64,000 nucleotides of DNA from Cupriavidus sp. D39 (GTDB lineage: Bacteria; Pseudomonadota; Gammaproteobacteria; Burkholderiales; Burkholderiaceae), in assembly GCF_026627925.1 (NCBI RefSeq), contig NZ_JAPNLE010000009.1, positions 3,658,001-3,722,000 on the forward strand. The letters run 5' to 3'. The notes under the pieces are model-generated. The model searched no databases. It saw only the letters and a list, made by a program, of their open reading frames with translations, and had not been told where the DNA came from. Positions 1-64,000 of this stretch are shown one piece after another; position 1 is the first letter of the stretch, and each line of letters starts with the position of its first letter. A program made the position numbers and the translations under genes.

Positions 1-1
1 C

Positions 2-106
2 GCCAAGACCAAGAAGCACAGCAGCCACGCCAAGAGCAAGAAGGGCGAGGCTTCGACCGACACCAGTGCAGAAGCCGGTGCCGGCACGTCGACCAAGCTC
101 CAGTAA
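2..106 (+). CDS. C-terminal end of a Lys/Ala-rich protein (5' truncated)
   Basis: The first bases read through in frame 2 to a TAA at 104-106 and give 34 residues rich in Lys, Ser, Ala, Thr and Gly. No domain is visible. Such tails occur in small exported acid-shock-like or histone-like proteins, but the gene start lies outside the window and no function can be assigned. The codon bias (GCC, AAG, GGC) suits a real GC-rich gene, and the next 200 bases are a dispersed repeat and a terminator. Confidence 0.5.
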   Translation, partial: AKTKKHSSHAKSKKGEASTDTSAEAGAGTSTKLQ

Positions 107-119
107 GCCGAAGCGCTGA

Positions 120-271
120 CAATCCTGAGGCATTTGCCGAAGCCGCCGAACAGGCCAAAACCGCGTGCTACGTCGACGGCTGTCTCACCCTCTCCCCTCA
201 GGGGGAGAGGGCCGGGGGTAGGGGTGGCTTAGCCGGGAGCCACCTGAAGCGAAGCCCATGGTTTTTTCAGC
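120..271 (-). repeat. Dispersed intergenic repeat (solo copy, inverted)
   Basis: This stretch contains a 'gccgaacaggccaaaac' segment, a 'ctgtctcaccctctcccct' segment and 'gaagcgaagccc'. It is the reverse complement, with small changes, of the tandem repeat at 26604-27095. Its core is a short palindrome of CTCCCC/GGGGAG blocks. No ORF is credible here. Confidence 0.7.
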
Positions 272-272
272 A

Positions 273-299
273 GGGACGGGTTCACCCCCGTCCCTTTTT
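273..299 (+). terminator. Rho-independent terminator upstream of intron copy A
   Basis: The stem GGGACGGG (273-280) pairs with CCCGTCCC (287-294), followed by a T run. The group II intron begins three bases after it. Insertion just downstream of a terminator hairpin is the known target preference of group IIC introns. Confidence 0.8.
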
Positions 300-702
300 C
301 ATGTGCGCCCAGCATGGGCGCACTCCTGTGGGTGCAAGTCCCACCGTAAGTTGATCACAGCGATCGAAGCGAAGCGCAACTGCGAAAGGGCGACCGATCG
401 TGGGGAGGAAGCGTGGAGCGAAGCTGCGAGCCGAGGAACACGAACCGGATAGAAGGCGGTGCCGACCAGGACGAGCGGGCATGAAACCGCGAAGTTCTCG
501 TGATCAAGGGGAGGCGGCGTAAATCCGGCGGTTGTGCAGCGAAGGAGTGCGTTCTTACCTGGGGAGATCTCGCCTCATGCCTGAAAGGGCGACGGCGTCG
601 AGCCGGAGCGAGAAGTCAGCAGAGGTCGAAGTAGTTGGGGGTAGCGCCGGCAAGGCTCGAATCCGCCGACGAAGGACCGAACGAGAGGGAGTGTTCGAAG
701 CC

Positions 703-1420
703 ATGTCGATACCGAAGGCATTGCGTCAGAAGCCCGCGCGAGCGGGGCGGGAGGAGTAGCGGGCGGTGAAGCCGGCCGTGAACCCGCCTGCGACGAAGCC
801 GGCGGTCCGCGGCGGGGACCGGAGGACACGGGGTCGGCGCTGCTGGCAGCGGCGCTGACGCGAGAGAACCTGAAGCAGGCGTTCAGGCGGGTCCGCCGCA
901 ACAAAGGCGCCGCTGGCGTGGATGGTCTGGATATTGATCAGACCGCCCGCTATCTGGTGTCGGCGTGGCCGGAGATCCGCCAGCAACTGCTCAAGGGGAC
1001 GTACCGGCCCAGTCCGGTACGGCGGGTAACGATTCCGAAGCCGGACGGAGGAGGCGAGCGCGAGCTCGGTATTCCGACGGTGACGGACCGGCTGATCCAG
1101 CAGGCGCTGTTGCAGGTGCTGCAGCCGATGCTGGACCCCACCTTCAGCGAGCACAGCTACGGCTTCCGGCCTGGGCGGCGTGCGCACGATGCGGTGTTAG
1201 CCGCGCAGTCGTACGTGCAGTCGGGGCGGCGAGTGGTGGTGGACGTGGATCTGGAGAAGTTCTTTGACCGGGTCAACCACGACATCCTGATTGACCGTCT
1301 ACAGAAGCGCATCGGGGACGCCGGGGTCATCCGGCTGATCCGGGCGTATCTGAACAGCGGGCTGATGGATGGCGGGGTAGTGCTGCAGCGGTACGAGGGC
1401 ACGCCGCAAGGCGGGCCGCT
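703..1420 (+). pseudogene. Intron reverse transcriptase/maturase, N-terminal part (copy A, frameshifted)
   Basis: This encodes RT domains 0-4 of a group II intron protein: NKGAAGVDG, the IPKPDGGGERELGIPT block, YGFRPGRRAHDA, VVDVDLEKFFDRVNHD and the TPQGGP motif. Translation from the ATG at 703 stops at 757-759 because one G is missing near 754 compared with copy B. The recombinase element then cuts the gene after TPQGGP at 1420. The protein would copy and splice the intron RNA if intact. The missing G lies in a short G run and could be a sequencing error; the insertion is certainly real. Confidence 0.85.
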
Positions 1421-3098
1421 TACGCCGCTTACAACGTTGCATACTTTTCACTCCGTCGTCTGAATCATTCGAGTTTTCGCTGTCAAAAGCCCCAGGCTGT
1501 GGGTCAACCCTGAACACAACGACGATTTCATCCTTGTGGATTTCGACGCGCTTGACCAGACCCAATACGATCCTGCGCTTTGTCTCAAGATCAATCGTGT
1601 CCAGTTTTTCGGTGACGGCGCCTGCAAATTCCTCGATCCGATTGATGACCAGAAACAGCTCGCTTTGCACCGCGCCTTGCTGCCTGGATTCAAGGATCTG
1701 CTGGTCAATCTGCTCAAGCCGATTCCTCAACTGCTGCATCTTCGGTTCGAAGTCGGACTTATCGAGGATGCCGTCCGCATAGCTATCGATCAGCCGGGAC
1801 TTTCCCTTCTCCAGCTGCAGCCGCTGCTTTTCAAGGTTGCTTGTGTCGAAGGCACTCTTCTCGTTGCGCTCCATCATATCCAGTCGACGCTCATATTCGC
1901 TCTTCAAGCGTTCTGGATGACTGAGCAATTCCACAACCTGCTGCCATACCAGCTCATCGAGCCTGTCTGTTCGTACCTGCAGATTGTCACAGATGCGGTG
2001 GCCACCGAAACGGTAGGCATCAGTCCCAACACAGCGGTAATAGGCGTAGTCCCGCTGATGCCCCTTAGCTGCAACCTTGCTCACCTTCTTGGCGTAATAG
2101 GCGTAATGGCACTCGCCGCATACCGTCAACCCTTGCAGCAGGCGTAGCGGTGCACTCTCGCGCCTCTGGCGCGCCAGCTTGCGGTTCTCGGCAAGCTGTT
2201 CCTGAGCCGCCTGGAACAGCCCCTCGCTCACGATGGCCGGCACCGGAATCTCGATCCAGTCCTGCGGTTCGGTTCGTGTTGTCGAGTACGGCTTTCTGGG
2301 CACGTCAGCACTGTGGCGCTGGGCGCGCACGCGTACCTGCAGGTGATCGCGCGACTGCGTCTTGCCGAACGCAGCTCGCCCCATGTACGCAGGATTGCGC
2401 AATATGCCCCACACCACACTACGGTCCCAGTATGGCTTGCCCGACGCTGTCACGGTACCCGACTCGGCAAGGCGGCGTACCACATCCCCTATGCTCAGGC
2501 GGTCCATCCCCACCCACTGGAAGATCGCCCGGACCGTTGCAGCCTGGGGCAGTTCGATAACGTACCGGGCCGGCGTTCCGTCGAGTTGCCGGCGAATGTA
2601 GCGGTAGCCGTAGGGCGCCCCGGACAGGACATTGACACTGCCGCGTTTTGCGCCGTGAAGCTTGCCACGACGGTGACGCTCGGCGATCTTCGCCCGTTCG
2701 TATTCTGCGATCATGCCCTGCATCTGCAATAGCAGCGACTCTTCCGGCGTCGTACCGATCGCGTGATTGAGGAAGACCACCTGGACACCGCAGGCGGAGA
2801 ACTCTTCCATCAGCAGCGCCTGGTGCGCATATTTGCGCGCCAGCCGGTCCGGTGACAGGATGTACAGCTGATCGATCGTACCGAGCGCGGCACAGTCCCT
2901 GAGGCGCTCCAATTGAGGCCTGATCAGCGTCGCACCGCTCACGCCAGCGTCAACGAAACACATGTCGTCGACGATCTGCGCGCCGTCAGCTGAAATACGC
3001 TCCTTCAGTGCAGCGATCTGGCTTTCAATGGTGCCGCGTTTGTTTTGCTGTTCGGAGGATACCCGCGCGTAGAGTGCAACCATCGCAGCTTTGCTCAT
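1299..3098 (-). CDS. Large serine recombinase (copy A)
   Basis: 599 residues. Residues 1-150 form the resolvase catalytic domain with YARVSSEQQ (catalytic Ser14) and SPDRLARK. Then come the recombinase domain (GAPYGYRYI), a zinc-ribbon with four Cys (CGEC, YYRC, ICDN), and a coiled coil rich in Glu, Lys and Leu at about 425-490. It should catalyse conservative integration and excision of its own 2-kb element. The ORF has no stop inside the element: after ...RCKRR it runs 33 residues into the antisense strand of the RT gene before stopping at 1299. The start overlaps the small ORF (ATGA). The first 557 residues are identical to copy B. Confidence 0.9.
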   Translation of the reverse strand: MSKAAMVALYARVSSEQQNKRGTIESQIAALKERISADGAQIVDDMCFVDAGVSGATLIRPQLERLRDCAALGTIDQLYILSPDRLARKYAHQALLMEEFSACGVQVVFLNHAIGTTPEESLLLQMQGMIAEYERAKIAERHRRGKLHGAKRGSVNVLSGAPYGYRYIRRQLDGTPARYVIELPQAATVRAIFQWVGMDRLSIGDVVRRLAESGTVTASGKPYWDRSVVWGILRNPAYMGRAAFGKTQSRDHLQVRVRAQRHSADVPRKPYSTTRTEPQDWIEIPVPAIVSEGLFQAAQEQLAENRKLARQRRESAPLRLLQGLTVCGECHYAYYAKKVSKVAAKGHQRDYAYYRCVGTDAYRFGGHRICDNLQVRTDRLDELVWQQVVELLSHPERLKSEYERRLDMMERNEKSAFDTSNLEKQRLQLEKGKSRLIDSYADGILDKSDFEPKMQQLRNRLEQIDQQILESRQQGAVQSELFLVINRIEEFAGAVTEKLDTIDLETKRRIVLGLVKRVEIHKDEIVVVFRVDPQPGAFDSENSNDSDDGVKSMQRCKRRKRPALRRALVPLQHYPAIHQPAVQIRPDQPDDPGVPDALL

Positions 3099-3428
3099 CG
3101 TCTACCTCGCTTGATGGTCGCTTGCTTGGACTCTGCAGACCACGTAGCGGACGGCTGTGCCGTCGCGCGTGCTTCGATCGGACTAATCTGCTCGTAAGCC
3201 TTTTGCAACTGCTCTTGGGCATAGCGGTTCGGCTCGAAAGCCAGACGCACGCTCCACTTTTTACGTCTTCGGGTCATCGCTGCACCTGCCTGTCAGCGGG
3301 AGCGACCGTCTCAAGGACAAGATCCACATTGACGTCAGCACAGCTTCTGGACCAGGGCGCCAGACACTCCCTCGAAATGCGCAGGCCCAATTTTATCCGG
3401 CAGTTTGCTCTATTGTTGGTGGCGTTAT
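1421..3428 (-). mobile_element. 2,008-bp serine recombinase element, copy A (reverse orientation)
   Basis: The boundaries follow from comparing the two interrupted introns. The left end is TACGCCGCTTACAAC and the right end is GTTGGTGGCGTTAT, and joining the outer sequences restores ...CCGCTGTCACCG, encoding G-G-P-L-S-P of the RT. The element holds only two genes, a 60-residue ORF and a large serine recombinase, with about 150 bp ahead of them. There is no target-site duplication, as expected for conservative serine recombination. The second copy (6919-8926) has the same length and the opposite orientation. Confidence 0.9.
3095..3277 (-). CDS. 60-residue basic protein of the recombinase element (copy A)
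   Basis: A small, Arg/Lys-rich protein starting MTRRRKKWSVRLAFEP. Its last codons overlap the recombinase start by 4 bp, so the two are probably translationally coupled. I do not recognise a family. The size, charge and coupling would suit a recombination directionality factor or other accessory DNA-binding protein, but that is inference only. The same ORF is present unchanged in copy B, which supports it being a real gene. Confidence 0.6.
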   Translation of the reverse strand: MTRRRKKWSVRLAFEPNRYAQEQLQKAYEQISPIEARATAQPSATWSAESKQATIKRGRR

Positions 3429-4080
3429 GTCACCGCTGCTGGCTAACGTACTGCTCGATGAGGTGGACAAGGCGTTGGAGCGTCGAGGTCATTGCTTCGT
3501 GCGCTATGCCGATGATGCGAACGTGTACGTGCGCAGTCGGCGGGCGGGCGAGCGGGTGATGGCGCTATTGCGGCGCTTGTACGGCAGCCTGCGCCTGAAG
3601 GTCAACGAGGCAAAGAGCGCGGTGGCGAGCGCGTTTGGCCGCAAGTTCCTCGGCTACAGCTTCTGGGTGGCCGCAGGGGGAGTGGTCAAGCGCAAAGTGG
3701 CAGTTAAGCCGCTGCTGACGTTCAAGCAACGCATCCGCGAACTGACTCGCCGCTCAGGCGGGCGGAGTCTGCAGGCAGTCGTGGATCGGGTGAGGCCATA
3801 TGTTCTGGGATGGAAGGCCTACTTCCGGCTGGCGCAAACGCCCCAGGTCTGGCGCGAGCTGGACAAGTGGATGCGCCACCGGCTGAGGGCCATCCAGCTC
3901 AAGCACTGGCGCCGTGGTCGGGTCATTTACCGAGAGTTGCGTGCGCTGGGTGCTACAGCGGATGCCGCCAGGCAAGCAGCGGCGAGTAGCCGGTGCTGGT
4001 GGCGCAACAGCGGCGACACGCTGAACCGGGTCCTGACCATCGCCTACTTCGATCAGTTGGGCATGCCCCGTCTCACTTAA
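3429..4080 (+). pseudogene. Intron reverse transcriptase/maturase, C-terminal part (copy A)
   Basis: This resumes the RT after the element: ...LSPLLANVLLDEV, the YADD catalytic box (FVRYADDANVYV), the GYSFW region, and the maturase (X) domain ending GMPRLT. It carries the catalytic aspartates of the polymerase but has no start of its own apart from a chance ATG formed at the element junction (3427-3429). With the 5' part it would make a protein of about 456 residues. Confidence 0.85.
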
Positions 4081-4094
4081 CCTCAACCTCTCGA

Positions 4095-4157
4095 ACCGCC
4101 CGGTGCGGACCCGCATGCCGGGTGGTGTGGCAGGGGCGCAGCCAGTGGGCTGCCCCT
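4095..4157 (+). other. Group II intron domains V and VI (copy A)
   Basis: Domain V: stem ACCGCCCGG (4095-4103) with CCGGGTGGT (4118-4126), inner TGCG/CGCA helix, a four-base loop and a two-base bulge on the 3' side, which is the catalytic hairpin architecture. Domain VI follows as AGGGGC (4132-4137) with GCCCCT (4152-4157). The same folds recur at about 9595-9658 in copy B. The RNA core therefore looks intact although the maturase gene is split. Confidence 0.65.
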
Positions 4158-4213
4158 ATGCCGATTGGCGCCGCCATCCGGGAGCGTGTCAGTCTTACAC
4201 CGACATTCGCGCC

Positions 4214-4234
4214 GCATTGTAAGCACTACAATGC
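4214..4234. promoter_or_regulatory. Perfect inverted repeat upstream of the response regulator
   Basis: GCATTGTA-agcac-TACAATGC has two 8-bp arms and a 5-bp spacer. It ends 52 bp before the start of the NarL/FixJ-type regulator. The size and symmetry suit a dimeric LuxR-type regulator site, possibly for autoregulation. Confidence 0.45.
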
Positions 4235-4286
4235 ATTAGCCCGGCCGCTCCTGAGAGCTGGGGCATCCATGCCCAGGGAGAATTCC

Positions 4287-4919
4287 ATGATTCGCGTTTT
4301 GATCGCCGACGATCACCAGATCGTGCGCGCCGGTCTGCGCCAGTTCATTGCCGACGAGCCGGATATCCGGGTGGAAGGGGAAGCTGCCAGCGGCGACGAA
4401 GTCATGACGCGGCTGCGCGAGCTCGAGTTCGATGTGGTGGTGCTCGATATCTCGATGCCTGACCGCAACGGCATCGACGTGCTCAAGCTGCTGCGCCAGC
4501 GCCATCCCGACCTGCCGGTGCTGATCCTCTCCACCTACCCGGAAGAGCAGTACGCCATCAACCTGATCCGCGCGGGCGCTTCCGGCTACCTGACCAAGGA
4601 AAGCGCACCGGACGATCTCGTCAAGGCCATCCGCACCGTGGCCCAGGGCCGACGCTATGTCAGCGCAACCGTGGCGGACCTGCTCATCGGCGGGCTGGAC
4701 AAGCCCACCAACCAGCCGCTGCACCAGACCTTGTCCAAGCGCGAGTTCCAGATATTCTGCAAGCTCTCGCGCGGGCAGTCGGTCTCGGTAATTGCCGAGG
4801 AGTTGTTCCTGAGCGTCAAGACGGTCAGCACCTATCGCTCGCGCATCCTGGAAAAGATGGGCATGAAGACCAATGCCGACCTGACCTACTACGCGATCAA
4901 GAACGGCCTGGTGGAGTAG
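4287..4919 (+). CDS. NarL/FixJ (LuxR)-family response regulator
   Basis: 210 residues. The receiver domain comes first, with the acidic pair in IADDHQ, phospho-acceptor Asp in VVVLDISMPD (about residue 54) and Lys in YLTKES. The C-terminal LuxR-type helix-turn-helix reads LSKREFQIFCKL...SVKTVSTYRSRILEKM. It should be phosphorylated by a sensor kinase not present here and bind DNA as a dimer. The ATG at 4287 is preceded by AGGGAGAA; upstream in-frame codons run into the intron end and are not credible. The closest known relatives by appearance are GacA/UvrY/RqpR-type regulators. It lies between the two introns, with a receiver-only gene next to it. Confidence 0.9.
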   Translation: MIRVLIADDHQIVRAGLRQFIADEPDIRVEGEAASGDEVMTRLRELEFDVVVLDISMPDRNGIDVLKLLRQRHPDLPVLILSTYPEEQYAINLIRAGASGYLTKESAPDDLVKAIRTVAQGRRYVSATVADLLIGGLDKPTNQPLHQTLSKREFQIFCKLSRGQSVSVIAEELFLSVKTVSTYRSRILEKMGMKTNADLTYYAIKNGLVE

Positions 4920-5028
4920 GCGCAGCCAAGGCAAAGCGCATTACCAGGCATTCTGCCGCGTTTGCCTGACGCTGCTGTAGGACGGACGCCGATAGTCCGT
5001 CCCTATACTCTGTTGCTAGCATGGAATC

Positions 5029-5505
5029 ATGTTGGATCAAGCTGCGGCCCCTTCGTATCGCGCGCTGCGGGTCCTGCTAATCGAGGACTCAGCGGTACTG
5101 CGGGGTATGTTGCTTGAATACCTGAACGCTTTTCCGTTTATCGAAGTCGTGGATTGGGCGGATACCGAAAGCTCGGCGCTGCGCCTCTACGAGGCGGGCA
5201 AGTACGAGGTCGTCATCGTCGACCTGCAGTTGCGGCAAGGCAACGGAATCAATGTACTGCGCGCCTTGCAGAAGACCAGGGTGTCGGGCATCCGCATCGT
5301 GTACACCAATCATGCCCAGGTGCCTACATACCGGCGGCAGTGTGCCGAGGCCGGCGCGGACTATTTCTTTGACAAGTCGCTCGAGCTCGAGCAGGTGTTC
5401 CGGGTGATCGAGGAGTACGCGCAGGCAGGGGCTGAATCCGTATTGAGTGCGTATCGAGTACGTATCGAGTACGTCAAATACTTCGAATACTTCGAATACG
5501 TATAG
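5029..5505 (+). CDS. Single-domain response regulator (receiver only) with a repetitive tail
   Basis: 158 residues. One receiver domain: acidic residues in LLIEDSAV, phospho-acceptor Asp in VVIVDLQLRQGNG, Thr in VYTNH, Lys in FFDKSLE. There is no output domain, so it probably acts through protein contacts, like CheY or Spo0F, perhaps with the adjacent NarL-type regulator 109 bp upstream. The last 20 or so residues are encoded by tandem duplications (GTATCGAGTAC twice, TTCGAATAC twice) giving an aromatic and acidic tail (KYFEYFEYV). The tail is outside the normal receiver fold and may be recent. Confidence 0.85.
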   Translation: MLDQAAAPSYRALRVLLIEDSAVLRGMLLEYLNAFPFIEVVDWADTESSALRLYEAGKYEVVIVDLQLRQGNGINVLRALQKTRVSGIRIVYTNHAQVPTYRRQCAEAGADYFFDKSLELEQVFRVIEEYAQAGAESVLSAYRVRIEYVKYFEYFEYV

Positions 5506-5574
5506 ACCCGTATCAGTAGTACCAGCCGTTCCAATCGCGGCCATGCCGCGTCAACCTAGAGCAAGGAGAGAGTC

Positions 5575-5718
5575 ATGAGAAAGCTGATGGCGCTGTGTGC
5601 CCTGGCAGGTGTGGTCCTGGTGACCGGTTGCAACACGATGGCCGGTGCCGGCAAGGACATCGAGAAGGGCGGCGAGAAGGTGCAAGGCGCCGCCGAGAGC
5701 ACCAAGCAGAAGATGTAA
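5575..5718 (+). CDS. Entericidin A/B-family small lipoprotein
   Basis: 47 residues. A lipoprotein signal peptide with lipobox LVTGC (Cys19) is followed by the entericidin pattern NTMAGAGKDIEKGGEKVQ. Such proteins are small membrane lipoproteins made under stress; in E. coli they form an antidote/toxin pair, but many proteobacteria carry a single copy of unknown role. SD AAGGAGAG lies just upstream of the ATG at 5575. A strong terminator follows 49 bp downstream, and intron copy B lies directly after that terminator. Confidence 0.85.
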   Translation: MRKLMALCALAGVVLVTGCNTMAGAGKDIEKGGEKVQGAAESTKQKM

Positions 5719-5766
5719 GGTACCAACCGGCGTGCCGTGTGCATGGCAGCCGGACAAGAGGAATGG

Positions 5767-5797
5767 AAAAGGGGCTCCGCGGAGCCCTTTTCCATTT
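5767..5797 (+). terminator. Rho-independent terminator after the entericidin gene
   Basis: AAAAGGGGCTCC-GC-GGAGCCCTTTT forms a long hairpin followed by T-rich sequence. Intron copy B begins at 5802, just behind it, in the same relation to its terminator as copy A. Confidence 0.85.
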
Positions 5798-6201
5798 TCA
5801 TGTGCGCCCAGCATGGGCGCACTCCTGTGGGTGCAAGTCCCACCGTAAGTTGATCACAGCGATCGAAGCGAAGCGCAACTGCGAAAGGGCGACCGATCGT
5901 GGGGAGGAAGCGTGGAGCGAAGCTGCGAGCCGAGGAACACGAACCGGATAGAAGGCGGTGCCGACCAGGACGAGCGGGCATGAAACCGCGAAGTTCTCGT
6001 GATCAAGGGGAGGCGGCGTAAATCCGGCGGTTGTGCAGCGAAGGAGTGCGTTCTTACCTGGGGAGATCTCGCCTCATGCCTGAAAGGGCGACGGCGTCGA
6101 GCCGGAGCGAGAAGTCAGCAGAGGTCGAAGTAGTTGGGGGTAGCGCCGGCAAGGCTCGAATCCGCCGACGAAGGACCGAACGAGAGGGAGTGTTCGAAGC
6201 C

Positions 6202-6918
6202 ATGTCGATACCGAAGGCATTGCGTCAGAAGCCCGCGCGAGCGGGGCGGGAGGGAGTAGCGGGCGGTGAAGCCGGCCGTGAACCCGCCTGCGACGAAGCC
6301 GGCGGTCCGCGGCGGGGACCGGAGGACACGGGGTCGGCGCTGCTGGCAGCGGCGCTGACGCGAGAGAACCTGAAGCAGGCGTTCAGGCGGGTCCGCCGCA
6401 ACAAAGGCGCCGCTGGCGTGGATGGTCTGGATATTGATCAGACCGCCCGCTATCTGGTGTCGGCGTGGCCGGAGATCCGCCAGCAACTGCTCAAGGGGAC
6501 GTACCGGCCCAGTCCGGTACGGCGGGTAACGATTCCGAAGCCGGACGGAGGAGGCGAGCGCGAGCTCGGTATTCCGACGGTGACGGACCGGCTGATCCAG
6601 CAGGCGCTGTTGCAGGTGCTGCAGCCGATGCTGGACCCCACCTTCAGCGAGCACAGCTACGGCTTCCGGCCTGGGCGGCGTGCGCACGATGCGGTGTTAG
6701 CCGCGCAGTCGTACGTGCAGTCGGGGCGGCGAGTGGTGGTGGACGTGGATCTGGAGAAGTTCTTTGACCGGGTCAACCACGACATCCTGATTGACCGTCT
6801 ACAGAAGCGCATCGGGGACGCCGGGGTCATCCGGCTGATCCGGGCGTATCTGAACAGCGGGCTGATGGATGGCGGGGTAGTGCTGCAGCGGTACGAGGGC
6901 ACGCCGCAAGGCGGGCCG
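6202..6918 (+). pseudogene. Intron reverse transcriptase/maturase, N-terminal part (copy B)
   Basis: Begins MSIPKALRQKPARAG and covers RT domains 0-4 up to TPQGGP in an unbroken frame of 239 codons. It then reads into the element as ITPPTIEQTAG and stops at 6952-6954. Unlike copy A there is no frameshift. In-frame ATGs further upstream (6031, 6076) lie in the structured intron RNA and are less likely starts. The remaining half is at 8927-9580. Confidence 0.85.
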
Positions 6919-8926
6919 ATAACGCCACCAACAATAGAGCAAACTGCCGGATAAAATTGGGCCTGCGCATTTCGAGGGAGTGTCTGGCGCCCTGGTCCAG
7001 AAGCTGTGCTGACGTCAATGTGGATCTTGTCCTTGAGACGGTCGCTCCCGCTGACAGGCAGGTGCAGCGATGACCCGAAGACGTAAAAAGTGGAGCGTGC
7101 GTCTGGCTTTCGAGCCGAACCGCTATGCCCAAGAGCAGTTGCAAAAGGCTTACGAGCAGATTAGTCCGATCGAAGCACGCGCGACGGCACAGCCGTCCGC
7201 TACGTGGTCTGCAGAGTCCAAGCAAGCGACCATCAAGCGAGGTAGACGATGAGCAAAGCTGCGATGGTTGCACTCTACGCGCGGGTATCCTCCGAACAGC
7301 AAAACAAACGCGGCACCATTGAAAGCCAGATCGCTGCACTGAAGGAGCGTATTTCAGCTGACGGCGCGCAGATCGTCGACGACATGTGTTTCGTTGACGC
7401 TGGCGTGAGCGGTGCGACGCTGATCAGGCCTCAATTGGAGCGCCTCAGGGACTGTGCCGCGCTCGGTACGATCGATCAGCTGTACATCCTGTCACCGGAC
7501 CGGCTGGCGCGCAAATATGCGCACCAGGCGCTGCTGATGGAAGAGTTCTCCGCCTGCGGTGTCCAGGTGGTCTTCCTCAATCACGCGATCGGTACGACGC
7601 CGGAAGAGTCGCTGCTATTGCAGATGCAGGGCATGATCGCAGAATACGAACGGGCGAAGATCGCCGAGCGTCACCGTCGTGGCAAGCTTCACGGCGCAAA
7701 ACGCGGCAGTGTCAATGTCCTGTCCGGGGCGCCCTACGGCTACCGCTACATTCGCCGGCAACTCGACGGAACGCCGGCCCGGTACGTTATCGAACTGCCC
7801 CAGGCTGCAACGGTCCGGGCGATCTTCCAGTGGGTGGGGATGGACCGCCTGAGCATAGGGGATGTGGTACGCCGCCTTGCCGAGTCGGGTACCGTGACAG
7901 CGTCGGGCAAGCCATACTGGGACCGTAGTGTGGTGTGGGGCATATTGCGCAATCCTGCGTACATGGGGCGAGCTGCGTTCGGCAAGACGCAGTCGCGCGA
8001 TCACCTGCAGGTACGCGTGCGCGCCCAGCGCCACAGTGCTGACGTGCCCAGAAAGCCGTACTCGACAACACGAACCGAACCGCAGGACTGGATCGAGATT
8101 CCGGTGCCGGCCATCGTGAGCGAGGGGCTGTTCCAGGCGGCTCAGGAACAGCTTGCCGAGAACCGCAAGCTGGCGCGCCAGAGGCGCGAGAGTGCACCGC
8201 TACGCCTGCTGCAAGGGTTGACGGTATGCGGCGAGTGCCATTACGCCTATTACGCCAAGAAGGTGAGCAAGGTTGCAGCTAAGGGGCATCAGCGGGACTA
8301 CGCCTATTACCGCTGTGTTGGGACTGATGCCTACCGTTTCGGTGGCCACCGCATCTGTGACAATCTGCAGGTACGAACAGACAGGCTCGATGAGCTGGTA
8401 TGGCAGCAGGTTGTGGAATTGCTCAGTCATCCAGAACGCTTGAAGAGCGAATATGAGCGTCGACTGGATATGATGGAGCGCAACGAGAAGAGTGCCTTCG
8501 ACACAAGCAACCTTGAAAAGCAGCGGCTGCAGCTGGAGAAGGGAAAGTCCCGGCTGATCGATAGCTATGCGGACGGCATCCTCGATAAGTCCGACTTCGA
8601 ACCGAAGATGCAGCAGTTGAGGAATCGGCTTGAGCAGATTGACCAGCAGATCCTTGAATCCAGGCAGCAAGGCGCGGTGCAAAGCGAGCTGTTTCTGGTC
8701 ATCAATCGGATCGAGGAATTTGCAGGCGCCGTCACCGAAAAACTGGACACGATTGATCTTGAGACAAAGCGCAGGATCGTATTGGGTCTGGTCAAGCGCG
8801 TCGAAATCCACAAGGATGAAATCGTCGTTGTGTTCAGGGTTGACCCACAGCCTGGGGCTTTTGACAGCGAAAACTCGAATGATTCAGACGACGGAGTGAA
8901 AAGTATGCAACGTTGTAAGCGGCGTA
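6919..8926 (+). mobile_element. 2,008-bp serine recombinase element, copy B (forward orientation)
   Basis: Left end ATAACGCCACCAACAATAG, right end CAACGTTGTAAGCGGCGTA. The flanks are GGGCCG and CTGTCACCG, so the element lies just before the CT of the target, while copy A lies just after the same CT in the other orientation. The two insertions thus differ by the two-base core, as expected when a serine recombinase cuts with a 2-bp stagger. Gene content and length equal copy A. Confidence 0.9.
7070..7252 (+). CDS. 60-residue basic protein of the recombinase element (copy B)
   Basis: Identical to the small ORF of copy A. Very basic N-terminus (MTRRRKKW), a possible amphipathic helix around NRYAQEQLQKAYEQI and a basic end (KRGRR). 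It ends inside the recombinase start codon region (overlap ATGA at 7249-7252). It occupies the space just inside the left end. No family recognised; a DNA-binding accessory or directionality role is inference from size, charge and position. Confidence 0.6.
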   Translation: MTRRRKKWSVRLAFEPNRYAQEQLQKAYEQISPIEARATAQPSATWSAESKQATIKRGRR

Positions 8927-8946
8927 CTGTCACCGCTGCTGGCTAA
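7249..8946 (+). CDS. Large serine recombinase (copy B)
   Basis: 565 residues with the same domain order as copy A: catalytic resolvase domain with Ser14 in YARVS, recombinase DNA-binding domain, zinc ribbon with four Cys and a long coiled coil near the C-terminus. This is the architecture of large serine integrases and of Tn4451 TnpX-type transposases. The element contributes codons only up to ...RCKRR; the last residues (TVTAAG) and the TAA come from the RT gene read in another frame. The protein C-terminus therefore depends on where and how the element sits. Confidence 0.9.
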   Translation: MSKAAMVALYARVSSEQQNKRGTIESQIAALKERISADGAQIVDDMCFVDAGVSGATLIRPQLERLRDCAALGTIDQLYILSPDRLARKYAHQALLMEEFSACGVQVVFLNHAIGTTPEESLLLQMQGMIAEYERAKIAERHRRGKLHGAKRGSVNVLSGAPYGYRYIRRQLDGTPARYVIELPQAATVRAIFQWVGMDRLSIGDVVRRLAESGTVTASGKPYWDRSVVWGILRNPAYMGRAAFGKTQSRDHLQVRVRAQRHSADVPRKPYSTTRTEPQDWIEIPVPAIVSEGLFQAAQEQLAENRKLARQRRESAPLRLLQGLTVCGECHYAYYAKKVSKVAAKGHQRDYAYYRCVGTDAYRFGGHRICDNLQVRTDRLDELVWQQVVELLSHPERLKSEYERRLDMMERNEKSAFDTSNLEKQRLQLEKGKSRLIDSYADGILDKSDFEPKMQQLRNRLEQIDQQILESRQQGAVQSELFLVINRIEEFAGAVTEKLDTIDLETKRRIVLGLVKRVEIHKDEIVVVFRVDPQPGAFDSENSNDSDDGVKSMQRCKRRTVTAAG

Positions 8947-9580
8947 CGTACTGCTCGATGAGGTGGACAAGGCGTTGGAGCGTCGAGGTCATTGCTTCGT
9001 GCGCTATGCCGATGATGCGAACGTGTACGTGCGCAGTCGGCGGGCGGGCGAGCGAGTGATGGCGCTATTGCGGCGCTTGTACGGCAGCCTGCGCCTGAAG
9101 GTCAACGAGGCAAAGAGCGCGGTGGCGAGCGCGTTTGGCCGCAAGTTCCTCGGCTACAGCTTCTGGGTGGCCGCAGGGGGAGTGGTCAAGCGCAAAGTGG
9201 CAGTTAAGCCGCTGCTGACGTTCAAGCAACGCATCCGCGAACTGACTCGCCGCTCAGGCGGGCGGAGTCTGCAGGCAGTCGTGGATCGGGTGAGGCCATA
9301 TGTTCTGGGATGGAAGGCCTACTTCCGGCTGGCGCAAACGCCCCAGGTCTGGCGCGAGCTGGACAAGTGGATGCGCCACCGGCTGAGGGCCATCCAGCTC
9401 AAGCACTGGCGCCGTGGTCGGGTCATTTACCGAGAGTTGCGTGCGCTGGGTGCTACAGCGGATGCCGCCAGGCAAGCAGCGGCGAGTAGCCGGTGCTGGT
9501 GGCGCAACAGCGGCGACACGCTGAACCGGGTCCTGACCATCGCCTACTTCGATCAGTTGGGCATGCCCCGTCTCACTTAA
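8927..9580 (+). pseudogene. Intron reverse transcriptase/maturase, C-terminal part (copy B)
   Basis: Starts with the CTG of L-S-P-L-L, contains the YADD polymerase box and the maturase domain, and ends with TAA at 9578-9580. One base differs from copy A (A at 9054, G at 3555), which is synonymous within the Arg-Ala-Gly-Glu-Arg-Val segment. Joined to 6202-6918 it gives 456 residues. Confidence 0.85.
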
Positions 9581-9740
9581 CCTCAACCTCTCGAACCGCC
9601 CGGTGCGGACCCGCATGCCGGGTGGTGTGGCAGGGGCGCAGCCAGTGGGCTGCCCCCTATGCCGATTTTTGGGGCCGAACAAGACAGCTGCGATTCAAGG
9701 CCAATTCCCTCGTGGACCGGTGCTGCCTGGTGGCCCCAGT

Positions 9741-9780
9741 CGAAGCATATTCGGCTACAATCGTAGCCATTTATGCTTCG
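9741..9780. promoter_or_regulatory. Nested palindrome covering the MNT-domain gene start
   Basis: Two inverted repeats share one centre: CGAAGCAT (9741-9748) with ATGCTTCG (9773-9780), and GGCTAC (9753-9758) with GTAGCC (9763-9768). The ATG of the regulator gene (9773) is inside the right outer arm and no Shine-Dalgarno is visible. It could be the operator of the HTH antitoxin or an RNA hairpin that hides the start codon. Confidence 0.55.
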
Positions 9781-10372
9781 ATCCATTTCCGAGACTCTTT
9801 TCAGCGACTACCGTCGCCGCGTGCTTGGCCTCCTGCTTCTGCGTCCGGAGGAGGCGTACCACGTGCGCGAAATCGCACGTTTGACCGGCACCACCGCGGG
9901 AACCCTTCACAAGGAGCTGAGCAAGCTTGCTGAAGCGGGCGTGCTCTCCCGTGAACGGCAGGGCAATCAGGTGGTTTATCGTGCCAACCGAGCCTGTCCA
10001 ATTTTCGAGGAGCTGGCTAGCATCATGCGCAAAACATCCGGCATTCGAGATGTGCTGCTTTTGGCACTTGAGGCCTGCTCGGAGCGGATTGATGTTGCGT
10101 TCGTGTTTGGTTCTGTGGCTCGTGCTCAGGAGACGGCGAACAGTGACGTGGATGTGATGGTGATCGGTACCGTCAGTTTTGGCGAAGTGGTAAGGCAGTT
10201 CTATGAGACCCAAGCCATCCTAGGCCGCGAAATCAATCCCAAGGTGCTGACGGCGGCAGAGTGGCGGGACGGCATTTTGAACCAAGCGCCGTTTCTGCTG
10301 GAAGTCCAAGCAAAGCCCAAGATATTTCTGATCGGAAATAACGATGACCTTGCAGAACTTGCTGGGAATTAG
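9773..10372 (+). CDS. HTH-MNT nucleotidyltransferase-domain protein (antitoxin type)
   Basis: 199 residues. The N-terminal winged helix-turn-helix (VREIARLTGTTAGTLHKELSK...VLSRERQGNQVVYRANR) is followed by a minimal nucleotidyltransferase domain with GSVARAQE and the DVDVMV acidic pair (about residues 112-126). In MNT/HEPN toxin-antitoxin systems the MNT protein neutralises the HEPN RNase, in characterised cases by adding AMP to it. Here the fused HTH suggests it also represses its own promoter. It overlaps the HEPN gene by 29 bp. Intron copy B ends 106 bp upstream. Confidence 0.8.
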   Translation: MLRSISETLFSDYRRRVLGLLLLRPEEAYHVREIARLTGTTAGTLHKELSKLAEAGVLSRERQGNQVVYRANRACPIFEELASIMRKTSGIRDVLLLALEACSERIDVAFVFGSVARAQETANSDVDVMVIGTVSFGEVVRQFYETQAILGREINPKVLTAAEWRDGILNQAPFLLEVQAKPKIFLIGNNDDLAELAGN

Positions 10373-10781
10373 CCTAGACGCGGTACAGCCGAGTCGCGAC
10401 CAAGTGACAAGGTTGCTGGCGGCCGCCGAGCGGAATCTCGCGGACGCGCAGCTGCACGGCTTGAGCAGTGAGAACCGGTTTGATGCTGCGTATAAAGCCA
10501 TCATGCAATTGGCGATGCTGGCGTTGCAGGCAAATGGATATCGAACGTTGACCAGCCGACCGGGCCATCACCAGACCGCGATCCAGACGCTGCCGGCGAC
10601 TATCGGCATGTCCAAGGATCGCATGATCGTGCTGGACGCACTGCGCAAGCAGCGCAATTTGTCTGACTACTCGGGCGATCTGGTGCCTGAATCGACTTTA
10701 AGTGAGTGTATGTCGAGCGCGTTCAGTTTGCTGGCCGACGTAAGAGCTTGGCTTCAGGCAAACAAACCGGAGCTTCTTTGA
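10344..10781 (+). CDS. HEPN-domain protein (probable toxin)
   Basis: 145 residues, mostly helical. A charged motif RKQRNLSDYSGD (about residues 104-115) matches the R-x4-6-[H/Y]-type active-site region of HEPN proteins of the RNxxDY class. HEPN toxins cleave RNA; pairing with an MNT protein in one operon is a known toxin-antitoxin type. The start at 10344 overlaps the upstream gene. No canonical His follows the Arg-Asn, so RNase activity is inferred from family and context. Confidence 0.75.
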   Translation: MTLQNLLGISLDAVQPSRDQVTRLLAAAERNLADAQLHGLSSENRFDAAYKAIMQLAMLALQANGYRTLTSRPGHHQTAIQTLPATIGMSKDRMIVLDALRKQRNLSDYSGDLVPESTLSECMSSAFSLLADVRAWLQANKPELL

Positions 10782-11051
10782 CGATCAGTATGAGTGACAC
10801 GCTGCGAGCTCCGCAAAGCTAAGCCTCGATTTGCGTGCGAGGCAGTCGCCATACTCACCGACCCGATTCGCGCACATCGGCGTGTACGATGCCGGTTGCT
10901 AAACCTGCGCCCGTCATCCAACCCGAATACCTTACCCCTTTCGCGAAACTGCTCAAGATCCATCCATCCTCAGCCGACGACCGCACAGAGCCCCAGCCCC
11001 CACCACCCGTTTCATCACCCCAACAGCAGCAATCCAAAAGGAAGAACATCC

Positions 11052-11939
11052 GTGAATCGGAAACTTGCACGCATCGCATGGATGGCCTCGTTCGCCTGTC
11101 TGTCGGCCTGCGGAGGCGATGGCTCGTCGGCGCAGACGGATGCTTCCGTCAAGTCCGTGTCGGCGGTGAATGCGTCGGCCGCGACCTTGACGCTCTCGGC
11201 GCAAACGCTGGCGGTCTCGCGCTGGATGCCGGCGGCAACCGATACATGGCAGTTGCAGTTGACGGGTACGGTCAACACGAGCTATCCGGCGCAGGTCTTC
11301 GATATCGACCTGGTGGATACGCCGCAGGCGACCATCAATGCCTTGAAGGCGCAGGGCAAGCGCGTGGTCTGCTATTTTTCGGCGGGTAGCTCGGAGAACT
11401 GGCGGCCGGATTTCAAGCAGTTTGCCGCGGCGGATATGGGAAAGGCGTTGTCGGGGTGGGCGGGCGAGCGTTGGCTCGATACGCGCTCGGCCAACGTGCG
11501 CCAGATCATGCAGGCGCGCATGGACCTGGCGAAGTCGAAGGGCTGCGATGGCGTGGACCCGGACAACGTGGATGGCTATACCAATCAGCCGGGCTTCCCG
11601 CTGACGGCGGCTACTCAGCTGGACTACAACCGCTTCCTGGCGGCCGAGGCGCATGCGCGGGGCCTGGCGGTGGGCTTGAAAAACGATGTGGATCAAGTCT
11701 CGCAGCTGGCGACGGACTTTGATTTCGCGGTGAACGAGCAGTGCTTCCAGTACAGCGAGTGCGCGAGCTACAAGCCGCTCACGGCGCAGGGCAAGGCGGT
11801 GTTCAACGTGGAGTACGCTCCGAAGTACAAGACCGCATCGACGCGCGCCACGCTTTGCGCTTCGGCCAAGGCGGCGCACCTTCGTACGCTGGTGCTCCCG
11901 CTGAGCCTGGATGACGCGTTCCGCTACGCTTGCGATTGA
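11052..11939 (+). CDS. GH114-type endo-alpha-1,4-polygalactosaminidase-like lipoprotein
   Basis: 295 residues. GTG start at 11052 behind AAAAGGAAG; lipobox LSAC gives a lipidated Cys20. The rest is a TIM-barrel-like domain with WQLQLTG, VFDIDLVDT, RVVCYFSAGSSENWRPD, the acidic motif GCDGVDPDNVDGY and LKNDVDQV, characteristic of the TM1410/GH114 family. Members hydrolyse alpha-1,4-linked galactosamine polymers, an exopolysaccharide component. It probably acts at the cell surface. It is followed 160 bp downstream by a second lipoprotein gene. Confidence 0.85.
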   Translation: MNRKLARIAWMASFACLSACGGDGSSAQTDASVKSVSAVNASAATLTLSAQTLAVSRWMPAATDTWQLQLTGTVNTSYPAQVFDIDLVDTPQATINALKAQGKRVVCYFSAGSSENWRPDFKQFAAADMGKALSGWAGERWLDTRSANVRQIMQARMDLAKSKGCDGVDPDNVDGYTNQPGFPLTAATQLDYNRFLAAEAHARGLAVGLKNDVDQVSQLATDFDFAVNEQCFQYSECASYKPLTAQGKAVFNVEYAPKYKTASTRATLCASAKAAHLRTLVLPLSLDDAFRYACD

Positions 11940-12098
11940 GGTGGCGGGATCGGCCGCAAGGCGCAGGCCGGGAGCCGGCGTTTTTGTCCTACAGCGCGGC
12001 CTCCAATCCGCCGACACCCGGCATCGCGCATGCGTTCTATAGTGGAGCGGACAGCGCACGCCGACGGGGCGACGCGCCGCCTTTCCGGAGAGCCGATC

Positions 12099-13421
12099 AT
12101 GCCCTTGCAGCGATTGTCCATTTTGACTCTCTGCCTGCTGATGGCGGCGGGCTTGACCGCATGTGGCGACACCGCGACCCTGCCGGTCTCCGCCGGCACC
12201 GGCTTGAGTCCGCAGTTACCATCGCCAAACAGGACCATGCTGCCCACGGTGAACATCGCCCCTGCCAAAGGCTGGGCCGATGGTGCCAGACCGGTTGCAG
12301 CGGACGGCCTGTCCGTCGTGGCGTTCGCCGGCAAGCTGGACCATCCGCGCTGGATCTACGTGCTGCCCAACGGCGACGTGCTGGTGGCCGAAACCAATGC
12401 GCCGCCCAAGCCGGATGATGGCAAGGGCATCCGGGGCTGGGTCATGACGCAGGTGATGAAACGCGCGGGCGCCGGCGTGCCAAGCGCCAATCGCATCACG
12501 CTGCTACGCGACACCAATGGCGATGGCGTCGCCGATGCGCGCTCCGTATTTCTCAAGGACCTGCATTCGCCCTTCGGCATGGTGCTGGTGGGCAATGACT
12601 TCTATGTGGCGGACACCGATGCCGTCCTGCGTTTCCCCTACCAGCCGGGGCAGACCCAGATCACTGGGCCCGGCGTGAAGGTGGTCGACCTGCCTGCCGG
12701 CCCCATCAATCACCACTGGACCAAGAACATCATCGCCAGCAGGGACGGCAGCAAGCTCTACGTCACCGTCGGCTCCAACAGCAACGTCGGCGAGAACGGC
12801 CTCGACAAGGAGGAGGCGCGGGCAGCCATCTGGGAGGTCGATCCCAAGACCGGCGCGCACCGCGTGTTTGCCAGCGGCCTGCGCAATGCCAACGGCATGG
12901 CCTGGGATCCCGACAGCGGCGCGCTATGGACTGCGGTAAACGAGCGCGACGAGATCGGTAGCGATCTCGTGCCGGACTACATCACTTCGGTCAGAGACGG
13001 CGCTTTCTATGGCTGGCCCTTCAGCTACTACGGCCAGCATGTAGACGAACGCGTAAAGCCGCAGCAGCCGGAGATGGTGGCCAAGGCCATTGCGCCCGAC
13101 TACGCCGTCGGCCCGCATACCGCGTCGCTTGGCCTGGCCTCGGCGCTAGGCAACGCGTTGCCCTCCCGCTTCAGGAACGGCATGTTCGTAGGCCAGCACG
13201 GGTCGTGGAACCGTAAGCCGCACAGCGGCTACAAGGTGATCTTCGTGCCGTTCGCCAACGGCAAGCCGGCGGGCGACCCGGTCGACGTGCTCACCGGCTT
13301 CCTGACGAAGGACGGCGACGCGCAAGGGCGCCCGGTGGGCGTTGCCATCGACAAGCGCGGCGCGTTGCTGGTGGCGGATGATGTTGGCGATGTGGTCTGG
13401 CGGGTGACCGCGGCGAAGTAA
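12099..13421 (+). CDS. Sorbosone dehydrogenase-like PQQ-type beta-propeller lipoprotein
   Basis: 440 residues. Signal peptide with lipobox LTAC, then a six-bladed propeller: [87 protein letters not shown]. These are hallmarks of the L-sorbosone dehydrogenase/PQQ sugar dehydrogenase superfamily. It probably oxidises an aldose-type sugar in the periplasm with PQQ, though the true substrate cannot be told. The ATG at 12099 has GGAGAG upstream; an earlier in-frame ATG at 12030 lacks one. Confidence 0.85.
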
Positions 13422-13898
13422 AGGTGCGTTGCCAGGGCGCCGCCGCACGATCGGCGGCTGCCCCGCAATCAAGCTGCGCGCGTGACCTGGCCCGCTGCTT
13501 CGCAGTGACGATGACCATCTGCACGATCTGCACGATTAGCTTGAACAACTCGGGCCGGCAGTCCTCCGCTTCACCACGCGAGCGCGGTACGCGTCGTGCA
13601 CCGCGACGCGGCATGGACACACTAATGTGGGGCAGCTTCGCTAGGGCTGCTGCGCATGCGCCCTGCGGTGCGGGCTCGTTCTCGGTACCCTGAGGCGCTA
13701 ATGCAAACATCTGAGGACAGTGGCGCGTTCGGCACATGACCCCTTGCATGGCCACGTTTTACGGATGGCGCATTTGGCCGGGCCATCGACAGGCGCAGCG
13801 GGAGCGCGGTCGAATATGTCAGAAATGGCATGGATGTTGCGTGCGCTATTCGGCGCATCGCGCTGCCGTACCGTGCCTGGTGACGTTAGCGGTGTGAA
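13422..13898. other. Intergenic stretch with no supported gene
   Basis: About 475 bp between the sorbosone dehydrogenase-like gene and the amine oxidase cluster. Short frames here have poor codon use and no motif. A small CTGCACGAT repeat occurs near 13520. It may hold the promoter of the amine oxidase operon, but no clear -35/-10 pair was seen. Confidence 0.4.
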
Positions 13899-15527
13899 AT
13901 GCGCAACCCACAAAGACTCCTCGACAGCCTGAACATGACTTCAATTGACAGTAAGGCCTTCAGCCGCCGCGACTTGCTTGCGCTCGTCGGCAAGGCAGCA
14001 GGTGGCGCGGCAATGTACCAGGCGATGACTTCGCTCGGCCTCGCGGCGGAATCCGGTTACACGGGCCCGCCGAAACTCCAGGGCGCAAAGCGCGGTGCCT
14101 CGGTGCTGATTCTCGGCGCGGGACTGGCTGGCATGGTGGCCGCGCTGGAGTTGCGGCGCGCTGGCTACAAGGTGCAGATCCTGGAATACAGCGGCCGTGC
14201 CGGCGGCCGCTGCTGGACCCTGCGCGGCGGCGATGTCTTCACCGAGATGGGCGGCGCCGTGCAGCGCTGCGAGTTCGCCAAAGGCGAATACCTGAACCCG
14301 GGGCCGTGGCGCATCCCGTATCACCACCATGCGGTGCTCGACTATTGCAAGCGGCTGGGCGTGGCGCTCGAGCCTTTCGTGCAGGTCAATTACAACGCGC
14401 TGGTGCACTCGACCAAGGCCTACGGCGGCAAGGCGCAGCGCTACCGCCATGTGCAGGGCGACTTCCAGGGCTACGTGGCGGAGCTGCTCGGCAAGGCCGC
14501 CACGCAGGGCAACCTGGACACGGCGCTCACGCGCGAGGACAAGGAGAAATTGCTGGAGGGCCTGCGCAAATGGGGCGCGCTCGATGCGCAGATGCGCTAC
14601 CGCGAAAGCGCGCTCACCAGTGACCGGCGCGGTTACGAGATCGATCCCGGCGGCGGCCTGATGCCGCTGGCCAAGCCCTCCAAGCCGCTGGAACTGAGCG
14701 ACTTGCTGCAATCCGGGCTGTGGCGCTATATCGCCAGCGGGCAGGAGTACGAATTCCAGAGCACCATTTTCCAGCCGGTGGGCGGCATGGACATGATTGC
14801 GCAGGCCTTCCAGCGCGAGGTGGGCAGCCTGATCCGCTACCACGCCAAGGTGACGAAGATCGCGCAGGACGAGCGCGGCGTCACCGTGACCTATACCGAT
14901 GACGCGCACGGCGGCGCGGTCGCCCAGGCCAAGGCCGACTGGTGCCTGTGCACCATCCCGCTGTCGGTGCTGAGCCAGCTCGACGTGCAGGTCGGCGACG
15001 CCATGCAGCAGGCCATCAACGCCGTGCCCTATGACGCCTCGATCAAGATCGGCCTGCAGTTCAAGCGCCGCTTCTGGGAGGAGGACGAATCCATCTACGG
15101 CGGCATCAGCTATACGGACCAGCCCATCACGCGCATCTCTTACCCTTCCACGCGCTACGGCGCCAAGGGCAAGTCGGTGCTGCTGGGCGCCTATGCCTTC
15201 GGCCCCAATGCCTATGAGTTCACCGCCATGACGCCGCAGGAGCGCGTGCGCCGCGCCGTGGAGCAGGGCAGCCAGCTACACCCGCAATACGCGCGGGAGT
15301 TCGACAACGGCATTGCGGTGGGCTGGCACCGCGTGCCGTGGTCGCAGGGCTGCTACGGCTTGTGGACCGATGAGAGCCGGGAGAAGCACTACAAGAACCT
15401 CTGCCAGATCGATGGCCGCATCGCGCTGGCGGGGGAGCATGCTTCCTATATCCCGGCCTGGCAGGAGGGCGCGCTGTTGTCCGCGCTCGACGCGATCGAG
15501 CGCCTGCATGCGCATGCCGTCTCGTGA
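13899..15527 (+). CDS. Flavin monoamine oxidase-family protein (FAD)
   Basis: 542 residues. A twin-arginine-like start (SRRDLLALVGKAAGG) precedes the FAD-binding motif VLILGAGLAGMVAALEL and RAGGRCWTLRGGD. The C-terminal flavin-binding segment reads RIALAGEHASYIPAWQEGA. Enzymes of this family oxidise amines or L-amino acids to imines. Here it is followed after 25 bp by a c-type cytochrome and then by a secreted RidA-like protein, which suggests a periplasmic dehydrogenase that passes electrons to the cytochrome while RidA hydrolyses the reactive imine. The ATG at 13935 is an alternative start that keeps the Tat motif. Confidence 0.85.
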   Translation: MRNPQRLLDSLNMTSIDSKAFSRRDLLALVGKAAGGAAMYQAMTSLGLAAESGYTGPPKLQGAKRGASVLILGAGLAGMVAALELRRAGYKVQILEYSGRAGGRCWTLRGGDVFTEMGGAVQRCEFAKGEYLNPGPWRIPYHHHAVLDYCKRLGVALEPFVQVNYNALVHSTKAYGGKAQRYRHVQGDFQGYVAELLGKAATQGNLDTALTREDKEKLLEGLRKWGALDAQMRYRESALTSDRRGYEIDPGGGLMPLAKPSKPLELSDLLQSGLWRYIASGQEYEFQSTIFQPVGGMDMIAQAFQREVGSLIRYHAKVTKIAQDERGVTVTYTDDAHGGAVAQAKADWCLCTIPLSVLSQLDVQVGDAMQQAINAVPYDASIKIGLQFKRRFWEEDESIYGGISYTDQPITRISYPSTRYGAKGKSVLLGAYAFGPNAYEFTAMTPQERVRRAVEQGSQLHPQYAREFDNGIAVGWHRVPWSQGCYGLWTDESREKHYKNLCQIDGRIALAGEHASYIPAWQEGALLSALDAIERLHAHAVS

Positions 15528-15552
15528 TCCGCTCCCACAGGAATCCACATCC

Positions 15553-15963
15553 ATGAATGCCATGATCTTCCAACGCACGCTCGCCGTGCCCGCCCTGCTG
15601 CTGGGACTGGCGTTTTGCCCGTTCGCGCAGGCGCGATCCGATCCGGTCTTCTCTGCCGGCCCCAAGTTCCAGCAGACCTCCGGCGAGGCGATCTTCCATG
15701 CCATCTGCCAGGGCTGCCACATGCCGCAGGCACAGGGGGCGAAAGGCGCCGCCGCATACCCCGCGCTGGCCAGCGATCCCCGGCTGGCGGGAGCGGACTA
15801 TCCACTCTATGTGGTGTTGCACGGCCAGAAGGGCATGCCGTCCTTCGGCAAGATGCTCGACGATGCGCAGATCGCCGCTGTGGTGGGCTACGTGCGCACG
15901 CATTTCGGCAACCAGTACACCGATGCCATCACCGCGGAAAACGTCGCGAAGCTCCGGCGCTGA
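15553..15963 (+). CDS. Periplasmic c-type cytochrome
   Basis: 136 residues. A cleavable signal peptide ending near FAQA, then a class I cytochrome c with haem motif CQGCH (about residues 53-57) and probable axial Met in GMPSFGKM. It lies 25 bp after the amine oxidase gene and is probably its electron acceptor, feeding the respiratory chain. Confidence 0.9.
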   Translation: MNAMIFQRTLAVPALLLGLAFCPFAQARSDPVFSAGPKFQQTSGEAIFHAICQGCHMPQAQGAKGAAAYPALASDPRLAGADYPLYVVLHGQKGMPSFGKMLDDAQIAAVVGYVRTHFGNQYTDAITAENVAKLRR

Positions 15964-16048
15964 GTTCAGCGCTGAATGCGTTGCCAAGCGACAGGCGGCA
16001 TGGCACACATTGCGCCATGCCGCACCCATCCATTACAAGGAACCCAAT

Positions 16049-16564
16049 ATGCCGTTCTTCTTTCGTCAGTCACTCCTGGCACTTTGCGCGTTGTCTGCCC
16101 TGGCAGGCGGCGCGGCCCGCGCGGCCGACGACGTGATTCGTCACCGCATCCCGAATTCCACGTTTCCCATCGCCGCCGCTGTCGAGATCCCGACAACGGT
16201 TTCCACGATCTATCTGTCCGGGCAAGTCCCGCCGGTTCAGGACGCCACCCAGCCGCGCGACAATCCGCTTGCCTATGGCGGCGATACCAAGGCGCAGACC
16301 GTCGGGGTACTCAAGTCCATCGAGAAGAGCCTGGCCGGCCTGGGCCTGGGGCTGGGTGATGTGGTGAAGATGCAGGTGTTCCTGGTGGGCGATCCCGCCA
16401 AGGACAACAAGATGGATTTCGCCGGCTTTATGGAGGGCTACACGCAGTTCTTCGGCACCAAGGAGCAGCCCAACCTGCCGACGCGCTCCGTATTCCAGGT
16501 GATGGCGCTGGCGAACACGGCCTGGCGCGTGGAGATCGAAGTGGTGGCCGCGCGCCGCAAGTAG
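16049..16564 (+). CDS. RidA/YjgF-family protein with signal peptide
   Basis: 171 residues. N-terminal signal peptide (FFRQSLLALCALSALAGGAARA), unusual because RidA proteins are normally cytosolic. The RidA domain contains TIYLSGQVPP, the KMQVFLVG strand and NLPTRSVFQV. RidA proteins hydrolyse 2-imino acids and enamines formed by PLP or flavin enzymes. Third gene of the oxidase/cytochrome cluster, so likely to detoxify the imine product in the periplasm. AAGGA precedes the ATG. Confidence 0.85.
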   Translation: MPFFFRQSLLALCALSALAGGAARAADDVIRHRIPNSTFPIAAAVEIPTTVSTIYLSGQVPPVQDATQPRDNPLAYGGDTKAQTVGVLKSIEKSLAGLGLGLGDVVKMQVFLVGDPAKDNKMDFAGFMEGYTQFFGTKEQPNLPTRSVFQVMALANTAWRVEIEVVAARRK

Positions 16565-16599
16565 GGCCGGCCGCGCCTGCGATGGCGTGGTGTTCCTGT

Positions 16600-17151
16600 C
16601 TAGCTGGATTCCAGCTCGCGCCACGCCAAGAACAGGCGCGTATCGAATTCCAATTGGTGATACGCCGGCTCCATGTATTCGCACAGGCGGTAGAACGCTT
16701 TGTTGTGATCGCTTTCCTTCAGGTGCGCGAGCTCGTGCACCACGATCATGCGCAGGAATTCGGGTGGCGCTTCCTTGAACAGCGACGCCACGCGGATTTC
16801 CTTCTTGGCCTTGAGCTTGCCGCCTTGCACGCGCGAGATGGCGGTGTGCAGCCCGAGCGCGCGATGCACCACGTCGATCTTGGCATCGAACGCGACCTTG
16901 TGGATCGGCGGCGCGGTGCGCAGGAATTCCTGCTTCAGCTCGGCGGTGAAGTCATACAGCGCGCGGTCGGTCTGCACGGTGTGCCGCGCGGGGTATTTCT
17001 TCGCCAGGTGCTCGCCCAGGCGGTTGGTGGCCACCATCTGGCGCACCTGGTCGAGCACGCCGTCGGGATACGCGCTGAGAAAGCGCAGCGGATCCTTGAC
17101 GCCGGGGCGCCAGGCCTCGCTGGTGGGGGCGGGGATGCTACGGGTGCTCAA
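16600..17151 (-). CDS. YgjP/M48-type metallopeptidase
   Basis: 183 residues. Zinc-binding motif VVHELAHLKESDH in the C-terminal half with the third ligand region after HNKAFY. This is the YgjP (DUF45, formerly DUF45/SprT-like) family, predicted zinc-dependent hydrolases. The probable TTG start at 17149-17151 overlaps the stop of the upstream zinc-ribbon gene (TTGA), so the two form an operon. Confidence 0.8.
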   Translation of the reverse strand: MSTRSIPAPTSEAWRPGVKDPLRFLSAYPDGVLDQVRQMVATNRLGEHLAKKYPARHTVQTDRALYDFTAELKQEFLRTAPPIHKVAFDAKIDVVHRALGLHTAISRVQGGKLKAKKEIRVASLFKEAPPEFLRMIVVHELAHLKESDHNKAFYRLCEYMEPAYHQLEFDTRLFLAWRELESS

Positions 17152-17375
17152 TGGTGATGGTGGTGATGGTGGGCCCAGCTGCCGTCGACGGAGCTGACAA
17201 AGGACTCCACGGCGTCCTTGTCGCCGGTGGCGTGGCGCACCAGTTCACCGCACTTGCAAAAGCCCTGGTACGGCGTGATGTGCGAGCAGGCGGACACCTT
17301 CTGCAGAAACAGCGTGACGGGCTTGGTGCACTTCTTGCACTTGAAGGTGAGGGTGCGGGCGGGTTTGGGGCTCAT
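17148..17375 (-). CDS. Small zinc-ribbon protein with natural poly-His tail
   Basis: 75 residues from the ATG at 17375. Two CxxC/CxC-type pairs (CKKC, CKCG with further Cys in SACSH) suggest a zinc ribbon. The C-terminus ends SWA followed by seven His, encoded by mixed CAC/CAT codons. The frame overlaps the metallopeptidase by 4 bp. It may deliver or sense metal for the partner enzyme, or mediate RNA/protein contacts; no function is established from the sequence. Confidence 0.65.
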   Translation of the reverse strand: MSPKPARTLTFKCKKCTKPVTLFLQKVSACSHITPYQGFCKCGELVRHATGDKDAVESFVSSVDGSWAHHHHHHH

Positions 17376-17513
17376 CTGATCTGGCTTGAATATGGCGTGA
17401 TTCGGCAGTGCCGGCGATAACCGGCAGAACAACGCGCATTTTAACCTGCCCTTGCCAGGCGTTCACGCTCTGCACCGTTGCGCTTTCCGCCGGCTTGGCC
17501 GCTGGCTTTCCGC

Positions 17514-18401
17514 CTATTCCTTGACCGCTCCGGTCATGCCCGATACGTAGTATTCGACGAAGAACGAATAGATCAGCGCCACCGGCAACGAGCCCAGCAA
17601 TGCACCCGCCATCAGCGCGCCCCAGTGGTAGACATCGCCCTCGACCAGTTCGGTGACGATGCCCACCGGTACCGTTTTCACCTCGGACGAGGAGATAAAG
17701 GTCAGCGCGTAGATAAACTCGTTCCACGACAGCGTGAAGGCGAAGATGCCGGCCGAGATCAGGCCCGGCACGGCCAGCGGCAGGATGATCTTGACCAGGA
17801 TTTCCCAGCGCGTGGCGCCGTCGATCAGCGCGCACTCTTCCAGCTCGTAGGGGATGGAGCGGAAGTAGCCCATCAGCAGCCAGGTGCAGAACGGGATCAG
17901 GAAGGTGGGGTAGGTGAGGATCAGCGCCCAGCGCGTATCGAACAGGCCGAGCTGGAATACGATCGACGCCAGCGGGATAAACAGGATCGAGGGCGGGATC
18001 AGGTAGGCCAGGAAGATCGCCAGCCCGACCTGCTTCGCGCCCTGGAAGCGCAGCCGCTCGATGGCATAGGCGGCCAGCACGCTGGCGGCCAGCGAGGCGA
18101 AGGTGGAGATCGTGGAGACGATCACGGTATTGAGCAGCCAGGCCGGGTAGGGCGTGTCGAGCAGCAGCTTCCTGAAGTGCGCGAGCGTGGGTGCCATCAC
18201 CAGGAAGGGGTTGGCGCTGCGCATCAGCAGTTCGCCGTCCGGCTTGAAGGCGGTGATCGCCATCCAGTAGAAGGGAAACAGCAGCACGAAGACGAAGATG
18301 CCCAGCGGGATGTAGATGGTCACCCAGCGCCGCGGTATCGATTGCAGGTAGTCCATCCCCTGCGCGGTGTCCTGCTGCTCAGCTGCGGCAGTCGCTTTCA
18401 T
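17514..18401 (-). CDS. Carbohydrate ABC transporter permease (MalG type)
   Basis: 295 residues with about six membrane segments. The cytoplasmic EAA loop reads ELEECALIDGATRWEILVKIILPLAVPG. It forms the channel with the MalF-type partner whose stop it overlaps by 4 bp. Uptake of a sugar or sugar acid across the inner membrane is expected. Last gene of the transport operon. Confidence 0.9.
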   Translation of the reverse strand: MKATAAAEQQDTAQGMDYLQSIPRRWVTIYIPLGIFVFVLLFPFYWMAITAFKPDGELLMRSANPFLVMAPTLAHFRKLLLDTPYPAWLLNTVIVSTISTFASLAASVLAAYAIERLRFQGAKQVGLAIFLAYLIPPSILFIPLASIVFQLGLFDTRWALILTYPTFLIPFCTWLLMGYFRSIPYELEECALIDGATRWEILVKIILPLAVPGLISAGIFAFTLSWNEFIYALTFISSSEVKTVPVGIVTELVEGDVYHWGALMAGALLGSLPVALIYSFFVEYYVSGMTGAVKE

Positions 18402-19297
18402 TTGTCGCCTCCCTGTTGCCAGCCGCGCCGCTGCAGGCCGAAGTATGAGAACAGGATGGCGGCCAGCAGGAAGGGCACCATCATTGTGGCGATCGCCGCG
18501 CCTTCGCCTAGCGAGCCGCCGGGAATCGCGCGCTGGAACGACAGCGTGGCCATCAGGTGCGTGGCATTCAGCGGGCCGCCGCGCGTGAGCACGTAGATCA
18601 GCTGGAAATCAGTGAAGGTGAACAGCACGGAGAAGGTCATCACCACCGCGATGATCGGCGTCAGCAGCGGCAGTGTGACGTAGCGGAACTGCTGCCACGG
18701 CGTCACGCCGTCAATGGACGCGGCCTCGTACAGCGTGGGCGAGATCGTCTGCAAGCCAGCCAGCAGCGAGATGGCGACAAAGGGAATGCCGCGCCAGACA
18801 TTGGCCGCGATGGTGGACAAGCGCGCCAGCCACGGGTCTCCCAGGAAGTCGATATAGCGGTCGATCAGCCCGAGCTTGACCAGCGTCCAGCTGATGATGG
18901 AGAACTGCGCGTCATAGATCCACCAGAAGGCCAGTGCCGACAGTGCGGTCGGCACGATCCATGGCAGCAGCACGATGGCGCGAAAGAAGGACTTGAACGG
19001 CAGGTTCTTGTTGAGCAGCAGCGCCAGCCACAGGCCCAGCGCGAACTTCACCACGCTGGCCACCACGGTGTAGAAGATCGTATTGAACAGCGCCAGTTGG
19101 GTGAGCGAGTCGCCGGCCAGATAGGTGTAGTTCGACAGCCCGATCCATTCGCCGGTGCCGCCGATCTTGGTATTGGTGAAGCCGAGCCATACGCCGAGGC
19201 CGAGCGGGTACGTCAGGAAGACCAGCAGCAACAGCGCGGTGGGCAGCATGAACAGCAGCCCCAGCGCATGGCGGTTGTTCAACAGGCGGGAAATCAT
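18398..19297 (-). CDS. Carbohydrate ABC transporter permease (MalF type)
   Basis: 299 residues, about six membrane segments, with the EAA motif in YEAASIDGVTPWQQFRYVTLPLL. It pairs with the MalG-type permease and the UgpC/MalK-type ATPase in this operon. A gap of about 100 bp separates it from the binding-protein gene. Confidence 0.9.
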   Translation of the reverse strand: MISRLLNNRHALGLLFMLPTALLLLVFLTYPLGLGVWLGFTNTKIGGTGEWIGLSNYTYLAGDSLTQLALFNTIFYTVVASVVKFALGLWLALLLNKNLPFKSFFRAIVLLPWIVPTALSALAFWWIYDAQFSIISWTLVKLGLIDRYIDFLGDPWLARLSTIAANVWRGIPFVAISLLAGLQTISPTLYEAASIDGVTPWQQFRYVTLPLLTPIIAVVMTFSVLFTFTDFQLIYVLTRGGPLNATHLMATLSFQRAIPGGSLGEGAAIATMMVPFLLAAILFSYFGLQRRGWQQGGDK

Positions 19298-19399
19298 GGT
19301 TTACCTCGCATGGCTCACCTCGCAGGGTTCGGCTTTTGCGGGCGCGGCGGTGCTGCCGCGCCCTCGTCTCGCTTCAGGCGTTGGCCATTAGTTGGCCAA

Positions 19400-20719
19400 C
19401 TACGCCTTGTAGTACCGCTGCGCCCGCTCCGCCGCGCGCGCCGCCGCCTCCTTGGGCGTCTTGGAGCCGCTGGCCGCCTCCGCCACCATGTCGACCACGA
19501 TGTAGTCGGCCATGGCCGCGGCCGACGCGGTGCCCAGCGGGCCAGCATGGCCGTTGTCGAGCATCAGCGCGGCGGCGTCCCGATAGACGGTGTGCTTGGG
19601 ATCGGCCGTCCAGATCGGGTTGGCCTCGTAGGCCTTGAGCGGCTGGCTGACGTAGCCGATGGCGGCTTCCATCCAGGGGTTGTACTGTTCCGGCTCCATC
19701 ATGAACTGCAGGTAGGCCTTGGCCGCGTTCGGATACTTGGAGTATTTGAACAGCATCATCTGCGTGATCTGCATCAGCTCGGTGGGTTTGCCTGACGTAC
19801 CGATCGGGAAGTGCGCGTGCTGGATGTCGCGCGCCATCTCCTGCAGCTTGGGCTCCTTCGAATTCTTGGCCGCGTAGTAGATCGAGATGCCGTTGGCGGT
19901 CAGGCTGATCTGTCCATCGAGGAAGGCCTTGTTGTTCGACGGGTCCTGCCATGACAGCGTGCCCGGCACAAAGGTGGCGTAGAGCTGCTTGGCATACTCC
20001 AGCGCGGCCCAGGTCTCAGGCGAGTTGACCACCACCTTGCCCTTGGTGTCGACCAGCATGCCGCCGTGCGACCACAGCAGCCAGTGTGCCCAGTTGTTGC
20101 CATCGCCCACGGCCTTGCCGAGGGCAAAGCCACACGGCGTGTTCTTGGCCTTGAGGCCCTGGCACAGCTTGAGGAAGCCGGCGATGTCCTTGGGCACGGT
20201 GTCGAAACCAGCAGCCTTGATGTGGCTCTCGCGATAGACGAGCGCGTTGCCGACCACGCCCAGCGGCAGGCCAATCCACTTGCCGTTATGCGTCCCATAC
20301 TTGCGGCAGACGTCATACCAGCCGCCATATTTGCCGCCCAGGTAGGTGGCCAGGTCGGTCAGGTCGACCAGCTTGTCGGGATATTGCTGCGGGTCATCGA
20401 ACCAGCCGACGATGACGTCCGGCCCGCTGCCCACGCTGGCCGCCACCGCGGCCTTGGGGCGCACGTCTTCCCAGCCTTCGTTGTCGACGCGTACCTCGAC
20501 GCCGGTCAGCTCGGTGAACTTCTTTGTGTTGGCGTTCCACAGGTCTTCATCGCCCTGCACGAAACGCTTCCAGCGCAGCACGCGCAGCTTGGCGCCGGCT
20601 TCCGGCTTGTATTGCAGTGCAGCCGGCGCGGCGAAGGCATTGCCGATCGCCGTGGTGGCGGCAACCGCCGCCGTGGATACCAGGAAATCGCGTCTCGTGA
20701 AGTTGCTCGGTGTGCTCAT
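19400..20719 (-). CDS. Extracellular sugar-binding protein of the ABC transporter
   Basis: 439 residues. A Tat-type signal ([23 protein letters not shown]) precedes a family 1 solute-binding fold: [53 protein letters not shown]. It captures the substrate in the periplasm. Its ATG overlaps the ATPase stop (ATGA). The substrate is probably a pentose, hexose or the matching aldonate, given the neighbouring dehydratase. Confidence 0.9.
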
Positions 20720-21888
20720 CGCTTTGTCTCCTCCGTGGTCAGGGGCTCCGCCCCGTGCTGGTCATGCCTGCTTCCCGGATCCTCCGCCGGTGCCGCCGGG
20801 CCGCGCCGCAATAGCGTCTGGCCTGAATCGGCATCGAACAGATGCGTGTGCTGGTGGTCGGGCACCAGATTCAGGATGTCGCCCGCCGCGAAGTCATGGC
20901 GCTCGCGGAAGATCGAGATGAACTCCGTCTCGCAAAAGCGGGAATAGATCTCGGTGTTGGCGCCGGTGGGCTCCACCACCGATACACGGTTCTGCAGGCC
21001 CTGGCCGGGCGCGCCCAGGCTCAGGTGCTCCGGCCGCACGCCGTAGATCACGCGCTGGCCGTCGGTCCCCGCGCTGGGGTCCAAGCGCGCGGGGGCGGGC
21101 AGGCACGTGCCGTCGGGAAACTCGATCACGGCATTGCCGCCCTGGAGGCGCAGCACGCCGGGCAGGAAGTTCATCGCCGGCGAGCCGATGAAGCCGGCCA
21201 CGAAAAGGTTGTCGGGATGGTCGTAGAGCTCGAGCGGCTTGCCGCGCTGCTCCACGCGGCCGTCGCGCATCACCACGATCTGGTCGCCCATGGTCATGGC
21301 CTCGATCTGGTCGTGCGTGACATAGACCGAGGTGGTGCGCAGGCGCTGGTGCAGCTCCTTGATCTCCGCGCGCATCTGCACGCGCAGCTTGGCGTCCAGG
21401 TTGGAGAGCGGCTCGTCGAACAGGAACACCTGCGGATCGCGCACGATGGCGCGGCCCATGGCCACGCGCTGACGCTGTCCGCCCGAGAGCTGCCGCGGGT
21501 AGCGCTCCAGCAGGCTGTCCAGGCCGAGAATGGCCGAGGCCTTGGCCACTTTTTGCTTGATCTCGTCCTTGTCGCCCCTGGCGAGCTTGAGCGAGAAGGC
21601 CATGTTGTCGTAGACCGTCATATGCGGGTAGAGCGCATAGTTCTGGAACACCATGGCGATGTCGCGCTCCTTGGGCGGCAGGCGGTTGACCACGCGCTCG
21701 CCGATGGAGATCTCGCCGGTAGTGATCTCCTCCAGCCCGGCGATCATGCGCAGCAGCGTGGACTTGCCGCAGCCGGATGGCCCGACCAGCACCGTGAACT
21801 GGCCATCGGCGATATCGATGTCCACGCCGCGGATGACCTGCGTGCTGCCGAAGTATTTCTGGATGCCGCGAATCTGGACCGATGCCAT
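20716..21888 (-). CDS. Sugar ABC transporter ATP-binding protein (UgpC/MalK type)
   Basis: 390 residues from [11 protein letters not shown]. Walker [11 protein letters not shown]-loop [11 protein letters not shown], signature [14 protein letters not shown], Walker [14 protein letters not shown], then a C-terminal OB-like regulatory domain. It powers the two permeases of the operon. The start at 21888 fits the family better than the in-frame ATG at 21924. Gene order ATPase-binding protein-permease-permease follows the dehydratase gene. Confidence 0.92.
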
Positions 21889-21978
21889 GGGTGGTGTCTC
21901 CGTGAGCCGCTTATGCCCGTTCATGCCGGGGGCGGCAGTGCGTCGCGAATGGAAAGCCGTGTGTGGCGACGGCGCGCC

Positions 21979-23712
21979 TCAGTGGTTGTCCTTGGGCACG
22001 GCGGCGCCGCTCTTGCCTACCAGGAAATCCAGGTCGGCGCCCAGGTTGGCCTGCTGCACATGCTCGACATACAGGCGCGTCCAGCCGCGCTCCATCGGCA
22101 GCGCGGGCGCCCGCCACGCGGCGCGGCGGCGCTGCAGCTCGGCCTCGTCGACATGCAGGTGCAGCTTGCGCGCGGCCACGTCCAGCTCCACCATGTCGCC
22201 GTCCTGCACCAGCGCGAGCGGGCCGCCGGCGGCGGCTTCCGGCGCCACGTGCAGCACCACCGTGCCGTAAGCCGTGCCGCTCATGCGCGCGTCCGATATG
22301 CGGACCATGTCGGTGATGCCCTTGCGCAGGACCTTGGGCGGCAGCGGCATGTTGCCGGCCTCGGCCATGCCGGGGTAGCCGCGCGGGCCGCAGTTCTTCA
22401 GCACCAGCACGCAGGTCTCGTCGACGTCGAGCAATTCATCGTCTAGCCGCTGGTGCATGTGCTCGCTGTTCTCGAACACCACTGCGCGCCCGGTGTGCTT
22501 GAGCAGTGCCGGCGTGGCGGCCGATGGCTTGATCACCGCGCCGTCGGGGCACAGGTTGCCACGCAGCACGGCGATGCCGGCGTTGGCCTTGAATGGCGCG
22601 TCGAAGGCGTGGATGACTTCGCGGTTCCAGTTGGGCGCGTCCTTGCAGTTGTCCCACAGCGTCTTGCCGTTGACGGTGAGCGCGTCGTGCGCGAGCACCG
22701 ATTGCAGTTCGCGGATCACCGCGGGCAGGCCGCCGGCGTAGTAGAAATCTTCCATCAGGTGGCGCCCGGATGGCTGCAGGTCGAGCAGGCATGGCAGCTC
22801 GTGGCCCAGCGCATCCCAGTCCTCCAGCTTGAGCTGGACGCCGATGCGCCCGGCGATGGCCAGCAGGTGGATGACGGCGTTGGTCGAGCCGCCGATGGCC
22901 GCGTTGACGCGGATCGCATTCTCGAACGCGTCCCGGGTCAGGATCTTCGACATCACCAGGTTGTCCTTCACCATCTCCACGATACGGCGTCCGGAAGTCC
23001 GCGCCAGCACGTTGCGGCGGCCATCCACCGCGGGAATCGCGGCGTTGCCGGGCAGGCTCATGCCCAGCGCCTCCACCATGCTGGCCATGGTCGACGCGGT
23101 GCCCATCGTCATGCAGTGGCCGTGCGAGCGGTGCATGCAGCTCTCGGCCTCGAAGAAGTCTTCCTGCGACATCTGCCCGGCCCGCACTTCTTCCGACATC
23201 TTCCACACATCGGTGCCGGAGCCCAGCTCGCCGCCGCGGAACTTGCCGCTCAGCATCGGGCCGCCGGAGACGCCGATGGTGGGCAGGTCGCACGAGGCCG
23301 CGCCCATCATCAGCGCGGGCGTGGTCTTGTCGCAGCCCATCAGCAGCACCACGCCGTCGATCGGGTTGCCGCGGATCGATTCCTCCACGTCCATGCTCGC
23401 CAGGTTGCGGAACAGCATGGCGGTGGGGCGCAGCATGGTTTCGCCGAGCGACATCACCGGGAATTCAAGCGGAAAGCCGCCGGCTTCCCACACGCCGATC
23501 TTGACCTGTTCGGCCAGCGTGCGGAAATGCGAGTTGCAGGGCGTGAGCTCGGAGTAGGTGTTGCAGATGCCGATGACCGGACGGCCATCGAACTGGTCGT
23601 GGGGGATGCCGCGGTTCTTGAGCCATGAGCGATAGATGAAGCCATCGCGGTCGAGGCGGCCAAACCAGGCTTGGCTGCGGCGCGTGGGGGGCGTCGGCTT
23701 GTCGTCGTTCAC
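21979..23712 (-). CDS. IlvD/Edd-family sugar-acid dehydratase (L-arabinonate type)
   Basis: 577 residues. Fe-S and active-site motifs of the dihydroxyacid/phosphogluconate dehydratase family: NTYSELTPCNSH, LLMGCDKTTPALMMGAASC, SCMHRSHGHCMTMGTAST, and KNCGPRGYPGMAEAGNMPLP near the C-terminus. This subgroup dehydrates aldonates such as L-arabinonate, D-xylonate or D-fuconate rather than making branched-chain amino acids. The position ahead of a sugar ABC transporter and next to a divergent FadR-type regulator supports a sugar-acid catabolic role. The exact substrate is not fixed by sequence. Confidence 0.85.
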   Translation of the reverse strand: MNDDKPTPPTRRSQAWFGRLDRDGFIYRSWLKNRGIPHDQFDGRPVIGICNTYSELTPCNSHFRTLAEQVKIGVWEAGGFPLEFPVMSLGETMLRPTAMLFRNLASMDVEESIRGNPIDGVVLLMGCDKTTPALMMGAASCDLPTIGVSGGPMLSGKFRGGELGSGTDVWKMSEEVRAGQMSQEDFFEAESCMHRSHGHCMTMGTASTMASMVEALGMSLPGNAAIPAVDGRRNVLARTSGRRIVEMVKDNLVMSKILTRDAFENAIRVNAAIGGSTNAVIHLLAIAGRIGVQLKLEDWDALGHELPCLLDLQPSGRHLMEDFYYAGGLPAVIRELQSVLAHDALTVNGKTLWDNCKDAPNWNREVIHAFDAPFKANAGIAVLRGNLCPDGAVIKPSAATPALLKHTGRAVVFENSEHMHQRLDDELLDVDETCVLVLKNCGPRGYPGMAEAGNMPLPPKVLRKGITDMVRISDARMSGTAYGTVVLHVAPEAAAGGPLALVQDGDMVELDVAARKLHLHVDEAELQRRRAAWRAPALPMERGWTRLYVEHVQQANLGADLDFLVGKSGAAVPKDNH

Positions 23713-23885
23713 TCGGGTCTCCTGCGTTTTCGCGGGGGCCGCGTAGCGACGGCTGGCGCGTAGGCGCTACGTGTGCTGATGCCCGCTTTATTGTGCGCTG
23801 CAGATACGGATGCCCACGACCAATTGCACTGCCTTGCCGCATGCATGCCGAGTGAGCGGAGTCTAGTTCACGAGTCTGGACAGGT

Positions 23886-23904
23886 AAACTGGTATTACCA
23901 ATTA
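23886..23904. promoter_or_regulatory. FadR/PdhR-type operator (TGGTATTACCA)
   Basis: The core palindrome TGGT-ATT-ACCA lies at 23890-23900, flanked by AT-rich bases. It matches the TGGTnnnACCA consensus of FadR-subfamily GntR regulators. It lies in the divergent region between the dehydratase operon and the regulator gene, so it can control both. A weaker half-match (TGGTCTTTACC) follows at about 23906. Confidence 0.65.
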
Positions 23905-24000
23905 GTGGTCTTTACCGATGCCGCAGCGCATGCTGCAGCGCGCGATGAATCCGCCTGGACATTCGCTAGCGCGCTGCCTAGACTCCAGCCGGCTGGACAA

Positions 24001-24804
24001 ATGGTCAAACCAATTCGCCAGACGCTCGGGCCGCACATGCCTATCCATTCGATCGAACCGCAACGCCTGTACCGCCAGATCAGCGCCCAGCTGCGCACGC
24101 TGATCCAGGCCGGCGAGTTTCCGGTGGGCCTGCGCCTGCCGGCGGAGCGGGATTTGTCGGTGCAGCTCGGCGTCAGCCGCCCATCGCTGCGCGAGGCGTT
24201 GATCGCGCTCGAGGTCGAGGGCTATATCGAAGTGCGGATGGGCTCCGGCATCTACGTGTGCGAGCCGCCGTCATCCGTCGACGGCGGCTTCGACCTGTCC
24301 GGCGAGGAAGGGCCGCTCGAGCTGATCCGCGCGCGTGCGCTGGTGGAAGGCGAGGTCGCCGCGCTGGCGGCCAGGAGCGGGCGCAAGGCCCAGTTCGACG
24401 CGATCGAGGAGGCCATTGCGCAGATGGCCGCTGAAGCTGCCGCCGGCATCAAGCCGCTCGATGCGGATCGCCTGTTCCATGTGCGGGTGGCGCAAGCCAC
24501 CGGCAACAGCGTGCTGGTGGGCGTGGTGCGCCGGCTCTTCGACCTGCGCCTCGGGCCGCTGTTCGATCAGCTGAACAGCCACTTCGAGACGCCCGAGGTC
24601 TGGGCCCAGGCCATCGCCGAGCACCGCGAAGTGCTGGCGGCGCTGCGCGGCAAGGATCCGGAGCTGGCGCGCGCGGTCATGCAGCGGCATATGGACATCG
24701 CTTACCGCCGCCTGACCTCCAGCTTGACCCGCGCGCGCAAGCGCGCAGCCGGCACGCCGAGCGCCGCGCCGCGCGCCCGGAAAGCGTCCTCAGGGGCGTC
24801 ATGA
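24001..24804 (+). CDS. FadR-subfamily GntR transcriptional regulator
   Basis: 267 residues. N-terminal winged helix (RLYRQISAQLRTLIQAGEF, GLRLPAERDLSVQLGVSRP, LREALIALEVEGYIEVR) and a C-terminal all-helical FCD domain with His/Asp-type metal-binding residues (DADRLFHVRVAQ, EHREVLAAL, MQRHMDIAYRR). It probably represses the divergent dehydratase/ABC operon until the sugar acid or its keto product binds. ATG 24001 is used here; ATG 24037 is an equally possible start (MPIHSIEPQ). Confidence 0.85.
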   Translation: MVKPIRQTLGPHMPIHSIEPQRLYRQISAQLRTLIQAGEFPVGLRLPAERDLSVQLGVSRPSLREALIALEVEGYIEVRMGSGIYVCEPPSSVDGGFDLSGEEGPLELIRARALVEGEVAALAARSGRKAQFDAIEEAIAQMAAEAAAGIKPLDADRLFHVRVAQATGNSVLVGVVRRLFDLRLGPLFDQLNSHFETPEVWAQAIAEHREVLAALRGKDPELARAVMQRHMDIAYRRLTSSLTRARKRAAGTPSAAPRARKASSGAS

Positions 24805-24867
24805 AGGGCCTTGTGCGGACCGGCTTTGCTACACTTGGCCGATTCCCCCAATTTCACCCGGATCCGC

Positions 24868-26535
<1,668 letters not shown>

Positions 26536-26583
26536 GCCGGATCTCGGAAGGCGGCGTACGGTTGCGCGCCAACAAAGGACAAG

Positions 26584-26603
26584 GGCCCCGCTCGCGCGGG
26601 GCC
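26584..26603 (+). terminator. Probable terminator hairpin after ettA
   Basis: GGCCCCGC-tcgc-GCGGGGCC forms a strong stem 48 bp after the ettA stop. The T tract behind it is weak, so termination may be partial. Confidence 0.5.
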
Positions 26604-27095
26604 TCAGCTTTCTGACAAAGCCGGATCTGCGTTGTCGTGCTCCCCTCTCCCGCGCGCGGGAGAGGGGCTGGGGGAGAGGGCGGGCGCTGGTTACGCCTGC
26701 GTGCTGGAAAACACCACGGGCTTCGCTTCAAGTGGCTCCTAGCTAAGCCACCCCTCTCCCCCTGAGGGGAGAGGGAGAGACAGCCGTCGTCATGGCGCGC
26801 GGTGTTGGCCTGTTCGGTGGCTTCGGCTAATGCTTCAGGTCTGTCAGCTTTCTGACAAAGCCGGATCTGCGTTGTTGTGCTCCCCTCTCCCGCGCGCGGG
26901 AGAGGGGCTGGGGGAGAGGGCGGGCGCTGGTTATGCCTGCGTGCTGGAAAACACCACGGGCTTCGCTTCAACTGGCTCCTAGCTAAGCCACCCCTCTCCC
27001 CGGCCCTCTCCCCCTGAGGGGAGAGGGTGAGACAGCCGTCGTCGTAGCACGCGGTTTTGGCCTGTTCGGCGGCTTCGGCTTGTGCATCAGGTTTG
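26604..27095. repeat. Tandem pair of a 240-252-bp intergenic repeat
   Basis: Two head-to-tail copies begin with TCAGCTTTCTGACAAAGCC at 26604 and 26844; the second ends at 27095, where the next TCAGC diverges. They differ by a few substitutions and by an extra 12-bp CTCCCCGGCCCT-type block in the second. Each copy holds a hairpin of CTCTCCCGC/GCGGGAGAG. A diverged solo copy is at 120-271 and a fragment at about 52430-52500. No ORF is supported. Confidence 0.8.
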
Positions 27096-27113
27096 TCAGC
27101 GCGCGCCCGATCT

Positions 27114-28277
27114 TTACGCCAGGTTCGCGTTGCGCGGCGGCCCTGCCTTGGGCACCAGCCGCAGCTTCGTAATCTCCGAGGGCGCGCCAAAGCGCTTGGG
27201 CGGCCCCCAGTAGCCGGTGCCGCGGCTCACATACACCCACATTGCCTCATGCCGGTTGAGCCCGGCGGTATAGGGCTGCTGCATTGGCACGAACAGGTTC
27301 CAGGGCCAGAACTGGCCGCCGTGCGTATGCCCGGAAAGCTGCAGGTCGAAGCCGGCGGTGGAAGCGGCTGGCGCGGTGCGCGGCTGGTGCGCCAGCAGCA
27401 CGCGCGCTGCCACCACCGCCGGCGCGCCGTCCAGCGCGCGCGCCGGGTCGCTGCGGTGGCTTTCGTCGAAGCGGTGGGCGGAGTAGTCGGTCACGCCGGC
27501 CAGCACCAGCGCTTCCTCGTCCTCGCCGATCACCACATGCTCGTTCATCAGCACGCGCAGGCCCAGCCTGCGCAGCTCGATGATCCACGGCTCGGCGCCG
27601 GCGTAGTACTCGTGGTTGCCGGTGACGAAGAACGTGCCATGGCGCGCCTTCAGATCGCCCAGCGGCGCGGTGTGCGGCGCCAGCTCGCGCACCGTGCCGT
27701 CGACCAGGTCGCCGGTGATGGCGATGGCGTCCGGCCGCAGCCCGTTGACGCGCGCCACGATGCGCTCCAGGTAGGCGCGCTTGATGGTGGGGCCGACGTG
27801 GATATCGCTGATCTGCACGATGGTGAAATCGTGCAGCGAGTCGGGCAGGCCGGCGATCGGCACTTCCACCTCCACCACCTGCGCCAGCCGCCGCGCATTG
27901 AACAGCCCCAGCGCGGTGACCAGCAGCGCGAGCACCGGCACCGCCACCGCGGTGCGGGGCAGCAGCCAGTCCGGCTGCCAGCTTGCAACGGCGCTTGCCA
28001 GCAGCACAACATCGCGTGTCAGCGTCAGCACCAGCAGCGAGGAGAAGAAACCCATTGCCAGCATGCCCACCCAGGTAAGCGCATCGGACCACGGCTGGTC
28101 AAGGCGCCGCGCCAGCAGGCCGGCTGGGATCAGCGGCCAGGATAGCGCCAGCCACGCCACGGCAAGTGCCTTGACGACATAGGATACGGGCAGGTCGGGT
28201 AGCAGCCGCAGGCCGATGTAGCCATGCAACAGCCCAACCACGATGGCCGCGACGAAAACGGTGGTGCGAGGGGGCAT
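27114..28277 (-). CDS. Membrane-anchored metallophosphoesterase (YkuE type)
   Basis: 387 residues. Four N-terminal membrane segments are followed by a calcineurin-like phosphoesterase domain: ISDIHVGP, ITGDLVDG, VTGNHEYY, LLAHQPR, LSGHTHGGQFWP. These bind two metal ions. YkuE-type members act on membrane-associated phosphoesters. The gene is alone on its strand, next to the tandem repeat. Confidence 0.88.
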   Translation of the reverse strand: MPPRTTVFVAAIVVGLLHGYIGLRLLPDLPVSYVVKALAVAWLALSWPLIPAGLLARRLDQPWSDALTWVGMLAMGFFSSLLVLTLTRDVVLLASAVASWQPDWLLPRTAVAVPVLALLVTALGLFNARRLAQVVEVEVPIAGLPDSLHDFTIVQISDIHVGPTIKRAYLERIVARVNGLRPDAIAITGDLVDGTVRELAPHTAPLGDLKARHGTFFVTGNHEYYAGAEPWIIELRRLGLRVLMNEHVVIGEDEEALVLAGVTDYSAHRFDESHRSDPARALDGAPAVVAARVLLAHQPRTAPAASTAGFDLQLSGHTHGGQFWPWNLFVPMQQPYTAGLNRHEAMWVYVSRGTGYWGPPKRFGAPSEITKLRLVPKAGPPRNANLA

Positions 28278-28568
28278 GCCACCTCCAGGAGAGCGAACGC
28301 CAGGAACATTCCTGCGTCCAGTTTTGTTTTAGTGCATTCCGGCACCACGATGCAGGCGGAACCGCAGGTGAGAGGCAGGTCTTCCGTGCCCGTGCGCCTG
28401 TTGTCGCGCAATGTCCGTTTGGCGTCGCTTTTTCGCCGCACCATGCAAGAGGTATATAGCTGAGGCTGCCGCCAGGCACATTCAAGACCCAAGCCGTGTT
28501 TTAGCTGCATGGCCGAACCCACCGAAGCAAGATGCGCAGCTCGCCGCGATTCGCCGCCCGCCTCAGCC

Positions 28569-29978
28569 TCAGCGCGCCGACCAGTTAGCGTCGCGCACGC
28601 CGAACGCCGTCACCACGCCGTAGGCAGTGATGCCAAGCGCCACGCCCAGGAAATGCCCGTCCAGGCCCATGCCCGCGACATTGGCCAGCATCCAGCCGCC
28701 GCCGGCGGCCAGCGCGATGCGCGAGATGCCGGCCGCGATCGGCCAGCCCATGCGGCCGGCGCCCATCGACGCAAAGTACAGCGCCATGCCTAGCCCGAAG
28801 CCGCCGAAGGCCGGCGCTACCCAGGACAGGGCGCGCGCGGCGATGCTGGCCACCTCGGCATCCTTGGTGAAGAACCCGACAAAGGTATCCGGCGCCAGCC
28901 CCACCACGGCACCGACCGCACCGGCCAGCGCCAGTGCCATCAACGCACCGGCCCACGCCGTGCGGCGCGCGCTGGCCCAGTCGCCCGCGCCCACCGAGAG
29001 GCCCACCAGCGCGGTCAACGCCGAGCCCACGCCGAACGCCAGCGGAATCATCAGGAACTCCAGCCGCGCCGAGATGCCGTAAGCGGCTACCGCGGCGGTG
29101 CCGTAGTGGCGCAGCTGTGCGGTCACCAGGATGGTGGACAGGTTGGCTACCGAGGCCAGCGCGCAGGCCACCAGCCCCACCGACAGGATGCGGGTGAACA
29201 GCGCGCGCGACGGGCGGATCCGCAGCATCGGCACGAACCCCGCGCCGCCCCGCAGCACCACCCAGGCCATGGCCAGCGCTGCCGCCCACGACACCGCCGC
29301 CAGCGACGCGCCGATGCCGGCCAGGCCCATGCCCACCGGTTCGGCCAGCGTCCAGGCCAGCACCGGGAAGACGATCCACATCAGCGACAGCACCCGCGCC
29401 GCCAGCGCATGGCGGCCACCACCGCGCAGCACCGATGCCAGCGTGTTGGCCAGCCAGGCCGGCACCGCGCCGGCGCCGAACAGCCAGATCGCATACGTGG
29501 CGGCCGCGTCGGCCGCGGTCTGCCCCGCCACCGCGCCCAGGATGCCGTGCGCGAAGCCGGCCATCGTCACGGCAAACGCCAGGCCCGCCGTGAGCGCGAT
29601 GATGAGCGCGTGCAGCACCAGCGACGAGGCTTCCTCGCGCTTGTTCGCGCCCAGCGCGCGGGCGATGGCCGCCACCACGCCGCCACCCATGGCGCCGGTG
29701 GACATCTGCTGCAGCAGCAAGGCAAATGGCAGCACCACCGCCCAGCCCGCCAGCGCCGCCGTGCCTTGGCGTGCCGCCAGCCAGGTCTCGATCAGTTGCG
29801 CGCCGGCCTGAAGCAAGGCGATCAGGCTGGTGGGCGCGGCCAGCACCAGGATGCGGCGCATCAGTTCGCGCATCAGCGGGTGTGTGGGGGTGGCAATGGG
29901 GGTGGCAATGGGTGCGGCCGTGCCTGCGGCCGGCGCCATCGCGGCTGCGGCCATGGGATTGGCTTGCGGCTCACTCAT
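28569..29978 (-). CDS. MATE-family multidrug efflux protein
   Basis: 469 residues with about twelve membrane segments in two homologous halves. It is expected to export cationic or aromatic compounds using Na+ or H+. The first 30 residues form a low-complexity Ala/Pro/Thr segment made by short DNA repeats (GGTGGCAATGGG twice), absent from typical MATE proteins. The start overlaps the HxlR-type regulator gene by 8 bp, so the two genes are co-transcribed. Confidence 0.88.
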   Translation of the reverse strand: MSEPQANPMAAAAMAPAAGTAAPIATPIATPTHPLMRELMRRILVLAAPTSLIALLQAGAQLIETWLAARQGTAALAGWAVVLPFALLLQQMSTGAMGGGVVAAIARALGANKREEASSLVLHALIIALTAGLAFAVTMAGFAHGILGAVAGQTAADAAATYAIWLFGAGAVPAWLANTLASVLRGGGRHALAARVLSLMWIVFPVLAWTLAEPVGMGLAGIGASLAAVSWAAALAMAWVVLRGGAGFVPMLRIRPSRALFTRILSVGLVACALASVANLSTILVTAQLRHYGTAAVAAYGISARLEFLMIPLAFGVGSALTALVGLSVGAGDWASARRTAWAGALMALALAGAVGAVVGLAPDTFVGFFTKDAEVASIAARALSWVAPAFGGFGLGMALYFASMGAGRMGWPIAAGISRIALAAGGGWMLANVAGMGLDGHFLGVALGITAYGVVTAFGVRDANWSAR

Positions 29979-30507
29979 GGCTGGAGTCCGATTCTTCCGT
30001 CAGCGGGTCGTTCGTGGCTTGCGGGTCGGCAGCGGCGCCAAAGCGCCGCCGCAGATAGCCGCCCGCGCCCGGGCCGGGGGCCACGCGCAGGTCGTCCAGC
30101 GTCAGCGGGCTGCCGTCCGGGCGGGCCAGCGCCGGCGTGGCGATCTCCGCGCCGGTGTGCTTGTCCTGCAGCAAGGTGAGCGGGCCGCGCTCGTCGGTCA
30201 TCCAGCGGTCGGCCCAGGCCTTCAGCGCCACGAAGGCGGGGAAGAAGTCGCGGCCTTTTTCTGTGAGGTGGTAGACGTGCCGCGCGCTGTCGGGTGCTGG
30301 CACGCGCTCCAGCATGCCGTGTTCCACCAGGGTCTTCAGGCGCGCGCTGAGGATGTTGGGCGCGATGCCCAGGTGGCGCTGGAATTCGTCAAAGCGGGTG
30401 CTGCCGTAGAACGCCTCGCGCAACAAAAGAATGGCCCAGCGCTCGCCCAGTACCGCCATCGAGCGGGCAATCGGGCAAGGCATGCTGGCAAAGTCGGTAT
30501 GTCCCAT
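29971..30507 (-). CDS. HxlR-family transcriptional regulator
   Basis: 178 residues. Winged helix with the HxlR pattern CPIARSMAVLGERWAILLLREAFYGSTRFDEFQRHLGIAPNILSARLKTL. The single Cys11 may act as a redox or electrophile sensor, as in other family members. It probably represses its own operon, which includes the MATE exporter. Start chosen at 30507 (SD GAAAGGAGAC). Confidence 0.88.
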   Translation of the reverse strand: MGHTDFASMPCPIARSMAVLGERWAILLLREAFYGSTRFDEFQRHLGIAPNILSARLKTLVEHGMLERVPAPDSARHVYHLTEKGRDFFPAFVALKAWADRWMTDERGPLTLLQDKHTGAEIATPALARPDGSPLTLDDLRVAPGPGAGGYLRRRFGAAADPQATNDPLTEESDSSHE

Positions 30508-30550
30508 GGTCTCCTTTCGCGCGGCTTGCCGGGTTGGCTCGGATTTTTTA

Positions 30551-30565
30551 CTTGCATTTTGCAAG
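30551..30565. promoter_or_regulatory. Palindrome upstream of the HxlR/MATE operon
   Basis: CTTGCA-TTT-TGCAAG is a perfect inverted repeat 43 bp upstream of the HxlR start. Related half-sites (AACTTGC, ACTTGCAATTTG) recur at 30588-30608. Likely HxlR operator. Confidence 0.5.
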
Positions 30566-30661
30566 CCAGCGGTTCCGGCGCATCCTAACTTGCTAACTTG
30601 CAATTTGAAAGTTCGCTGGCGTGCTGCAAGTGGCGCGCGGGGAGACCCGCGCCAAAGCGGA

Positions 30662-31605
30662 TCAGGGTGCGCACAAAGCGGCATCGCCCGGGCCGCTGAA
30701 GACATCCAGCGCCGGAATCCGCTCGCGCAGGAAGTCGATCAAGGCGCGCGTGGCCATCGACGGATGCAGGTTGGGTGTGGTGATGATGTAGAGCCGGCTG
30801 CCCAATCCTTCCGGTTTCCATCCGGTCAGCACCGGCACCAGGCGGCCTTCGCGCACATCGTCCCAGCCGGCGTAGACGGGCAGCAGGCCCACGCCGTGGC
30901 CGTCGCGTACCGCGCGCATCAGGAAGGGGAAATGCTCGGATTGCAGGTGCGGGCTCAGTTCCACTTCCTCGCGCTGCTCGCCGCGGTTGAGCGTGAGCAC
31001 GAAGCGCCGCGCGGGGTAGGGCGGGCACAGGAACTGGCAGCGCGCCAGGTCGGCCGGGGTTAGCAGCGGGCCGTGGCGCGCCAGGTAGCCGGGCGAGGCG
31101 CAGAGCTGCCAGTCGATGGCGCAGATGTCGCGCGCCACGTGGTCCAGCGGTGGCTGCGAGGTGACCTTGAGCGCCACGTCGATCTCCGCGGCGATCAGGT
31201 CCACCACGCGGTTGGCAAAGAACACCCGCAGCGAGATGCCGGGATGCCGCCCGGTGAATTCCAGCAGCAGCGGCGCGAGGAAGGTGTCGCCCAGCCCAGT
31301 CGGCACGCTCACCCGCACATGGCCGCGCAGGGTGGTGCCCAGGCTGTCGATCTCCGCCTGGGCCGCCGCCACTTCCTGCAGGATGCGCAGGCCGTGCTGG
31401 TAGAGCGCGCCCCCGGCTCGGTCAGCTCCAGCCGGCGCGTGGTCCGGCGCAGCAACTGCGCGCCGGCCTGGTGCTCCAGCTCGCGCAGCTGGCGGCTGAC
31501 CTGCGAGCGCGTGACGCCGCGCCGCCGGCCCGCCTCGGACAAGTTGCCGGCCTCGACGATGTCGACGAAGGCCTGGATCAGGTTGAGGTCCATCCGGGAT
31601 TCCAT
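30662..31605 (-). pseudogene. LysR-family regulator, frameshifted
   Basis: The helix-turn-helix half (MDLNLIQAFVDIVEAGNLSEAG, VTRSQVSRQLRELE) is in one frame and the effector domain (GHVRVSVPTGLGD...) in another. The break is at the run of five C at 31410-31414; one more base restores ELTEPGGALYQHG and a protein of about 314 residues. It would control the divergent SDR gene. The break may be a sequencing error rather than a true mutation. Confidence 0.8.
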
Positions 31606-31612
31606 GGAGAAT

Positions 31613-31631
31613 TGTCGCGTCTGACGCAACA
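31613..31631. promoter_or_regulatory. Imperfect palindrome in the LysR/SDR divergent region
   Basis: TGTCGCGTC-T-GACGCAACA, dyad-symmetric with one mismatch position per arm, lies 8 bp from the LysR start and 124 bp from the SDR start. The position suits a LysR autoregulatory site. Confidence 0.35.
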
Positions 31632-31754
31632 TTGTGAGTTTCCACGAGGGAATTGTCGATGCCGGGAACCGGGGCTACAGTGACCATGCCCTGGCGGATT
31701 GCCACGGCGGGGCCAGGCAGGCGCCACGCCGCCCTACAACAAGCAGGAGACACC

Positions 31755-32687
31755 ATGTTCAAGAACGATCTTTTCGCCGGCCAGCGCGTGCTGATCACCG
31801 GTGGCGGCACCGGGCTGGGCCTGATCATGGCCGAGCGCCTGGCCGGGCTGGGGGCAGAGTTGCACCTGTGCGGGCGCCGGCTGGCGGTGCTGGACGAGGC
31901 CGCCGAGATGCTGCGCCACCAGCACGGCACCAAGGTCGTGACCCACGCGGTGGACATCCGCGACGCGGCTGCCGTCGACGCCATGATCGAGACCATCTGG
32001 ACCCGGCACGGCCCGCTCGACTGCCTGGTCAACAACGCCGCAGGCAACTTCATCAGCCGCACCGAGGACCTGTCGCCCAACGCCTTCCACGCCATCTCCG
32101 ACATCGTCTTTCGCGGCACCTTCTACACCACGCAGGCCGTGGGCAAGCGCTGGATCCGCGACGGCCATCCTGGCTCGGTGCTCTCCATCGTCGTGACCTG
32201 GGTCTGGACCGGCTCGCCCTTCGTGGTGCCCTCTGCCATGTCCAAGGCGGGCGTGGATGCGATGACCAAGTCGCTGGCCGTGGAGTGGGGCCGCCACGGC
32301 ATCCGCTGCAACGCCATCGCGCCGGGCGTGATCCCGACCGAAGGCGCGGGCTCGCGCCTGCGTCCGCAGGATTCGCAGCAAGACGCCATGAGCGGCCAGA
32401 ACCCCACGGGCCGCATCGGCCAGCCGCAGGATATCGGCAACCTGGCCGCCTTCCTGCTGGCCCGCGACAACTCCTGGATCAACGGACAGACCATTGCGCT
32501 GGATGGTGGCGATTACCTCGCCAACGGCGCTTATTTCAAGCAGTACCTGGATTGGGGCGACGCCGAGTGGCAAGCCGCGCGTGAGCGCATCGCGGCCAGG
32601 AACGCCGCCGATCGTGCCGGCCGCACCGTCAACGCACCGACCCCGACCACCCCTACCACCAAGCCTAGCCAGGCTGGAGACAACTGA
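31755..32687 (+). CDS. Short-chain dehydrogenase/reductase (2,4-dienoyl-CoA reductase-like)
   Basis: 310 residues. NAD(P)-binding TGGGTGLG, NNAAGNF, and an S-x-x-K-type region in VPSAMSKAGVDAMTK with no clear Tyr before it, as in the peroxisomal-type 2,4-dienoyl-CoA reductase group, which lacks the usual catalytic Tyr. Ends with DGGDYLANGAYF. Probably reduces or oxidises an acyl-CoA intermediate. Its stop overlaps the start of the ligase gene (TGATG). Confidence 0.85.
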   Translation: MFKNDLFAGQRVLITGGGTGLGLIMAERLAGLGAELHLCGRRLAVLDEAAEMLRHQHGTKVVTHAVDIRDAAAVDAMIETIWTRHGPLDCLVNNAAGNFISRTEDLSPNAFHAISDIVFRGTFYTTQAVGKRWIRDGHPGSVLSIVVTWVWTGSPFVVPSAMSKAGVDAMTKSLAVEWGRHGIRCNAIAPGVIPTEGAGSRLRPQDSQQDAMSGQNPTGRIGQPQDIGNLAAFLLARDNSWINGQTIALDGGDYLANGAYFKQYLDWGDAEWQAARERIAARNAADRAGRTVNAPTPTTPTTKPSQAGDN

Positions 32688-34191
32688 TGGCCGCTGACCT
32701 CTGGTTTGAAGACACCCACCGTACCGGCGCCGAACTGAGCGAGCGCGGCGCGCGCCTGGCCGGCGGCCTGCGCGCGCTCGGCCTGGCCGAAGGCGACGTG
32801 GTCGCGGTGCTGCTGCGCAATGACCCGGTCTTTGCCGATATCGTGCACGCCTGCCGCACGGCCGGCACTTACTATTGCCCGATCAACTGGCACTTCACCG
32901 CCGAGGAAATCCGCTTCCTGTTGACCGACAGCGGCGCCTGCGCCTTGATCGTCAGCGCCGACCTGCTGGACGGCGTGCGCGCCGTGGTGCCCGCAAGCGT
33001 GCAGGTGCTGGCCGTGGCCGCGCCGGGCCAGGGCAGCCCCGCGGGCGCCACCGACTACGAAAGCTGGCTCGCCGCGCAGCAACCGTATGACGGCCCGCGC
33101 GTGGCGCCGCGCGGCCACATGGCCTACACCTCCGGCACGACCGGCCGCCCCAAGGGCGTGCTGCGCGCCGCGCCGCCGCTGGCCATGCTGGACGAGCAGC
33201 TCGCGCGCATGCGCTCGGTGGTGGCGCAGACCATGGGCATCGTACAGGGCACGCGCGCGCTGATGGCCGCGCCGCTGTATCACAGCGCACCGGGCGTGTT
33301 CATCCAGAACGCGCTGCAGCTCGGCGAGCGCCTGGTGCTGTGCGCACGCTTCGATCCGGAGCACGTGCTGGCGCTGGTGGAGAAGCACCGCATCGACGTC
33401 CTCTACCTGGTGCCGATCATGTACGTGCGCATGCTCAAGGTGCCGCCCGAAGTGCGCGCCCGTTACGACTTGTCTTCGCTGCGCTTTGTCGCATCGACTG
33501 GCGCGCCGTGCGCGCCCGAGGTCAAGCGCGCCATGCTGGACTGGTTGGGCCCGGTGGTCCACGAAACCTACGCTTCGAGCGAGGCCGGCATGATTACCGT
33601 GGCCACCCCGCCGACGCCGTGGCCAAGCCTGGCACGGCGGGCCGCCCAGTGGACCAGGGCGAAGTGCGCATCCTGGATGAGCAGGGCGTTGCCTGCGCGC
33701 CCGGCGAGATCGGCCTGGTCTATGTGCGCCAGCCCGCCTACCCGGACTTCACCTATCGCAACAACGAGGCCGCCCGCCGCGCCATCGACCGCGACGGCCT
33801 GGTGAGCCTGGGCGACATGGGCTACCTGGATGCGGACGGCTACCTCTTTATCTGTGACCGCGCCTCCGACATGGTGATCTCCGGCGGCGTGAACATCTAC
33901 CCGGCCGAGATCGAGCACGAGCTGGTGCGCTATCCCGGCTTGGCCGACTGCGTGGTGTTTGGCGTGCCCGACGACGAATACGGCGAGCGCCTGCTGGCCA
34001 TGGTGCAACCCGTGGCGGGGGCCACGCTGGAGGAGGGGGCCATCATCGAGTGGCTGCGCCAGCGCCTGTCCGGCTTCAAGGTGCCGCGCACCATCGTGGT
34101 GGAGGCGCTGCTGCCGCGCGACGATACCGGCAAGCTGGCCAAGCGCCGCCTGCGCGACAAGTACTGGGAAGGGCGCACGCGACGGGTTTGA
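32687..34191 (+). pseudogene. Acyl-CoA synthetase (AMP-binding), frameshifted
   Basis: The N-terminal part contains the P-loop YTSGTTGRPKGV, and the region after SEAGMITVATP continues in another frame as DAVAKPGTAGRP ... GDMGYLDADGYL ... RASDMVISGGVNIYPAEIE. The break is at the CCCC run 33606-33609; one extra C gives a full protein of 501 residues. Such enzymes activate a carboxylic acid to its CoA ester. With the SDR and the TctC-type binding protein this looks like a pathway for an organic acid. The frameshift may be a sequencing error. Confidence 0.85.
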
Positions 34192-34231
34192 GCCGGGCAC
34201 CAGACATCAGAAAAACCAAGGAGACTACGCA

Positions 34232-35209
34232 ATGCATAGCTGGAAAACCGGATGGCGCGCCTGGGCCGGCGCGGCCCTCTTCGCCTGTTCGCAACTAGCG
34301 GATGCCGCCTATCCCGACCGTCCCATCAAGTTGGTGGTGCCCTACACGCCGGGCGGCTCCACCGACCAGTTCGGGCGTGGGCTGGCTGATGGCATGAGCC
34401 GTGTGCTCAAGCAGACGGTGGTGGTGGAGAACCGCCCCGGCGCCGCCACCATGATCGGCACGCAAAGCGTGGCGCGCGCGCCCGCCGACGGCTACACCAT
34501 GGTGTTGGCCACCAACGGCAGCATGGTGCTCAACCCCATGCTCTACAAGAAGATCGCCTACGATCCACCGCGCGACTTCCGGATCTTCACCGTTGGTGCC
34601 GAGGCGCCGCTGGTGGTGGTGACCAACAGCCAGGTGCCGGCGACCAGCATCCGCGAGTTCGCGGCCTACGCCAAGGCCAGCGGCGGCAAGCTCAACTACG
34701 CCTCGGTCGGCCTGGGCAACGCGCTGCAGCTCGCCACCGAAATGCTCAAGACCGAGCTCGGGATCGCGGTCACCCATGTGCCGTACAACGGCAGCGCACC
34801 GGCGCTCTCGGCGCTGCTCGCCAACGACGTGCAACTGATGGTGGACGTGGTCAGCACCTCGCTGCCGCACATCAAGGGCGGCAAGCTGCGCGCGCTGGCG
34901 GTCACCGGCCGCACCCGGCTGGAAGTGTTGCCCAATGTACCGACCGTGGCCGAAGGCGGCTATCCCAACTTCCAGGCCGCAACCTGGTTCGGGCTCGCCG
35001 TGCCGGCGCAGACGCCGCCGGACGTGGTGGAAAAGCTGCAGGCCGCAGCCGCGCAGGTCCTCAAGGATCCGCACTTCCGGGCGACCTTCAGCGCATTGGG
35101 TCTGGTGATCCAGCCGCCGCGCAGCCAGGCCGAGATCGACCGCTACGTGGAGGCGGATCGCGAGCATTGGGGCAAGGTCATCCGCGCCAACAGCATCAGC
35201 CTGGACTGA
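34232..35209 (+). CDS. Tripartite tricarboxylate transporter binding protein (TctC/Bug)
   Basis: 325 residues. A signal peptide ending near LADA, then the Bug fold: YPDRPIKLVVPYTPGGSTDQFGR, NRPGAATMIGTQ, HVPYNGSAPALSALLA, VPTVAEGGYPNF. These proteins bind carboxylates in the periplasm; Cupriavidus and Bordetella carry them in very large numbers, often without membrane partners, as here. It probably captures the acid used by the upstream ligase. Confidence 0.9.
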   Translation: MHSWKTGWRAWAGAALFACSQLADAAYPDRPIKLVVPYTPGGSTDQFGRGLADGMSRVLKQTVVVENRPGAATMIGTQSVARAPADGYTMVLATNGSMVLNPMLYKKIAYDPPRDFRIFTVGAEAPLVVVTNSQVPATSIREFAAYAKASGGKLNYASVGLGNALQLATEMLKTELGIAVTHVPYNGSAPALSALLANDVQLMVDVVSTSLPHIKGGKLRALAVTGRTRLEVLPNVPTVAEGGYPNFQAATWFGLAVPAQTPPDVVEKLQAAAAQVLKDPHFRATFSALGLVIQPPRSQAEIDRYVEADREHWGKVIRANSISLD

Positions 35210-35338
35210 GTGGAGGGCGTCTGGCGCGCGCTTTGTGCGCGGCATGCCTGGAGGCGATCGGCGTATAGTTCCATCACGCCGTGATGATTCCGGCCCTCGG
35301 GCTGGTCACGGCATTTCTTCGCCCACGCCTGCCGCTCC

Positions 35339-36820
35339 ATGAACGACGTCACGCCAAATCACAGCCAAGGTCCCGAGCCGTCCGATCCTGGCAACGCTTC
35401 CGACCGCGTTTCCGAGCGCGCCTCCGACCGCGACCGGCTGCGCGCGCTGCGCCGCCGCGCCCGCATGGCCGCGGGCCGCAAGTCGCGCCAGATGTGGCGT
35501 ATCTCCCGCACCACCCTGCGCTACGCCGTCTTCATGTGCGGCGCCGGCGGCGTGGCGCTGTTCTCCCTGATCTTCGCGTGGATTGCCGAGGTGGCCCTGC
35601 GCTGGAACGCGCAGCTGGCGGCCGCCACGCCCTGGCTGGCCTTCGTGCTGCTGCCCCTCGGGCTGGCCGCGCTGCGCTGGCTCACGATCCGCCTGGCGCC
35701 GCAGGCGCGTGGCAGCGGCATCCCGCAGGTGATCGCCGCGTTCGGCCTGCCTCCGGCGGGGCCGGCGCAGACCCTGCTGGTGTCGTTCCGCCAGTCCATG
35801 TGGAAAGTGCTGCTGACCACTGGCGGTCTGCTGGCGGGCGCCTCCATCGGCCGCGAGGGGCCGTCGGTGCAGGTGGGCGCCGCGGCGATGCTCGCCTGGG
35901 GGCGCTGGTGCCAGGAGAAGCTGCGCTTTCGCATCGGCTTTCATCCCAACGCGCTGATCGCCGCCGGCGCCGCCGGGGCTGGCCGCCGCCTTCAATACGC
36001 CGCTGGCGGGCGTGGTGTTCGCCATCGAGGAGCTCGGCCGCGGTACTGCCGTGCGCTGGGACCGGCTGGTGCTGTCGGGGGTGCTGACCGCCGGCTTTCT
36101 CTCGCTGGCGATTCTTGGCAACAATCCCTATTTCAGCGTCAAGACGCCGATCCTCGCACTGCACGATGCCTGGGGGCCGGTACTGCTGTGCGCCCTGGTC
36201 AACGGCGTGCTGGGCGGCCTGTTTGCCAAGCTGCTGATCGGCGGCGTGCCCGCGTTGATGCCGGCGCGGCTGCGCGCCTGGCCGTTGCAGCATCCCGTGC
36301 TGGTGGCCTTCCTGTGCGGCCTGGTGGCCGCGGTGATCGGCTGGTCCACCGGGGGCGCCACCTTTGGCACCGGCTACGAGCAGGCCGCCGGCCTGATCAA
36401 TGGCGAGCCGCACGCCACGCTGTGGTTCGGCGTGGCCAAGCTGGCGGCGACCGTGGTCTCGTATTTCGCGGGCATTCCCGGTGGCATCTTCACCCCTCGC
36501 TGGCTATCGGTGCCGGCATCGGCGCCAATGTGGCGGACTGGGTCGGCCACCTCTTCGGCGGCATGACCGAGCCGCGCGTGCTGGCGCTGGTGTCGATGGC
36601 CGCCTTCCTGGCTGCCGCCACCCAGGCGCCCATCACCGCCAGCGTGATCGTGATGGAGATGACGCGCTCGCAGGACCTCACCCTGTTCCTGCTGGCGGCG
36701 TCGCTGCTGGCCTCGTTCCTGGCGCGCCAGTTCTGCCCGCACCCGTTCTATCACCACGTGGGCCATGCCTTCCGGCGCGAAGCCCTGGCAGCCACGCGCA
36801 AAGTGGCCCCCGCCACATAA
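35339..36820 (+). pseudogene. ClC-type voltage-gated chloride channel/antiporter, two frameshifts
   Basis: Start and end are in the same frame, but the middle third is read from another frame. The first part holds GSGIPQ and GREGPSVQVGAA, the middle LAAAFNTPLAGVVFAIEELGRG and GIPGGIFTP, the end AIGAGIGAN and a last membrane region. The first break lies around the GGGG run at 35975-35978, the second at the CCCC run 36493-36496. Corrected, the gene gives about 494 residues with the selectivity-filter motifs of ClC proteins. Two compensating indels in one gene suggest sequence error. Confidence 0.85.
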
Positions 36821-36946
36821 AGAGCCGTGGCCATGGTGCCGGCTGCCGCTTTGTCTTACCATGGGCGGCGCCCGGGCCATGCACCCGGCGCTGTGTACCG
36901 GCGGCACAGGAGGATCCGCGCCGGCACCACGAACCGGGGAGCACAG

Positions 36947-37228
36947 ATGGCCACAAGACGACCGTCGGGCAGTGACGCCGCATCACGCCCGCAGCCGCAG
37001 AAGTCCCATAGCAAGGAAAGCACCGCTTTGCGCGACCTCGGGCCGGACACCGTCTGGCATACGCGCGGCCTGCATGGCCATACCCGCCCGCGCGCGCCGT
37101 TACCGTCGTCGGCGCGCTCGCCGCGGCGGCAGTTGCCGCCCAGCCGGGTGCCGCGCCTGATGCTGTGGGGCTTGCTGCTGGTGTTGCTGGCGGTCATGGC
37201 CAACGCAGTGATGAATATGACGCATTAA
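36947..37228 (+). CDS. Small hypothetical protein with one C-terminal membrane segment
   Basis: 93 residues. A long polar, Pro/Arg/Ser-rich N-terminal part and a single hydrophobic segment (LMLWGLLLVLLAVMANAVM) near the C-terminus. No family recognised. GGGGAGCA precedes the ATG. The composition suggests a tail-anchored inner-membrane protein. Confidence 0.5.
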   Translation: MATRRPSGSDAASRPQPQKSHSKESTALRDLGPDTVWHTRGLHGHTRPRAPLPSSARSPRRQLPPSRVPRLMLWGLLLVLLAVMANAVMNMTH

Positions 37229-37324
37229 CCCCCGGCAATGTGCCTGCCATGCCATCTTGTGGCGGGTGGCAGGAACCACGCGCGCAGGGGGCGCTCCAAC
37301 CCGGAGCTTTTCTCAGGAGTCTGG

Positions 37325-37992
37325 ATGAAATACCCCTCGCCGGGCTGGCCGTTGCCAGCTTGCTGCTGATTTCGCCTTGGGCCGGCGCTGCCCCCAAGGA
37401 TGGCGCCGCCGACAAACTGGCGCCGATGCTGGATAGCCTGGAGATTGGCAGCCCGCTGCCCACGCTGCCCGATTGCGCCGACAAGCGCACCCCCGACGGC
37501 CGCGACGTGACCGCCCTGTGTGTTGAAGTGCGTGGCGACGGCGTGATGCGCCAGGTTGGCGTGCCGCGCGACAAGCGGCCCGCCTTCATGGACGGTCCCC
37601 ACGTGGTGGCCTTTGTCGACCGCAACGCCCTGGTCGGCGTGATCGTGCCCACCGACGGCGTACGCTCCGAGAAAGACGTGGTGGACAGCCTCACCGCGCG
37701 CTACGGCAAGCCGTTCCGCTCCGAGCAGACGAAGATGAAGGACAAGGCCGGCCAGCCCATCACCAGCGTGCATGCCGGTTGGATGAAAAAACCACTGACC
37801 GTGGAGCTCTATGCCATTCCGGAGGATCCCGCTACCGGCACCATCGAGCTGCTGCTGCCCCAGGCCCGCGTGCTGATGGCCAACCAGGACAGCGCGATGG
37901 CGGAACAGCTCAACCCCAAGGCGGCGTCTGCGCCGCAAGCGGCGCCGAGCGGCAAGGCCGGGGAGAAGAAGGGGAAGGACGGCAGCTGGTAG
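37325..37992 (+). pseudogene. Secreted hypothetical protein, frameshifted in the signal peptide
   Basis: SD CAGGAG is followed by ATG AAA TAC; one C missing from the CCCC run 37333-37336 breaks the frame. With five C the start reads MKYPLAGLAVASLLLISPWAGAAPKDG, a good signal peptide, and the gene encodes 222 residues. The mature part has two Cys (LPDCADK, ALCVEVRG) and a Lys/Gly-rich end. No family recognised. The frame after the break is long and clean, so the gene is probably intact in the organism. Confidence 0.65.
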
Positions 37993-38049
37993 CGTTTGTG
38001 GCTTTGCGGCGCTGCGCGCGCCGCAAAGTCCTCAAAGCCCTCAAAGCCC

Positions 38050-38859
38050 TCAAAGCCCTTCCATCACCTTGTCCAGCCCGCGCACCAGCCCGGTCAAGGT
38101 ATGCACCTTGCGGATCGCCAGCAGGGCGCCCGACACATAGGGCTTGGAGCCGTCGCCGGACTCGTGCTTCAGATGCAGGCGCTGCCCGTCGGCGCCGAAG
38201 ATCACCTCCACGCCCAACTGATATCCCGGCAGGCGCACGGCGTGCACCTGGCTGCTGGACATCGTTGCGCCACGCGTTTCCTGGGGGCCCTTGACCTGGT
38301 CGATGGGCACCACCTGCTTGGCTTCGCGGACCTGCCCCAGGCGGTACGCCAGCTCGCGCACGGTGCCGGAGGGTACGTCGATCTTGCCGGCCTTGGCGTA
38401 GTCGATGATTTCCCAGTGCTCCAGGTGGCGCGCGGCCATCTCGGCGAACTTCTGCAGCAGCACCACGGTAATGGCAAAGTTGCCGCAGGCCAGCACGCCG
38501 CGCCCGGCCTGGCGCGCGGCGGCGTCGATCTCGGCATAGTCCTCGTCGGATAGCCCGGACGTGCCCACCACCACGTGCGCGCCCTTGGCCAGCGCCTGCA
38601 GGATGTTGCGCTTGGCAATATCCGGCTTGGTGTATTCCACATAAACGTCGAAGGCGCCTTGCGCCAGCTCGTCGATGCTGGCGACCGCCACGCCGGGCGT
38701 GCCCTTGTGCGCGGTCAGCGCCGCCAGGGTCTGGCCGGCCGCGCCGCGCGACAGCCCGGCCACCAGCGTCATGTCATCCGCGTGCGCCACGCCGCGCGCC
38801 AGTTCGCCGCCGGCCCAGCCGGTCACGCCGCCCACGGCGACTCGAATGCGATTGCTCAT
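38050..38859 (-). CDS. Dihydrodipicolinate reductase-family protein
   Basis: 269 residues. NAD(P)-binding start RVAVGGVTGWAGGELARGV, and the DapB-like motifs VVVGTSGLSDEDY, CGNFAITVVLLQKFAE and KIDVPSGTVREL. DapB reduces dihydrodipicolinate in lysine and peptidoglycan synthesis, but this form is diverged (no E-x-H-H-x-x-K-x-D-x-P-S-G-T box in full: here IIDYAKAGKIDVPSGT), so another substrate is possible. It lies 100 bp downstream of the Lrp-type regulator and next to the lysine degradation operon. Confidence 0.75.
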   Translation of the reverse strand: MSNRIRVAVGGVTGWAGGELARGVAHADDMTLVAGLSRGAAGQTLAALTAHKGTPGVAVASIDELAQGAFDVYVEYTKPDIAKRNILQALAKGAHVVVGTSGLSDEDYAEIDAAARQAGRGVLACGNFAITVVLLQKFAEMAARHLEHWEIIDYAKAGKIDVPSGTVRELAYRLGQVREAKQVVPIDQVKGPQETRGATMSSSQVHAVRLPGYQLGVEVIFGADGQRLHLKHESGDGSKPYVSGALLAIRKVHTLTGLVRGLDKVMEGL

Positions 38860-38959
38860 GGTCTTGCTCTCCTGATCTGGATGGTTTTCCGGGGTGCCCG
38901 GTTGGCCGGGCTGGCTGCCAAGCTGTGCAGCATAAGCCTTTTGCGTGCGCGCCGCTGGC

Positions 38960-39409
38960 TCAGCCCGCGGCGCGGCGCCGGTCGATCTTGCGCGCCAGCA
39001 CGATCGACGTGGTGGTGTGGTTGACGCCATCCAGCGCGCCGATTTCGTCCAGCAGCTTGTCCAGCCGGGCATGGGTGTCGCAGCGGATCACCGCCATGTA
39101 GTCCACCGGGCCGCTGACCGAGTTCAGCTCCTCGATTTCGGGAAAGCGCTGCAGCGCCCGCACCACCGCCGGGGCGCTCTTCGGCATCACCGACATGCCG
39201 CAGAACGCCAGGATGGCGTTGTCCTCCATCTGCTGGCCCATCCGCACGCCGTAGCCGGCGATCACGCCTTCGCGCTCCATCCGCGCAATGCGGGCCACCA
39301 CGGTGGTGCGGGCAATGCCGAGCTTGCGCGCGAGGTTGGCGGCATTCTCGCGCGCGTTGGCTTGCAGCAGGGAGAGCAGGTGGCGGTCGGTCTGGTCGAG
39401 GTCGGTCAT
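38960..39409 (-). CDS. Lrp/AsnC-family transcriptional regulator
   Basis: 149 residues. Winged helix (LDQTDRHLLSLLQANARENAANLARKLGIARTTVVARIARME) and an effector-binding RAM domain. It is divergent from the saccharopine dehydrogenase-like/aldehyde dehydrogenase operon, so it probably senses lysine or a product and activates that operon. Repeated TTTCGTC motifs occupy the intergenic region. Confidence 0.88.
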   Translation of the reverse strand: MTDLDQTDRHLLSLLQANARENAANLARKLGIARTTVVARIARMEREGVIAGYGVRMGQQMEDNAILAFCGMSVMPKSAPAVVRALQRFPEIEELNSVSGPVDYMAVIRCDTHARLDKLLDEIGALDGVNHTTTSIVLARKIDRRRAAG

Positions 39410-39451
39410 GGGCGGCGGGGGCTGTGGCTGGACGAGGGCTGCGAAAGGGTG

Positions 39452-39510
39452 TTTCGTCGATTTGGCAGTTATTTTCGTCGAATCGTTCGATTGTGAGGCT
39501 CTTTCGTCAA
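39452..39510. promoter_or_regulatory. Three TTTCGTC direct repeats plus a TCGAA palindrome
   Basis: TTTCGTCGA at 39452 and 39473, and TTTCGTCAA at 39502. The first two are 21 bp apart, two helical turns. TCGAA-TCG-TTCGA (39478-39490) overlaps the second. Such phased repeats suit an octameric Lrp-type protein wrapping DNA between the divergent genes. Confidence 0.5.
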
Positions 39511-39588
39511 TCTTGTCCCTTCATTCTGACTGTGGTCGCAACCATACTTGAGTCACGGAACTTCCATTCGCGATCCACGAGGGACATC

Positions 39589-40851
39589 ATGACCTACAAA
39601 ATTCCAACCGGCCATCTGGACCAAACTGGACAGAACACCCAAGCCGCGGCACTCACCACCCAGCCCGGCAACCCAGGTACCGTCACTCCGGCCGCCACCG
39701 CCACGCGCACGCCGCGGCAAACGCCGATGCGCGTGGTCGTGCTGGGCGCGGGCAAGATCGGCCGCACCATCGCGGTCATGCTGCATGACAGCGGCGACTA
39801 CCGCGTGACCCTGGTCGACCGCGAGCCCACCCATCTCGAGGGCATGCCTGAAGGCATCGCCGTGCGTGTCGGCGACCCGGACCAGACCCAGGATTGCGCC
39901 TGGCTGCTCGGCGGCGCAGATGCCGTGCTCAATGCGCTGCCGTTCCACGCCGCGGTCGGCGTGGCCACGGTAGCGGCCAGCCTGGGCGTGCATTACTTCG
40001 ACCTGACCGAAGACGTTGCCGCCACCCACGCCATTCGCCGCCTGGCCGATGGCGCGCGCTCCGTGCTGATGCCGCAATGCGGGCTGGCCCCCGGCTTTAT
40101 CGGCGTGGTCGGCAATGACCTGGCCCAGCGCTTCCTGCGCGGCGGCGGCGAACTGCTCGACCTGAAGATGCGCGTCGGCGCGCTGCCGCGCTACCCGAGC
40201 AATGCGCTCAAGTACAACCTGACCTGGAGCACGGAAGGGCTGATCAACGAATACTGCAACCCGTGCGAGGCCATCGTCGGCGGCCGCCGCGTGGAAGTGC
40301 CGGCGCTGGAAGGGCTGGAGAGCTTCGCGCTGGACGGCATCGAGTACGAGGCCTTTAATACGTCAGGAGGGCTCGGCACCTTGCCCGAGACGCTGGCGGG
40401 CCGGGCGCGCGACGTGGACTACAAGTCGATCCGCTATCCGGGCCACTGCGCGGTGATGAAGCTGCTGCTCAACGACCTGCGCCTGCGCGAGCGCCGCGAC
40501 TGGATGCGGGAAATCTTCGAGAGCGCGATCCCCGCCACGCAGCAGGACGTGGTGATCGTGTTCGCCAACGCCACCGGCTATGCCGCCGGCGGCGGCAAAG
40601 GTGGGCGCGGTCCGCTGACGCAGGCGTCGTTCTCGGTGCGCATCGGCGGCGCGGATACGGCTGCCGGCCACGTCAATGCGATCCAGCTCACCACGGCGGC
40701 CGGTATCTGCACCGCACTGGACCTGGTGGCCAACGGCGAACTGCCGCAGGCCGGCTTCGTGCCGCAAGAGGCGATGGCGCTGGACACTTTCCTGGCCAAC
40801 CGTTTCGGCCGACACTACACCCGTCATCCGCTTCAAGAGGCAACGGTATGA
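39589..40851 (+). CDS. Saccharopine dehydrogenase-family protein (lysine 6-dehydrogenase type)
   Basis: 420 residues. After a 45-residue polar extension comes the Rossmann motif RVVVLGAGKIGRTIAVML, then ALPFHAAVGVA, YFDLTED, MPQCGLAPGFIGVVGND and SNALKYNLTWSTEGLINEY. Related bacterial lysine dehydrogenases oxidise the epsilon-amino group of lysine to 2-aminoadipate semialdehyde. The next gene overlaps by 4 bp and encodes a matching aldehyde dehydrogenase. GAGGGA precedes the ATG at 39589; the N-terminal extension is unusually long and Met47 could be a second start. Confidence 0.82.
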   Translation: MTYKIPTGHLDQTGQNTQAAALTTQPGNPGTVTPAATATRTPRQTPMRVVVLGAGKIGRTIAVMLHDSGDYRVTLVDREPTHLEGMPEGIAVRVGDPDQTQDCAWLLGGADAVLNALPFHAAVGVATVAASLGVHYFDLTEDVAATHAIRRLADGARSVLMPQCGLAPGFIGVVGNDLAQRFLRGGGELLDLKMRVGALPRYPSNALKYNLTWSTEGLINEYCNPCEAIVGGRRVEVPALEGLESFALDGIEYEAFNTSGGLGTLPETLAGRARDVDYKSIRYPGHCAVMKLLLNDLRLRERRDWMREIFESAIPATQQDVVIVFANATGYAAGGGKGGRGPLTQASFSVRIGGADTAAGHVNAIQLTTAAGICTALDLVANGELPQAGFVPQEAMALDTFLANRFGRHYTRHPLQEATV

Positions 40852-42368
40852 AAGCAAAGGAATTCGCGGCCTGCTGGCAGGCCATCGGGCTGACGCCGCC
40901 GTGGCGCGACGGCGAAGGCCCCACCGGCGCCTTGCCGGTACGCTCGCCCATCGACGGCGAGGCATTCGGGCACCTGCCCGCCTGCAGCCTCGCCGAGGCC
41001 GACGCGCGCATCGAGCGCGCCCGCGTGGCGCAAGCCAGCTGGGCGCTGGTGCCCGCGCCGGTGCGCGGCGAGGTGGTGCGGCGCTTTGGCGAAGTGCTGC
41101 GCGAACACAAGAAGCATCTCGGCGAACTGGTCTCGCTCGAAGCCGGCAAGATCCTGCAGGAAGGGCTGGGCGAGGTACAGGAGATGATCGACATCTGCGA
41201 CTTCGCGGTCGGCCTGTCGCGCCAGTTGCATGGCCTCACCATCGCGTCCGAGCGGCCCCAGCATGCGATGCGCGAGACCTGGCATCCCTATGGCCTGTGC
41301 GGCGTGATCTCGGCCTTCAACTTCCCCGTGGCGGTCTGGGCCTGGAATGCGGCGCTGGCACTGGTGTGCGGCAACGGGGTGATCTGGAAGCCGTCGGAGA
41401 AGACCCCGCTGAGCGCGCTGGTCATGCAGAGCCTGCTTGACGGCGTGCTGGAGATCGCCGCGCCCCAGCACGTTGGCATCGCCACCGTGCTCTCGGGCGG
41501 GCCGGCGCTGGGCCAGCATCTGGTGGAACACGCCGATGTGCGGCTGGTGAGCGCCACTGGCTCTACCCGCATGGGCCGCGCCGTGGGCATCGCTTGCGCC
41601 GAGCGGTTCAAGCGCACCATCCTGGAACTCGGCGGCAACAATGCCGCGATCATCGCGCCCTCGGCCAATCTCGATCTCGCCGTGCGCGCCATGACCTTTG
41701 CGGCGGCAGGCACGGCCGGGCAGCGTTGCACGTCGCTGCGCCGCGCCTTCATGCATGTCGATGTGCTGGAGGCCGTGACCACGCGCTTGGTCCAGGTGTT
41801 CGGCCGCCTGCCAGTGGGCGATCCGCTGGCCGAGACAACGCTGGTCGGCCCGCTGATCGATGGCGCCGCGGGGGCCGCCATGGCCGCCGCGCTGCTCCGC
41901 TGCCGCGAGCACGGCAACACCGTGCACGGCGGCGAGCGCGTGCTGGCCGAAAAGTACCCCAATGCCGAGTACGTGCGGCCCGCGCTGGTGCTGACCGATC
42001 GCCAGCACGAGATGATGCTGAGCGAAACCTTCGCGCCGATTCTCTATGTGATGCCGTACACCACGCTGGACGAAGCCATCGCGCTGAACAACGCTTCGGA
42101 GCATGGCTTGTCGTCCTGCATCTTCACCGAGTCGCTGCGGGAGGCGGAACGCTTCATGTCGGCAAGCGGCAGCGATTGCGGGATCGCCAATGTGAATATC
42201 GGCACCAGCGGGGCGGAGATTGGAGGTGCGTTTGGTGGTGAGAAGGCGACTGGCGGCGGACGTGAGTCGGGCTCGGATGCCTGGAAAGGGTATATGCGGC
42301 GCGCTACCAATACCGTGAACTATGGGGATGCGCTGCCGTTGGCGCAGGGGGTTCGGTTTGAGGTTTGA
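40848..42368 (+). CDS. Aldehyde dehydrogenase (2-aminoadipate semialdehyde type)
   Basis: 506 residues. NAD-dependent aldehyde dehydrogenase with GVISAFNFPVAVWAWN, the ATGSTRMG loop, catalytic Glu in LELGGNNA and catalytic Cys in GQRCTSLRR. The substitution pattern (FNFPVAVW, GGNNAAI) is that of ALDH7/AmaB, which oxidises 2-aminoadipate semialdehyde/piperideine-6-carboxylate. Together with the overlapping upstream gene it forms a lysine to 2-aminoadipate pathway under the divergent Lrp-type regulator. Confidence 0.88.
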   Translation: MKAKEFAACWQAIGLTPPWRDGEGPTGALPVRSPIDGEAFGHLPACSLAEADARIERARVAQASWALVPAPVRGEVVRRFGEVLREHKKHLGELVSLEAGKILQEGLGEVQEMIDICDFAVGLSRQLHGLTIASERPQHAMRETWHPYGLCGVISAFNFPVAVWAWNAALALVCGNGVIWKPSEKTPLSALVMQSLLDGVLEIAAPQHVGIATVLSGGPALGQHLVEHADVRLVSATGSTRMGRAVGIACAERFKRTILELGGNNAAIIAPSANLDLAVRAMTFAAAGTAGQRCTSLRRAFMHVDVLEAVTTRLVQVFGRLPVGDPLAETTLVGPLIDGAAGAAMAAALLRCREHGNTVHGGERVLAEKYPNAEYVRPALVLTDRQHEMMLSETFAPILYVMPYTTLDEAIALNNASEHGLSSCIFTESLREAERFMSASGSDCGIANVNIGTSGAEIGGAFGGEKATGGGRESGSDAWKGYMRRATNTVNYGDALPLAQGVRFEV

Positions 42369-42487
42369 GGCCTTTACGTTCACCCAAACGTTGCGATTCG
42401 TAACAAGGGTTACAGCAAGTTGACCCTGTATTACCAAACCGCTCCGTATAACGTTCTTATGGCTAAACAAGCCACAAGGACGATGAG

Positions 42488-42715
42488 ATGAAAACATGGA
42501 TGATGGGACTCGCGGTGGCTGGCGCCGCCATGCTTGGCGGCTGCGCCGTCTACCCGGCTTATCCCGGCTATGGCTATGGTGGCGGCGAGGTCGCAGTGGC
42601 GCCGGCGCCGGTCTACGCCGCGCCGCCGGTAGTGGTAGCCCCCGGTTTTTATGGTGGCTACTATGGCTATCGCGGCGGGTACTACGGTGGCCGCCGCTAT
42701 CGCTACTGGCACTGA
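42488..42715 (+). CDS. Small Tyr/Gly-rich lipoprotein
   Basis: 75 residues. Signal peptide with lipobox MLGGC (Cys19), then a low-complexity tail rich in Tyr, Gly, Pro and Ala (YPGYGYGGGE, GFYGGYYGYRGGYYGGRRY). Such small lipoproteins are common in Burkholderiaceae and have no established role. Start at the ATG 42488 behind AAGGACG. Confidence 0.75.
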   Translation: MKTWMMGLAVAGAAMLGGCAVYPAYPGYGYGGGEVAVAPAPVYAAPPVVVAPGFYGGYYGYRGGYYGGRRYRYWH

Positions 42716-42759
42716 AGCGAGAGCGGTAGCACGGGATAGAACGAGGGAAAACCTGTGGG

Positions 42760-43367
42760 TCAGGCCTGGCCGTTGAGCCCGGCCCAGCTTGGCGCCAGTG
42801 TTTGCGGTACGTCGATCAGGTCGAGCACGCGGCCGACGGTATGGTCGACCAGTTCCGCCACGCTCTGCGGCTTCTGGTAGAAGCCGGGGACCGGGGGAAG
42901 ATGATGCCGCCCATCTCGGTGACGGCGATCATATTGCGCAGGTGCGCGAGGTTCAACGGCGTTTCGCGCACCATCAGCACCAACTTGCGGCGCTCCTTGA
43001 GCGTGACGTCCGCGGCGCGGGTGATGAGGTTGTCGGACAGGCCATGTGCCACCGCGGCCAGCGTGCGCATGGAGCAGGGCGCCACCACCATCGCGTGGGC
43101 GGCAAAGGAGCCGCTGGCAATGGTGGCGCCGATATCGCGCACGTTGTGGACCACGTGGGCAAAGGCTTCCACCTCGGCCTTGCTGATGTCGAGTTCGTGC
43201 TGCAGGTTCATCACGCCCGCCGCCGAGATCAGCAGATGGGCCTCCACGCCAGGCGCGGCGCCTAGTATCTGTACCAGGCGGACCCCATAGACCGCGCCGG
43301 TGGCGCCGGTGATCGCGACAACGATGCGCCGCGGCTTGCCATCACCCGCTGCACCCGCTGCGGTCAT
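42760..43367 (-). pseudogene. ubiX: Flavin prenyltransferase UbiX, frameshifted near the C-terminus
   Basis: RRIVVAITGATGAVYGVRLVQIL, AAGVMNLQHEL, ASGSFAAHAMVVAPCSMRTLAAVAHG and ETPLNLAHLRNM identify UbiX, which makes prenylated FMN for UbiD decarboxylases in ubiquinone synthesis. At the run of five G (42893-42897 on the + strand) one base is missing; with it the protein continues FPPVPGFYQKPQSVAELVDHTV to a TGA at 42760-42762, 202 residues. Because UbiX is normally retained, a sequencing error is more likely than a lost gene. Confidence 0.85.
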
Positions 43368-43374
43368 GTCGCGC

Positions 43375-43686
43375 TCAGGCCTTGAGCAGCGATTGCAGTT
43401 CGCCGTTCTGGTACATCTCCATCATGATGTCCGAGCCGCCGATGAACTCGCCGTTCACATAGAGTTGCGGAATGGTCGGCCAGTTGGCGTAGGTCTTGAT
43501 GCCCTGGCGGATGCCGTCGTCTTCCAGCACATTGACCGTGGTCGGTGCGTCGACGCCGCAGGCCTTCAGGATCTGGATGGCACGGCCGGAGAAGCCGCAC
43601 ATCGGGAACTGGGCGGTCCCCTTCATGAACAGGACCACCGGGCTGCCCTTGACGATCTGGTCGATCTTTTGCTGCGCGTCACTCAT
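43375..43686 (-). CDS. grxD: Monothiol glutaredoxin (Grx4/GrxD)
   Basis: 103 residues. Active site CGFS in MKGTAQFPMCGFSGRA, plus WPTIPQLYVNGEFIGGSDI. Monothiol glutaredoxins bind a 2Fe-2S cluster with glutathione and deliver it to target proteins. It lies between prmC and ubiX, the usual order in Cupriavidus and Ralstonia. Confidence 0.93.
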   Translation of the reverse strand: MSDAQQKIDQIVKGSPVVLFMKGTAQFPMCGFSGRAIQILKACGVDAPTTVNVLEDDGIRQGIKTYANWPTIPQLYVNGEFIGGSDIMMEMYQNGELQSLLKA

Positions 43687-43815
43687 GATGTCTCTTTTCA
43701 GTTGCTCGCGGTGCCGGTAAAGGCCGGCGCCGCTATCGGGAAATCGGAGGGCGCGCGTGATGCGCGCGCCTTGATGCAATCAATCCATTGATTTTACCGG
43801 AATCGGCCGCTTGCT

Positions 43816-44732
43816 TCAGGCGGCCGCCCCGGCCGGCGTTGGCAGGCGAGCCCCGCTGCAGCGTTCATGGCCGGCGAGGTCGCGCGCGGTGAAGATCTCG
43901 GCCATGCCGGCGGTGGCCAGCAGGTCGCGGGCGGCCTGGCCCTGGTCATAGCCGTGCTCCATCAGCAGCCAGCCGCCCGCATGCAGGCGCGCGGCGGCCC
44001 CGGCCACGATTGTCCCAAGGTCCGACAAGCCATCGCCGTGATCGGTCAGCGCATCGATCGGCTCGAAGCGCAGGTCGCCCTGGCCCAGGTGCGGATCGCC
44101 GGCGGCGATATAGGGCGGATTGCTCACGATCAGGTCGAAGCGCAGGCCATCGGGCAGCGCGGCGTACCAGTCGGAGGCAAGAAAGCGCACATTGGCGGCG
44201 CCAAGCGCGCGCGCATTGTCTTGCGCCACCTGCAGTGCGCCGGGTGAGATATCGGTGGCCCAGACCTCGGCGTCGGGCCGCTCGCAGGCCAGCGTGACGG
44301 CCAGCGCGCCGGAGCCGGTGCCCATGTCGAGCACCCGGGGGCGGGCAGCGGCGCCAGCAGCTTCAAGGCCGCTTCCACGGCGATTTCCGTATCCGGGCGC
44401 GGAATCAGCACATCCCGGGTGACGCGGAAGGCGCGTCCGAAGAATTCCCGCTCACCCAGCAAGTAGGCCACCGGCTCGCCGGCCAGGCGGCGCCCGAGCA
44501 AGGCGGCAACGCTGTCGCGCTGGGCCGGGGCAAGCGTCTCGTCGTCGCGCGTGATCAGCTGTGTGCGGGTCAGCCCGGTGACATGGCTCAGCAGCAGGCG
44601 CGCCTCCAGCGCTGGCAAGCCGGCTGCAGCAGCCAGCGCCAGGGCATCGCGTACCGTGGCCGTCTCAGGCAGTGGGACCGGTGCGGCGGCATTGGGGCTG
44701 GGGGAGGCGGCGGTGGGCGCGGTGCTGGGCAT
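43816..44732 (-). pseudogene. prmC: Peptide-release-factor glutamine methyltransferase PrmC, frameshifted
   Basis: N-terminal part with ALEARLLLSHVTGLTRTQLI, GEPVAYLLGEREFFGRAFRV and LIPRPDTE; C-terminal part in another frame with VLDMGTGSGALAVTLA and the NPPY motif (IVSNPPYIAAGD). The break is at five G on the + strand (44337-44341); one extra base gives 305 residues. PrmC methylates the GGQ glutamine of RF1, encoded just upstream as prfA. Loss of PrmC is very harmful, so error in the sequence is likely. Confidence 0.88.
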
Positions 44733-44741
44733 GGAGAAGGC

Positions 44742-44781
44742 AAAAAACAAAACCCCGTCGGGAGGTGCCCTGACGGGGTTT
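44742..44781 (-). terminator. Terminator of the Ala/Lys-rich lipoprotein gene
   Basis: AACCCCGTC (44751-44759) pairs with GACGGGGTT (44772-44780). On the minus strand the stem is followed by TTTTGTTTTTT, a strong T tract. It ends about 10 bases before the prmC start. Confidence 0.75.
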
Positions 44782-44855
44782 GCAGTGTAACGCGCTTGGC
44801 TGGCCGGCGGTGCCTGGTCGCGGTGCGCCAGCCCCTTCCCGCCGTGGCGTGCAGA

Positions 44856-45182
44856 TTACTTGTTGACGGCGTCCTTGGCCTTGTCGGCGCTGGCGTTGAC
44901 GGCGTCCTTGGCGGCTTCCTTAGCCTTTTCCATGGCATTGCCGGCGTCTACTTTGGCCTTTTCGGCGGCAACGGAGACATCGGCGGCAGCGCTGCTGGCA
45001 GCGGCCTTGGCAGCATCAGCGGCATTGCTGGCGGCGGATGCGGCGTCGCTGGCGGCGGCCTTGGCGGATTCGGCGGCGCTCTGCATGGCGCTGTCAGCGC
45101 TCGGCGTGGCGGGGGCTTCTTCCTTCTTGCTGCAGGCAGCCATGGCGGCGGTGATCATCAACAGCGCGAGCAATTTCTTCAT
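44856..45182 (-). CDS. Ala/Lys-rich helical lipoprotein
   Basis: 108 residues. Lipobox MAAC (Cys17), then almost uninterrupted Ala, Ser, Lys, Asp heptad-like repeats (SAAESAKAAASDAASAAS..., KAKEAAKDAV), predicting one long helix of LEA-like or Lpp-like type. It probably sits in the periplasm as a helical rod. It is inserted between prmC and prfA with its own terminator. Confidence 0.75.
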   Translation of the reverse strand: MKKLLALLMITAAMAACSKKEEAPATPSADSAMQSAAESAKAAASDAASAASNAADAAKAAASSAAADVSVAAEKAKVDAGNAMEKAKEAAKDAVNASADKAKDAVNK

Positions 45183-45406
45183 GATTTCGTCCTTTTGTCC
45201 GTTTTCGAGTGGCGACACGCCGACCTCTGTCTGGCGGCTCAGTCGAAATCGATTATAGACAGCGAAAAATGGCGCGCCAGTGCTGTTGCAAGCATTTACA
45301 ACAGATACAAAGGTTTTCGTTCAGAAATCGCGATTTATGCAGCGCGATCCAAAAGTTTGCCTTAATGACCGCTATATCGTCGCAATAATCTGTTATTGCC
45401 GAGCGA

Positions 45407-46489
45407 TTAATGCCCTTCGCCCAGCGCCGCCAGTTGATCCGCCTGGTGTTCTGCGGACAATGCGGACAGGAGCTCGTCGAGATCGCCATCCATGATCATG
45501 TCGATCTTGTAGAGCGTCAGGTTGATACGGTGATCCGTCACCCGCCCCTGCGGGAAATTGTAGGTGCGGATACGGTCACTTCTGTCGCCGGTGCCGATCA
45601 GGTTGCGCCGGGTGCTGGCCTCTTTCGCCTGCGCCGCGCGCAGCTTCGCGTCCATCAGCCGGGCCGCCAGGACCTTCATGGCCTTGTCTTTGTTGCGGTG
45701 CTGGCTGCGGTCGTCCTGGCACTCCACCACTATGCCGGTGGGCAGGTGGGTAAGGCGCACGGCCGAATCGGTCTTGTTCACGTGCTGGCCCCCGGCGCCG
45801 GATGCGCGGAAGGTATCCACGCGCAGGTCGGCCGGATTGATTTCTACCTCGGTCACCTCGTCGGCCTCGGGCATGACCGCCACCGTGCAGGCCGATGTGT
45901 GGATGCGCCCCTGCGCCTCGGTGGCCGGCACGCGCTGCACGCGGTGGCCGCCGGATTCGAACTTCAGCCGGGAAAAGGCCGCATCGCCGGCAATCCGGAT
46001 GATCACTTCCTTATAGCCGCCCAGGTCGGACGCGGATTCGCTCATCACCTCCACCTGCCAGCGCTGGCGCTCGGCGTAGCGCGTGTACATGCGCAGCAGG
46101 TTGGCGGCAAACAGCGCGCTTTCCTCGCCGCCGGCACCCGCGCGGATTTCCAGCAGCAGGTTGCGCTCGTCGTTGGGATCCTTGGGCAGCAGCAGTTTCT
46201 GCAGGCTGCCTTCCAGCGTTTCCAGCCGCTCGCGGGCCGCGGTGATCTCATCGGCCGCGAACTCCTTCATCTCGGGATCGTCCAGCAACGCCTGCGCGGT
46301 GGCCAGGTCTTCCTGCGCCTGGCAGTACTGCGCGTACTGCTCGGCCACCGGCGTCAGTTCGGCGTGCTCACGCGTGAGCTTGCGGTACTGGTCGATCTTG
46401 GCGGTGGCATCTTCGCGCGCAAGCAGGGCGTTGACTTCGTCGAGTCGCTCGGACAATTGGTCGAGCTTGGCAAGCATGCTGGCTTTCAT
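45407..46489 (-). CDS. prfA: Peptide chain release factor 1
   Basis: 360 residues. Codon-recognition motif region and the catalytic loop [44 protein letters not shown] near the end. It terminates translation at UAA and UAG. The ATG at 46489 gives [16 protein letters not shown]. It follows hemA, the standard order. Confidence 0.96.
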
Positions 46490-46618
46490 GGAGATCCGAA
46501 GGGGCGCGGTGAAACGGGTGGGGGCGAATGTTTGCTGCCGGGGATGCGTGCGGGCCAAAGGCCGGAGGCAACGCAAAGGTGGCCGCGCGCAGGACACGCA
46601 CGGCCGAGGTGAGCGCGG

Positions 46619-47923
46619 CTAGCGCTCGGAGTGGCTGCTGTGGCGGAACAGGCCCGGCACCAGGCGCAGCAAGGTCTCGCGGTCGTCGCCCTGGGTGTGG
46701 TTCAGGGCGTGGGTCGGGCCGTGCAGGAATTTGCGGGTGAGCGCGCCGGAGAGGGCTTCAAGCACGGCTTCCGGGTCGTCGCCGCGCGCCAGCATGCGGC
46801 GCGCGCGTTCCAGCTCGGCCTGGCGCATGGCCTCGCCTTGCGCCTGCAGGTCGCGGATGACCGGCACCACACTGCGGGTTTCCAGCCAGTGCATGAAATT
46901 CTGCACGCGGCTCTCGATAATGGCTTCCGCCTGGGCCACGGCGGCCTGGCGCATGGCATTGCCCTCGCGCACGATGGCGCCGAGGTCATCCACGGTGTAC
47001 AGGAAGACGTCATCCAGGCGTGCGACTTCGGGCTCCACGTCGCGCGGCACGGCCAGGTCCACCATCATGATGGGGCGGTGGCGGCGCAGCTTGACGGCGC
47101 GCTCCACCGCGCCCAGCCCGATGATGGGCAGGGAACTGGCGGTGCACGACACCACGATGTCGAACTCATGCAGGCGCGCGCCCAGGTCCGACAGGCGGAT
47201 GGCCTCGGTCGTCAGGCCCTGGCCGGCCAGTTGCTCGGCCAGCCGTTCGCCGCGCTCGACCGTGCGGTTGGCCACCACGATTTGGCGCGGCGTTTGGGCT
47301 GCAAAGTGCGTGGCGCACAGCTCGATCATCTCGCCCGCGCCGATAAACAGCACGCGCTGGGTGGAGACGCTTTCAAAAATCCGCTGGGCCAGGCGCACCG
47401 CGGCGGCGGCCATGGACACCGAATGCGCGCCGATCTCGGTCTGGCCGCGGACTTCCTTGGCCACCGCGAACGTGCGCTGGAACAACTGGTTCAGGTAGGT
47501 GCCAAGCGCGCCGGCTTCACCGGCGGTGCGTACCGCATCCTTCAACTGGCCCAGGATCTGGGTCTCGCCCAGCACCATCGAATCCAGCCCGCTGGCCACG
47601 CGGAACGCATGGCGCACGGCTTCGGACTGCGGCAACGCGTACAGGTGGGGAGCGAGCTCGCCGGCCGGCACGTTATGGTGCTGCGCCAGCCAGCGCAGCG
47701 TGTGCTCGAAGCCTTCCGAGCCCGATACCAGCACATCGGTGGCGCAGTAGATCTCGGTGCGGTTGCAAGTGGAAAGGATGGCGGCTTCGGTGCCGTTTTT
47801 GCCGGCCAGGTGGGTGCGCAAGGCGCCCAAGGCGGGTTTGATCTGCTCAAGCGGAAACGCCACTCGCTCGCGCAGCGAGACGGGCGCCGTGGTGTGATTG
47901 ATACCGATCGCGAGCAGTTGCAT
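46619..47923 (-). CDS. hemA: Glutamyl-tRNA reductase
   Basis: 434 residues. [17 protein letters not shown], catalytic Cys in [33 protein letters not shown]-binding [12 protein letters not shown] and [14 protein letters not shown]. It makes glutamate-1-semialdehyde, the first step of haem synthesis by the C5 route. Start [10 protein letters not shown] at 47923; an ATG at 47935 is possible but less usual. Confidence 0.96.
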
Positions 47924-48176
47924 GGTGGGGAGCATGTCTCTCTGGCCGGGCTCCGGGCAGCGGCTTTGCAGGCTGCAGCGCGGGAGTCAGGTGCAATCCG
48001 GGCATGAATTCAAGCGCGGATTCCGGCGCAAAGCGCCGCCGAACCGGGCTACATTATACCGCCCGGCGCGGATCTTGCCGGGGCACGGTCGGGTTTACCG
48101 TATTGTTACGGCCACGCGCGGCGCCTGGCGAGCCTAACCAGACAGCGCGCCAGATTCAGATAATCAGGAGAAAGTG

Positions 48177-48413
48177 ATGTTGGGTACGCTGGTGGTAGGG
48201 GTGCTGGTTGGGCTGGCGGCCCGGTGGCTGCACCCTGTGGGCCGGGTCAGCCTGCTTGCGGCGGTGGTGTTCGGCGCACTGGGCGCGCTGGCCGCGTTTT
48301 ACGGCGGCCAGGGGCTGCACTGGTTTGCCGACGGGCAGATGGCGGGTTGGTTCGCCGCCATCCTGGGCGCGGCTGTGCTGGTCGGAGTCGGGGGCGTGGC
48401 CAGGGGACGGTGA
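48177..48413 (+). CDS. Small membrane protein (GlsB/YeaQ/YmgE-like)
   Basis: 78 residues with three short hydrophobic segments rich in Gly and Ala (TLVVGVLVGLAARWL, AAVVFGALGALAAFYGG, AAILGAAVLVGVGGVARGR). It resembles transglycosylase-associated GlsB/YeaQ proteins, whose function is unclear. AGGAGAAA precedes GTG-ATG. Confidence 0.6.
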   Translation: MLGTLVVGVLVGLAARWLHPVGRVSLLAAVVFGALGALAAFYGGQGLHWFADGQMAGWFAAILGAAVLVGVGGVARGR

Positions 48414-48448
48414 GATTGAATTAATACCCGCGGAGCCCGAATGCCGAA

Positions 48449-49216
48449 TTAACCGCGCTGCTCCAAAAACCGTTGCAAAACCCCGCTGGAATAATGGCTG
48501 GCCACGTCCGTCAGGAACGCCGCAAAATCCACGTGCGCGGTATCGTCGGCCCGATCGGATACCGTGCGCATCACCGCATGCCGCACGCCATATTCATGGC
48601 AAACCTGCGCCACCGCGGCGCCTTCCATTTCCACTGCCAGCACGCCGGGCAAGCGCTCGCGCAACTCGGCCGCGGCGGCGGGCGAGCCGATGAACTGGTC
48701 GCCGCTGGCGATCATCCCCACATGCAGCCTGGGCGCGCTTACCCCGAAGCGGGCCTGCACATCGGCCGGCACCGAAGCCGGCAGGTCATCCCGCAGGTAG
48801 CCCGCCACGGCCTCGCGCAGCGCGGCGGTCAAGCCCGGATCGGTGGGGAATTCCGCGCGCTCCAGCAGCGGCACCTCATGCCGGGCAAAAAACGGCCGCG
48901 CGTCCAGGTCGTGCTGCAGCGTGCGGTCCGCCACCACCACATCCCCGACCCGGGTCTCGGCACCGATGCCGCCGGCCAGGCCGGTGAAGACGATCTCATC
49001 CACACCGAACTCGCGCACCAGCGTCACCGTGGTGGCCGCCGCCGCCACCTTGCCCATGCGCGCGAGCACCAGCACGCAGCGCTGGCCATGGAGGTGGCCG
49101 ACGTGATAGTCGCGCATGCCGATGCGCTGCACGGTGGCGCGCGCGTCGTCGTGGCGCATGGCGGCGATCAGGCCGTCGACTTCATCGTGGATGGCGGCGA
49201 GGATACCTAGGGTCAT
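48449..49216 (-). CDS. mtnN: 5'-methylthioadenosine/S-adenosylhomocysteine nucleosidase
   Basis: 255 residues. ILAAIHDEVDGL, VFTGLAGGIG, GDVVVADRTLQHD, ASGDQFI, the AVEMEGAAVAQVCHEY catalytic segment and RTVSDRADD. It cleaves adenine from MTA and SAH in methionine salvage and quorum-signal recycling. ATG at 49216 gives MTLGILAAIHDEV. Confidence 0.9.
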   Translation of the reverse strand: MTLGILAAIHDEVDGLIAAMRHDDARATVQRIGMRDYHVGHLHGQRCVLVLARMGKVAAAATTVTLVREFGVDEIVFTGLAGGIGAETRVGDVVVADRTLQHDLDARPFFARHEVPLLERAEFPTDPGLTAALREAVAGYLRDDLPASVPADVQARFGVSAPRLHVGMIASGDQFIGSPAAAAELRERLPGVLAVEMEGAAVAQVCHEYGVRHAVMRTVSDRADDTAHVDFAAFLTDVASHYSSGVLQRFLEQRG

Positions 49217-49383
49217 GGCGGGGCGCGACTGGATGGGAAAAACGCACAGCATACCGGGCAGGGGCACGGCCGCAAAGCCTCGCCGCGAAGGGCGGCACCC
49301 CCGCTGTCCTCGCGCAAGGAAAGCTGCGCAGAGGGCGGCGCCTTTGCTACAGTGCACTGGCGTATCCATCACATAGGGCTCCT

Positions 49384-50439
49384 ATGCAGCCAACCTCGAT
49401 GCATGGCTTTCAAGACCGGCGGGCGACGCGCCAGGCGCTGGCGGACTGGCGAGAGCAGGGCGCGCTTGGCGCCGAAGGCGTCGCCAGCGCCTGGCCGGGC
49501 ACCGAGCCCGACGCGGCCCAGTGGCGGGCCTGGCTCGACCGCACGTTGCTGATGCTGGGCGCGGCGCTGCTGTGCGCCGGCGTGATCGTGTTCTTCGCCT
49601 TCAACTGGCAGGACCTGCACAAGTTCGCCAAGTTCGGCCTGCTGGCCGGCGCGCTCACCCTGCTGGCAGGATTCGCCTGGCTGCGCCCGCCTGCCGACAT
49701 GGCGGGGCTGGCGGCGCTCTGCGGCGCCCAGGTGGTGGCCGGCGTGCTGCTGGCCGTGATCGGGCAGGTGTACCAGACCGGCGCCGACGCCTGGCAGCTG
49801 TTTGCCCTGTGGGCACTGCTGGCGATCCCATGGGCGCTGGCGGCACGCGCGGCCCCGCACTGGTGGCTGGTGATCGTGCTGGCCAATGTGGCGCTGCTGC
49901 GGTATTTCAGCGTGCGTCTTGGCGTGGGCGCCATGTTCGACCTGCTGTTCGGCGCGGTCGGCGAGCGGGCCACCACGCTGTCGCTGGTGGCGGCCACGCT
50001 GGCGCAGCTGGCGCTGTGGTTCGCGCTGCGCGCACTGGCGCCGGGCTACGGCTTTCGCGGGCTGGCCGGCGCGCGCATCCTTGCCGCGCTGGCGTGCGCC
50101 TACGCGGGCTGGCTCGGCCTCGCCAGCATCGTCCACAACCGCTTCGACGCCGCCATGTTCGGCGTGGCCATGCTTACGCTTGGCGCGCTGCTGGCCTGGT
50201 TCCGGCTGCGGGCATTCGACTTGGTGGCGCTCAGCCTGGCCAGCTTCTCCGTCATCGTGCTGCTGGTGACCGGCATGGCCCGGCTGCTGCTGGAGGGTAA
50301 CGGGGCCGGGTTCGGCGCCTTCCTGATCCTCGGGCTGCTGACCATCGGCCTGTCCGCCGCGGCCGCGGCATGGCTGCTGCGCGCCTATCGACACCACGGG
50401 CAGGCCCCGAGCGGCGCGCCCAACGGAGAGCCGGCATGA
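49384..50439 (+). CDS. DUF2157-family membrane protein
   Basis: 351 residues. A cytoplasmic N-terminal segment (RRATRQALADWREQGAL) leads into about ten membrane helices, with FFAFNWQDLHKFAKFGLL typical of DUF2157. First gene of a three-gene operon with a 4-bp overlap to the next. The function of the family is unknown. Confidence 0.8.
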   Translation: MQPTSMHGFQDRRATRQALADWREQGALGAEGVASAWPGTEPDAAQWRAWLDRTLLMLGAALLCAGVIVFFAFNWQDLHKFAKFGLLAGALTLLAGFAWLRPPADMAGLAALCGAQVVAGVLLAVIGQVYQTGADAWQLFALWALLAIPWALAARAAPHWWLVIVLANVALLRYFSVRLGVGAMFDLLFGAVGERATTLSLVAATLAQLALWFALRALAPGYGFRGLAGARILAALACAYAGWLGLASIVHNRFDAAMFGVAMLTLGALLAWFRLRAFDLVALSLASFSVIVLLVTGMARLLLEGNGAGFGAFLILGLLTIGLSAAAAAWLLRAYRHHGQAPSGAPNGEPA

Positions 50440-51557
50440 CCAGCGATCGTCTCGCAGTACAAGCGCTGTGGCAGGACCTGGCCGCGCGCGGCCTGGTGCA
50501 AGGGCAGCCGCAGGCCGCGCAAGCGCGCACGCCCTGGGCCGTCAGGCTGCTGATGGGCCTGGCGGGCTGGCTCGGTGCGGTGTTCTTCCTCGTCTTCCTG
50601 CTCGGCTCGGTGTTTGTGGCCGCGCGCGACAACGCCACGGCAATGGCGTCCTGCGGCGCCGCCATGATCGCGCTGGCCGCGGTGCTGTACCGGCGCCGCG
50701 CGGCCGCCACCGCGCTCGAGCAATTCGCGCTGGCCGTCAGCCTCAGCGGCCAGGGCCTGCTCGTGTACGGCGCGAGCCAGGCCTACGGCGGCGCCCGCCT
50801 GCTCGATTCGGCCGCCTTCTGGGGCGCGCTGGCGCTGCTGGAGGCCGTGCTCTACGTGCTGGTCAGCAACCGGCTGCATCGCTTCCTGGCCGCGCTGGGC
50901 GTATGGACGGCGGTGGCGCTAGCGCTCCACCTGGCCATGACGCCCGGCTTGCGCCACGGCTGGCAAGCCATGAGCTTCTCGCTGGGCTGGCTCGCGCCAC
51001 TCGCCATGACGCTGCTCACCGGCTTCGTGCTGGCGGAGGGGCGGCTCTGCGCCGCCGGGCTGCACAACTGGATCGAGCCCGCCGCCGACGCCACGCTGCT
51101 GTTCGCGCTTGGCGCCGCACTGGTGGTGACCGGGCTCAGCCAGCCCGGCGCACTGTGGTTCGACGCCGACACCGGACGCCAGGCCGGCAACTACTGGCTG
51201 GCCGGCGCCTTGTTCGGCGCGGTGCTCGCGGCCTTTGTCCTTGCCGAAGCAGGCCGGCTGCGGTTAAGCCCGATGGTGCGGGGCATGGCGTTGGCCGGCG
51301 CCGTGCTCTTCAGCATCCTGCTTGCCGGCGCGCCGGCGGTAGTCGCCGCCGCCGTCGCGCTTGGCCTGGCATTGCGCCGCGGCTCGCTGCCGTGGCTGGG
51401 CCTGGCCGTCGCCGCGCTCGGCAGCGGCTTCGTCTGGTACTACAGCGCACTGCACTGGACGCTGCTGATCAAGTCCGTCACGCTCGCCGGCGCCGGCATC
51501 GCCGTGCTGCTGCTGCGCATGGCGCTGCATCGCGACGGCGCAAGGAGACAAGCATGA
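50436..51557 (+). CDS. DUF4401-family membrane protein
   Basis: 373 residues, about ten membrane helices. The N-terminus (ALWQDLAARGLVQGQ) resembles that of the upstream DUF2157 protein. It ends FVWYYSALHWTLLIKSVTLAGAG. Overlaps both neighbours by 4 bp. Unknown function; always found with the DUF2157 and GDYXXLXY proteins in Burkholderiaceae-type operons. Confidence 0.78.
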   Translation: MTSDRLAVQALWQDLAARGLVQGQPQAAQARTPWAVRLLMGLAGWLGAVFFLVFLLGSVFVAARDNATAMASCGAAMIALAAVLYRRRAAATALEQFALAVSLSGQGLLVYGASQAYGGARLLDSAAFWGALALLEAVLYVLVSNRLHRFLAALGVWTAVALALHLAMTPGLRHGWQAMSFSLGWLAPLAMTLLTGFVLAEGRLCAAGLHNWIEPAADATLLFALGAALVVTGLSQPGALWFDADTGRQAGNYWLAGALFGAVLAAFVLAEAGRLRLSPMVRGMALAGAVLFSILLAGAPAVVAAAVALGLALRRGSLPWLGLAVAALGSGFVWYYSALHWTLLIKSVTLAGAGIAVLLLRMALHRDGARRQA

Positions 51558-52054
51558 AACGCTGGATACTGTTGGCATGGGTGCTCACGCTCGGGCTCGC
51601 CGCCTTAGCCATCACCGGCAAGGAACGGCTGCTGGCGCACGGCGACATCGTCTACCTGCGCCTGGCGCCAGTCGATCCGCGCTCGCTCATGCAAGGCGAC
51701 TACATGGCCCTTAACTTCGCCATCGCCGATGCCATCCGCGAGGCGCTCCGCCAGCAAGGCATCGAGCCCGCGCGCGAGCAAGTCGCCGTGATCCGCCGCG
51801 ATGCACGCGGCGAAGCCACGCTGGTGCGCCTGCACACGGGCGAGGCCCTGGCTGAGGGTGAGCAACTGCTGCGCTTCCAGACCGTGCCGTCGCGCTGGGG
51901 CGGCGTGCAGGCGCAGGTGTCCACCGATGCGTACTTCTTCCAGGAAGGGCAGGCGGCGCGGTTCGAGAAGGCACGCTATGGCGAGTTCCGCGTGGGGCCG
52001 GATGGGCAGGCGCTGCTGGTGGGGTTGCGGGGGAGGGATCTGGAGGCGTTGTGA
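51554..52054 (+). CDS. GDYXXLXY-motif membrane-anchored protein
   Basis: 166 residues. One N-terminal membrane helix, then a periplasmic domain with the defining motif GDYMALNF (about residues 48-55). It completes the DUF2157-DUF4401 operon. The motif suggests a conserved binding site; the role is unknown. Confidence 0.8.
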   Translation: MKRWILLAWVLTLGLAALAITGKERLLAHGDIVYLRLAPVDPRSLMQGDYMALNFAIADAIREALRQQGIEPAREQVAVIRRDARGEATLVRLHTGEALAEGEQLLRFQTVPSRWGGVQAQVSTDAYFFQEGQAARFEKARYGEFRVGPDGQALLVGLRGRDLEAL

Positions 52055-52759
52055 GTGGAGTGGCTTGGTTGCCGTCGGCATGCCGCTGTGCGCCAACCAT
52101 GTCTGGATCGGCTGGAACGTCAGAGCCGATTCACGTTGCTGCGTCACTGCAAATTCAACTGCCTAACTTCAAAAGCAACTGCTTAACGTCAAAAGCTCAA
52201 AAGCTCAAAGTCAAAGGCAGTTTCACCTCCCCCGCGGGGAGGCGACCTACTTTCTTGTCTCTCGCCAAGAAAGTAGGCAAAGAAGGCGACCCGGATGCGG
52301 CGAAAGACTCCTCGTCGCATAACGGGAGATTCAAACCTTCACGGCTCGCTTCGCATCGCGCTTTGGTGATTTCCGCCTGGGCGACGGAAATCACGGCTAC
52401 ACCGAGTGATGCTTTGACTCTCCCGCTGGTTGGCTCCCTCTCCCACTTGTGGGAGAGGGGCCGGGGAGAGGGCGGGCGCTGGCTACGCCGCTGTCCTTGC
52501 GCCTGTTTAATTCCAATGACATTTGTTGGATTTACCTTGCAAATATTCCAGTAGTCTCTAGTTCACCAGGGGGTGAGCCTGCGATGGGCCTGGCAAGTCC
52601 GGGACTCGGTGGCCCCCAAGCTTTGTACATCCAACCAAAGGGGGTGTTGGATGTGTCCCCGGCGGTCGATAACAAATTCGGTATCCGGATTTCCGTGGCC
52701 GCTTCCAAGCGCGCGGAAATCTTTTGCTTCATGACCCGCGACTAGTAGGAGAAATCTTA
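52055..52759. repeat. Intergenic region with a Burkholderiales-type repeat and a REP-like palindrome
   Basis: No gene is supported. At 52190-52340 lies a repeat with TTTCTTGTCTCTCGCCAAGA and AAAGTAGGCAAAGAAGGCGA, a type seen scattered in many Burkholderiales genomes. At about 52430-52500 a GGGAGAGGGG/CTCTCCC palindrome followed by GAGGGCGGGCGCTGG matches the tandem repeat at 26.6-27.1 kb. The last 200 bp presumably carry the promoter of the CsgG operon. Confidence 0.6.
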
Positions 52760-53440
52760 GTGAAAAAAGCGACCGCAATCCCTCTGGTAGGGGCAACGGT
52801 GTTGCTCGCCATGCTCGGCGGGTGCGCCACGGAGACATCGACCGCCCTGCCGGTGCAGAAGGTGGAGAGCGCCAGCCGTTCCTATGCCGGCGTGCGGACC
52901 CCGATTGCCGTTGGCAAGTTCGATAACCGTTCGAGCTATATGCGAGGCGTGTTCTCCGATGGTGTCGACCGGCTGGGCGGCCAGGCCAAGACCGTGCTGA
53001 TCACGCATTTGCAGCAGACCAACCGCTTCAACGTGCTTGATCGCGACAACATGGAAGAGATCAAGCGCGAAGCCGCGATCAAGAGCCAGGCACAGCGCCT
53101 GAAGGGCGCCGACTACGTCGTCACTGGCGACGTGACCGAATTCGGGCGCAAGGAAGTTGGCGACCAGCAACTCTTTGGCATTCTCGGCCGAGGCAAGTCG
53201 CAGGTCGCCTACGCCAAGGTCGCGCTCAACGTGGTCAACATCGCCACCTCCGAGGTCGTCTTCTCCGCCCAGGGCGCTGGCGAGTACGCGCTGTCCACGC
53301 GGGAGGTCGTCGGCTTTGGCGGCACGTCTAGCTACGACTCCACGCTCAACGGCAAGGTGCTCGACCTGGCCATGCGCGAGGCCGTCACCAGCCTGATCAC
53401 CGGCATCGAAAGCGGCGCGTGGAAGCCGGGCAATCCGTAA
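52760..53440 (+). CDS. CsgG-family lipoprotein
   Basis: 226 residues. GTG start behind AGGAGAAA; lipobox MLGGC. The CsgG-like domain reads PIAVGKFDNRSSYMRGVF, FNVLDRDNMEEIKREAA and GADYVVTGDVTEFGR. CsgG forms the curli export pore, but this shorter form occurs with DUF4810 and DUF799 lipoproteins and no curli subunit, so curli export is not implied. First gene of a three-lipoprotein operon. Confidence 0.85.
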   Translation: MKKATAIPLVGATVLLAMLGGCATETSTALPVQKVESASRSYAGVRTPIAVGKFDNRSSYMRGVFSDGVDRLGGQAKTVLITHLQQTNRFNVLDRDNMEEIKREAAIKSQAQRLKGADYVVTGDVTEFGRKEVGDQQLFGILGRGKSQVAYAKVALNVVNIATSEVVFSAQGAGEYALSTREVVGFGGTSSYDSTLNGKVLDLAMREAVTSLITGIESGAWKPGNP

Positions 53441-53466
53441 TGCGGGTTTGTTGAAGAGGAGAAGAA

Positions 53467-53844
53467 GTGAAAAAGCAAAAGATGTATCGGCCATGGCGCC
53501 CAGCTGCGCTGGCCTTGACGGGAACCATTCTGCTGGCGGGCTGCACGGCGCCCAAGACCCTGTATCAGTGGGAAAGTTACCAGCCGCAGGTCTATGAGTA
53601 CTTCAAGGGTGAGCCGAAGCAGGCGCAGATCGAAGCGCTCGAGCGCGACATGCAGAAAATCACGGCCGCAGGCGCTACGCCGCCACCGGGCTACCACGCC
53701 CACCTGGGCTTGCTGTATGCCGGCATCGGCAAGGACGACCAGATGGCGCAGGAATTCCAGACCGAGAAGACCTTGTTCCCCGAGTCGGCAGCTTACGTCG
53801 ATTTCCTGATGAAGAACGTCAAGCGGGGAGAGGAAAAGAAATGA
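53467..53844 (+). CDS. DUF4810-family lipoprotein
   Basis: 125 residues. GTG start; lipobox LAGC. The mature part starts TAPKTLYQWESYQPQVYEYFKG, the DUF4810 signature, and contains a TPR-like helix pair (GYHAHLGLLYAGIGKDDQMAQEFQTE). Overlaps the DUF799 gene by 4 bp. Probably part of an outer-membrane complex with the CsgG-like protein. Confidence 0.82.
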   Translation: MKKQKMYRPWRPAALALTGTILLAGCTAPKTLYQWESYQPQVYEYFKGEPKQAQIEALERDMQKITAAGATPPPGYHAHLGLLYAGIGKDDQMAQEFQTEKTLFPESAAYVDFLMKNVKRGEEKK

Positions 53845-54503
53845 TGTCTCTATTCAAACGGCTATTCGCCGCCGCGGCGGTCGCCGTGCTTGCAGCCGGC
53901 TGCGCTGCGCCCCGGCAGAACGTCGACTACAGCGCCTTCAAGGAAAGCCGCCCGCGCTCGATCGTGGTACTGCCGCCCCTGAATGAATCGCCCGATGTGA
54001 AGGCGACCTACAGCATGCTGTCCCAGGTCACCTATCCCCTCGCCGAATCCGGCTACTACGTGCTGCCCGTCACGCTCGTGGACGAGACGTTCAAGCAGAA
54101 CGGCATGACCACCGCCGGCGACATCCACCAGGTCCCGCCGGCCAAGCTGCGCGAGATCTTCGGTGCCGACGCCGCGCTCTATATCACCGTATCGAAATAC
54201 GGCACGTCGTACATGGTCATCAGCAGTGCGACCGTCGTCACCGCCAGCGCCAGGCTGGTCGACCTGAAGACCGGGGCCACCCTGTGGAGCGGCAGCGCAT
54301 CGGCCTCCAACAACGAAGGCAACAACAATGCCGGCGGCGGGCTGATCGGCGCGCTGATCACGGCAGCGGTCAAGCAGGTGTTGAACAGTGTCACCGAAGC
54401 CGGCCATCCCGTGGCGGGGGTGACAAGCGCGCGGCTGTTGTCGGCCGGGCGTCCGGGCAGCATCTTGTATGGGCCGCGCAATCCCAGGTACGGGACGGAT
54501 TGA
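53841..54503 (+). CDS. DUF799-family lipoprotein
   Basis: 220 residues. Lipobox LAAGC. The DUF799 domain reads SRPRSIVVLPPLNESPDVKATYSMLSQVTYPLAESGYYVLP and FGADAALYITVSKYG. Third member of the CsgG/DUF4810/DUF799 set, which is conserved in many Gram-negative bacteria; function unknown. Confidence 0.82.
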   Translation: MMSLFKRLFAAAAVAVLAAGCAAPRQNVDYSAFKESRPRSIVVLPPLNESPDVKATYSMLSQVTYPLAESGYYVLPVTLVDETFKQNGMTTAGDIHQVPPAKLREIFGADAALYITVSKYGTSYMVISSATVVTASARLVDLKTGATLWSGSASASNNEGNNNAGGGLIGALITAAVKQVLNSVTEAGHPVAGVTSARLLSAGRPGSILYGPRNPRYGTD

Positions 54504-54558
54504 GGGTGTTGGTGCTTGCGTGAGAGCGGTTGGCGTGAGCTGCCGCTTGTGTCTGGGA

Positions 54559-54591
54559 AGCCCCGCGGGTTGTGGCCTGGCGGGGCTTTTT
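54559..54591 (+). terminator. Terminator after the DUF799 gene
   Basis: AAGCCCCGC (54559-54567) pairs with GCGGGGCTT (54580-54588), followed by TTTTTG. Confidence 0.85.
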
Positions 54592-54632
54592 GTTGGGTGG
54601 GTGGCGCGGCGACGGCGCCTATCGCTGCAGTC

Positions 54633-55037
54633 CTAGAGCTTGACTTGTTCGAACTGCCCTTTGCCTGAGAAGTTGAAGGGAAGCCTGAAGGCGGCACCGC
54701 CTTTGATACCTTCAGATTGCTCGATGATCCGTGGCCACCACCGCACCAGATTGTGCGCAATGTCCCAGAACCTATGGTTTGACCAGCTTTTGTCGAGAAA
54801 GAAGGCAATCAGCCCCGCACGGCGCAATGCCTCTCGCTCGAGGCCCTTGTTCAGCTTGTCGTGCGTGATGACCGCCCATCCACCTTCTTGCGAGAGAGCG
54901 TCGATCCAGGCTGCATCCGTTGTGTCTTGTGGGAAGCGGTCTCGCAAAGGAGCAACGGAGTGCCCGTATGGTTCGGAAAGCGAGTGGAGTGCCCGTGCCA
55001 GCGCCGGAGAGAGATTGTTGTCAGCGAAGAACTTCAC
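54633..55037 (-). CDS. PIN-like domain toxin (VapC45/DUF5615 type)
   Basis: 134 residues. Short PIN-like fold with acidic residues in FFADNNLSP, QDTTDAAWIDAL and VITHDKLN, the arrangement of Mut7-C/DUF5615 RNases. As a toxin it would cleave RNA. It overlaps the stop of the upstream DUF433 gene by 4 bp; such pairs are VapBC45-like toxin-antitoxin modules. Confidence 0.75.
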   Translation of the reverse strand: MKFFADNNLSPALARALHSLSEPYGHSVAPLRDRFPQDTTDAAWIDALSQEGGWAVITHDKLNKGLEREALRRAGLIAFFLDKSWSNHRFWDIAHNLVRWWPRIIEQSEGIKGGAAFRLPFNFSGKGQFEQVKL

Positions 55038-55723
55038 GCTACCAGGCGTTCTTCAAAGGCGACTGCTGCCTCCACCGAGGCAACAGGCACTTCATACAAC
55101 CTGGCAACAAGCTGCTTGTCGCCTTCAGCCTGGAATGCCTCGGCGAGGATCGAAGTTCTGATGGCGCCATCGGTGACAATGGGCTTGCCGAAGGCGATTT
55201 CAGGATCCAATACCACGGCTTTGCTGCGCAGCGTCGGGTACCAACGTGCAGCGGCATCGTCCGCACCGAATTCGATGCCACGATACAAAGAGGGCTCGAT
55301 GATCTTCTGAAACGCGTACTGGCTTTTCACCAAGTCCAGCAGCTCAGTCTCACCAGATTCCTGTATTGTCGACGCGAAGATCGTGCGGCCGTCCGTCTGA
55401 AACCGGCGGGAGGTAAAGGGATGCGGCAGGGCAAAAAGCTCGCGTGCCTTGCGGCTGGCCAAGCGAATCGTTTGCAGGCTGACGCCGTGCTGGCGAAACG
55501 CTCGGACGAATCGGGCTTCCAGCAAATCATGAAAACTGATGCCATCCACGTCCGCTTCCGCCAGTTCGGACTCCCAAAGTGGAGCAACCGGAACCGCACG
55601 CCGGGTCGTCTTGTCCCGATATGCATAGCCGTCTAGCCAGCGCCGCAGGTCGCGCACGGGGATGCCGGTGAGCCTCGCAGCTTCATGGAAGGTGTAAAGG
55701 CCAATGCCAGTCAACTTCATCAT
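55034..55723 (-). CDS. HTH/DUF433 antitoxin (VapB45 type)
   Basis: 229 residues from the Met-Met start at 55723. A MerR-like N-terminal segment (YTFHEAARLTGIPVRDLRRWLDGY) is followed by a helical linker and the C-terminal DUF433 domain (VVLDPEIAFGKPIVTDGAIRTSILAEAF). It should bind the toxin and repress the operon. Confidence 0.72.
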   Translation of the reverse strand: MMKLTGIGLYTFHEAARLTGIPVRDLRRWLDGYAYRDKTTRRAVPVAPLWESELAEADVDGISFHDLLEARFVRAFRQHGVSLQTIRLASRKARELFALPHPFTSRRFQTDGRTIFASTIQESGETELLDLVKSQYAFQKIIEPSLYRGIEFGADDAAARWYPTLRSKAVVLDPEIAFGKPIVTDGAIRTSILAEAFQAEGDKQLVARLYEVPVASVEAAVAFEERLVA

Positions 55724-55955
55724 TGCCCTTCCTTCCATCGTAGTGTCCTGCCAGCTGAATGCCGGCGACGAATCCGGATATTTTAGCGACTTAGTGGACC
55801 TGCTGTTGTCATGTTTTCGTTAACACTCTCCAGTGCATGACTCGCGTAAGTCTATCGGGGAGGAGCCCCAAGCTTTGTTTGCGGGTCTTCGTGGAGTCGG
55901 CAGTCGATGCCTCAGGAAAGCGCAAGATCATCGCGGCCAGCGCTATACTAGATGA

Positions 55956-56027
55956 GTCGCTGCAACCACAGCGACCGGGATTGGCGTCCCGAAAACGTAG
56001 GCGGATAGCCGCCGCCAGGCGGTTTTT
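55956..56027 (+). promoter_or_regulatory. Structured leader of the C4-type system (boxes a1, b1; possible attenuator)
   Basis: Behind a TATACT -10-like box (55944-55949) lie adjacent hairpins GTCGCTG/CAGCGAC (55956-55975) and CGGGA-TTGGCG-TCCCG (55976-55991). Box a1 is the loop TTGGCGT (55981-55987) and b1 is AACGTAGG (55994-56001). Then CCGCC-gcca-GGCGG-TTTTT (56009-56027) forms a terminator whose CCGCC arm can instead pair with GGCGG at 56000-56004, so the two folds compete. Confidence 0.65.
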
Positions 56028-56052
56028 CCGTCGTGCCTTCGCACGTCCCTAT

Positions 56053-56129
56053 GGGCGGGCCTGGGCGGGGAGCCTTCGGGCTCGCCGGTTCCTACGTTCT
56101 GGTACGCCAACCCTGCCTTGCGCCCGCCC
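56053..56129 (+). ncRNA. C4-type antisense RNA (boxes b' and a')
   Basis: The outer stem GGGCGGGC (56053-56060) pairs with GCCCGCCC (56122-56129); an inner GAGCC-TTCG-GGCTC hairpin (56070-56083) has a stable UUCG loop. Between them lie b' CCTACGTT (56091-56098) and a' ACGCCAA (56104-56110). They are exact complements of a1/b1 upstream and of a2 TTGGCGT (56137-56143) and b2 AACGTAGG (56166-56173) downstream; b2 overlaps the AGGAGG Shine-Dalgarno. This order (a1, b1, b', a', a2, b2) and the 77-nt size match the C4 RNA of phage P1/P7, which blocks translation of icd and ant. Confidence 0.75.
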
Positions 56130-56183
56130 ACCCCGATTGGCGTCGGGGAGCGGAGTTGAAACCGCAACGTAGGAGGCATCTGC

Positions 56184-56288
56184 ATGCCCCAGTTTTCGCT
56201 CGCCCATTTAGGGCAATCTGCATTTCCCAAAACTCCTCTCGTCTGTCAGCGCGAGCGCGCATCCCAGCGGAGGGCATCCAATGTGTAA
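56184..56288 (+). CDS. 34-residue leader ORF controlled by the C4-type RNA
   Basis: ATG 56184 is placed 7 bases after AGGAGG (56171-56176), the site masked by the antisense boxes. The ORF starts MPQFSLAHLG and ends RRASNV, with its TAA inside the start of the next gene (8-bp overlap). This parallels P1 icd, whose translation is needed for that of the overlapping ant gene. The peptide itself may have no function. Confidence 0.5.
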   Translation: MPQFSLAHLGQSAFPKTPLVCQRERASQRRASNV

Positions 56289-56565
56289 GCACCCGCACTA
56301 CAACATCAGCGCCGAGCAGACCGGCCGCGATATCTTCGTGACCGCGCACGCTGCATCCGAAAGCCCGCTTAGCCTCGCCGCTGAAAAGGCTGCCCAGCTC
56401 AACGCGCTGCTGTCGGTCGCCATCGAGAACGCTGCCGGCGGCACATTGGCCAATCTGACTGAAGAGACTCAGGGCCATCTGCTCTCGCTGGCGGCCGTGC
56501 TTGCGAAGGAGACGCTGGTGTTGAGCGAACTCGCGGTCCTGCGGGACCTTGAGGGGGACGCGTGA
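56281..56565 (+). CDS. DUF3077/DUF6124-like small protein
   Basis: 94 residues beginning MCKHPHYNISAEQTGRDIF. A helical, Ala/Leu-rich protein (AAEKAAQLNALLSVAIENAAGG, LSLAAVLAKETLVLSELAVL) like small proteins common in Pseudomonas. It has no good SD of its own except GGAGGG at 56269 and is probably coupled to the leader ORF. Function unknown; P1 C4 controls an antirepressor, so a regulatory or toxic role is possible. Confidence 0.65.
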   Translation: MCKHPHYNISAEQTGRDIFVTAHAASESPLSLAAEKAAQLNALLSVAIENAAGGTLANLTEETQGHLLSLAAVLAKETLVLSELAVLRDLEGDA

Positions 56566-56623
56566 TGGGTGATCCGATGGCGGGCTTCCACGAGCGGGCT
56601 GCGTCAGCAGTCTCGTGAAATAA

Positions 56624-56668
56624 GGAGCCCCGCAGGCGTTTGGTCGCCCCGGGGCTTCCGTTTGTTTT
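56624..56668 (+). terminator. Terminator after the C4-controlled gene
   Basis: AGCCCCG (56626-56632) pairs with CGGGGCT (56650-56656) with a T-rich tail (TCCGTTTGTTTT). Confidence 0.6.
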
Positions 56669-56834
56669 CGTGCGCATGGATTCTCACCCTGCCGGCGAGC
56701 CATCCCGCCTATTTGGCCAATTCGCGCGGAAGTGGCGGTCCCGAGTCGCTACACTGGGCGAAGCCAAGCCTTGATCGAGCCGATCAGCCCGGCAATCTGC
56801 AAGTTCTCCGTCTCGGCTTGTTCTCAAAGGGTGC

Positions 56835-57982
56835 TCATGTCGGGCACAACCCCGCATCGCGCAAGCGGCGCAACAGGGCGCCGCGCTTGGCGTGGGAAGC
56901 CAGGAGTTGCCGCAGCGCGATCTCGAATGCTTCAGTGCTTGACGTGAGCGCATAGCCGTCCGCCAGCTCTGACAGCGCCTTCGTTGCCTCGTCATAGGCC
57001 GACGCCGTGCCCCTCTGCACCTGCGCATCAATGGCTACCCAGCGCTTGTCCACATCGTTCATCACCAGCCTCAGTTGCATTTCGCGTTTTCGGCGGCGTG
57101 CGGCCTCCTGCTTGGCTTGCGCCTTCGCTTCGCGCTTCAGGCGCGCAATGCTGGCCGCTTCGGCGAGTTCCCGCAGATGGCCAAGGGTGCGCTGCGCCGA
57201 GGAAGACGGTGAAACGCGCTGTGCTTTCAGCCAGGCCGCATGACGTAGCCGCACCTGGCGTTCGGCCTGGTGTACCAGCCCTTGGGCGAGCAACTTCATC
57301 ACGGCAGTCATTTCCTCTCGCTGCCATTCGTCTAGCCACGCGTCGATGCGATCATCCTGCTCGGCGTCGCCCGGCGAAACGTCAGCACTCGCTGCCGCGG
57401 CGGCGGCCAGCAGGTCGGGGTCGATCTCCAGGAATTCGACGAGCGCCTCCTGCGGCGGCGACAGTGTCGCCAGGCCGGGTGGCACCTCCGGCTCCAGCGC
57501 GTCGTCCTCAAGGTCAGGGGATCCGGCCAGCCAGCCCAGGTAAAGCGGGCGCAGGTCGCCGCGCATCAGCTCGGCGCGCAGGGGGCCAGGCGCTGCATCC
57601 AGCCGCTACCGTCTTCCATGTCGAAACGGTCATACTCTTCGCTGTCGTTGTGCGACCAGCCAAAGATCCAGTGCTCTCCGTTTGCCTCAACGGTCGAGGC
57701 ATGCCGGATAGTGAAAGGCTTCAGTTCCGCCTTGCCAAACGTGGAGAGCGGTACGCGCAGCGCCAGCCGGCAGCTGCGCCAGTTGGCCGTGTAGACGAAG
57801 ACGTCGAAATACTGCCGCATCCAGTCAGCCGGATCGGCCTTCAGGTCGCCCCACTCATAGTGATTGACGAACCCCGTGGGGCTGATCTGGGCACGCGTGG
57901 AGACGGTGCGCAACTGCGCCATCTCGGCGCGAGTCAGCGGCCGGTCGATGGCCGCGAATTCGTAGTATTGGTATTCGCTCAT
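56835..57982 (-). pseudogene. Hypothetical protein of about 382 residues, frameshifted
   Basis: Two frames join into one protein. The first (from MSEYQYYEFAAIDRPLTRAEM at 57982) ends at ...QRLAP; the second continues LRAELMRGDLRPLYLGWLAG. The break is at five G on the + strand (57581-57585); one extra base fuses them. The N-terminal part has FVNHYEWGDLKADP and EWMRQYFD-like acidic motifs, the C-terminal half is a Lys/Glu/Ala coiled coil (EAASIARLKREAKAQAKQE). Resembles uncharacterised proteins next to helicase or SWIM genes. No function assigned. Confidence 0.65.
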
Positions 57983-58003
57983 GCTGATTGGATCAAATAG
58001 GGA

Positions 58004-58186
58004 TCAGTCTACTTTGCGCTTGCGCGCAGGATTCCCTCCTGAGACGCACTGGGGCTGAATAACTCCTGATCGATGAAGCGGCCGTGGCTGCGCATCACCG
58101 GCGCGCAGCACGGCTGCGCACAGTTCCCGGTCATCGTGGGTCAGTGGGCGGAAGAAGTGTTCGCGAGGCGGGGTGAAGAACAGCAT
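58004..58186 (-). CDS. Short hypothetical ORF
   Basis: 60 residues starting MLFFTPPREHFFRPLTHDD, 21 bp upstream of the coiled-coil protein gene on the same strand. No motif is visible and the second half has atypical composition. It may be a remnant. Existence is uncertain. Confidence 0.2.
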   Translation of the reverse strand: MLFFTPPREHFFRPLTHDDRELCAAVLRAGDAQPRPLHRSGVIQPQCVSGGNPARKRKVD

Positions 58187-58369
58187 GAGCAGATCGCATC
58201 CTATAGCCAGTTTTCAATGTTGCTGTGCTCGGGTTCATGATCAGGGCGGGCCCGGGTCCCCAAGGTGCGGGACGGAATCAGCCCTCCGCGAGCGGCGGTT
58301 GCTCAAGGGAGTCATGCGCGGCCGGAAACAAAAGCTCCCGCGGGCGTCCGGTCGTGCGAGGGCACTTTC

Positions 58370-58630
58370 TTAATAATGGTAACGGCAAGCGACGATGTTG
58401 ATCCGGTCCTCGATCACGTCATAGACGAGGCGATTGGTGTCATCAATGCGCCGTGACCAGAAACCTGTGAAATTGCCCACCAGCGGTTCGGGCTTCCCGA
58501 TTCCCTCGAACGGCGTGCGTTGCGCATCTTTGATCAACTTGCTGATGCGTTTGAGGGTCTTGCGATCCTGGCCTTGCCAGTAGAGGTAATCTTCCCAGGC
58601 ATCGGGCGTGAAGAGCGCGGGCCGGCTCAC
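58370..58630 (-). CDS. yoeB: YoeB-family mRNA interferase toxin
   Basis: 86 residues. The Txe/YoeB pattern is complete: FTPDAWEDYLYWQGQDRKTLKRI, GIGKPEPLVGNFTGFWSRRI, NRLVYDV and the C-terminal CRYHY with catalytic His and Tyr. It cleaves mRNA on the ribosome. It overlaps the antitoxin gene by 4 bp. Confidence 0.93.
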   Translation of the reverse strand: MSRPALFTPDAWEDYLYWQGQDRKTLKRISKLIKDAQRTPFEGIGKPEPLVGNFTGFWSRRIDDTNRLVYDVIEDRINIVACRYHY

Positions 58631-58887
58631 TCATCTTCCTCGGGCCGGGGACGCTCAATGGCCTGCCCGCGCTGGAGTTGCCCGATGGAGCGGGCCAGCC
58701 GTGCTGCGTTGGCAGGCGAACGCAGCAGGTGCAGCGTTTCTATCAGGCTGTCGTAGTGCTCCTGCGACATGATGACGGCGTTGGGTGCGTCGCGGCGGGT
58801 GATCAGGATCGCGTCCGCGTCGTCGATGGTTTGGTCGATCACAGCTTTGAGATTGTTGCGTGCATCGGAGAAATGTACAGTGCGCAT
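58627..58887 (-). CDS. yefM: YefM/Phd-family antitoxin
   Basis: 86 residues. MRTVHFSDARNNLKAVIDQTIDD is the DNA-binding Phd/YefM fold and the C-terminal acidic tail (PRPEEDE) wraps the toxin. It neutralises YoeB and represses the operon. The start at 58887 follows from family alignment. Confidence 0.92.
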   Translation of the reverse strand: MRTVHFSDARNNLKAVIDQTIDDADAILITRRDAPNAVIMSQEHYDSLIETLHLLRSPANAARLARSIGQLQRGQAIERPRPEEDE

Positions 58888-58898
58888 GGTCACTCCAA

Positions 58899-58920
58899 CT
58901 TGTACAATTACACGTACAAG
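58899..58920. promoter_or_regulatory. YefM-YoeB operator palindrome
   Basis: CTTGTAC-aattacac-GTACAAG with TGTACA-type cores lies 12 bp upstream of yefM; another TGTACA is at 58874-58879 just inside the gene. TGTACA is the known core of YefM operators. Confidence 0.7.
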
Positions 58921-59190
58921 TATAGCTTGCGTTAATGACTGAAACCAGCGCCCGTAAGTCAACCAGCTTCCAAGAAACCCCGCCGCATGCACGTCTTGCG
59001 GGCCCTTCGTCGCCTGCCGGACCCAGCCAGCGGCGCTCGCCGCGAAAGGCACGAACAGACTGGTCGTCGTCATTGGCGAGATGGGCCCGGCGGCCTTGCC
59101 GTGCCGGAATTGCCCAATGGAATCGGCGCTCATTATTGGAGTATTCGAAAACACATCGATCCTTGCGTTGTTCCCAATCTCCTCTTGTCC

Positions 59191-59218
59191 TTGACATTCG
59201 TATCCAATTGGATACGAT
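59191..59218 (+). promoter_or_regulatory. Promoter with 18-bp palindromic operator for the HigBA-like pair
   Basis: TTGACA (59191-59196) is a perfect -35 and TACGAT (59213-59218) a fair -10, 16 bp apart. Between and over them lies CGTATCCAATTGGATACG (59199-59216), a perfect palindrome. The toxin start is at 59227, so the transcript would be nearly leaderless. Bound antitoxin would block RNA polymerase. Confidence 0.7.
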
Positions 59219-59226
59219 TGGAGGCC

Positions 59227-59531
59227 ATGACCACGCTCAACCGCACAGCTGAATTCAGCGCTTGGCTCCTGGCTCTTCAGGATCTGAAGGCCAGGGCCAA
59301 GATCCTTACACGTCTCAAGCGGGCCGAACAAGGCAACTTTGGCGATTCGGAGCCGATCGGCGAGGGCCTGTCGGAGATGCGGATCGATTTGGCCCTGGCT
59401 ATCGCATCTATTACGGCCGTGAAGGCGCTGTGGCCTACCTGCTCATTTCGGGTGGCGATAAGTCGACTCAGAAAGCCGACATCAAGCGAGCTAAGGAAAT
59501 GTGGAAAACGATCAAGAAGGAGTCATCATGA
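59227..59531 (+). pseudogene. HigB/RelE-family toxin, frameshifted
   Basis: MTTLNRTAEFSAWLLALQDLKARAKILTRLKRAEQGNFGD, then a break at the TTT run 59398-59400; one more T gives MRIDFGPGYRIYYGREGAVAYLLISGGDKSTQKADIKRAKEMW, the full pattern of the HigB2-like addiction module toxin (101 residues). Either the toxin is dead or one T is missing from the sequence. It overlaps the antitoxin by 4 bp. Confidence 0.85.
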
Positions 59532-59830
59532 ATAAGGTCGAAGTCGCACGCTTCGATGCCTCGGACTATCTCGACAGCGAGGAAATGATCTCCGAGTACC
59601 TGAATGCAGCCCTGGAGGAGGGTGACACTGCAGTGCTTATCTCCGCTATTGCGGACATCGCCAAGGCGCGTGGCATGACCAGAGTGGCGGCCGACTCCGG
59701 CCTTGGCCGCGAGAGTCTTTACAAGGCACTCGCTCCGGGTGCCAAGCCGCGTTTCGACACCATCATGAAGCTCCTGCATGCTCTCGGCGTGAAGCTTACG
59801 ACTTTGCCGGACGCCGGCACTCACGCATAG
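59528..59830 (+). CDS. HigA-type addiction module antidote protein
   Basis: 100 residues. A Cro/C1-type helix-turn-helix (AIADIAKARGMTRVAADSGLGRESLYKALAPGAKPRFDTIMKLLHALGVKL) with the short N-terminal DASDYLDSEEMISEYLNAAL of this antidote family. It binds the toxin and the palindrome upstream of the operon. Confidence 0.9.
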   Translation: MNKVEVARFDASDYLDSEEMISEYLNAALEEGDTAVLISAIADIAKARGMTRVAADSGLGRESLYKALAPGAKPRFDTIMKLLHALGVKLTTLPDAGTHA

Positions 59831-59850
59831 CAGACCGACGCCTCAAAAAC

Positions 59851-59889
59851 AAAAAGCCCCGCAGGCACACATGCCTTGCGGGGCTTTTT
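59851..59889. terminator. Bidirectional terminator between the HigBA-like pair and ychF
   Basis: AAAAAGCCCCGCAGGCA (59851-59867) folds with TGCCTTGCGGGGCTTTTT (59872-59889), giving T tracts on both strands between convergent genes. Confidence 0.9.
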
Positions 59890-59930
59890 GCCATCCGCCG
59901 AATCCAACCGGCAGACAGCAGATCAGGATC

Positions 59931-61022
59931 TTAGACGTTGAACAAGAAGTTCATCACGTCCCCATCCTTCACCACATACTCCTTCCCTTCCGCGCGCATC
60001 TTCCCGGCTTCCTTCGCGCCTTGCTCACCCTTGTAGGTAATGAAGTCCTCATAGGCGATGGTCTGGGCGCGGATGAAGCCGCGTTCGAAGTCGGTGTGGA
60101 TCACGCCGGCCGCTTGCGGGGCGGTGTCGCCCACGTGGATGGTCCAGGCGCGGACTTCCTTCACGCCGGCGGTGAAGTAGGTCTGCAGGCCGAGCAGGGT
60201 GAAGCCGGCGCGGATCACGCGGTCCAGGCCGGGTTCTTCCATGCCGAGGTCGGCCAGGAATTCGGCCTTGTCGGCGTCGTCGAGGTCGGCGATCTCGGCT
60301 TCGATGGCGGCGCAGACGGCCACGACCGGCGACTTGGTCTTGGCGGCGTGGGCGCGCACGGCATCCAGGTGGGGATTGTTCTCGAAGCCGTCTTCACGCA
60401 CGTTGGCCACGTACATGGTGGGCTTGGCGGTGATCAGGCACAGCGGCTTGATGGCGGCCCATTCTTCGTCGGACAGGTCGAGCGTGCGCACGGCCTTGGC
60501 TTCGTTGAGCACGGCCTGGGCCTTGTCCAGCACGGCCACCAGGCGCAGCGCTTCCTTGTCGCCGGCGCGGGCGGGCTTAATGTAGCGGGCGTGGGCTTTT
60601 TCGACGGTGGAGAGGTCGGCCAGCGCCAGTTCGGTGTTGATCACCTCGATGTCGGACAGCGGGTCGACCCGGCCGGAGACGTGGATCACGTTTTCGTCTT
60701 CGAAGCAGCGCACCACGTGGGTGATGGCGTCGGTTTCGCGGATGTTGGCCAGGAACTGGTTGCCCAGGCCTTCACCCTTGGACGCACCCGCCACCAGGCC
60801 GGCGATGTCGACGAATTCGACCACGGCCGGCAGGATGCGCTCGGGCTTGACGATCTCGGCCAGCTTGGCGAGCCTCGCATCCGGCACTTCCACCACGCCC
60901 ACATTGGGCTCGATGGTGCAGAACGGATAGTTCTCGGCGGCGATGCCGGCCTTGGTCAGGGCGTTGAACAGCGTGGACTTGCCGACGTTGGGCAGGCCGA
61001 CGATGCCGCATTTGAGGCTCAT
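59931..61022 (-). CDS. ychF: Ribosome-binding ATPase YchF (OLA1 family)
   Basis: 363 residues. P-loop [15 protein letters not shown] switch 2, NAxD-like position altered as in the family (ATP preferred), C-terminal TGS domain with [37 protein letters not shown]. It binds ribosomes and influences stress responses. The gene is complete. Confidence 0.95.
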
Positions 61023-61274
61023 GGTAAACCTTTAAAAATCAATGGGTTGCGGTTCACCCTGGGTGCGTCCGGCGCGCTCTGGCAGCGCAGCGGTGAAGGA
61101 CGCAGAGGGGGAAAGCTCAGCACGAGACAAGACAGCCAAAGCGGGGCGATGCTCACCGGTTTTGTGCTGGAATTGCCATCGGAAAGATGGCTATTGTAAC
61201 CGCGCCGGAGGTTGCGCTGAACTGGGCGCGAGGGCGCACCAAAGCCGTCATGCCGGGGTGGCTATAATCCACGC

Positions 61275-62536
61275 ATGACTCGTCCATCTCCCTCCCATTT
61301 CCAGGTTGCCGTGGTTGGCGGCGGCATCGTCGGCAAGGCTTGCGCGTTGCTGCTGGCCCAGCAGGGCATGCAGGTGGCGCTGGTTGCGCCGCGCTTGCCT
61401 GCATCCGCTGCTACGCCGGATCCTGGCCAGTGGGACAGCCGTATCTACGCCTTCTCGGCGAGCTCGCAAGCCTTGCTGGAGCAGTTGCGCGTATGGGAGG
61501 CGCTGGACCCTGCGCGGATGCAGCCGGTGTGCGACATGCGTGTCTTCGGCGATGCAAGCGCCGCACAGGCGGATGCCTCGGGCGCCGGTGATCTCCATTT
61601 CTCGGCCTACGCGGCCACCGTTGCGCAACTGGCGTGGATCATCGAATCCGGCCATGTGGAGCGCGTGCTCGATACCGCGCTGCGCTTCCAGCACCAGGTG
61701 CACTGGCATGACGATACCGCCGCCGCGTTCGCGCGCGACCATGACGGCGTGACGCTGACCCTGGCCGGCGGCGGCAAGGTGCGCGCGGCTTGCGTGGTGG
61801 GCGCCGATGGCGCGCGCTCGTGGGTGCGCGAGCAATGCCATATTCCTGTCACCAAGCGGCACTATCGCCAGCTTGGCGTGGTGGCCAACTTTGAATGCGA
61901 GTTGCCGCACCAGGACACGGCCTGGCAGTGGTTCCTGGGCACGCCGCCCAAGCTGATGGCTGACGAGGAGCCGGCCAACGGCGAGATCCTGGCGTTGCTG
62001 CCATTGCCGGGACGGCGCGTGTCGATGGTGTGGTCGGCTGACGATGCCCACGCGAGCGATCTGCTGGCGCTGTCGCCCGAGGCGCTGGCCGACACCGTGA
62101 TGCAGGCCGCCAGCGGCGCCGTGGGGCGCCAGTTTGGCGCGCTGCGCTGCGTGACGCCGGCCCAGGGCTTCCCCTGGTGCTGCAGCGCGCCGATCAGTTT
62201 GTGCAGCCGCACGTGGCGCTGGTGGGCGACGCCGCCCATGTGGTGCACCCCTTGGCAGGTCAGGGCATGAACCTCGGTTTGCGCGATGTCGCGGAACTTG
62301 GCCGCGTAATGGCCGACAAAGAGTCTTTCCGCGCAGAAGGCGACTTGCGCTTGCTGCGACGCTACGAGCGGGCGCGCGCCACCGATCTGTTGTCGCTGAC
62401 GGCGGCTACCGATGGCCTGCATCGGCTGTTTTCCTTGCCTGGCGGTGTGGCGCGCACGGTGCGCAATACCGGCATGCGGGTCGTGGGTGGCCAGTCGCTG
62501 CTCAAGCGTTTTCTTATCGGCCGCGCGCTGGGCTGA
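61275..62536 (+). pseudogene. UbiH/UbiF-family FAD monooxygenase, frameshifted
   Basis: N-terminal FAD motif VAVVGGGIVGKACALLL, middle VVGADGARSWVRE, and after the break VALVGDAAHVVHPLAGQGMNLGLRDV. The frame is lost at the CCCC run 62171-62174; five C give GFPLVLQRADQF and a protein of 420 residues. Members hydroxylate the ubiquinone ring. It lies just upstream of dsbC. The defect is probably a missing base in the sequence. Confidence 0.87.
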
Positions 62537-62580
62537 ACCCCGCCCACGCGAACCGAATCACCCGAATTACTGGAGTCATC

Positions 62581-63330
62581 ATGTTGCAATTCCTGCGCCG
62601 CCGTCCCGCCTTGTCCGCCACCATCGTCGGCGGCATCGCGGCTGCCGGCTTCGCGCTGCACGCCATGGCGGCGGGCGAGCCCGGCACCGACCGCATCAAG
62701 GAATCGATGCAAAAGATGCTGGGCGGGCGCGCTGAAGTGAAGAGCGTGGCCAAGACTCCCGTGCCCGGCCTGTTCGAGGTCAATATCGGCGGGCAGGTGG
62801 TCTACACCGATGCTACCGGCCGCTACATCATCAACGGCGAGATGGTGGACTCCAAGACCGGCACCAACCTGACCGAGGAGCGGCTGGCCGACATCAACCG
62901 CATCAAGTGGTCGGACCTGCCGCTGGCGCGCGCGATCAAGTGGAGCAAGGGCGATGGCAGCCGCCAGGTGGCGGTGTTCTCCGACCCCAACTGCGGTTAC
63001 TGCAAGCGCATCGAGCAGACGTTCCAGCAGATGGACAACATCACGGTCTACACCTTCCTGTACCCGGTGCTGTCGCCGGATTCGTCGGTGAAGGCCAAGC
63101 AGGTGTGGTGCGCGGCAGACCGCACCAAGGCCTGGCGCGACTGGATGATCAGCCACGTGGCGCTGACCGGCAACGGCAGCTGCAAGACGCCGGTGGAAGA
63201 CAACCTGGCGCTCGGCCAGAGCCTGAACATCACCGGCACCCCGGCCGTGTTCTTCATGGACGGCACCCGCATTCCCGGCGCTGCCGACGCCGCCACGCTC
63301 GAGCGCAAGCTCGCCAGCCTGAAGAAGTAA
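62581..63330 (+). CDS. dsbC: Thiol:disulfide interchange protein DsbC
   Basis: 249 residues. Signal sequence, N-terminal dimerisation domain (GLFEVNIGGQVVYTDATGRYII), thioredoxin-like domain with active site CGYC in FSDPNCGYCKRIE and cis-Pro in ITGTPAVFF. It isomerises wrong disulfides in the periplasm, kept reduced by DsbD. Confidence 0.93.
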   Translation: MLQFLRRRPALSATIVGGIAAAGFALHAMAAGEPGTDRIKESMQKMLGGRAEVKSVAKTPVPGLFEVNIGGQVVYTDATGRYIINGEMVDSKTGTNLTEERLADINRIKWSDLPLARAIKWSKGDGSRQVAVFSDPNCGYCKRIEQTFQQMDNITVYTFLYPVLSPDSSVKAKQVWCAADRTKAWRDWMISHVALTGNGSCKTPVEDNLALGQSLNITGTPAVFFMDGTRIPGAADAATLERKLASLKK

Positions 63331-63411
63331 GCACATCGCGCCGGAGGCCTTCCCGGTGCTGCGTGCCGGAGCCGACCGGTCGTCTTTGATCACAGATCCA
63401 AAGGAGACTCC

Positions 63412-64000
63412 ATGACGTTCCAGGCATTGCTGCTGACCCAGGCCGACGGCGCCACCCACGCCGCCGTTACCGCGCTCGAAGAATCCAGCCTGCCCGCCGA
63501 GGGCGATGTGCTGGTGGCCGTCGACTACTCCACCATCAATTTCAAGGACGGGCTGGCTATTACCGGCCGCTCGCCGGTGGTGCGCAAGTGGCCGATGGTG
63601 GCTGGCATCGACGGTGCCGGCACGGTGCTGGAATCCACCCATGCGCGCTGGAAGGCCGGGGACAAGGTCGTGCTCAACGGCTATGGCGTGGGCGAGACGC
63701 ACTGGGGCTGCCTGGCGCAGCGCGCCCGCCTCAAGGGCGACTGGCTGGTGGCGCTGCCGGACGCGTTCACCACGCAGCAGGCCATGGCCATCGGCACCGC
63801 CGGCTATACCGCCATGCTGTCGGTGCTCGCGCTGGAGCGCGCGGGCGTCAAGCCGGCCGATGGCGAGGTGCTGGTGACCGGGGCCTCGGGCGGCGTGGGC
63901 TCGGTGGCCATCGCCATCCTGTCAAAGCTGGGCTATCGCGTGGTGGCCTCCACCGGCAAGACGGCCGAGGCGGATTTCCTCAAGGCGCTGGGCGCGGCCG
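63412..64000 (+). CDS. Acrylyl-CoA reductase AcuI/YhdH-type oxidoreductase (3' truncated)
   Basis: 196 residues visible, continuing past the window. MDR-family quinone oxidoreductase: [62 protein letters not shown] and the NADPH-binding [18 protein letters not shown]. The motifs NFKD and TGASGGVGS are those of AcuI, which reduces acrylyl-CoA to propionyl-CoA. AAGGAGA precedes the ATG. Confidence 0.88.

Follow-up and report, generated by a model that had tools for sequence, protein, structure and literature searches.

Serine integrases such as Bxb1 and phiC31 mostly integrate phages or large elements, and CcrA/B/C and XisF serve large elements or ones that are excised during development. Spliceosomal introns are presumed to descend from group II introns, and to our knowledge what restrains the latter in bacteria is not settled. 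For Bxb1, a reference title in PMC3783163 states that the orientation of integration depends on the central dinucleotide, and the same source describes efficient strand exchange only with parallel alignment of the central dinucleotides. Members of the IS607 family are IS-sized, use serine catalysis and make no target duplication; as described in PMC6188088, they have an N-terminal DNA-binding domain and are without terminal repeats. IS4321 and IS5075, which are of the IS1111 type, target the terminal repeats of the Tn21 family (reference title in PMC11187229), and IS1111-type elements use a DEDD transposase guided by a seekRNA (PMC11187229). In the open-access literature searched, judged by titles, the starts of abstracts and selected passages, we recognised no account of a large serine recombinase (LSR) inserted into the RT gene of a group II intron.

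In the window, the 64,000-nt stretch of Cupriavidus sp. D39 DNA that was analysed, two group II introns are each split by a copy of one element, 2,008 nt long. The two copies, A and B, are 100% complementary and form the arms of an inverted repeat (1421-3428 and 6919-8926) with a spacing of 3,490 nt, and the host introns A and B are direct repeats of which the compared 300-nt stretches are 99%, 99% and 96% identical, without gaps. The features of the locus are as follows.

303-4165, plus strand: group II intron A, split by the element (RF02001 at 384-554, RF01998 at 572-677); ends approximate, placed by eye from the 11-copy comparison
918-1420, plus strand: 5' part of the intron A RT gene, up to GTPQGGP-L (ORF 918-1463; RVT_1 on the identical part of copy B)
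1299-3098, minus strand: LSR ORF of copy A, 599 aa, extending past the element into the RT gene (antisense)
1419-1420, plus strand: target-type core CT at the left junction of copy A; empty copies carry CT here
1421-3428, minus strand: element copy A, antiparallel to the RT gene (100% inverted repeat of 6919-8926)
3095-3277, minus strand: 60-aa partner ORF of copy A (mirror of 7070-7252)
3427-3428, plus strand: element-type core AT at the right junction of copy A, from the junction sequence
3429-4080, plus strand: 3' part of the intron A RT/maturase, SPLLAN block onward (ORF 3427-4080; GIIM and RVT_1 on the near-identical part of copy B)
5802-9666, plus strand: group II intron B, split by the element (RF02001 at 5883-6053, RF01998 at 6071-6176); ends approximate
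6031-6918, plus strand: 5' part of the intron B RT gene, up to GTPQGGP (ORF; PF00078 RVT_1, E 8.6e-19)
6919-8926, plus strand: element copy B, parallel to the RT gene and starting with the AT core; missing in 8/11 copies of the intron
6921-6945, plus strand: left terminal repeat of copy B, AACGCC.., imperfect (by eye, 16/25 bases match the reverse complement of 8902-8926); repeat also in relatives
7070-7252, plus strand: 60-aa partner ORF of copy B, motif FEPNR-x(7)-L-x(2)-AYE, overlapping the LSR start (ORF; alignment with relatives)
7249-8946, plus strand: LSR of copy B, 565-aa ORF with its TAA from RT codons (PF00239, PF07508, PF13408)
8902-8926, plus strand: right terminal repeat of copy B, ..GGCGTA, doubling as coding sequence for the LSR end (sequence, relatives)
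8927-8928, plus strand: target-type core CT at the right junction of copy B (junction sequence; empty copies)
8929-9580, plus strand: 3' part of the intron B RT/maturase (PF08388 GIIM and PF00078 on 8963-9580)

At copy A the junctions read GGGCCG-CT, then the inverted element ending in ..GGCGTT-AT, then GTCACC. At copy B, GGGCCG is followed by the element, from AT-AACGCC.. to ..GGCGTA, and then by CT-GTCACC; the target CT precedes the insert in copy A and follows it in copy B. These junctions, together with the perfect inverted repeat, bear out a first-pass annotation of this DNA, which had proposed that the same 2,008-bp element was inserted at the same dinucleotide of two introns in opposite orientations, before the target CT in B and after it, inverted, in A. 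Relative to copy B, a 1-bp deletion near 752 leaves the RT of copy A frameshifted.

The genome holds eleven copies of the intron type seen in the window, and eight of them are empty at exactly the insertion site, reading GGGCCG-CT-GTCACC. Between empty and occupied introns there is no duplication or loss except the AT at one junction, in agreement with the earlier claim of an element AT at one end, a target CT at the other and no duplication. The three occupied copies represent three different SNP/indel haplotypes, and the haplotype of copy B was also found empty. Across the whole genome there are six full copies of the element and one 250-bp remnant, each within the GTPQGG-x-[LIV]-SP motif of a group II-type RT gene, and several RT families are hit. 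The proposal that the element targets a conserved RT motif is upheld by these copies, as it is by relatives, and neither of the observations that had been named in advance as counting against it was made: no copy in the genome sits at an unrelated sequence, and duplication and inversion of a single locus without specificity is ruled out by the copies at the same codons together with the haplotypes.

The host introns are identified as group II by their RT/maturase (PF00078 and PF08388) and by catalytic RNA domains (RF02001 and RF01998). They had been placed in class IIC. Terminator-like stems lie directly before the intron, with a T-run in 9/11 copies (by eye), a position that we take to fit group IIC, but that class was named by no tool used on the host introns, for which the Rfam matches are group-II-D1D4-3 and -1. 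No model matched a domain V in intron A, even at E<=0.1.

The element encodes the LSR and an overlapping protein of ~60 aa, for which no match to a known family was found. The first-pass annotation had called the element cargo-free, which holds in so far as there is little beyond the recombinase, but has to be amended for the second ORF that overlaps the recombinase start. The LSR consists of a Resolvase-type N-terminal domain (PF00239, 116 bits), a Recombinase domain (PF07508, 71 bits) and a zinc ribbon (PF13408, 41 bits). The motif YARVSS, with a serine that is presumably catalytic, is kept in 18/18 aligned relatives, and the LSR frame has no stop within the element at any of 39 loci (39/39). 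A partner-type ORF lies upstream of the LSR in 74 of the 98 loci tested and may serve the movement of the element. The best NCBIfam matches of the LSR are CcrB (127 bits against a cut-off of 900) and XisF (111 bits against 375), and assignment to the SCC recombinase CcrB, to XisF or to IS607 (31.8 bits against 110) was rejected on these scores. With its 2,008 bp, two ORFs, six full copies and terminal repeats in relatives, the element is an insertion sequence in the broad sense.

A search for the recombinase in other genomes had been suggested as a check, and of 39 sampled loci with an LSR identity of at least 60% it assigned 38 to an RT gene (HMM in 35, inspection by eye in 3), the relatives having been sampled from an RT-targeting query, so that target frequencies among them are no census. 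The related loci come from many bacteria and have the same insertion at the same RT codons, in both orientations. Relatives of the element include one on Pseudomonas putida pWW53, with an LSR that is frameshifted in the record, an intact one in Stutzerimonas (L048) and one in Paraburkholderia fungorum (L053). Of 80 GTDB loci, those kept from 216, 38 have an RT half on either side by HMM, 28 on one side and 14 on neither. Because the RT HMMs are themselves cut at the motif, alignments that end at the last column are partly built in, and the comparison was therefore repeated with an unsplit RT; here 47/51 N-side alignments end at residues 289-291 and 32/38 C-side alignments begin at 285-286. The RT-to-RT distance at loci with both ends is 1,979-2,035 bp, which gives an element of ~2 kb; at most loci the element ends were read by eye.

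There are also loci that depart from this pattern. A close relative, L066, lies off target in a PPDK-like gene, RT is found on one side alone at L061, L083, L090 and L120 despite the flank being present on the other, and no RT half is seen at L115, where the contig is cut, but its near-identical relative L105 has one. Some more distant relatives are found in the transposase genes of IS5, IS3 and Tn3, and probably of IS1182, and the target gene was not recognised at L114, L121, L124, L127, L129, L140 and L142-L146. The tree was built from 95 proteins, after five of the 100 had been set aside as shorter than 440 aa, and in it the RT label means an RT hit within 900 bp, or assignment by hand for L057, L080 and L136. 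This wider target range, which takes in transposase genes and, in the 18 loci scanned, six Rfam D1-D4 models, goes beyond the first-pass annotation, as does the conservation of the partner ORF.

Orientation and cores were compared for 36 unique insertions; 104 loci were entered and 39 passed the filter, the distance limit having dropped, for example, L002, L003 and L004. Relative to the RT gene, 19 insertions have the same orientation and 17 the opposite one. The cores at the two ends are identical in 21/36 and different in 15/36, the second core base is shared in 30/36 and differs in 6/36, and in L060 the cores, AG and CT, have no base in common. The commonest core is AT. Given the rule of parallel alignment described in PMC3783163, mismatch tolerance in the element would be unusual.

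We consider it probable, at roughly 87%, that this is a minimal mobile element, made up of the LSR and its ~60-aa partner, which moves by conservative site-specific recombination into the codons of the RT motif. A circle in which attP consists of the joined terminal repeats would recombine with an attB formed by the codons of the RT block GTPQGG-x-[LIV]-SPLLAN, with 2-nt staggered cuts, presumably made by the LSR, on the NT that forms the first two bases of the hydrophobic codon. Since the AT core is palindromic, both orientations would form, and a mostly palindromic AT core would account for the missing orientation preference. Where donor and target cores are unlike, strand segregation would leave each of them at a different junction. 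As the insertion separates GTPQGG from the RT blocks that follow it, the intron would be deprived of its own RT, which intact sister introns could still provide. The site would stay available because selection on the RT protein preserves it, and the element resembles a parasite that lives on other genetic parasites. It is possible, though we put this forward tentatively and at somewhat less than even odds, that two-gene LSR elements in several phyla constitute an unnamed family of hyperparasites whose attB sites are conserved enzyme codons of other mobile elements, mainly group II RTs and, in side branches, the transposases of IS5, IS3, Tn3 and probably IS1182; with the crossover on a hydrophobic codon, the enzyme would still work after excision whichever core remained, and an LSR C-terminus supplied by the target could feed integration back on recombinase activity.

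The shared position might instead reflect descent, if the LSR were cargo of the intron and the composites retrotransposed. The Fukatsuia copies, in which intron sequence is common on both sides, are compatible with this, as composite spread and repeated insertion are not separable there. However, both orientations occur within one intron type, several RT families are hit in one genome, the occupied introns differ in haplotype with one haplotype also empty, and relatives lie in transposase genes; on these grounds retrotransposed cargo was rejected as the main route, and we regard it as very unlikely. Descent from a prophage or larger integrative element reduced to its integrase is suggested by the LSR of Wolbachia phage WO, which is 41-45% identical and has a similar small ORF adjoining it, but is highly improbable in view of the exact ends and the size of ~2 kb at loci with both ends, where no phage or conjugation genes were seen between the element ends, and of the phage records, since none of the 429 with a match reaches an identity of at least 60%.

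Developmentally excised elements such as skin and fdxN raise the question of whether the host cell benefits, the splitting of RT silencing introns and excision being able to restore them. The core does fall on a hydrophobic codon in which exchange of the first base still gives L, I, V or M, and the conserved small partner ORF could direct excision. Against this, the LSR is patchy, being present in 6/299 genomes of the family (E<=1e-150) and, beyond its own genome, in 0/398 genomes of the order (E<=1e-100), its multicopy spread looks selfish, and there is no excision scar, as 8/8 empty introns of the window type carry CT. A benefit to the host is accordingly most improbable.

An element that breaks RT at unchangeable codons would be to introns a natural enemy, and would provide a clear example of one parasite nested in another. 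In addition, the family supplies many natural recombinases whose att sites are legible from genomes, and the conserved small partner is a candidate directionality factor. It offers apparent tolerance of core mismatches and switches between mobile-element targets, and all of these points are open to simple plasmid assays.

Among known systems, CcrA/B/C and XisF provide the best NCBIfam matches of the LSR, far under the curated cut-offs. The IS607 family, as PMC6188088 describes it, shares the size class, the serine chemistry and the absence of duplication with the element, and differs in domain position and terminal repeats. IS4321 and IS5075, going by the title cited in PMC11187229, resemble it in being small and in targeting another mobile element at a conserved site; the present element uses an LSR instead, and is directed at the coding sequence of a catalytic motif. 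A similar module, with a related small ORF overlapping the LSR start, is found in Wolbachia phage WO, but this is a full phage, and PMC9203015 describes a magnesium chelatase gene, rather than an RT, as the site of the sr1WO type. The nearest solved chains to the LSR are the TP901-1 and A118 integrases. With serine integrases the element shares the domain order Resolvase, Recombinase, Zn ribbon, and its junctions are consistent with a 2-bp core and no duplication of the target, though the end cores differ in 15/36 insertions; unlike them, it consists of a recombinase and one small ORF, is multicopy, and is found at conserved codons of the enzymes of other mobile elements.

A 2,008-bp element, encoding a large serine recombinase (LSR) and a 60-aa ORF that overlaps the LSR start, splits the reverse transcriptase (RT) genes of two near-identical group II introns in the window, which may be of class IIC. 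The first-pass annotation had claimed that both introns hold the same element in opposite orientations, and this is borne out by two copies that are 100% complementary:

1421-3428, minus strand: element copy A, 2,008 bp, in the RT gene of intron A, opposite in orientation to copy B
6919-8926, plus strand: element copy B, 2,008 bp, in the RT gene of intron B, opposite in orientation to copy A

The LSR has Resolvase, Recombinase and Zn-ribbon domains and a serine that we take to be catalytic. The 60-aa ORF matched no Pfam or NCBIfam family, and its best PHROG matches had E values of ~0.05. At 9773-10781, directly downstream of intron B, helix-turn-helix and nucleotidyltransferase matches mark a protein, and after it comes a 145-aa ORF with no Pfam family above cut-off.

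A search of the organism's own genome (7.74 Mb, 11 contigs) with the element gave eight matches: six full copies (L001 to L006; five cover bases 1-2008 and one 3-2008), a 250-bp remnant and a weak 43-bp match that was left out of the copy count. Each of the six full copies interrupts an RT gene between GTPQGG-x and SP, the motif at which the remnant is found too. The window's intron type hosts L001, L002 and L004. A second RT family hosts L003 and L005, and its empty copies L171-L173 have the site GGGGTG-AT-CAGTCC; for the further RT that hosts L006 no empty copy was found, the closest match being 82% identical. Eight of the 11 copies of the window's intron type are empty, with CT as the core, the dinucleotide at the junction of element and target. 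The three occupied copies differ mutually by SNPs or indels, and the haplotype of the copy B intron, as read from the variable columns, is also found empty (L014/L031), so at least that insertion postdates the spread of the intron. Two insertions had been proposed at the outset, and on these grounds they are not one duplicated locus. Five copies of another intron in this genome (L020-L024), whose target DNA is almost the same, GGCGGGCCG-CT-GTCGCCG, are all empty. At L003 (also L174 and L177; contig C9, ~3602144-3604100) an extra insertion of ~2 kb, transposase-like by eye, parts the N-terminal RT from the element.

Core dinucleotides of the full copies in the own genome (5' end / 3' end, element orientation)
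L001: AT/CT
L002: AT/AG
L003: AT/CT
L004: AT/CT
L005: AT/AT
L006: AC/AT

If an AT donor and an NT target exchanged strands with a 2-nt stagger and the strands segregated unrepaired, one end of the element would keep the donor core and the opposite end would have the target core. This model fits four copies whose target core is known (L001, L002, L004 and L005), and would also account for L006 given a GT target such as that of the related RT L154. L003 has a target core of AT, yet one of its ends reads CT, and for this copy we infer a donor circle excised from a CT site. Read in the RT frame, the core occupies positions one and two of a hydrophobic codon, so that a swapped first base still codes for L, I, V or M.

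Scanning GTDB contigs yielded 216 confirmed places, the best 80 of which were kept, some sharing a genome. By record title, these relatives come from Paraburkholderia, Caballeronia, Pseudomonas, Candidatus Fukatsuia and Acetobacteraceae, among others, and from Chloroflexi, Planctomycetota, cyanobacteria and a Flavobacteriales MAG, though the titles of MAGs may be in error. HMMs built for each RT half found RT at both element ends in 38 of the best 80 of 216, at one end in 28 and at neither in 14.

RT halves at element ends by LSR identity (best 80 of 216 loci; both / one / neither)
At least 60%: 39 loci, 23 / 12 / 4
50-59%: 33 loci, 13 / 16 / 4
Below 50%: 8 loci, 2 / 0 / 6

Three of the four "neither" loci at 60% identity or more (L057, L080 and L128) show the RT motif at an end by eye, and the fourth, L066, lies inside a PPDK-like gene (named by eye), so that 38 of these 39 loci are in RT genes. 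The recombinase search of other genomes thus agrees with the proposed RT target, with the proviso that target frequencies among relatives depend on the starting point of the search. In L066 (Paraburkholderia phenazinium, 3172-5178) the LSR is 92% identical and the off-target insertion, in the pyruvate phosphate dikinase-like gene, has cores GT and AT. Because the RT-half HMMs had been cut at the motif, an unsplit RT was aligned as well (GTPQGGPL at residues 281-288); 47/51 N-side alignments end at residues 289-291 and 32/38 C-side alignments start at 285-286, a small overlap that arises because the element ends, (G)GV and [ILV]TP by eye, resemble the motif. Four of the 38 both-end loci carry the same RT half at both ends (N/N or C/C): L122 and, in Candidatus Fukatsuia symbiotica, L076, L078 and L081. 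Recombination between element copies would produce such ends, and copies of this type may rearrange chromosomes.

The orientation script took in 104 loci, 39 of which passed, with the two RT halves on a single strand and inside the distance limits of the script (36 without duplicates). In all 39, the three duplicates included, the LSR frame has no stop before the element end, where the terminal repeat codes for the LSR C-terminus, and closes only in the target; the TAA stop of copy B is made from RT codons for Leu-Ala-Asn. The element runs with the RT in 19 of the 36 and against it in 17. The two end cores are identical in 21/36 and share their second base in 30/36 (T at both ends in 28/36); the six exceptions are L046, L060, L103, L106, L119 and L123, and L060 (AG/CT) has neither base in common. 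Conservation of the target site attB falls mainly on first and second codon positions, most wobble positions being weak, as judged from 46 N-side and 55 C-side sequences, so the bases open to reliable use by the recombinase are largely those fixed by the RT protein. Rfam detected intron RNA, by six different D1-D4 models, in 16 of 18 loci scanned (all except L098 and L101). In 9/18 it flanks the element at both ends, so the ribozyme frame is often retained.

The partner ORF just upstream of the LSR matches FEPNR..AYE in 74 of the 98 loci whose sequence was long enough (two more were too short to count), and some of the 24 without the pattern have a diverged form. Across a 36-row alignment F14, R18 and the start do not vary, and E15 and Y28 are almost invariant. 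A longer ORF, annotated as ribbon-helix-helix in 4/5 and hypothetical in 1/5, replaces it in a separate LSR branch (L049, L147, L149, L150 and L152). In L091 and L096 (Tolypothrix and Nostoc) the element is ~2.7 kb, with an extra repetitive stretch between left end and LSR. Wolbachia phage WO has a related small ORF overlapping the start of its LSR, which is 41-45% identical to that of the element. In L182 from this phage (1308-1583) a hypothetical protein overlapping the recombinase has a similar motif, YEPDE..L..AYE, and is a candidate directionality factor for the phage.

Some relatives with ~38-51% LSR identity lie inside genes other than RT, including transposase genes.

Targets other than RT (scores are of gene fragments and below full-length NCBIfam cut-offs)
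IS5-type transposase: L050, L118, L126, L141; NCBIfam IS5_3, pieces of L050 and L126, 52 bits each
IS3 transposase: L113; NCBIfam IS3 72 bits, Pfam rve
Tn3 transposase: L152; NCBIfam Tn3 45 bits
Probably IS1182 transposase: L151; weak, 20.7 bits
HARE-HTH gene: L116

In a tree of 95 LSRs, with SH-aLRT as its only support, the four IS5 members and L142 (no target assigned) form one starred group, and each of the IS3, Tn3 and IS1182 cases stands as a single row.

The LSR was found in 6/299 genomes of the window's family (E<=1e-150) and in 1/399 drawn from the order (E<=1e-100), the latter being the own genome; at these strict cut-offs its distribution is patchy. A protein search scored 8,000 candidates, with at least 7,996 relatives at E<=0.001. 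Many of the 120 relatives among the matches listed are on ~2-kb contigs, as would be expected of a repeated 2-kb element.

The core chemistry of LSRs, like the enzymes themselves, is well known, and developmentally excised elements offer a comparison. There are also precedents for small elements preying on other mobile elements, as the IS1111 article indicates (PMC11187229). The terms "group II" and "reverse transcriptase" are absent from the main text of the LSR target survey of Durrant and colleagues (PMC10083194), and titles and abstract openings in the open-access literature searched gave no account of LSR elements that target codons of RT or transposase genes. Characterised LSRs do not favour core mismatches such as those between the two ends in 15/36 of the insertions above.
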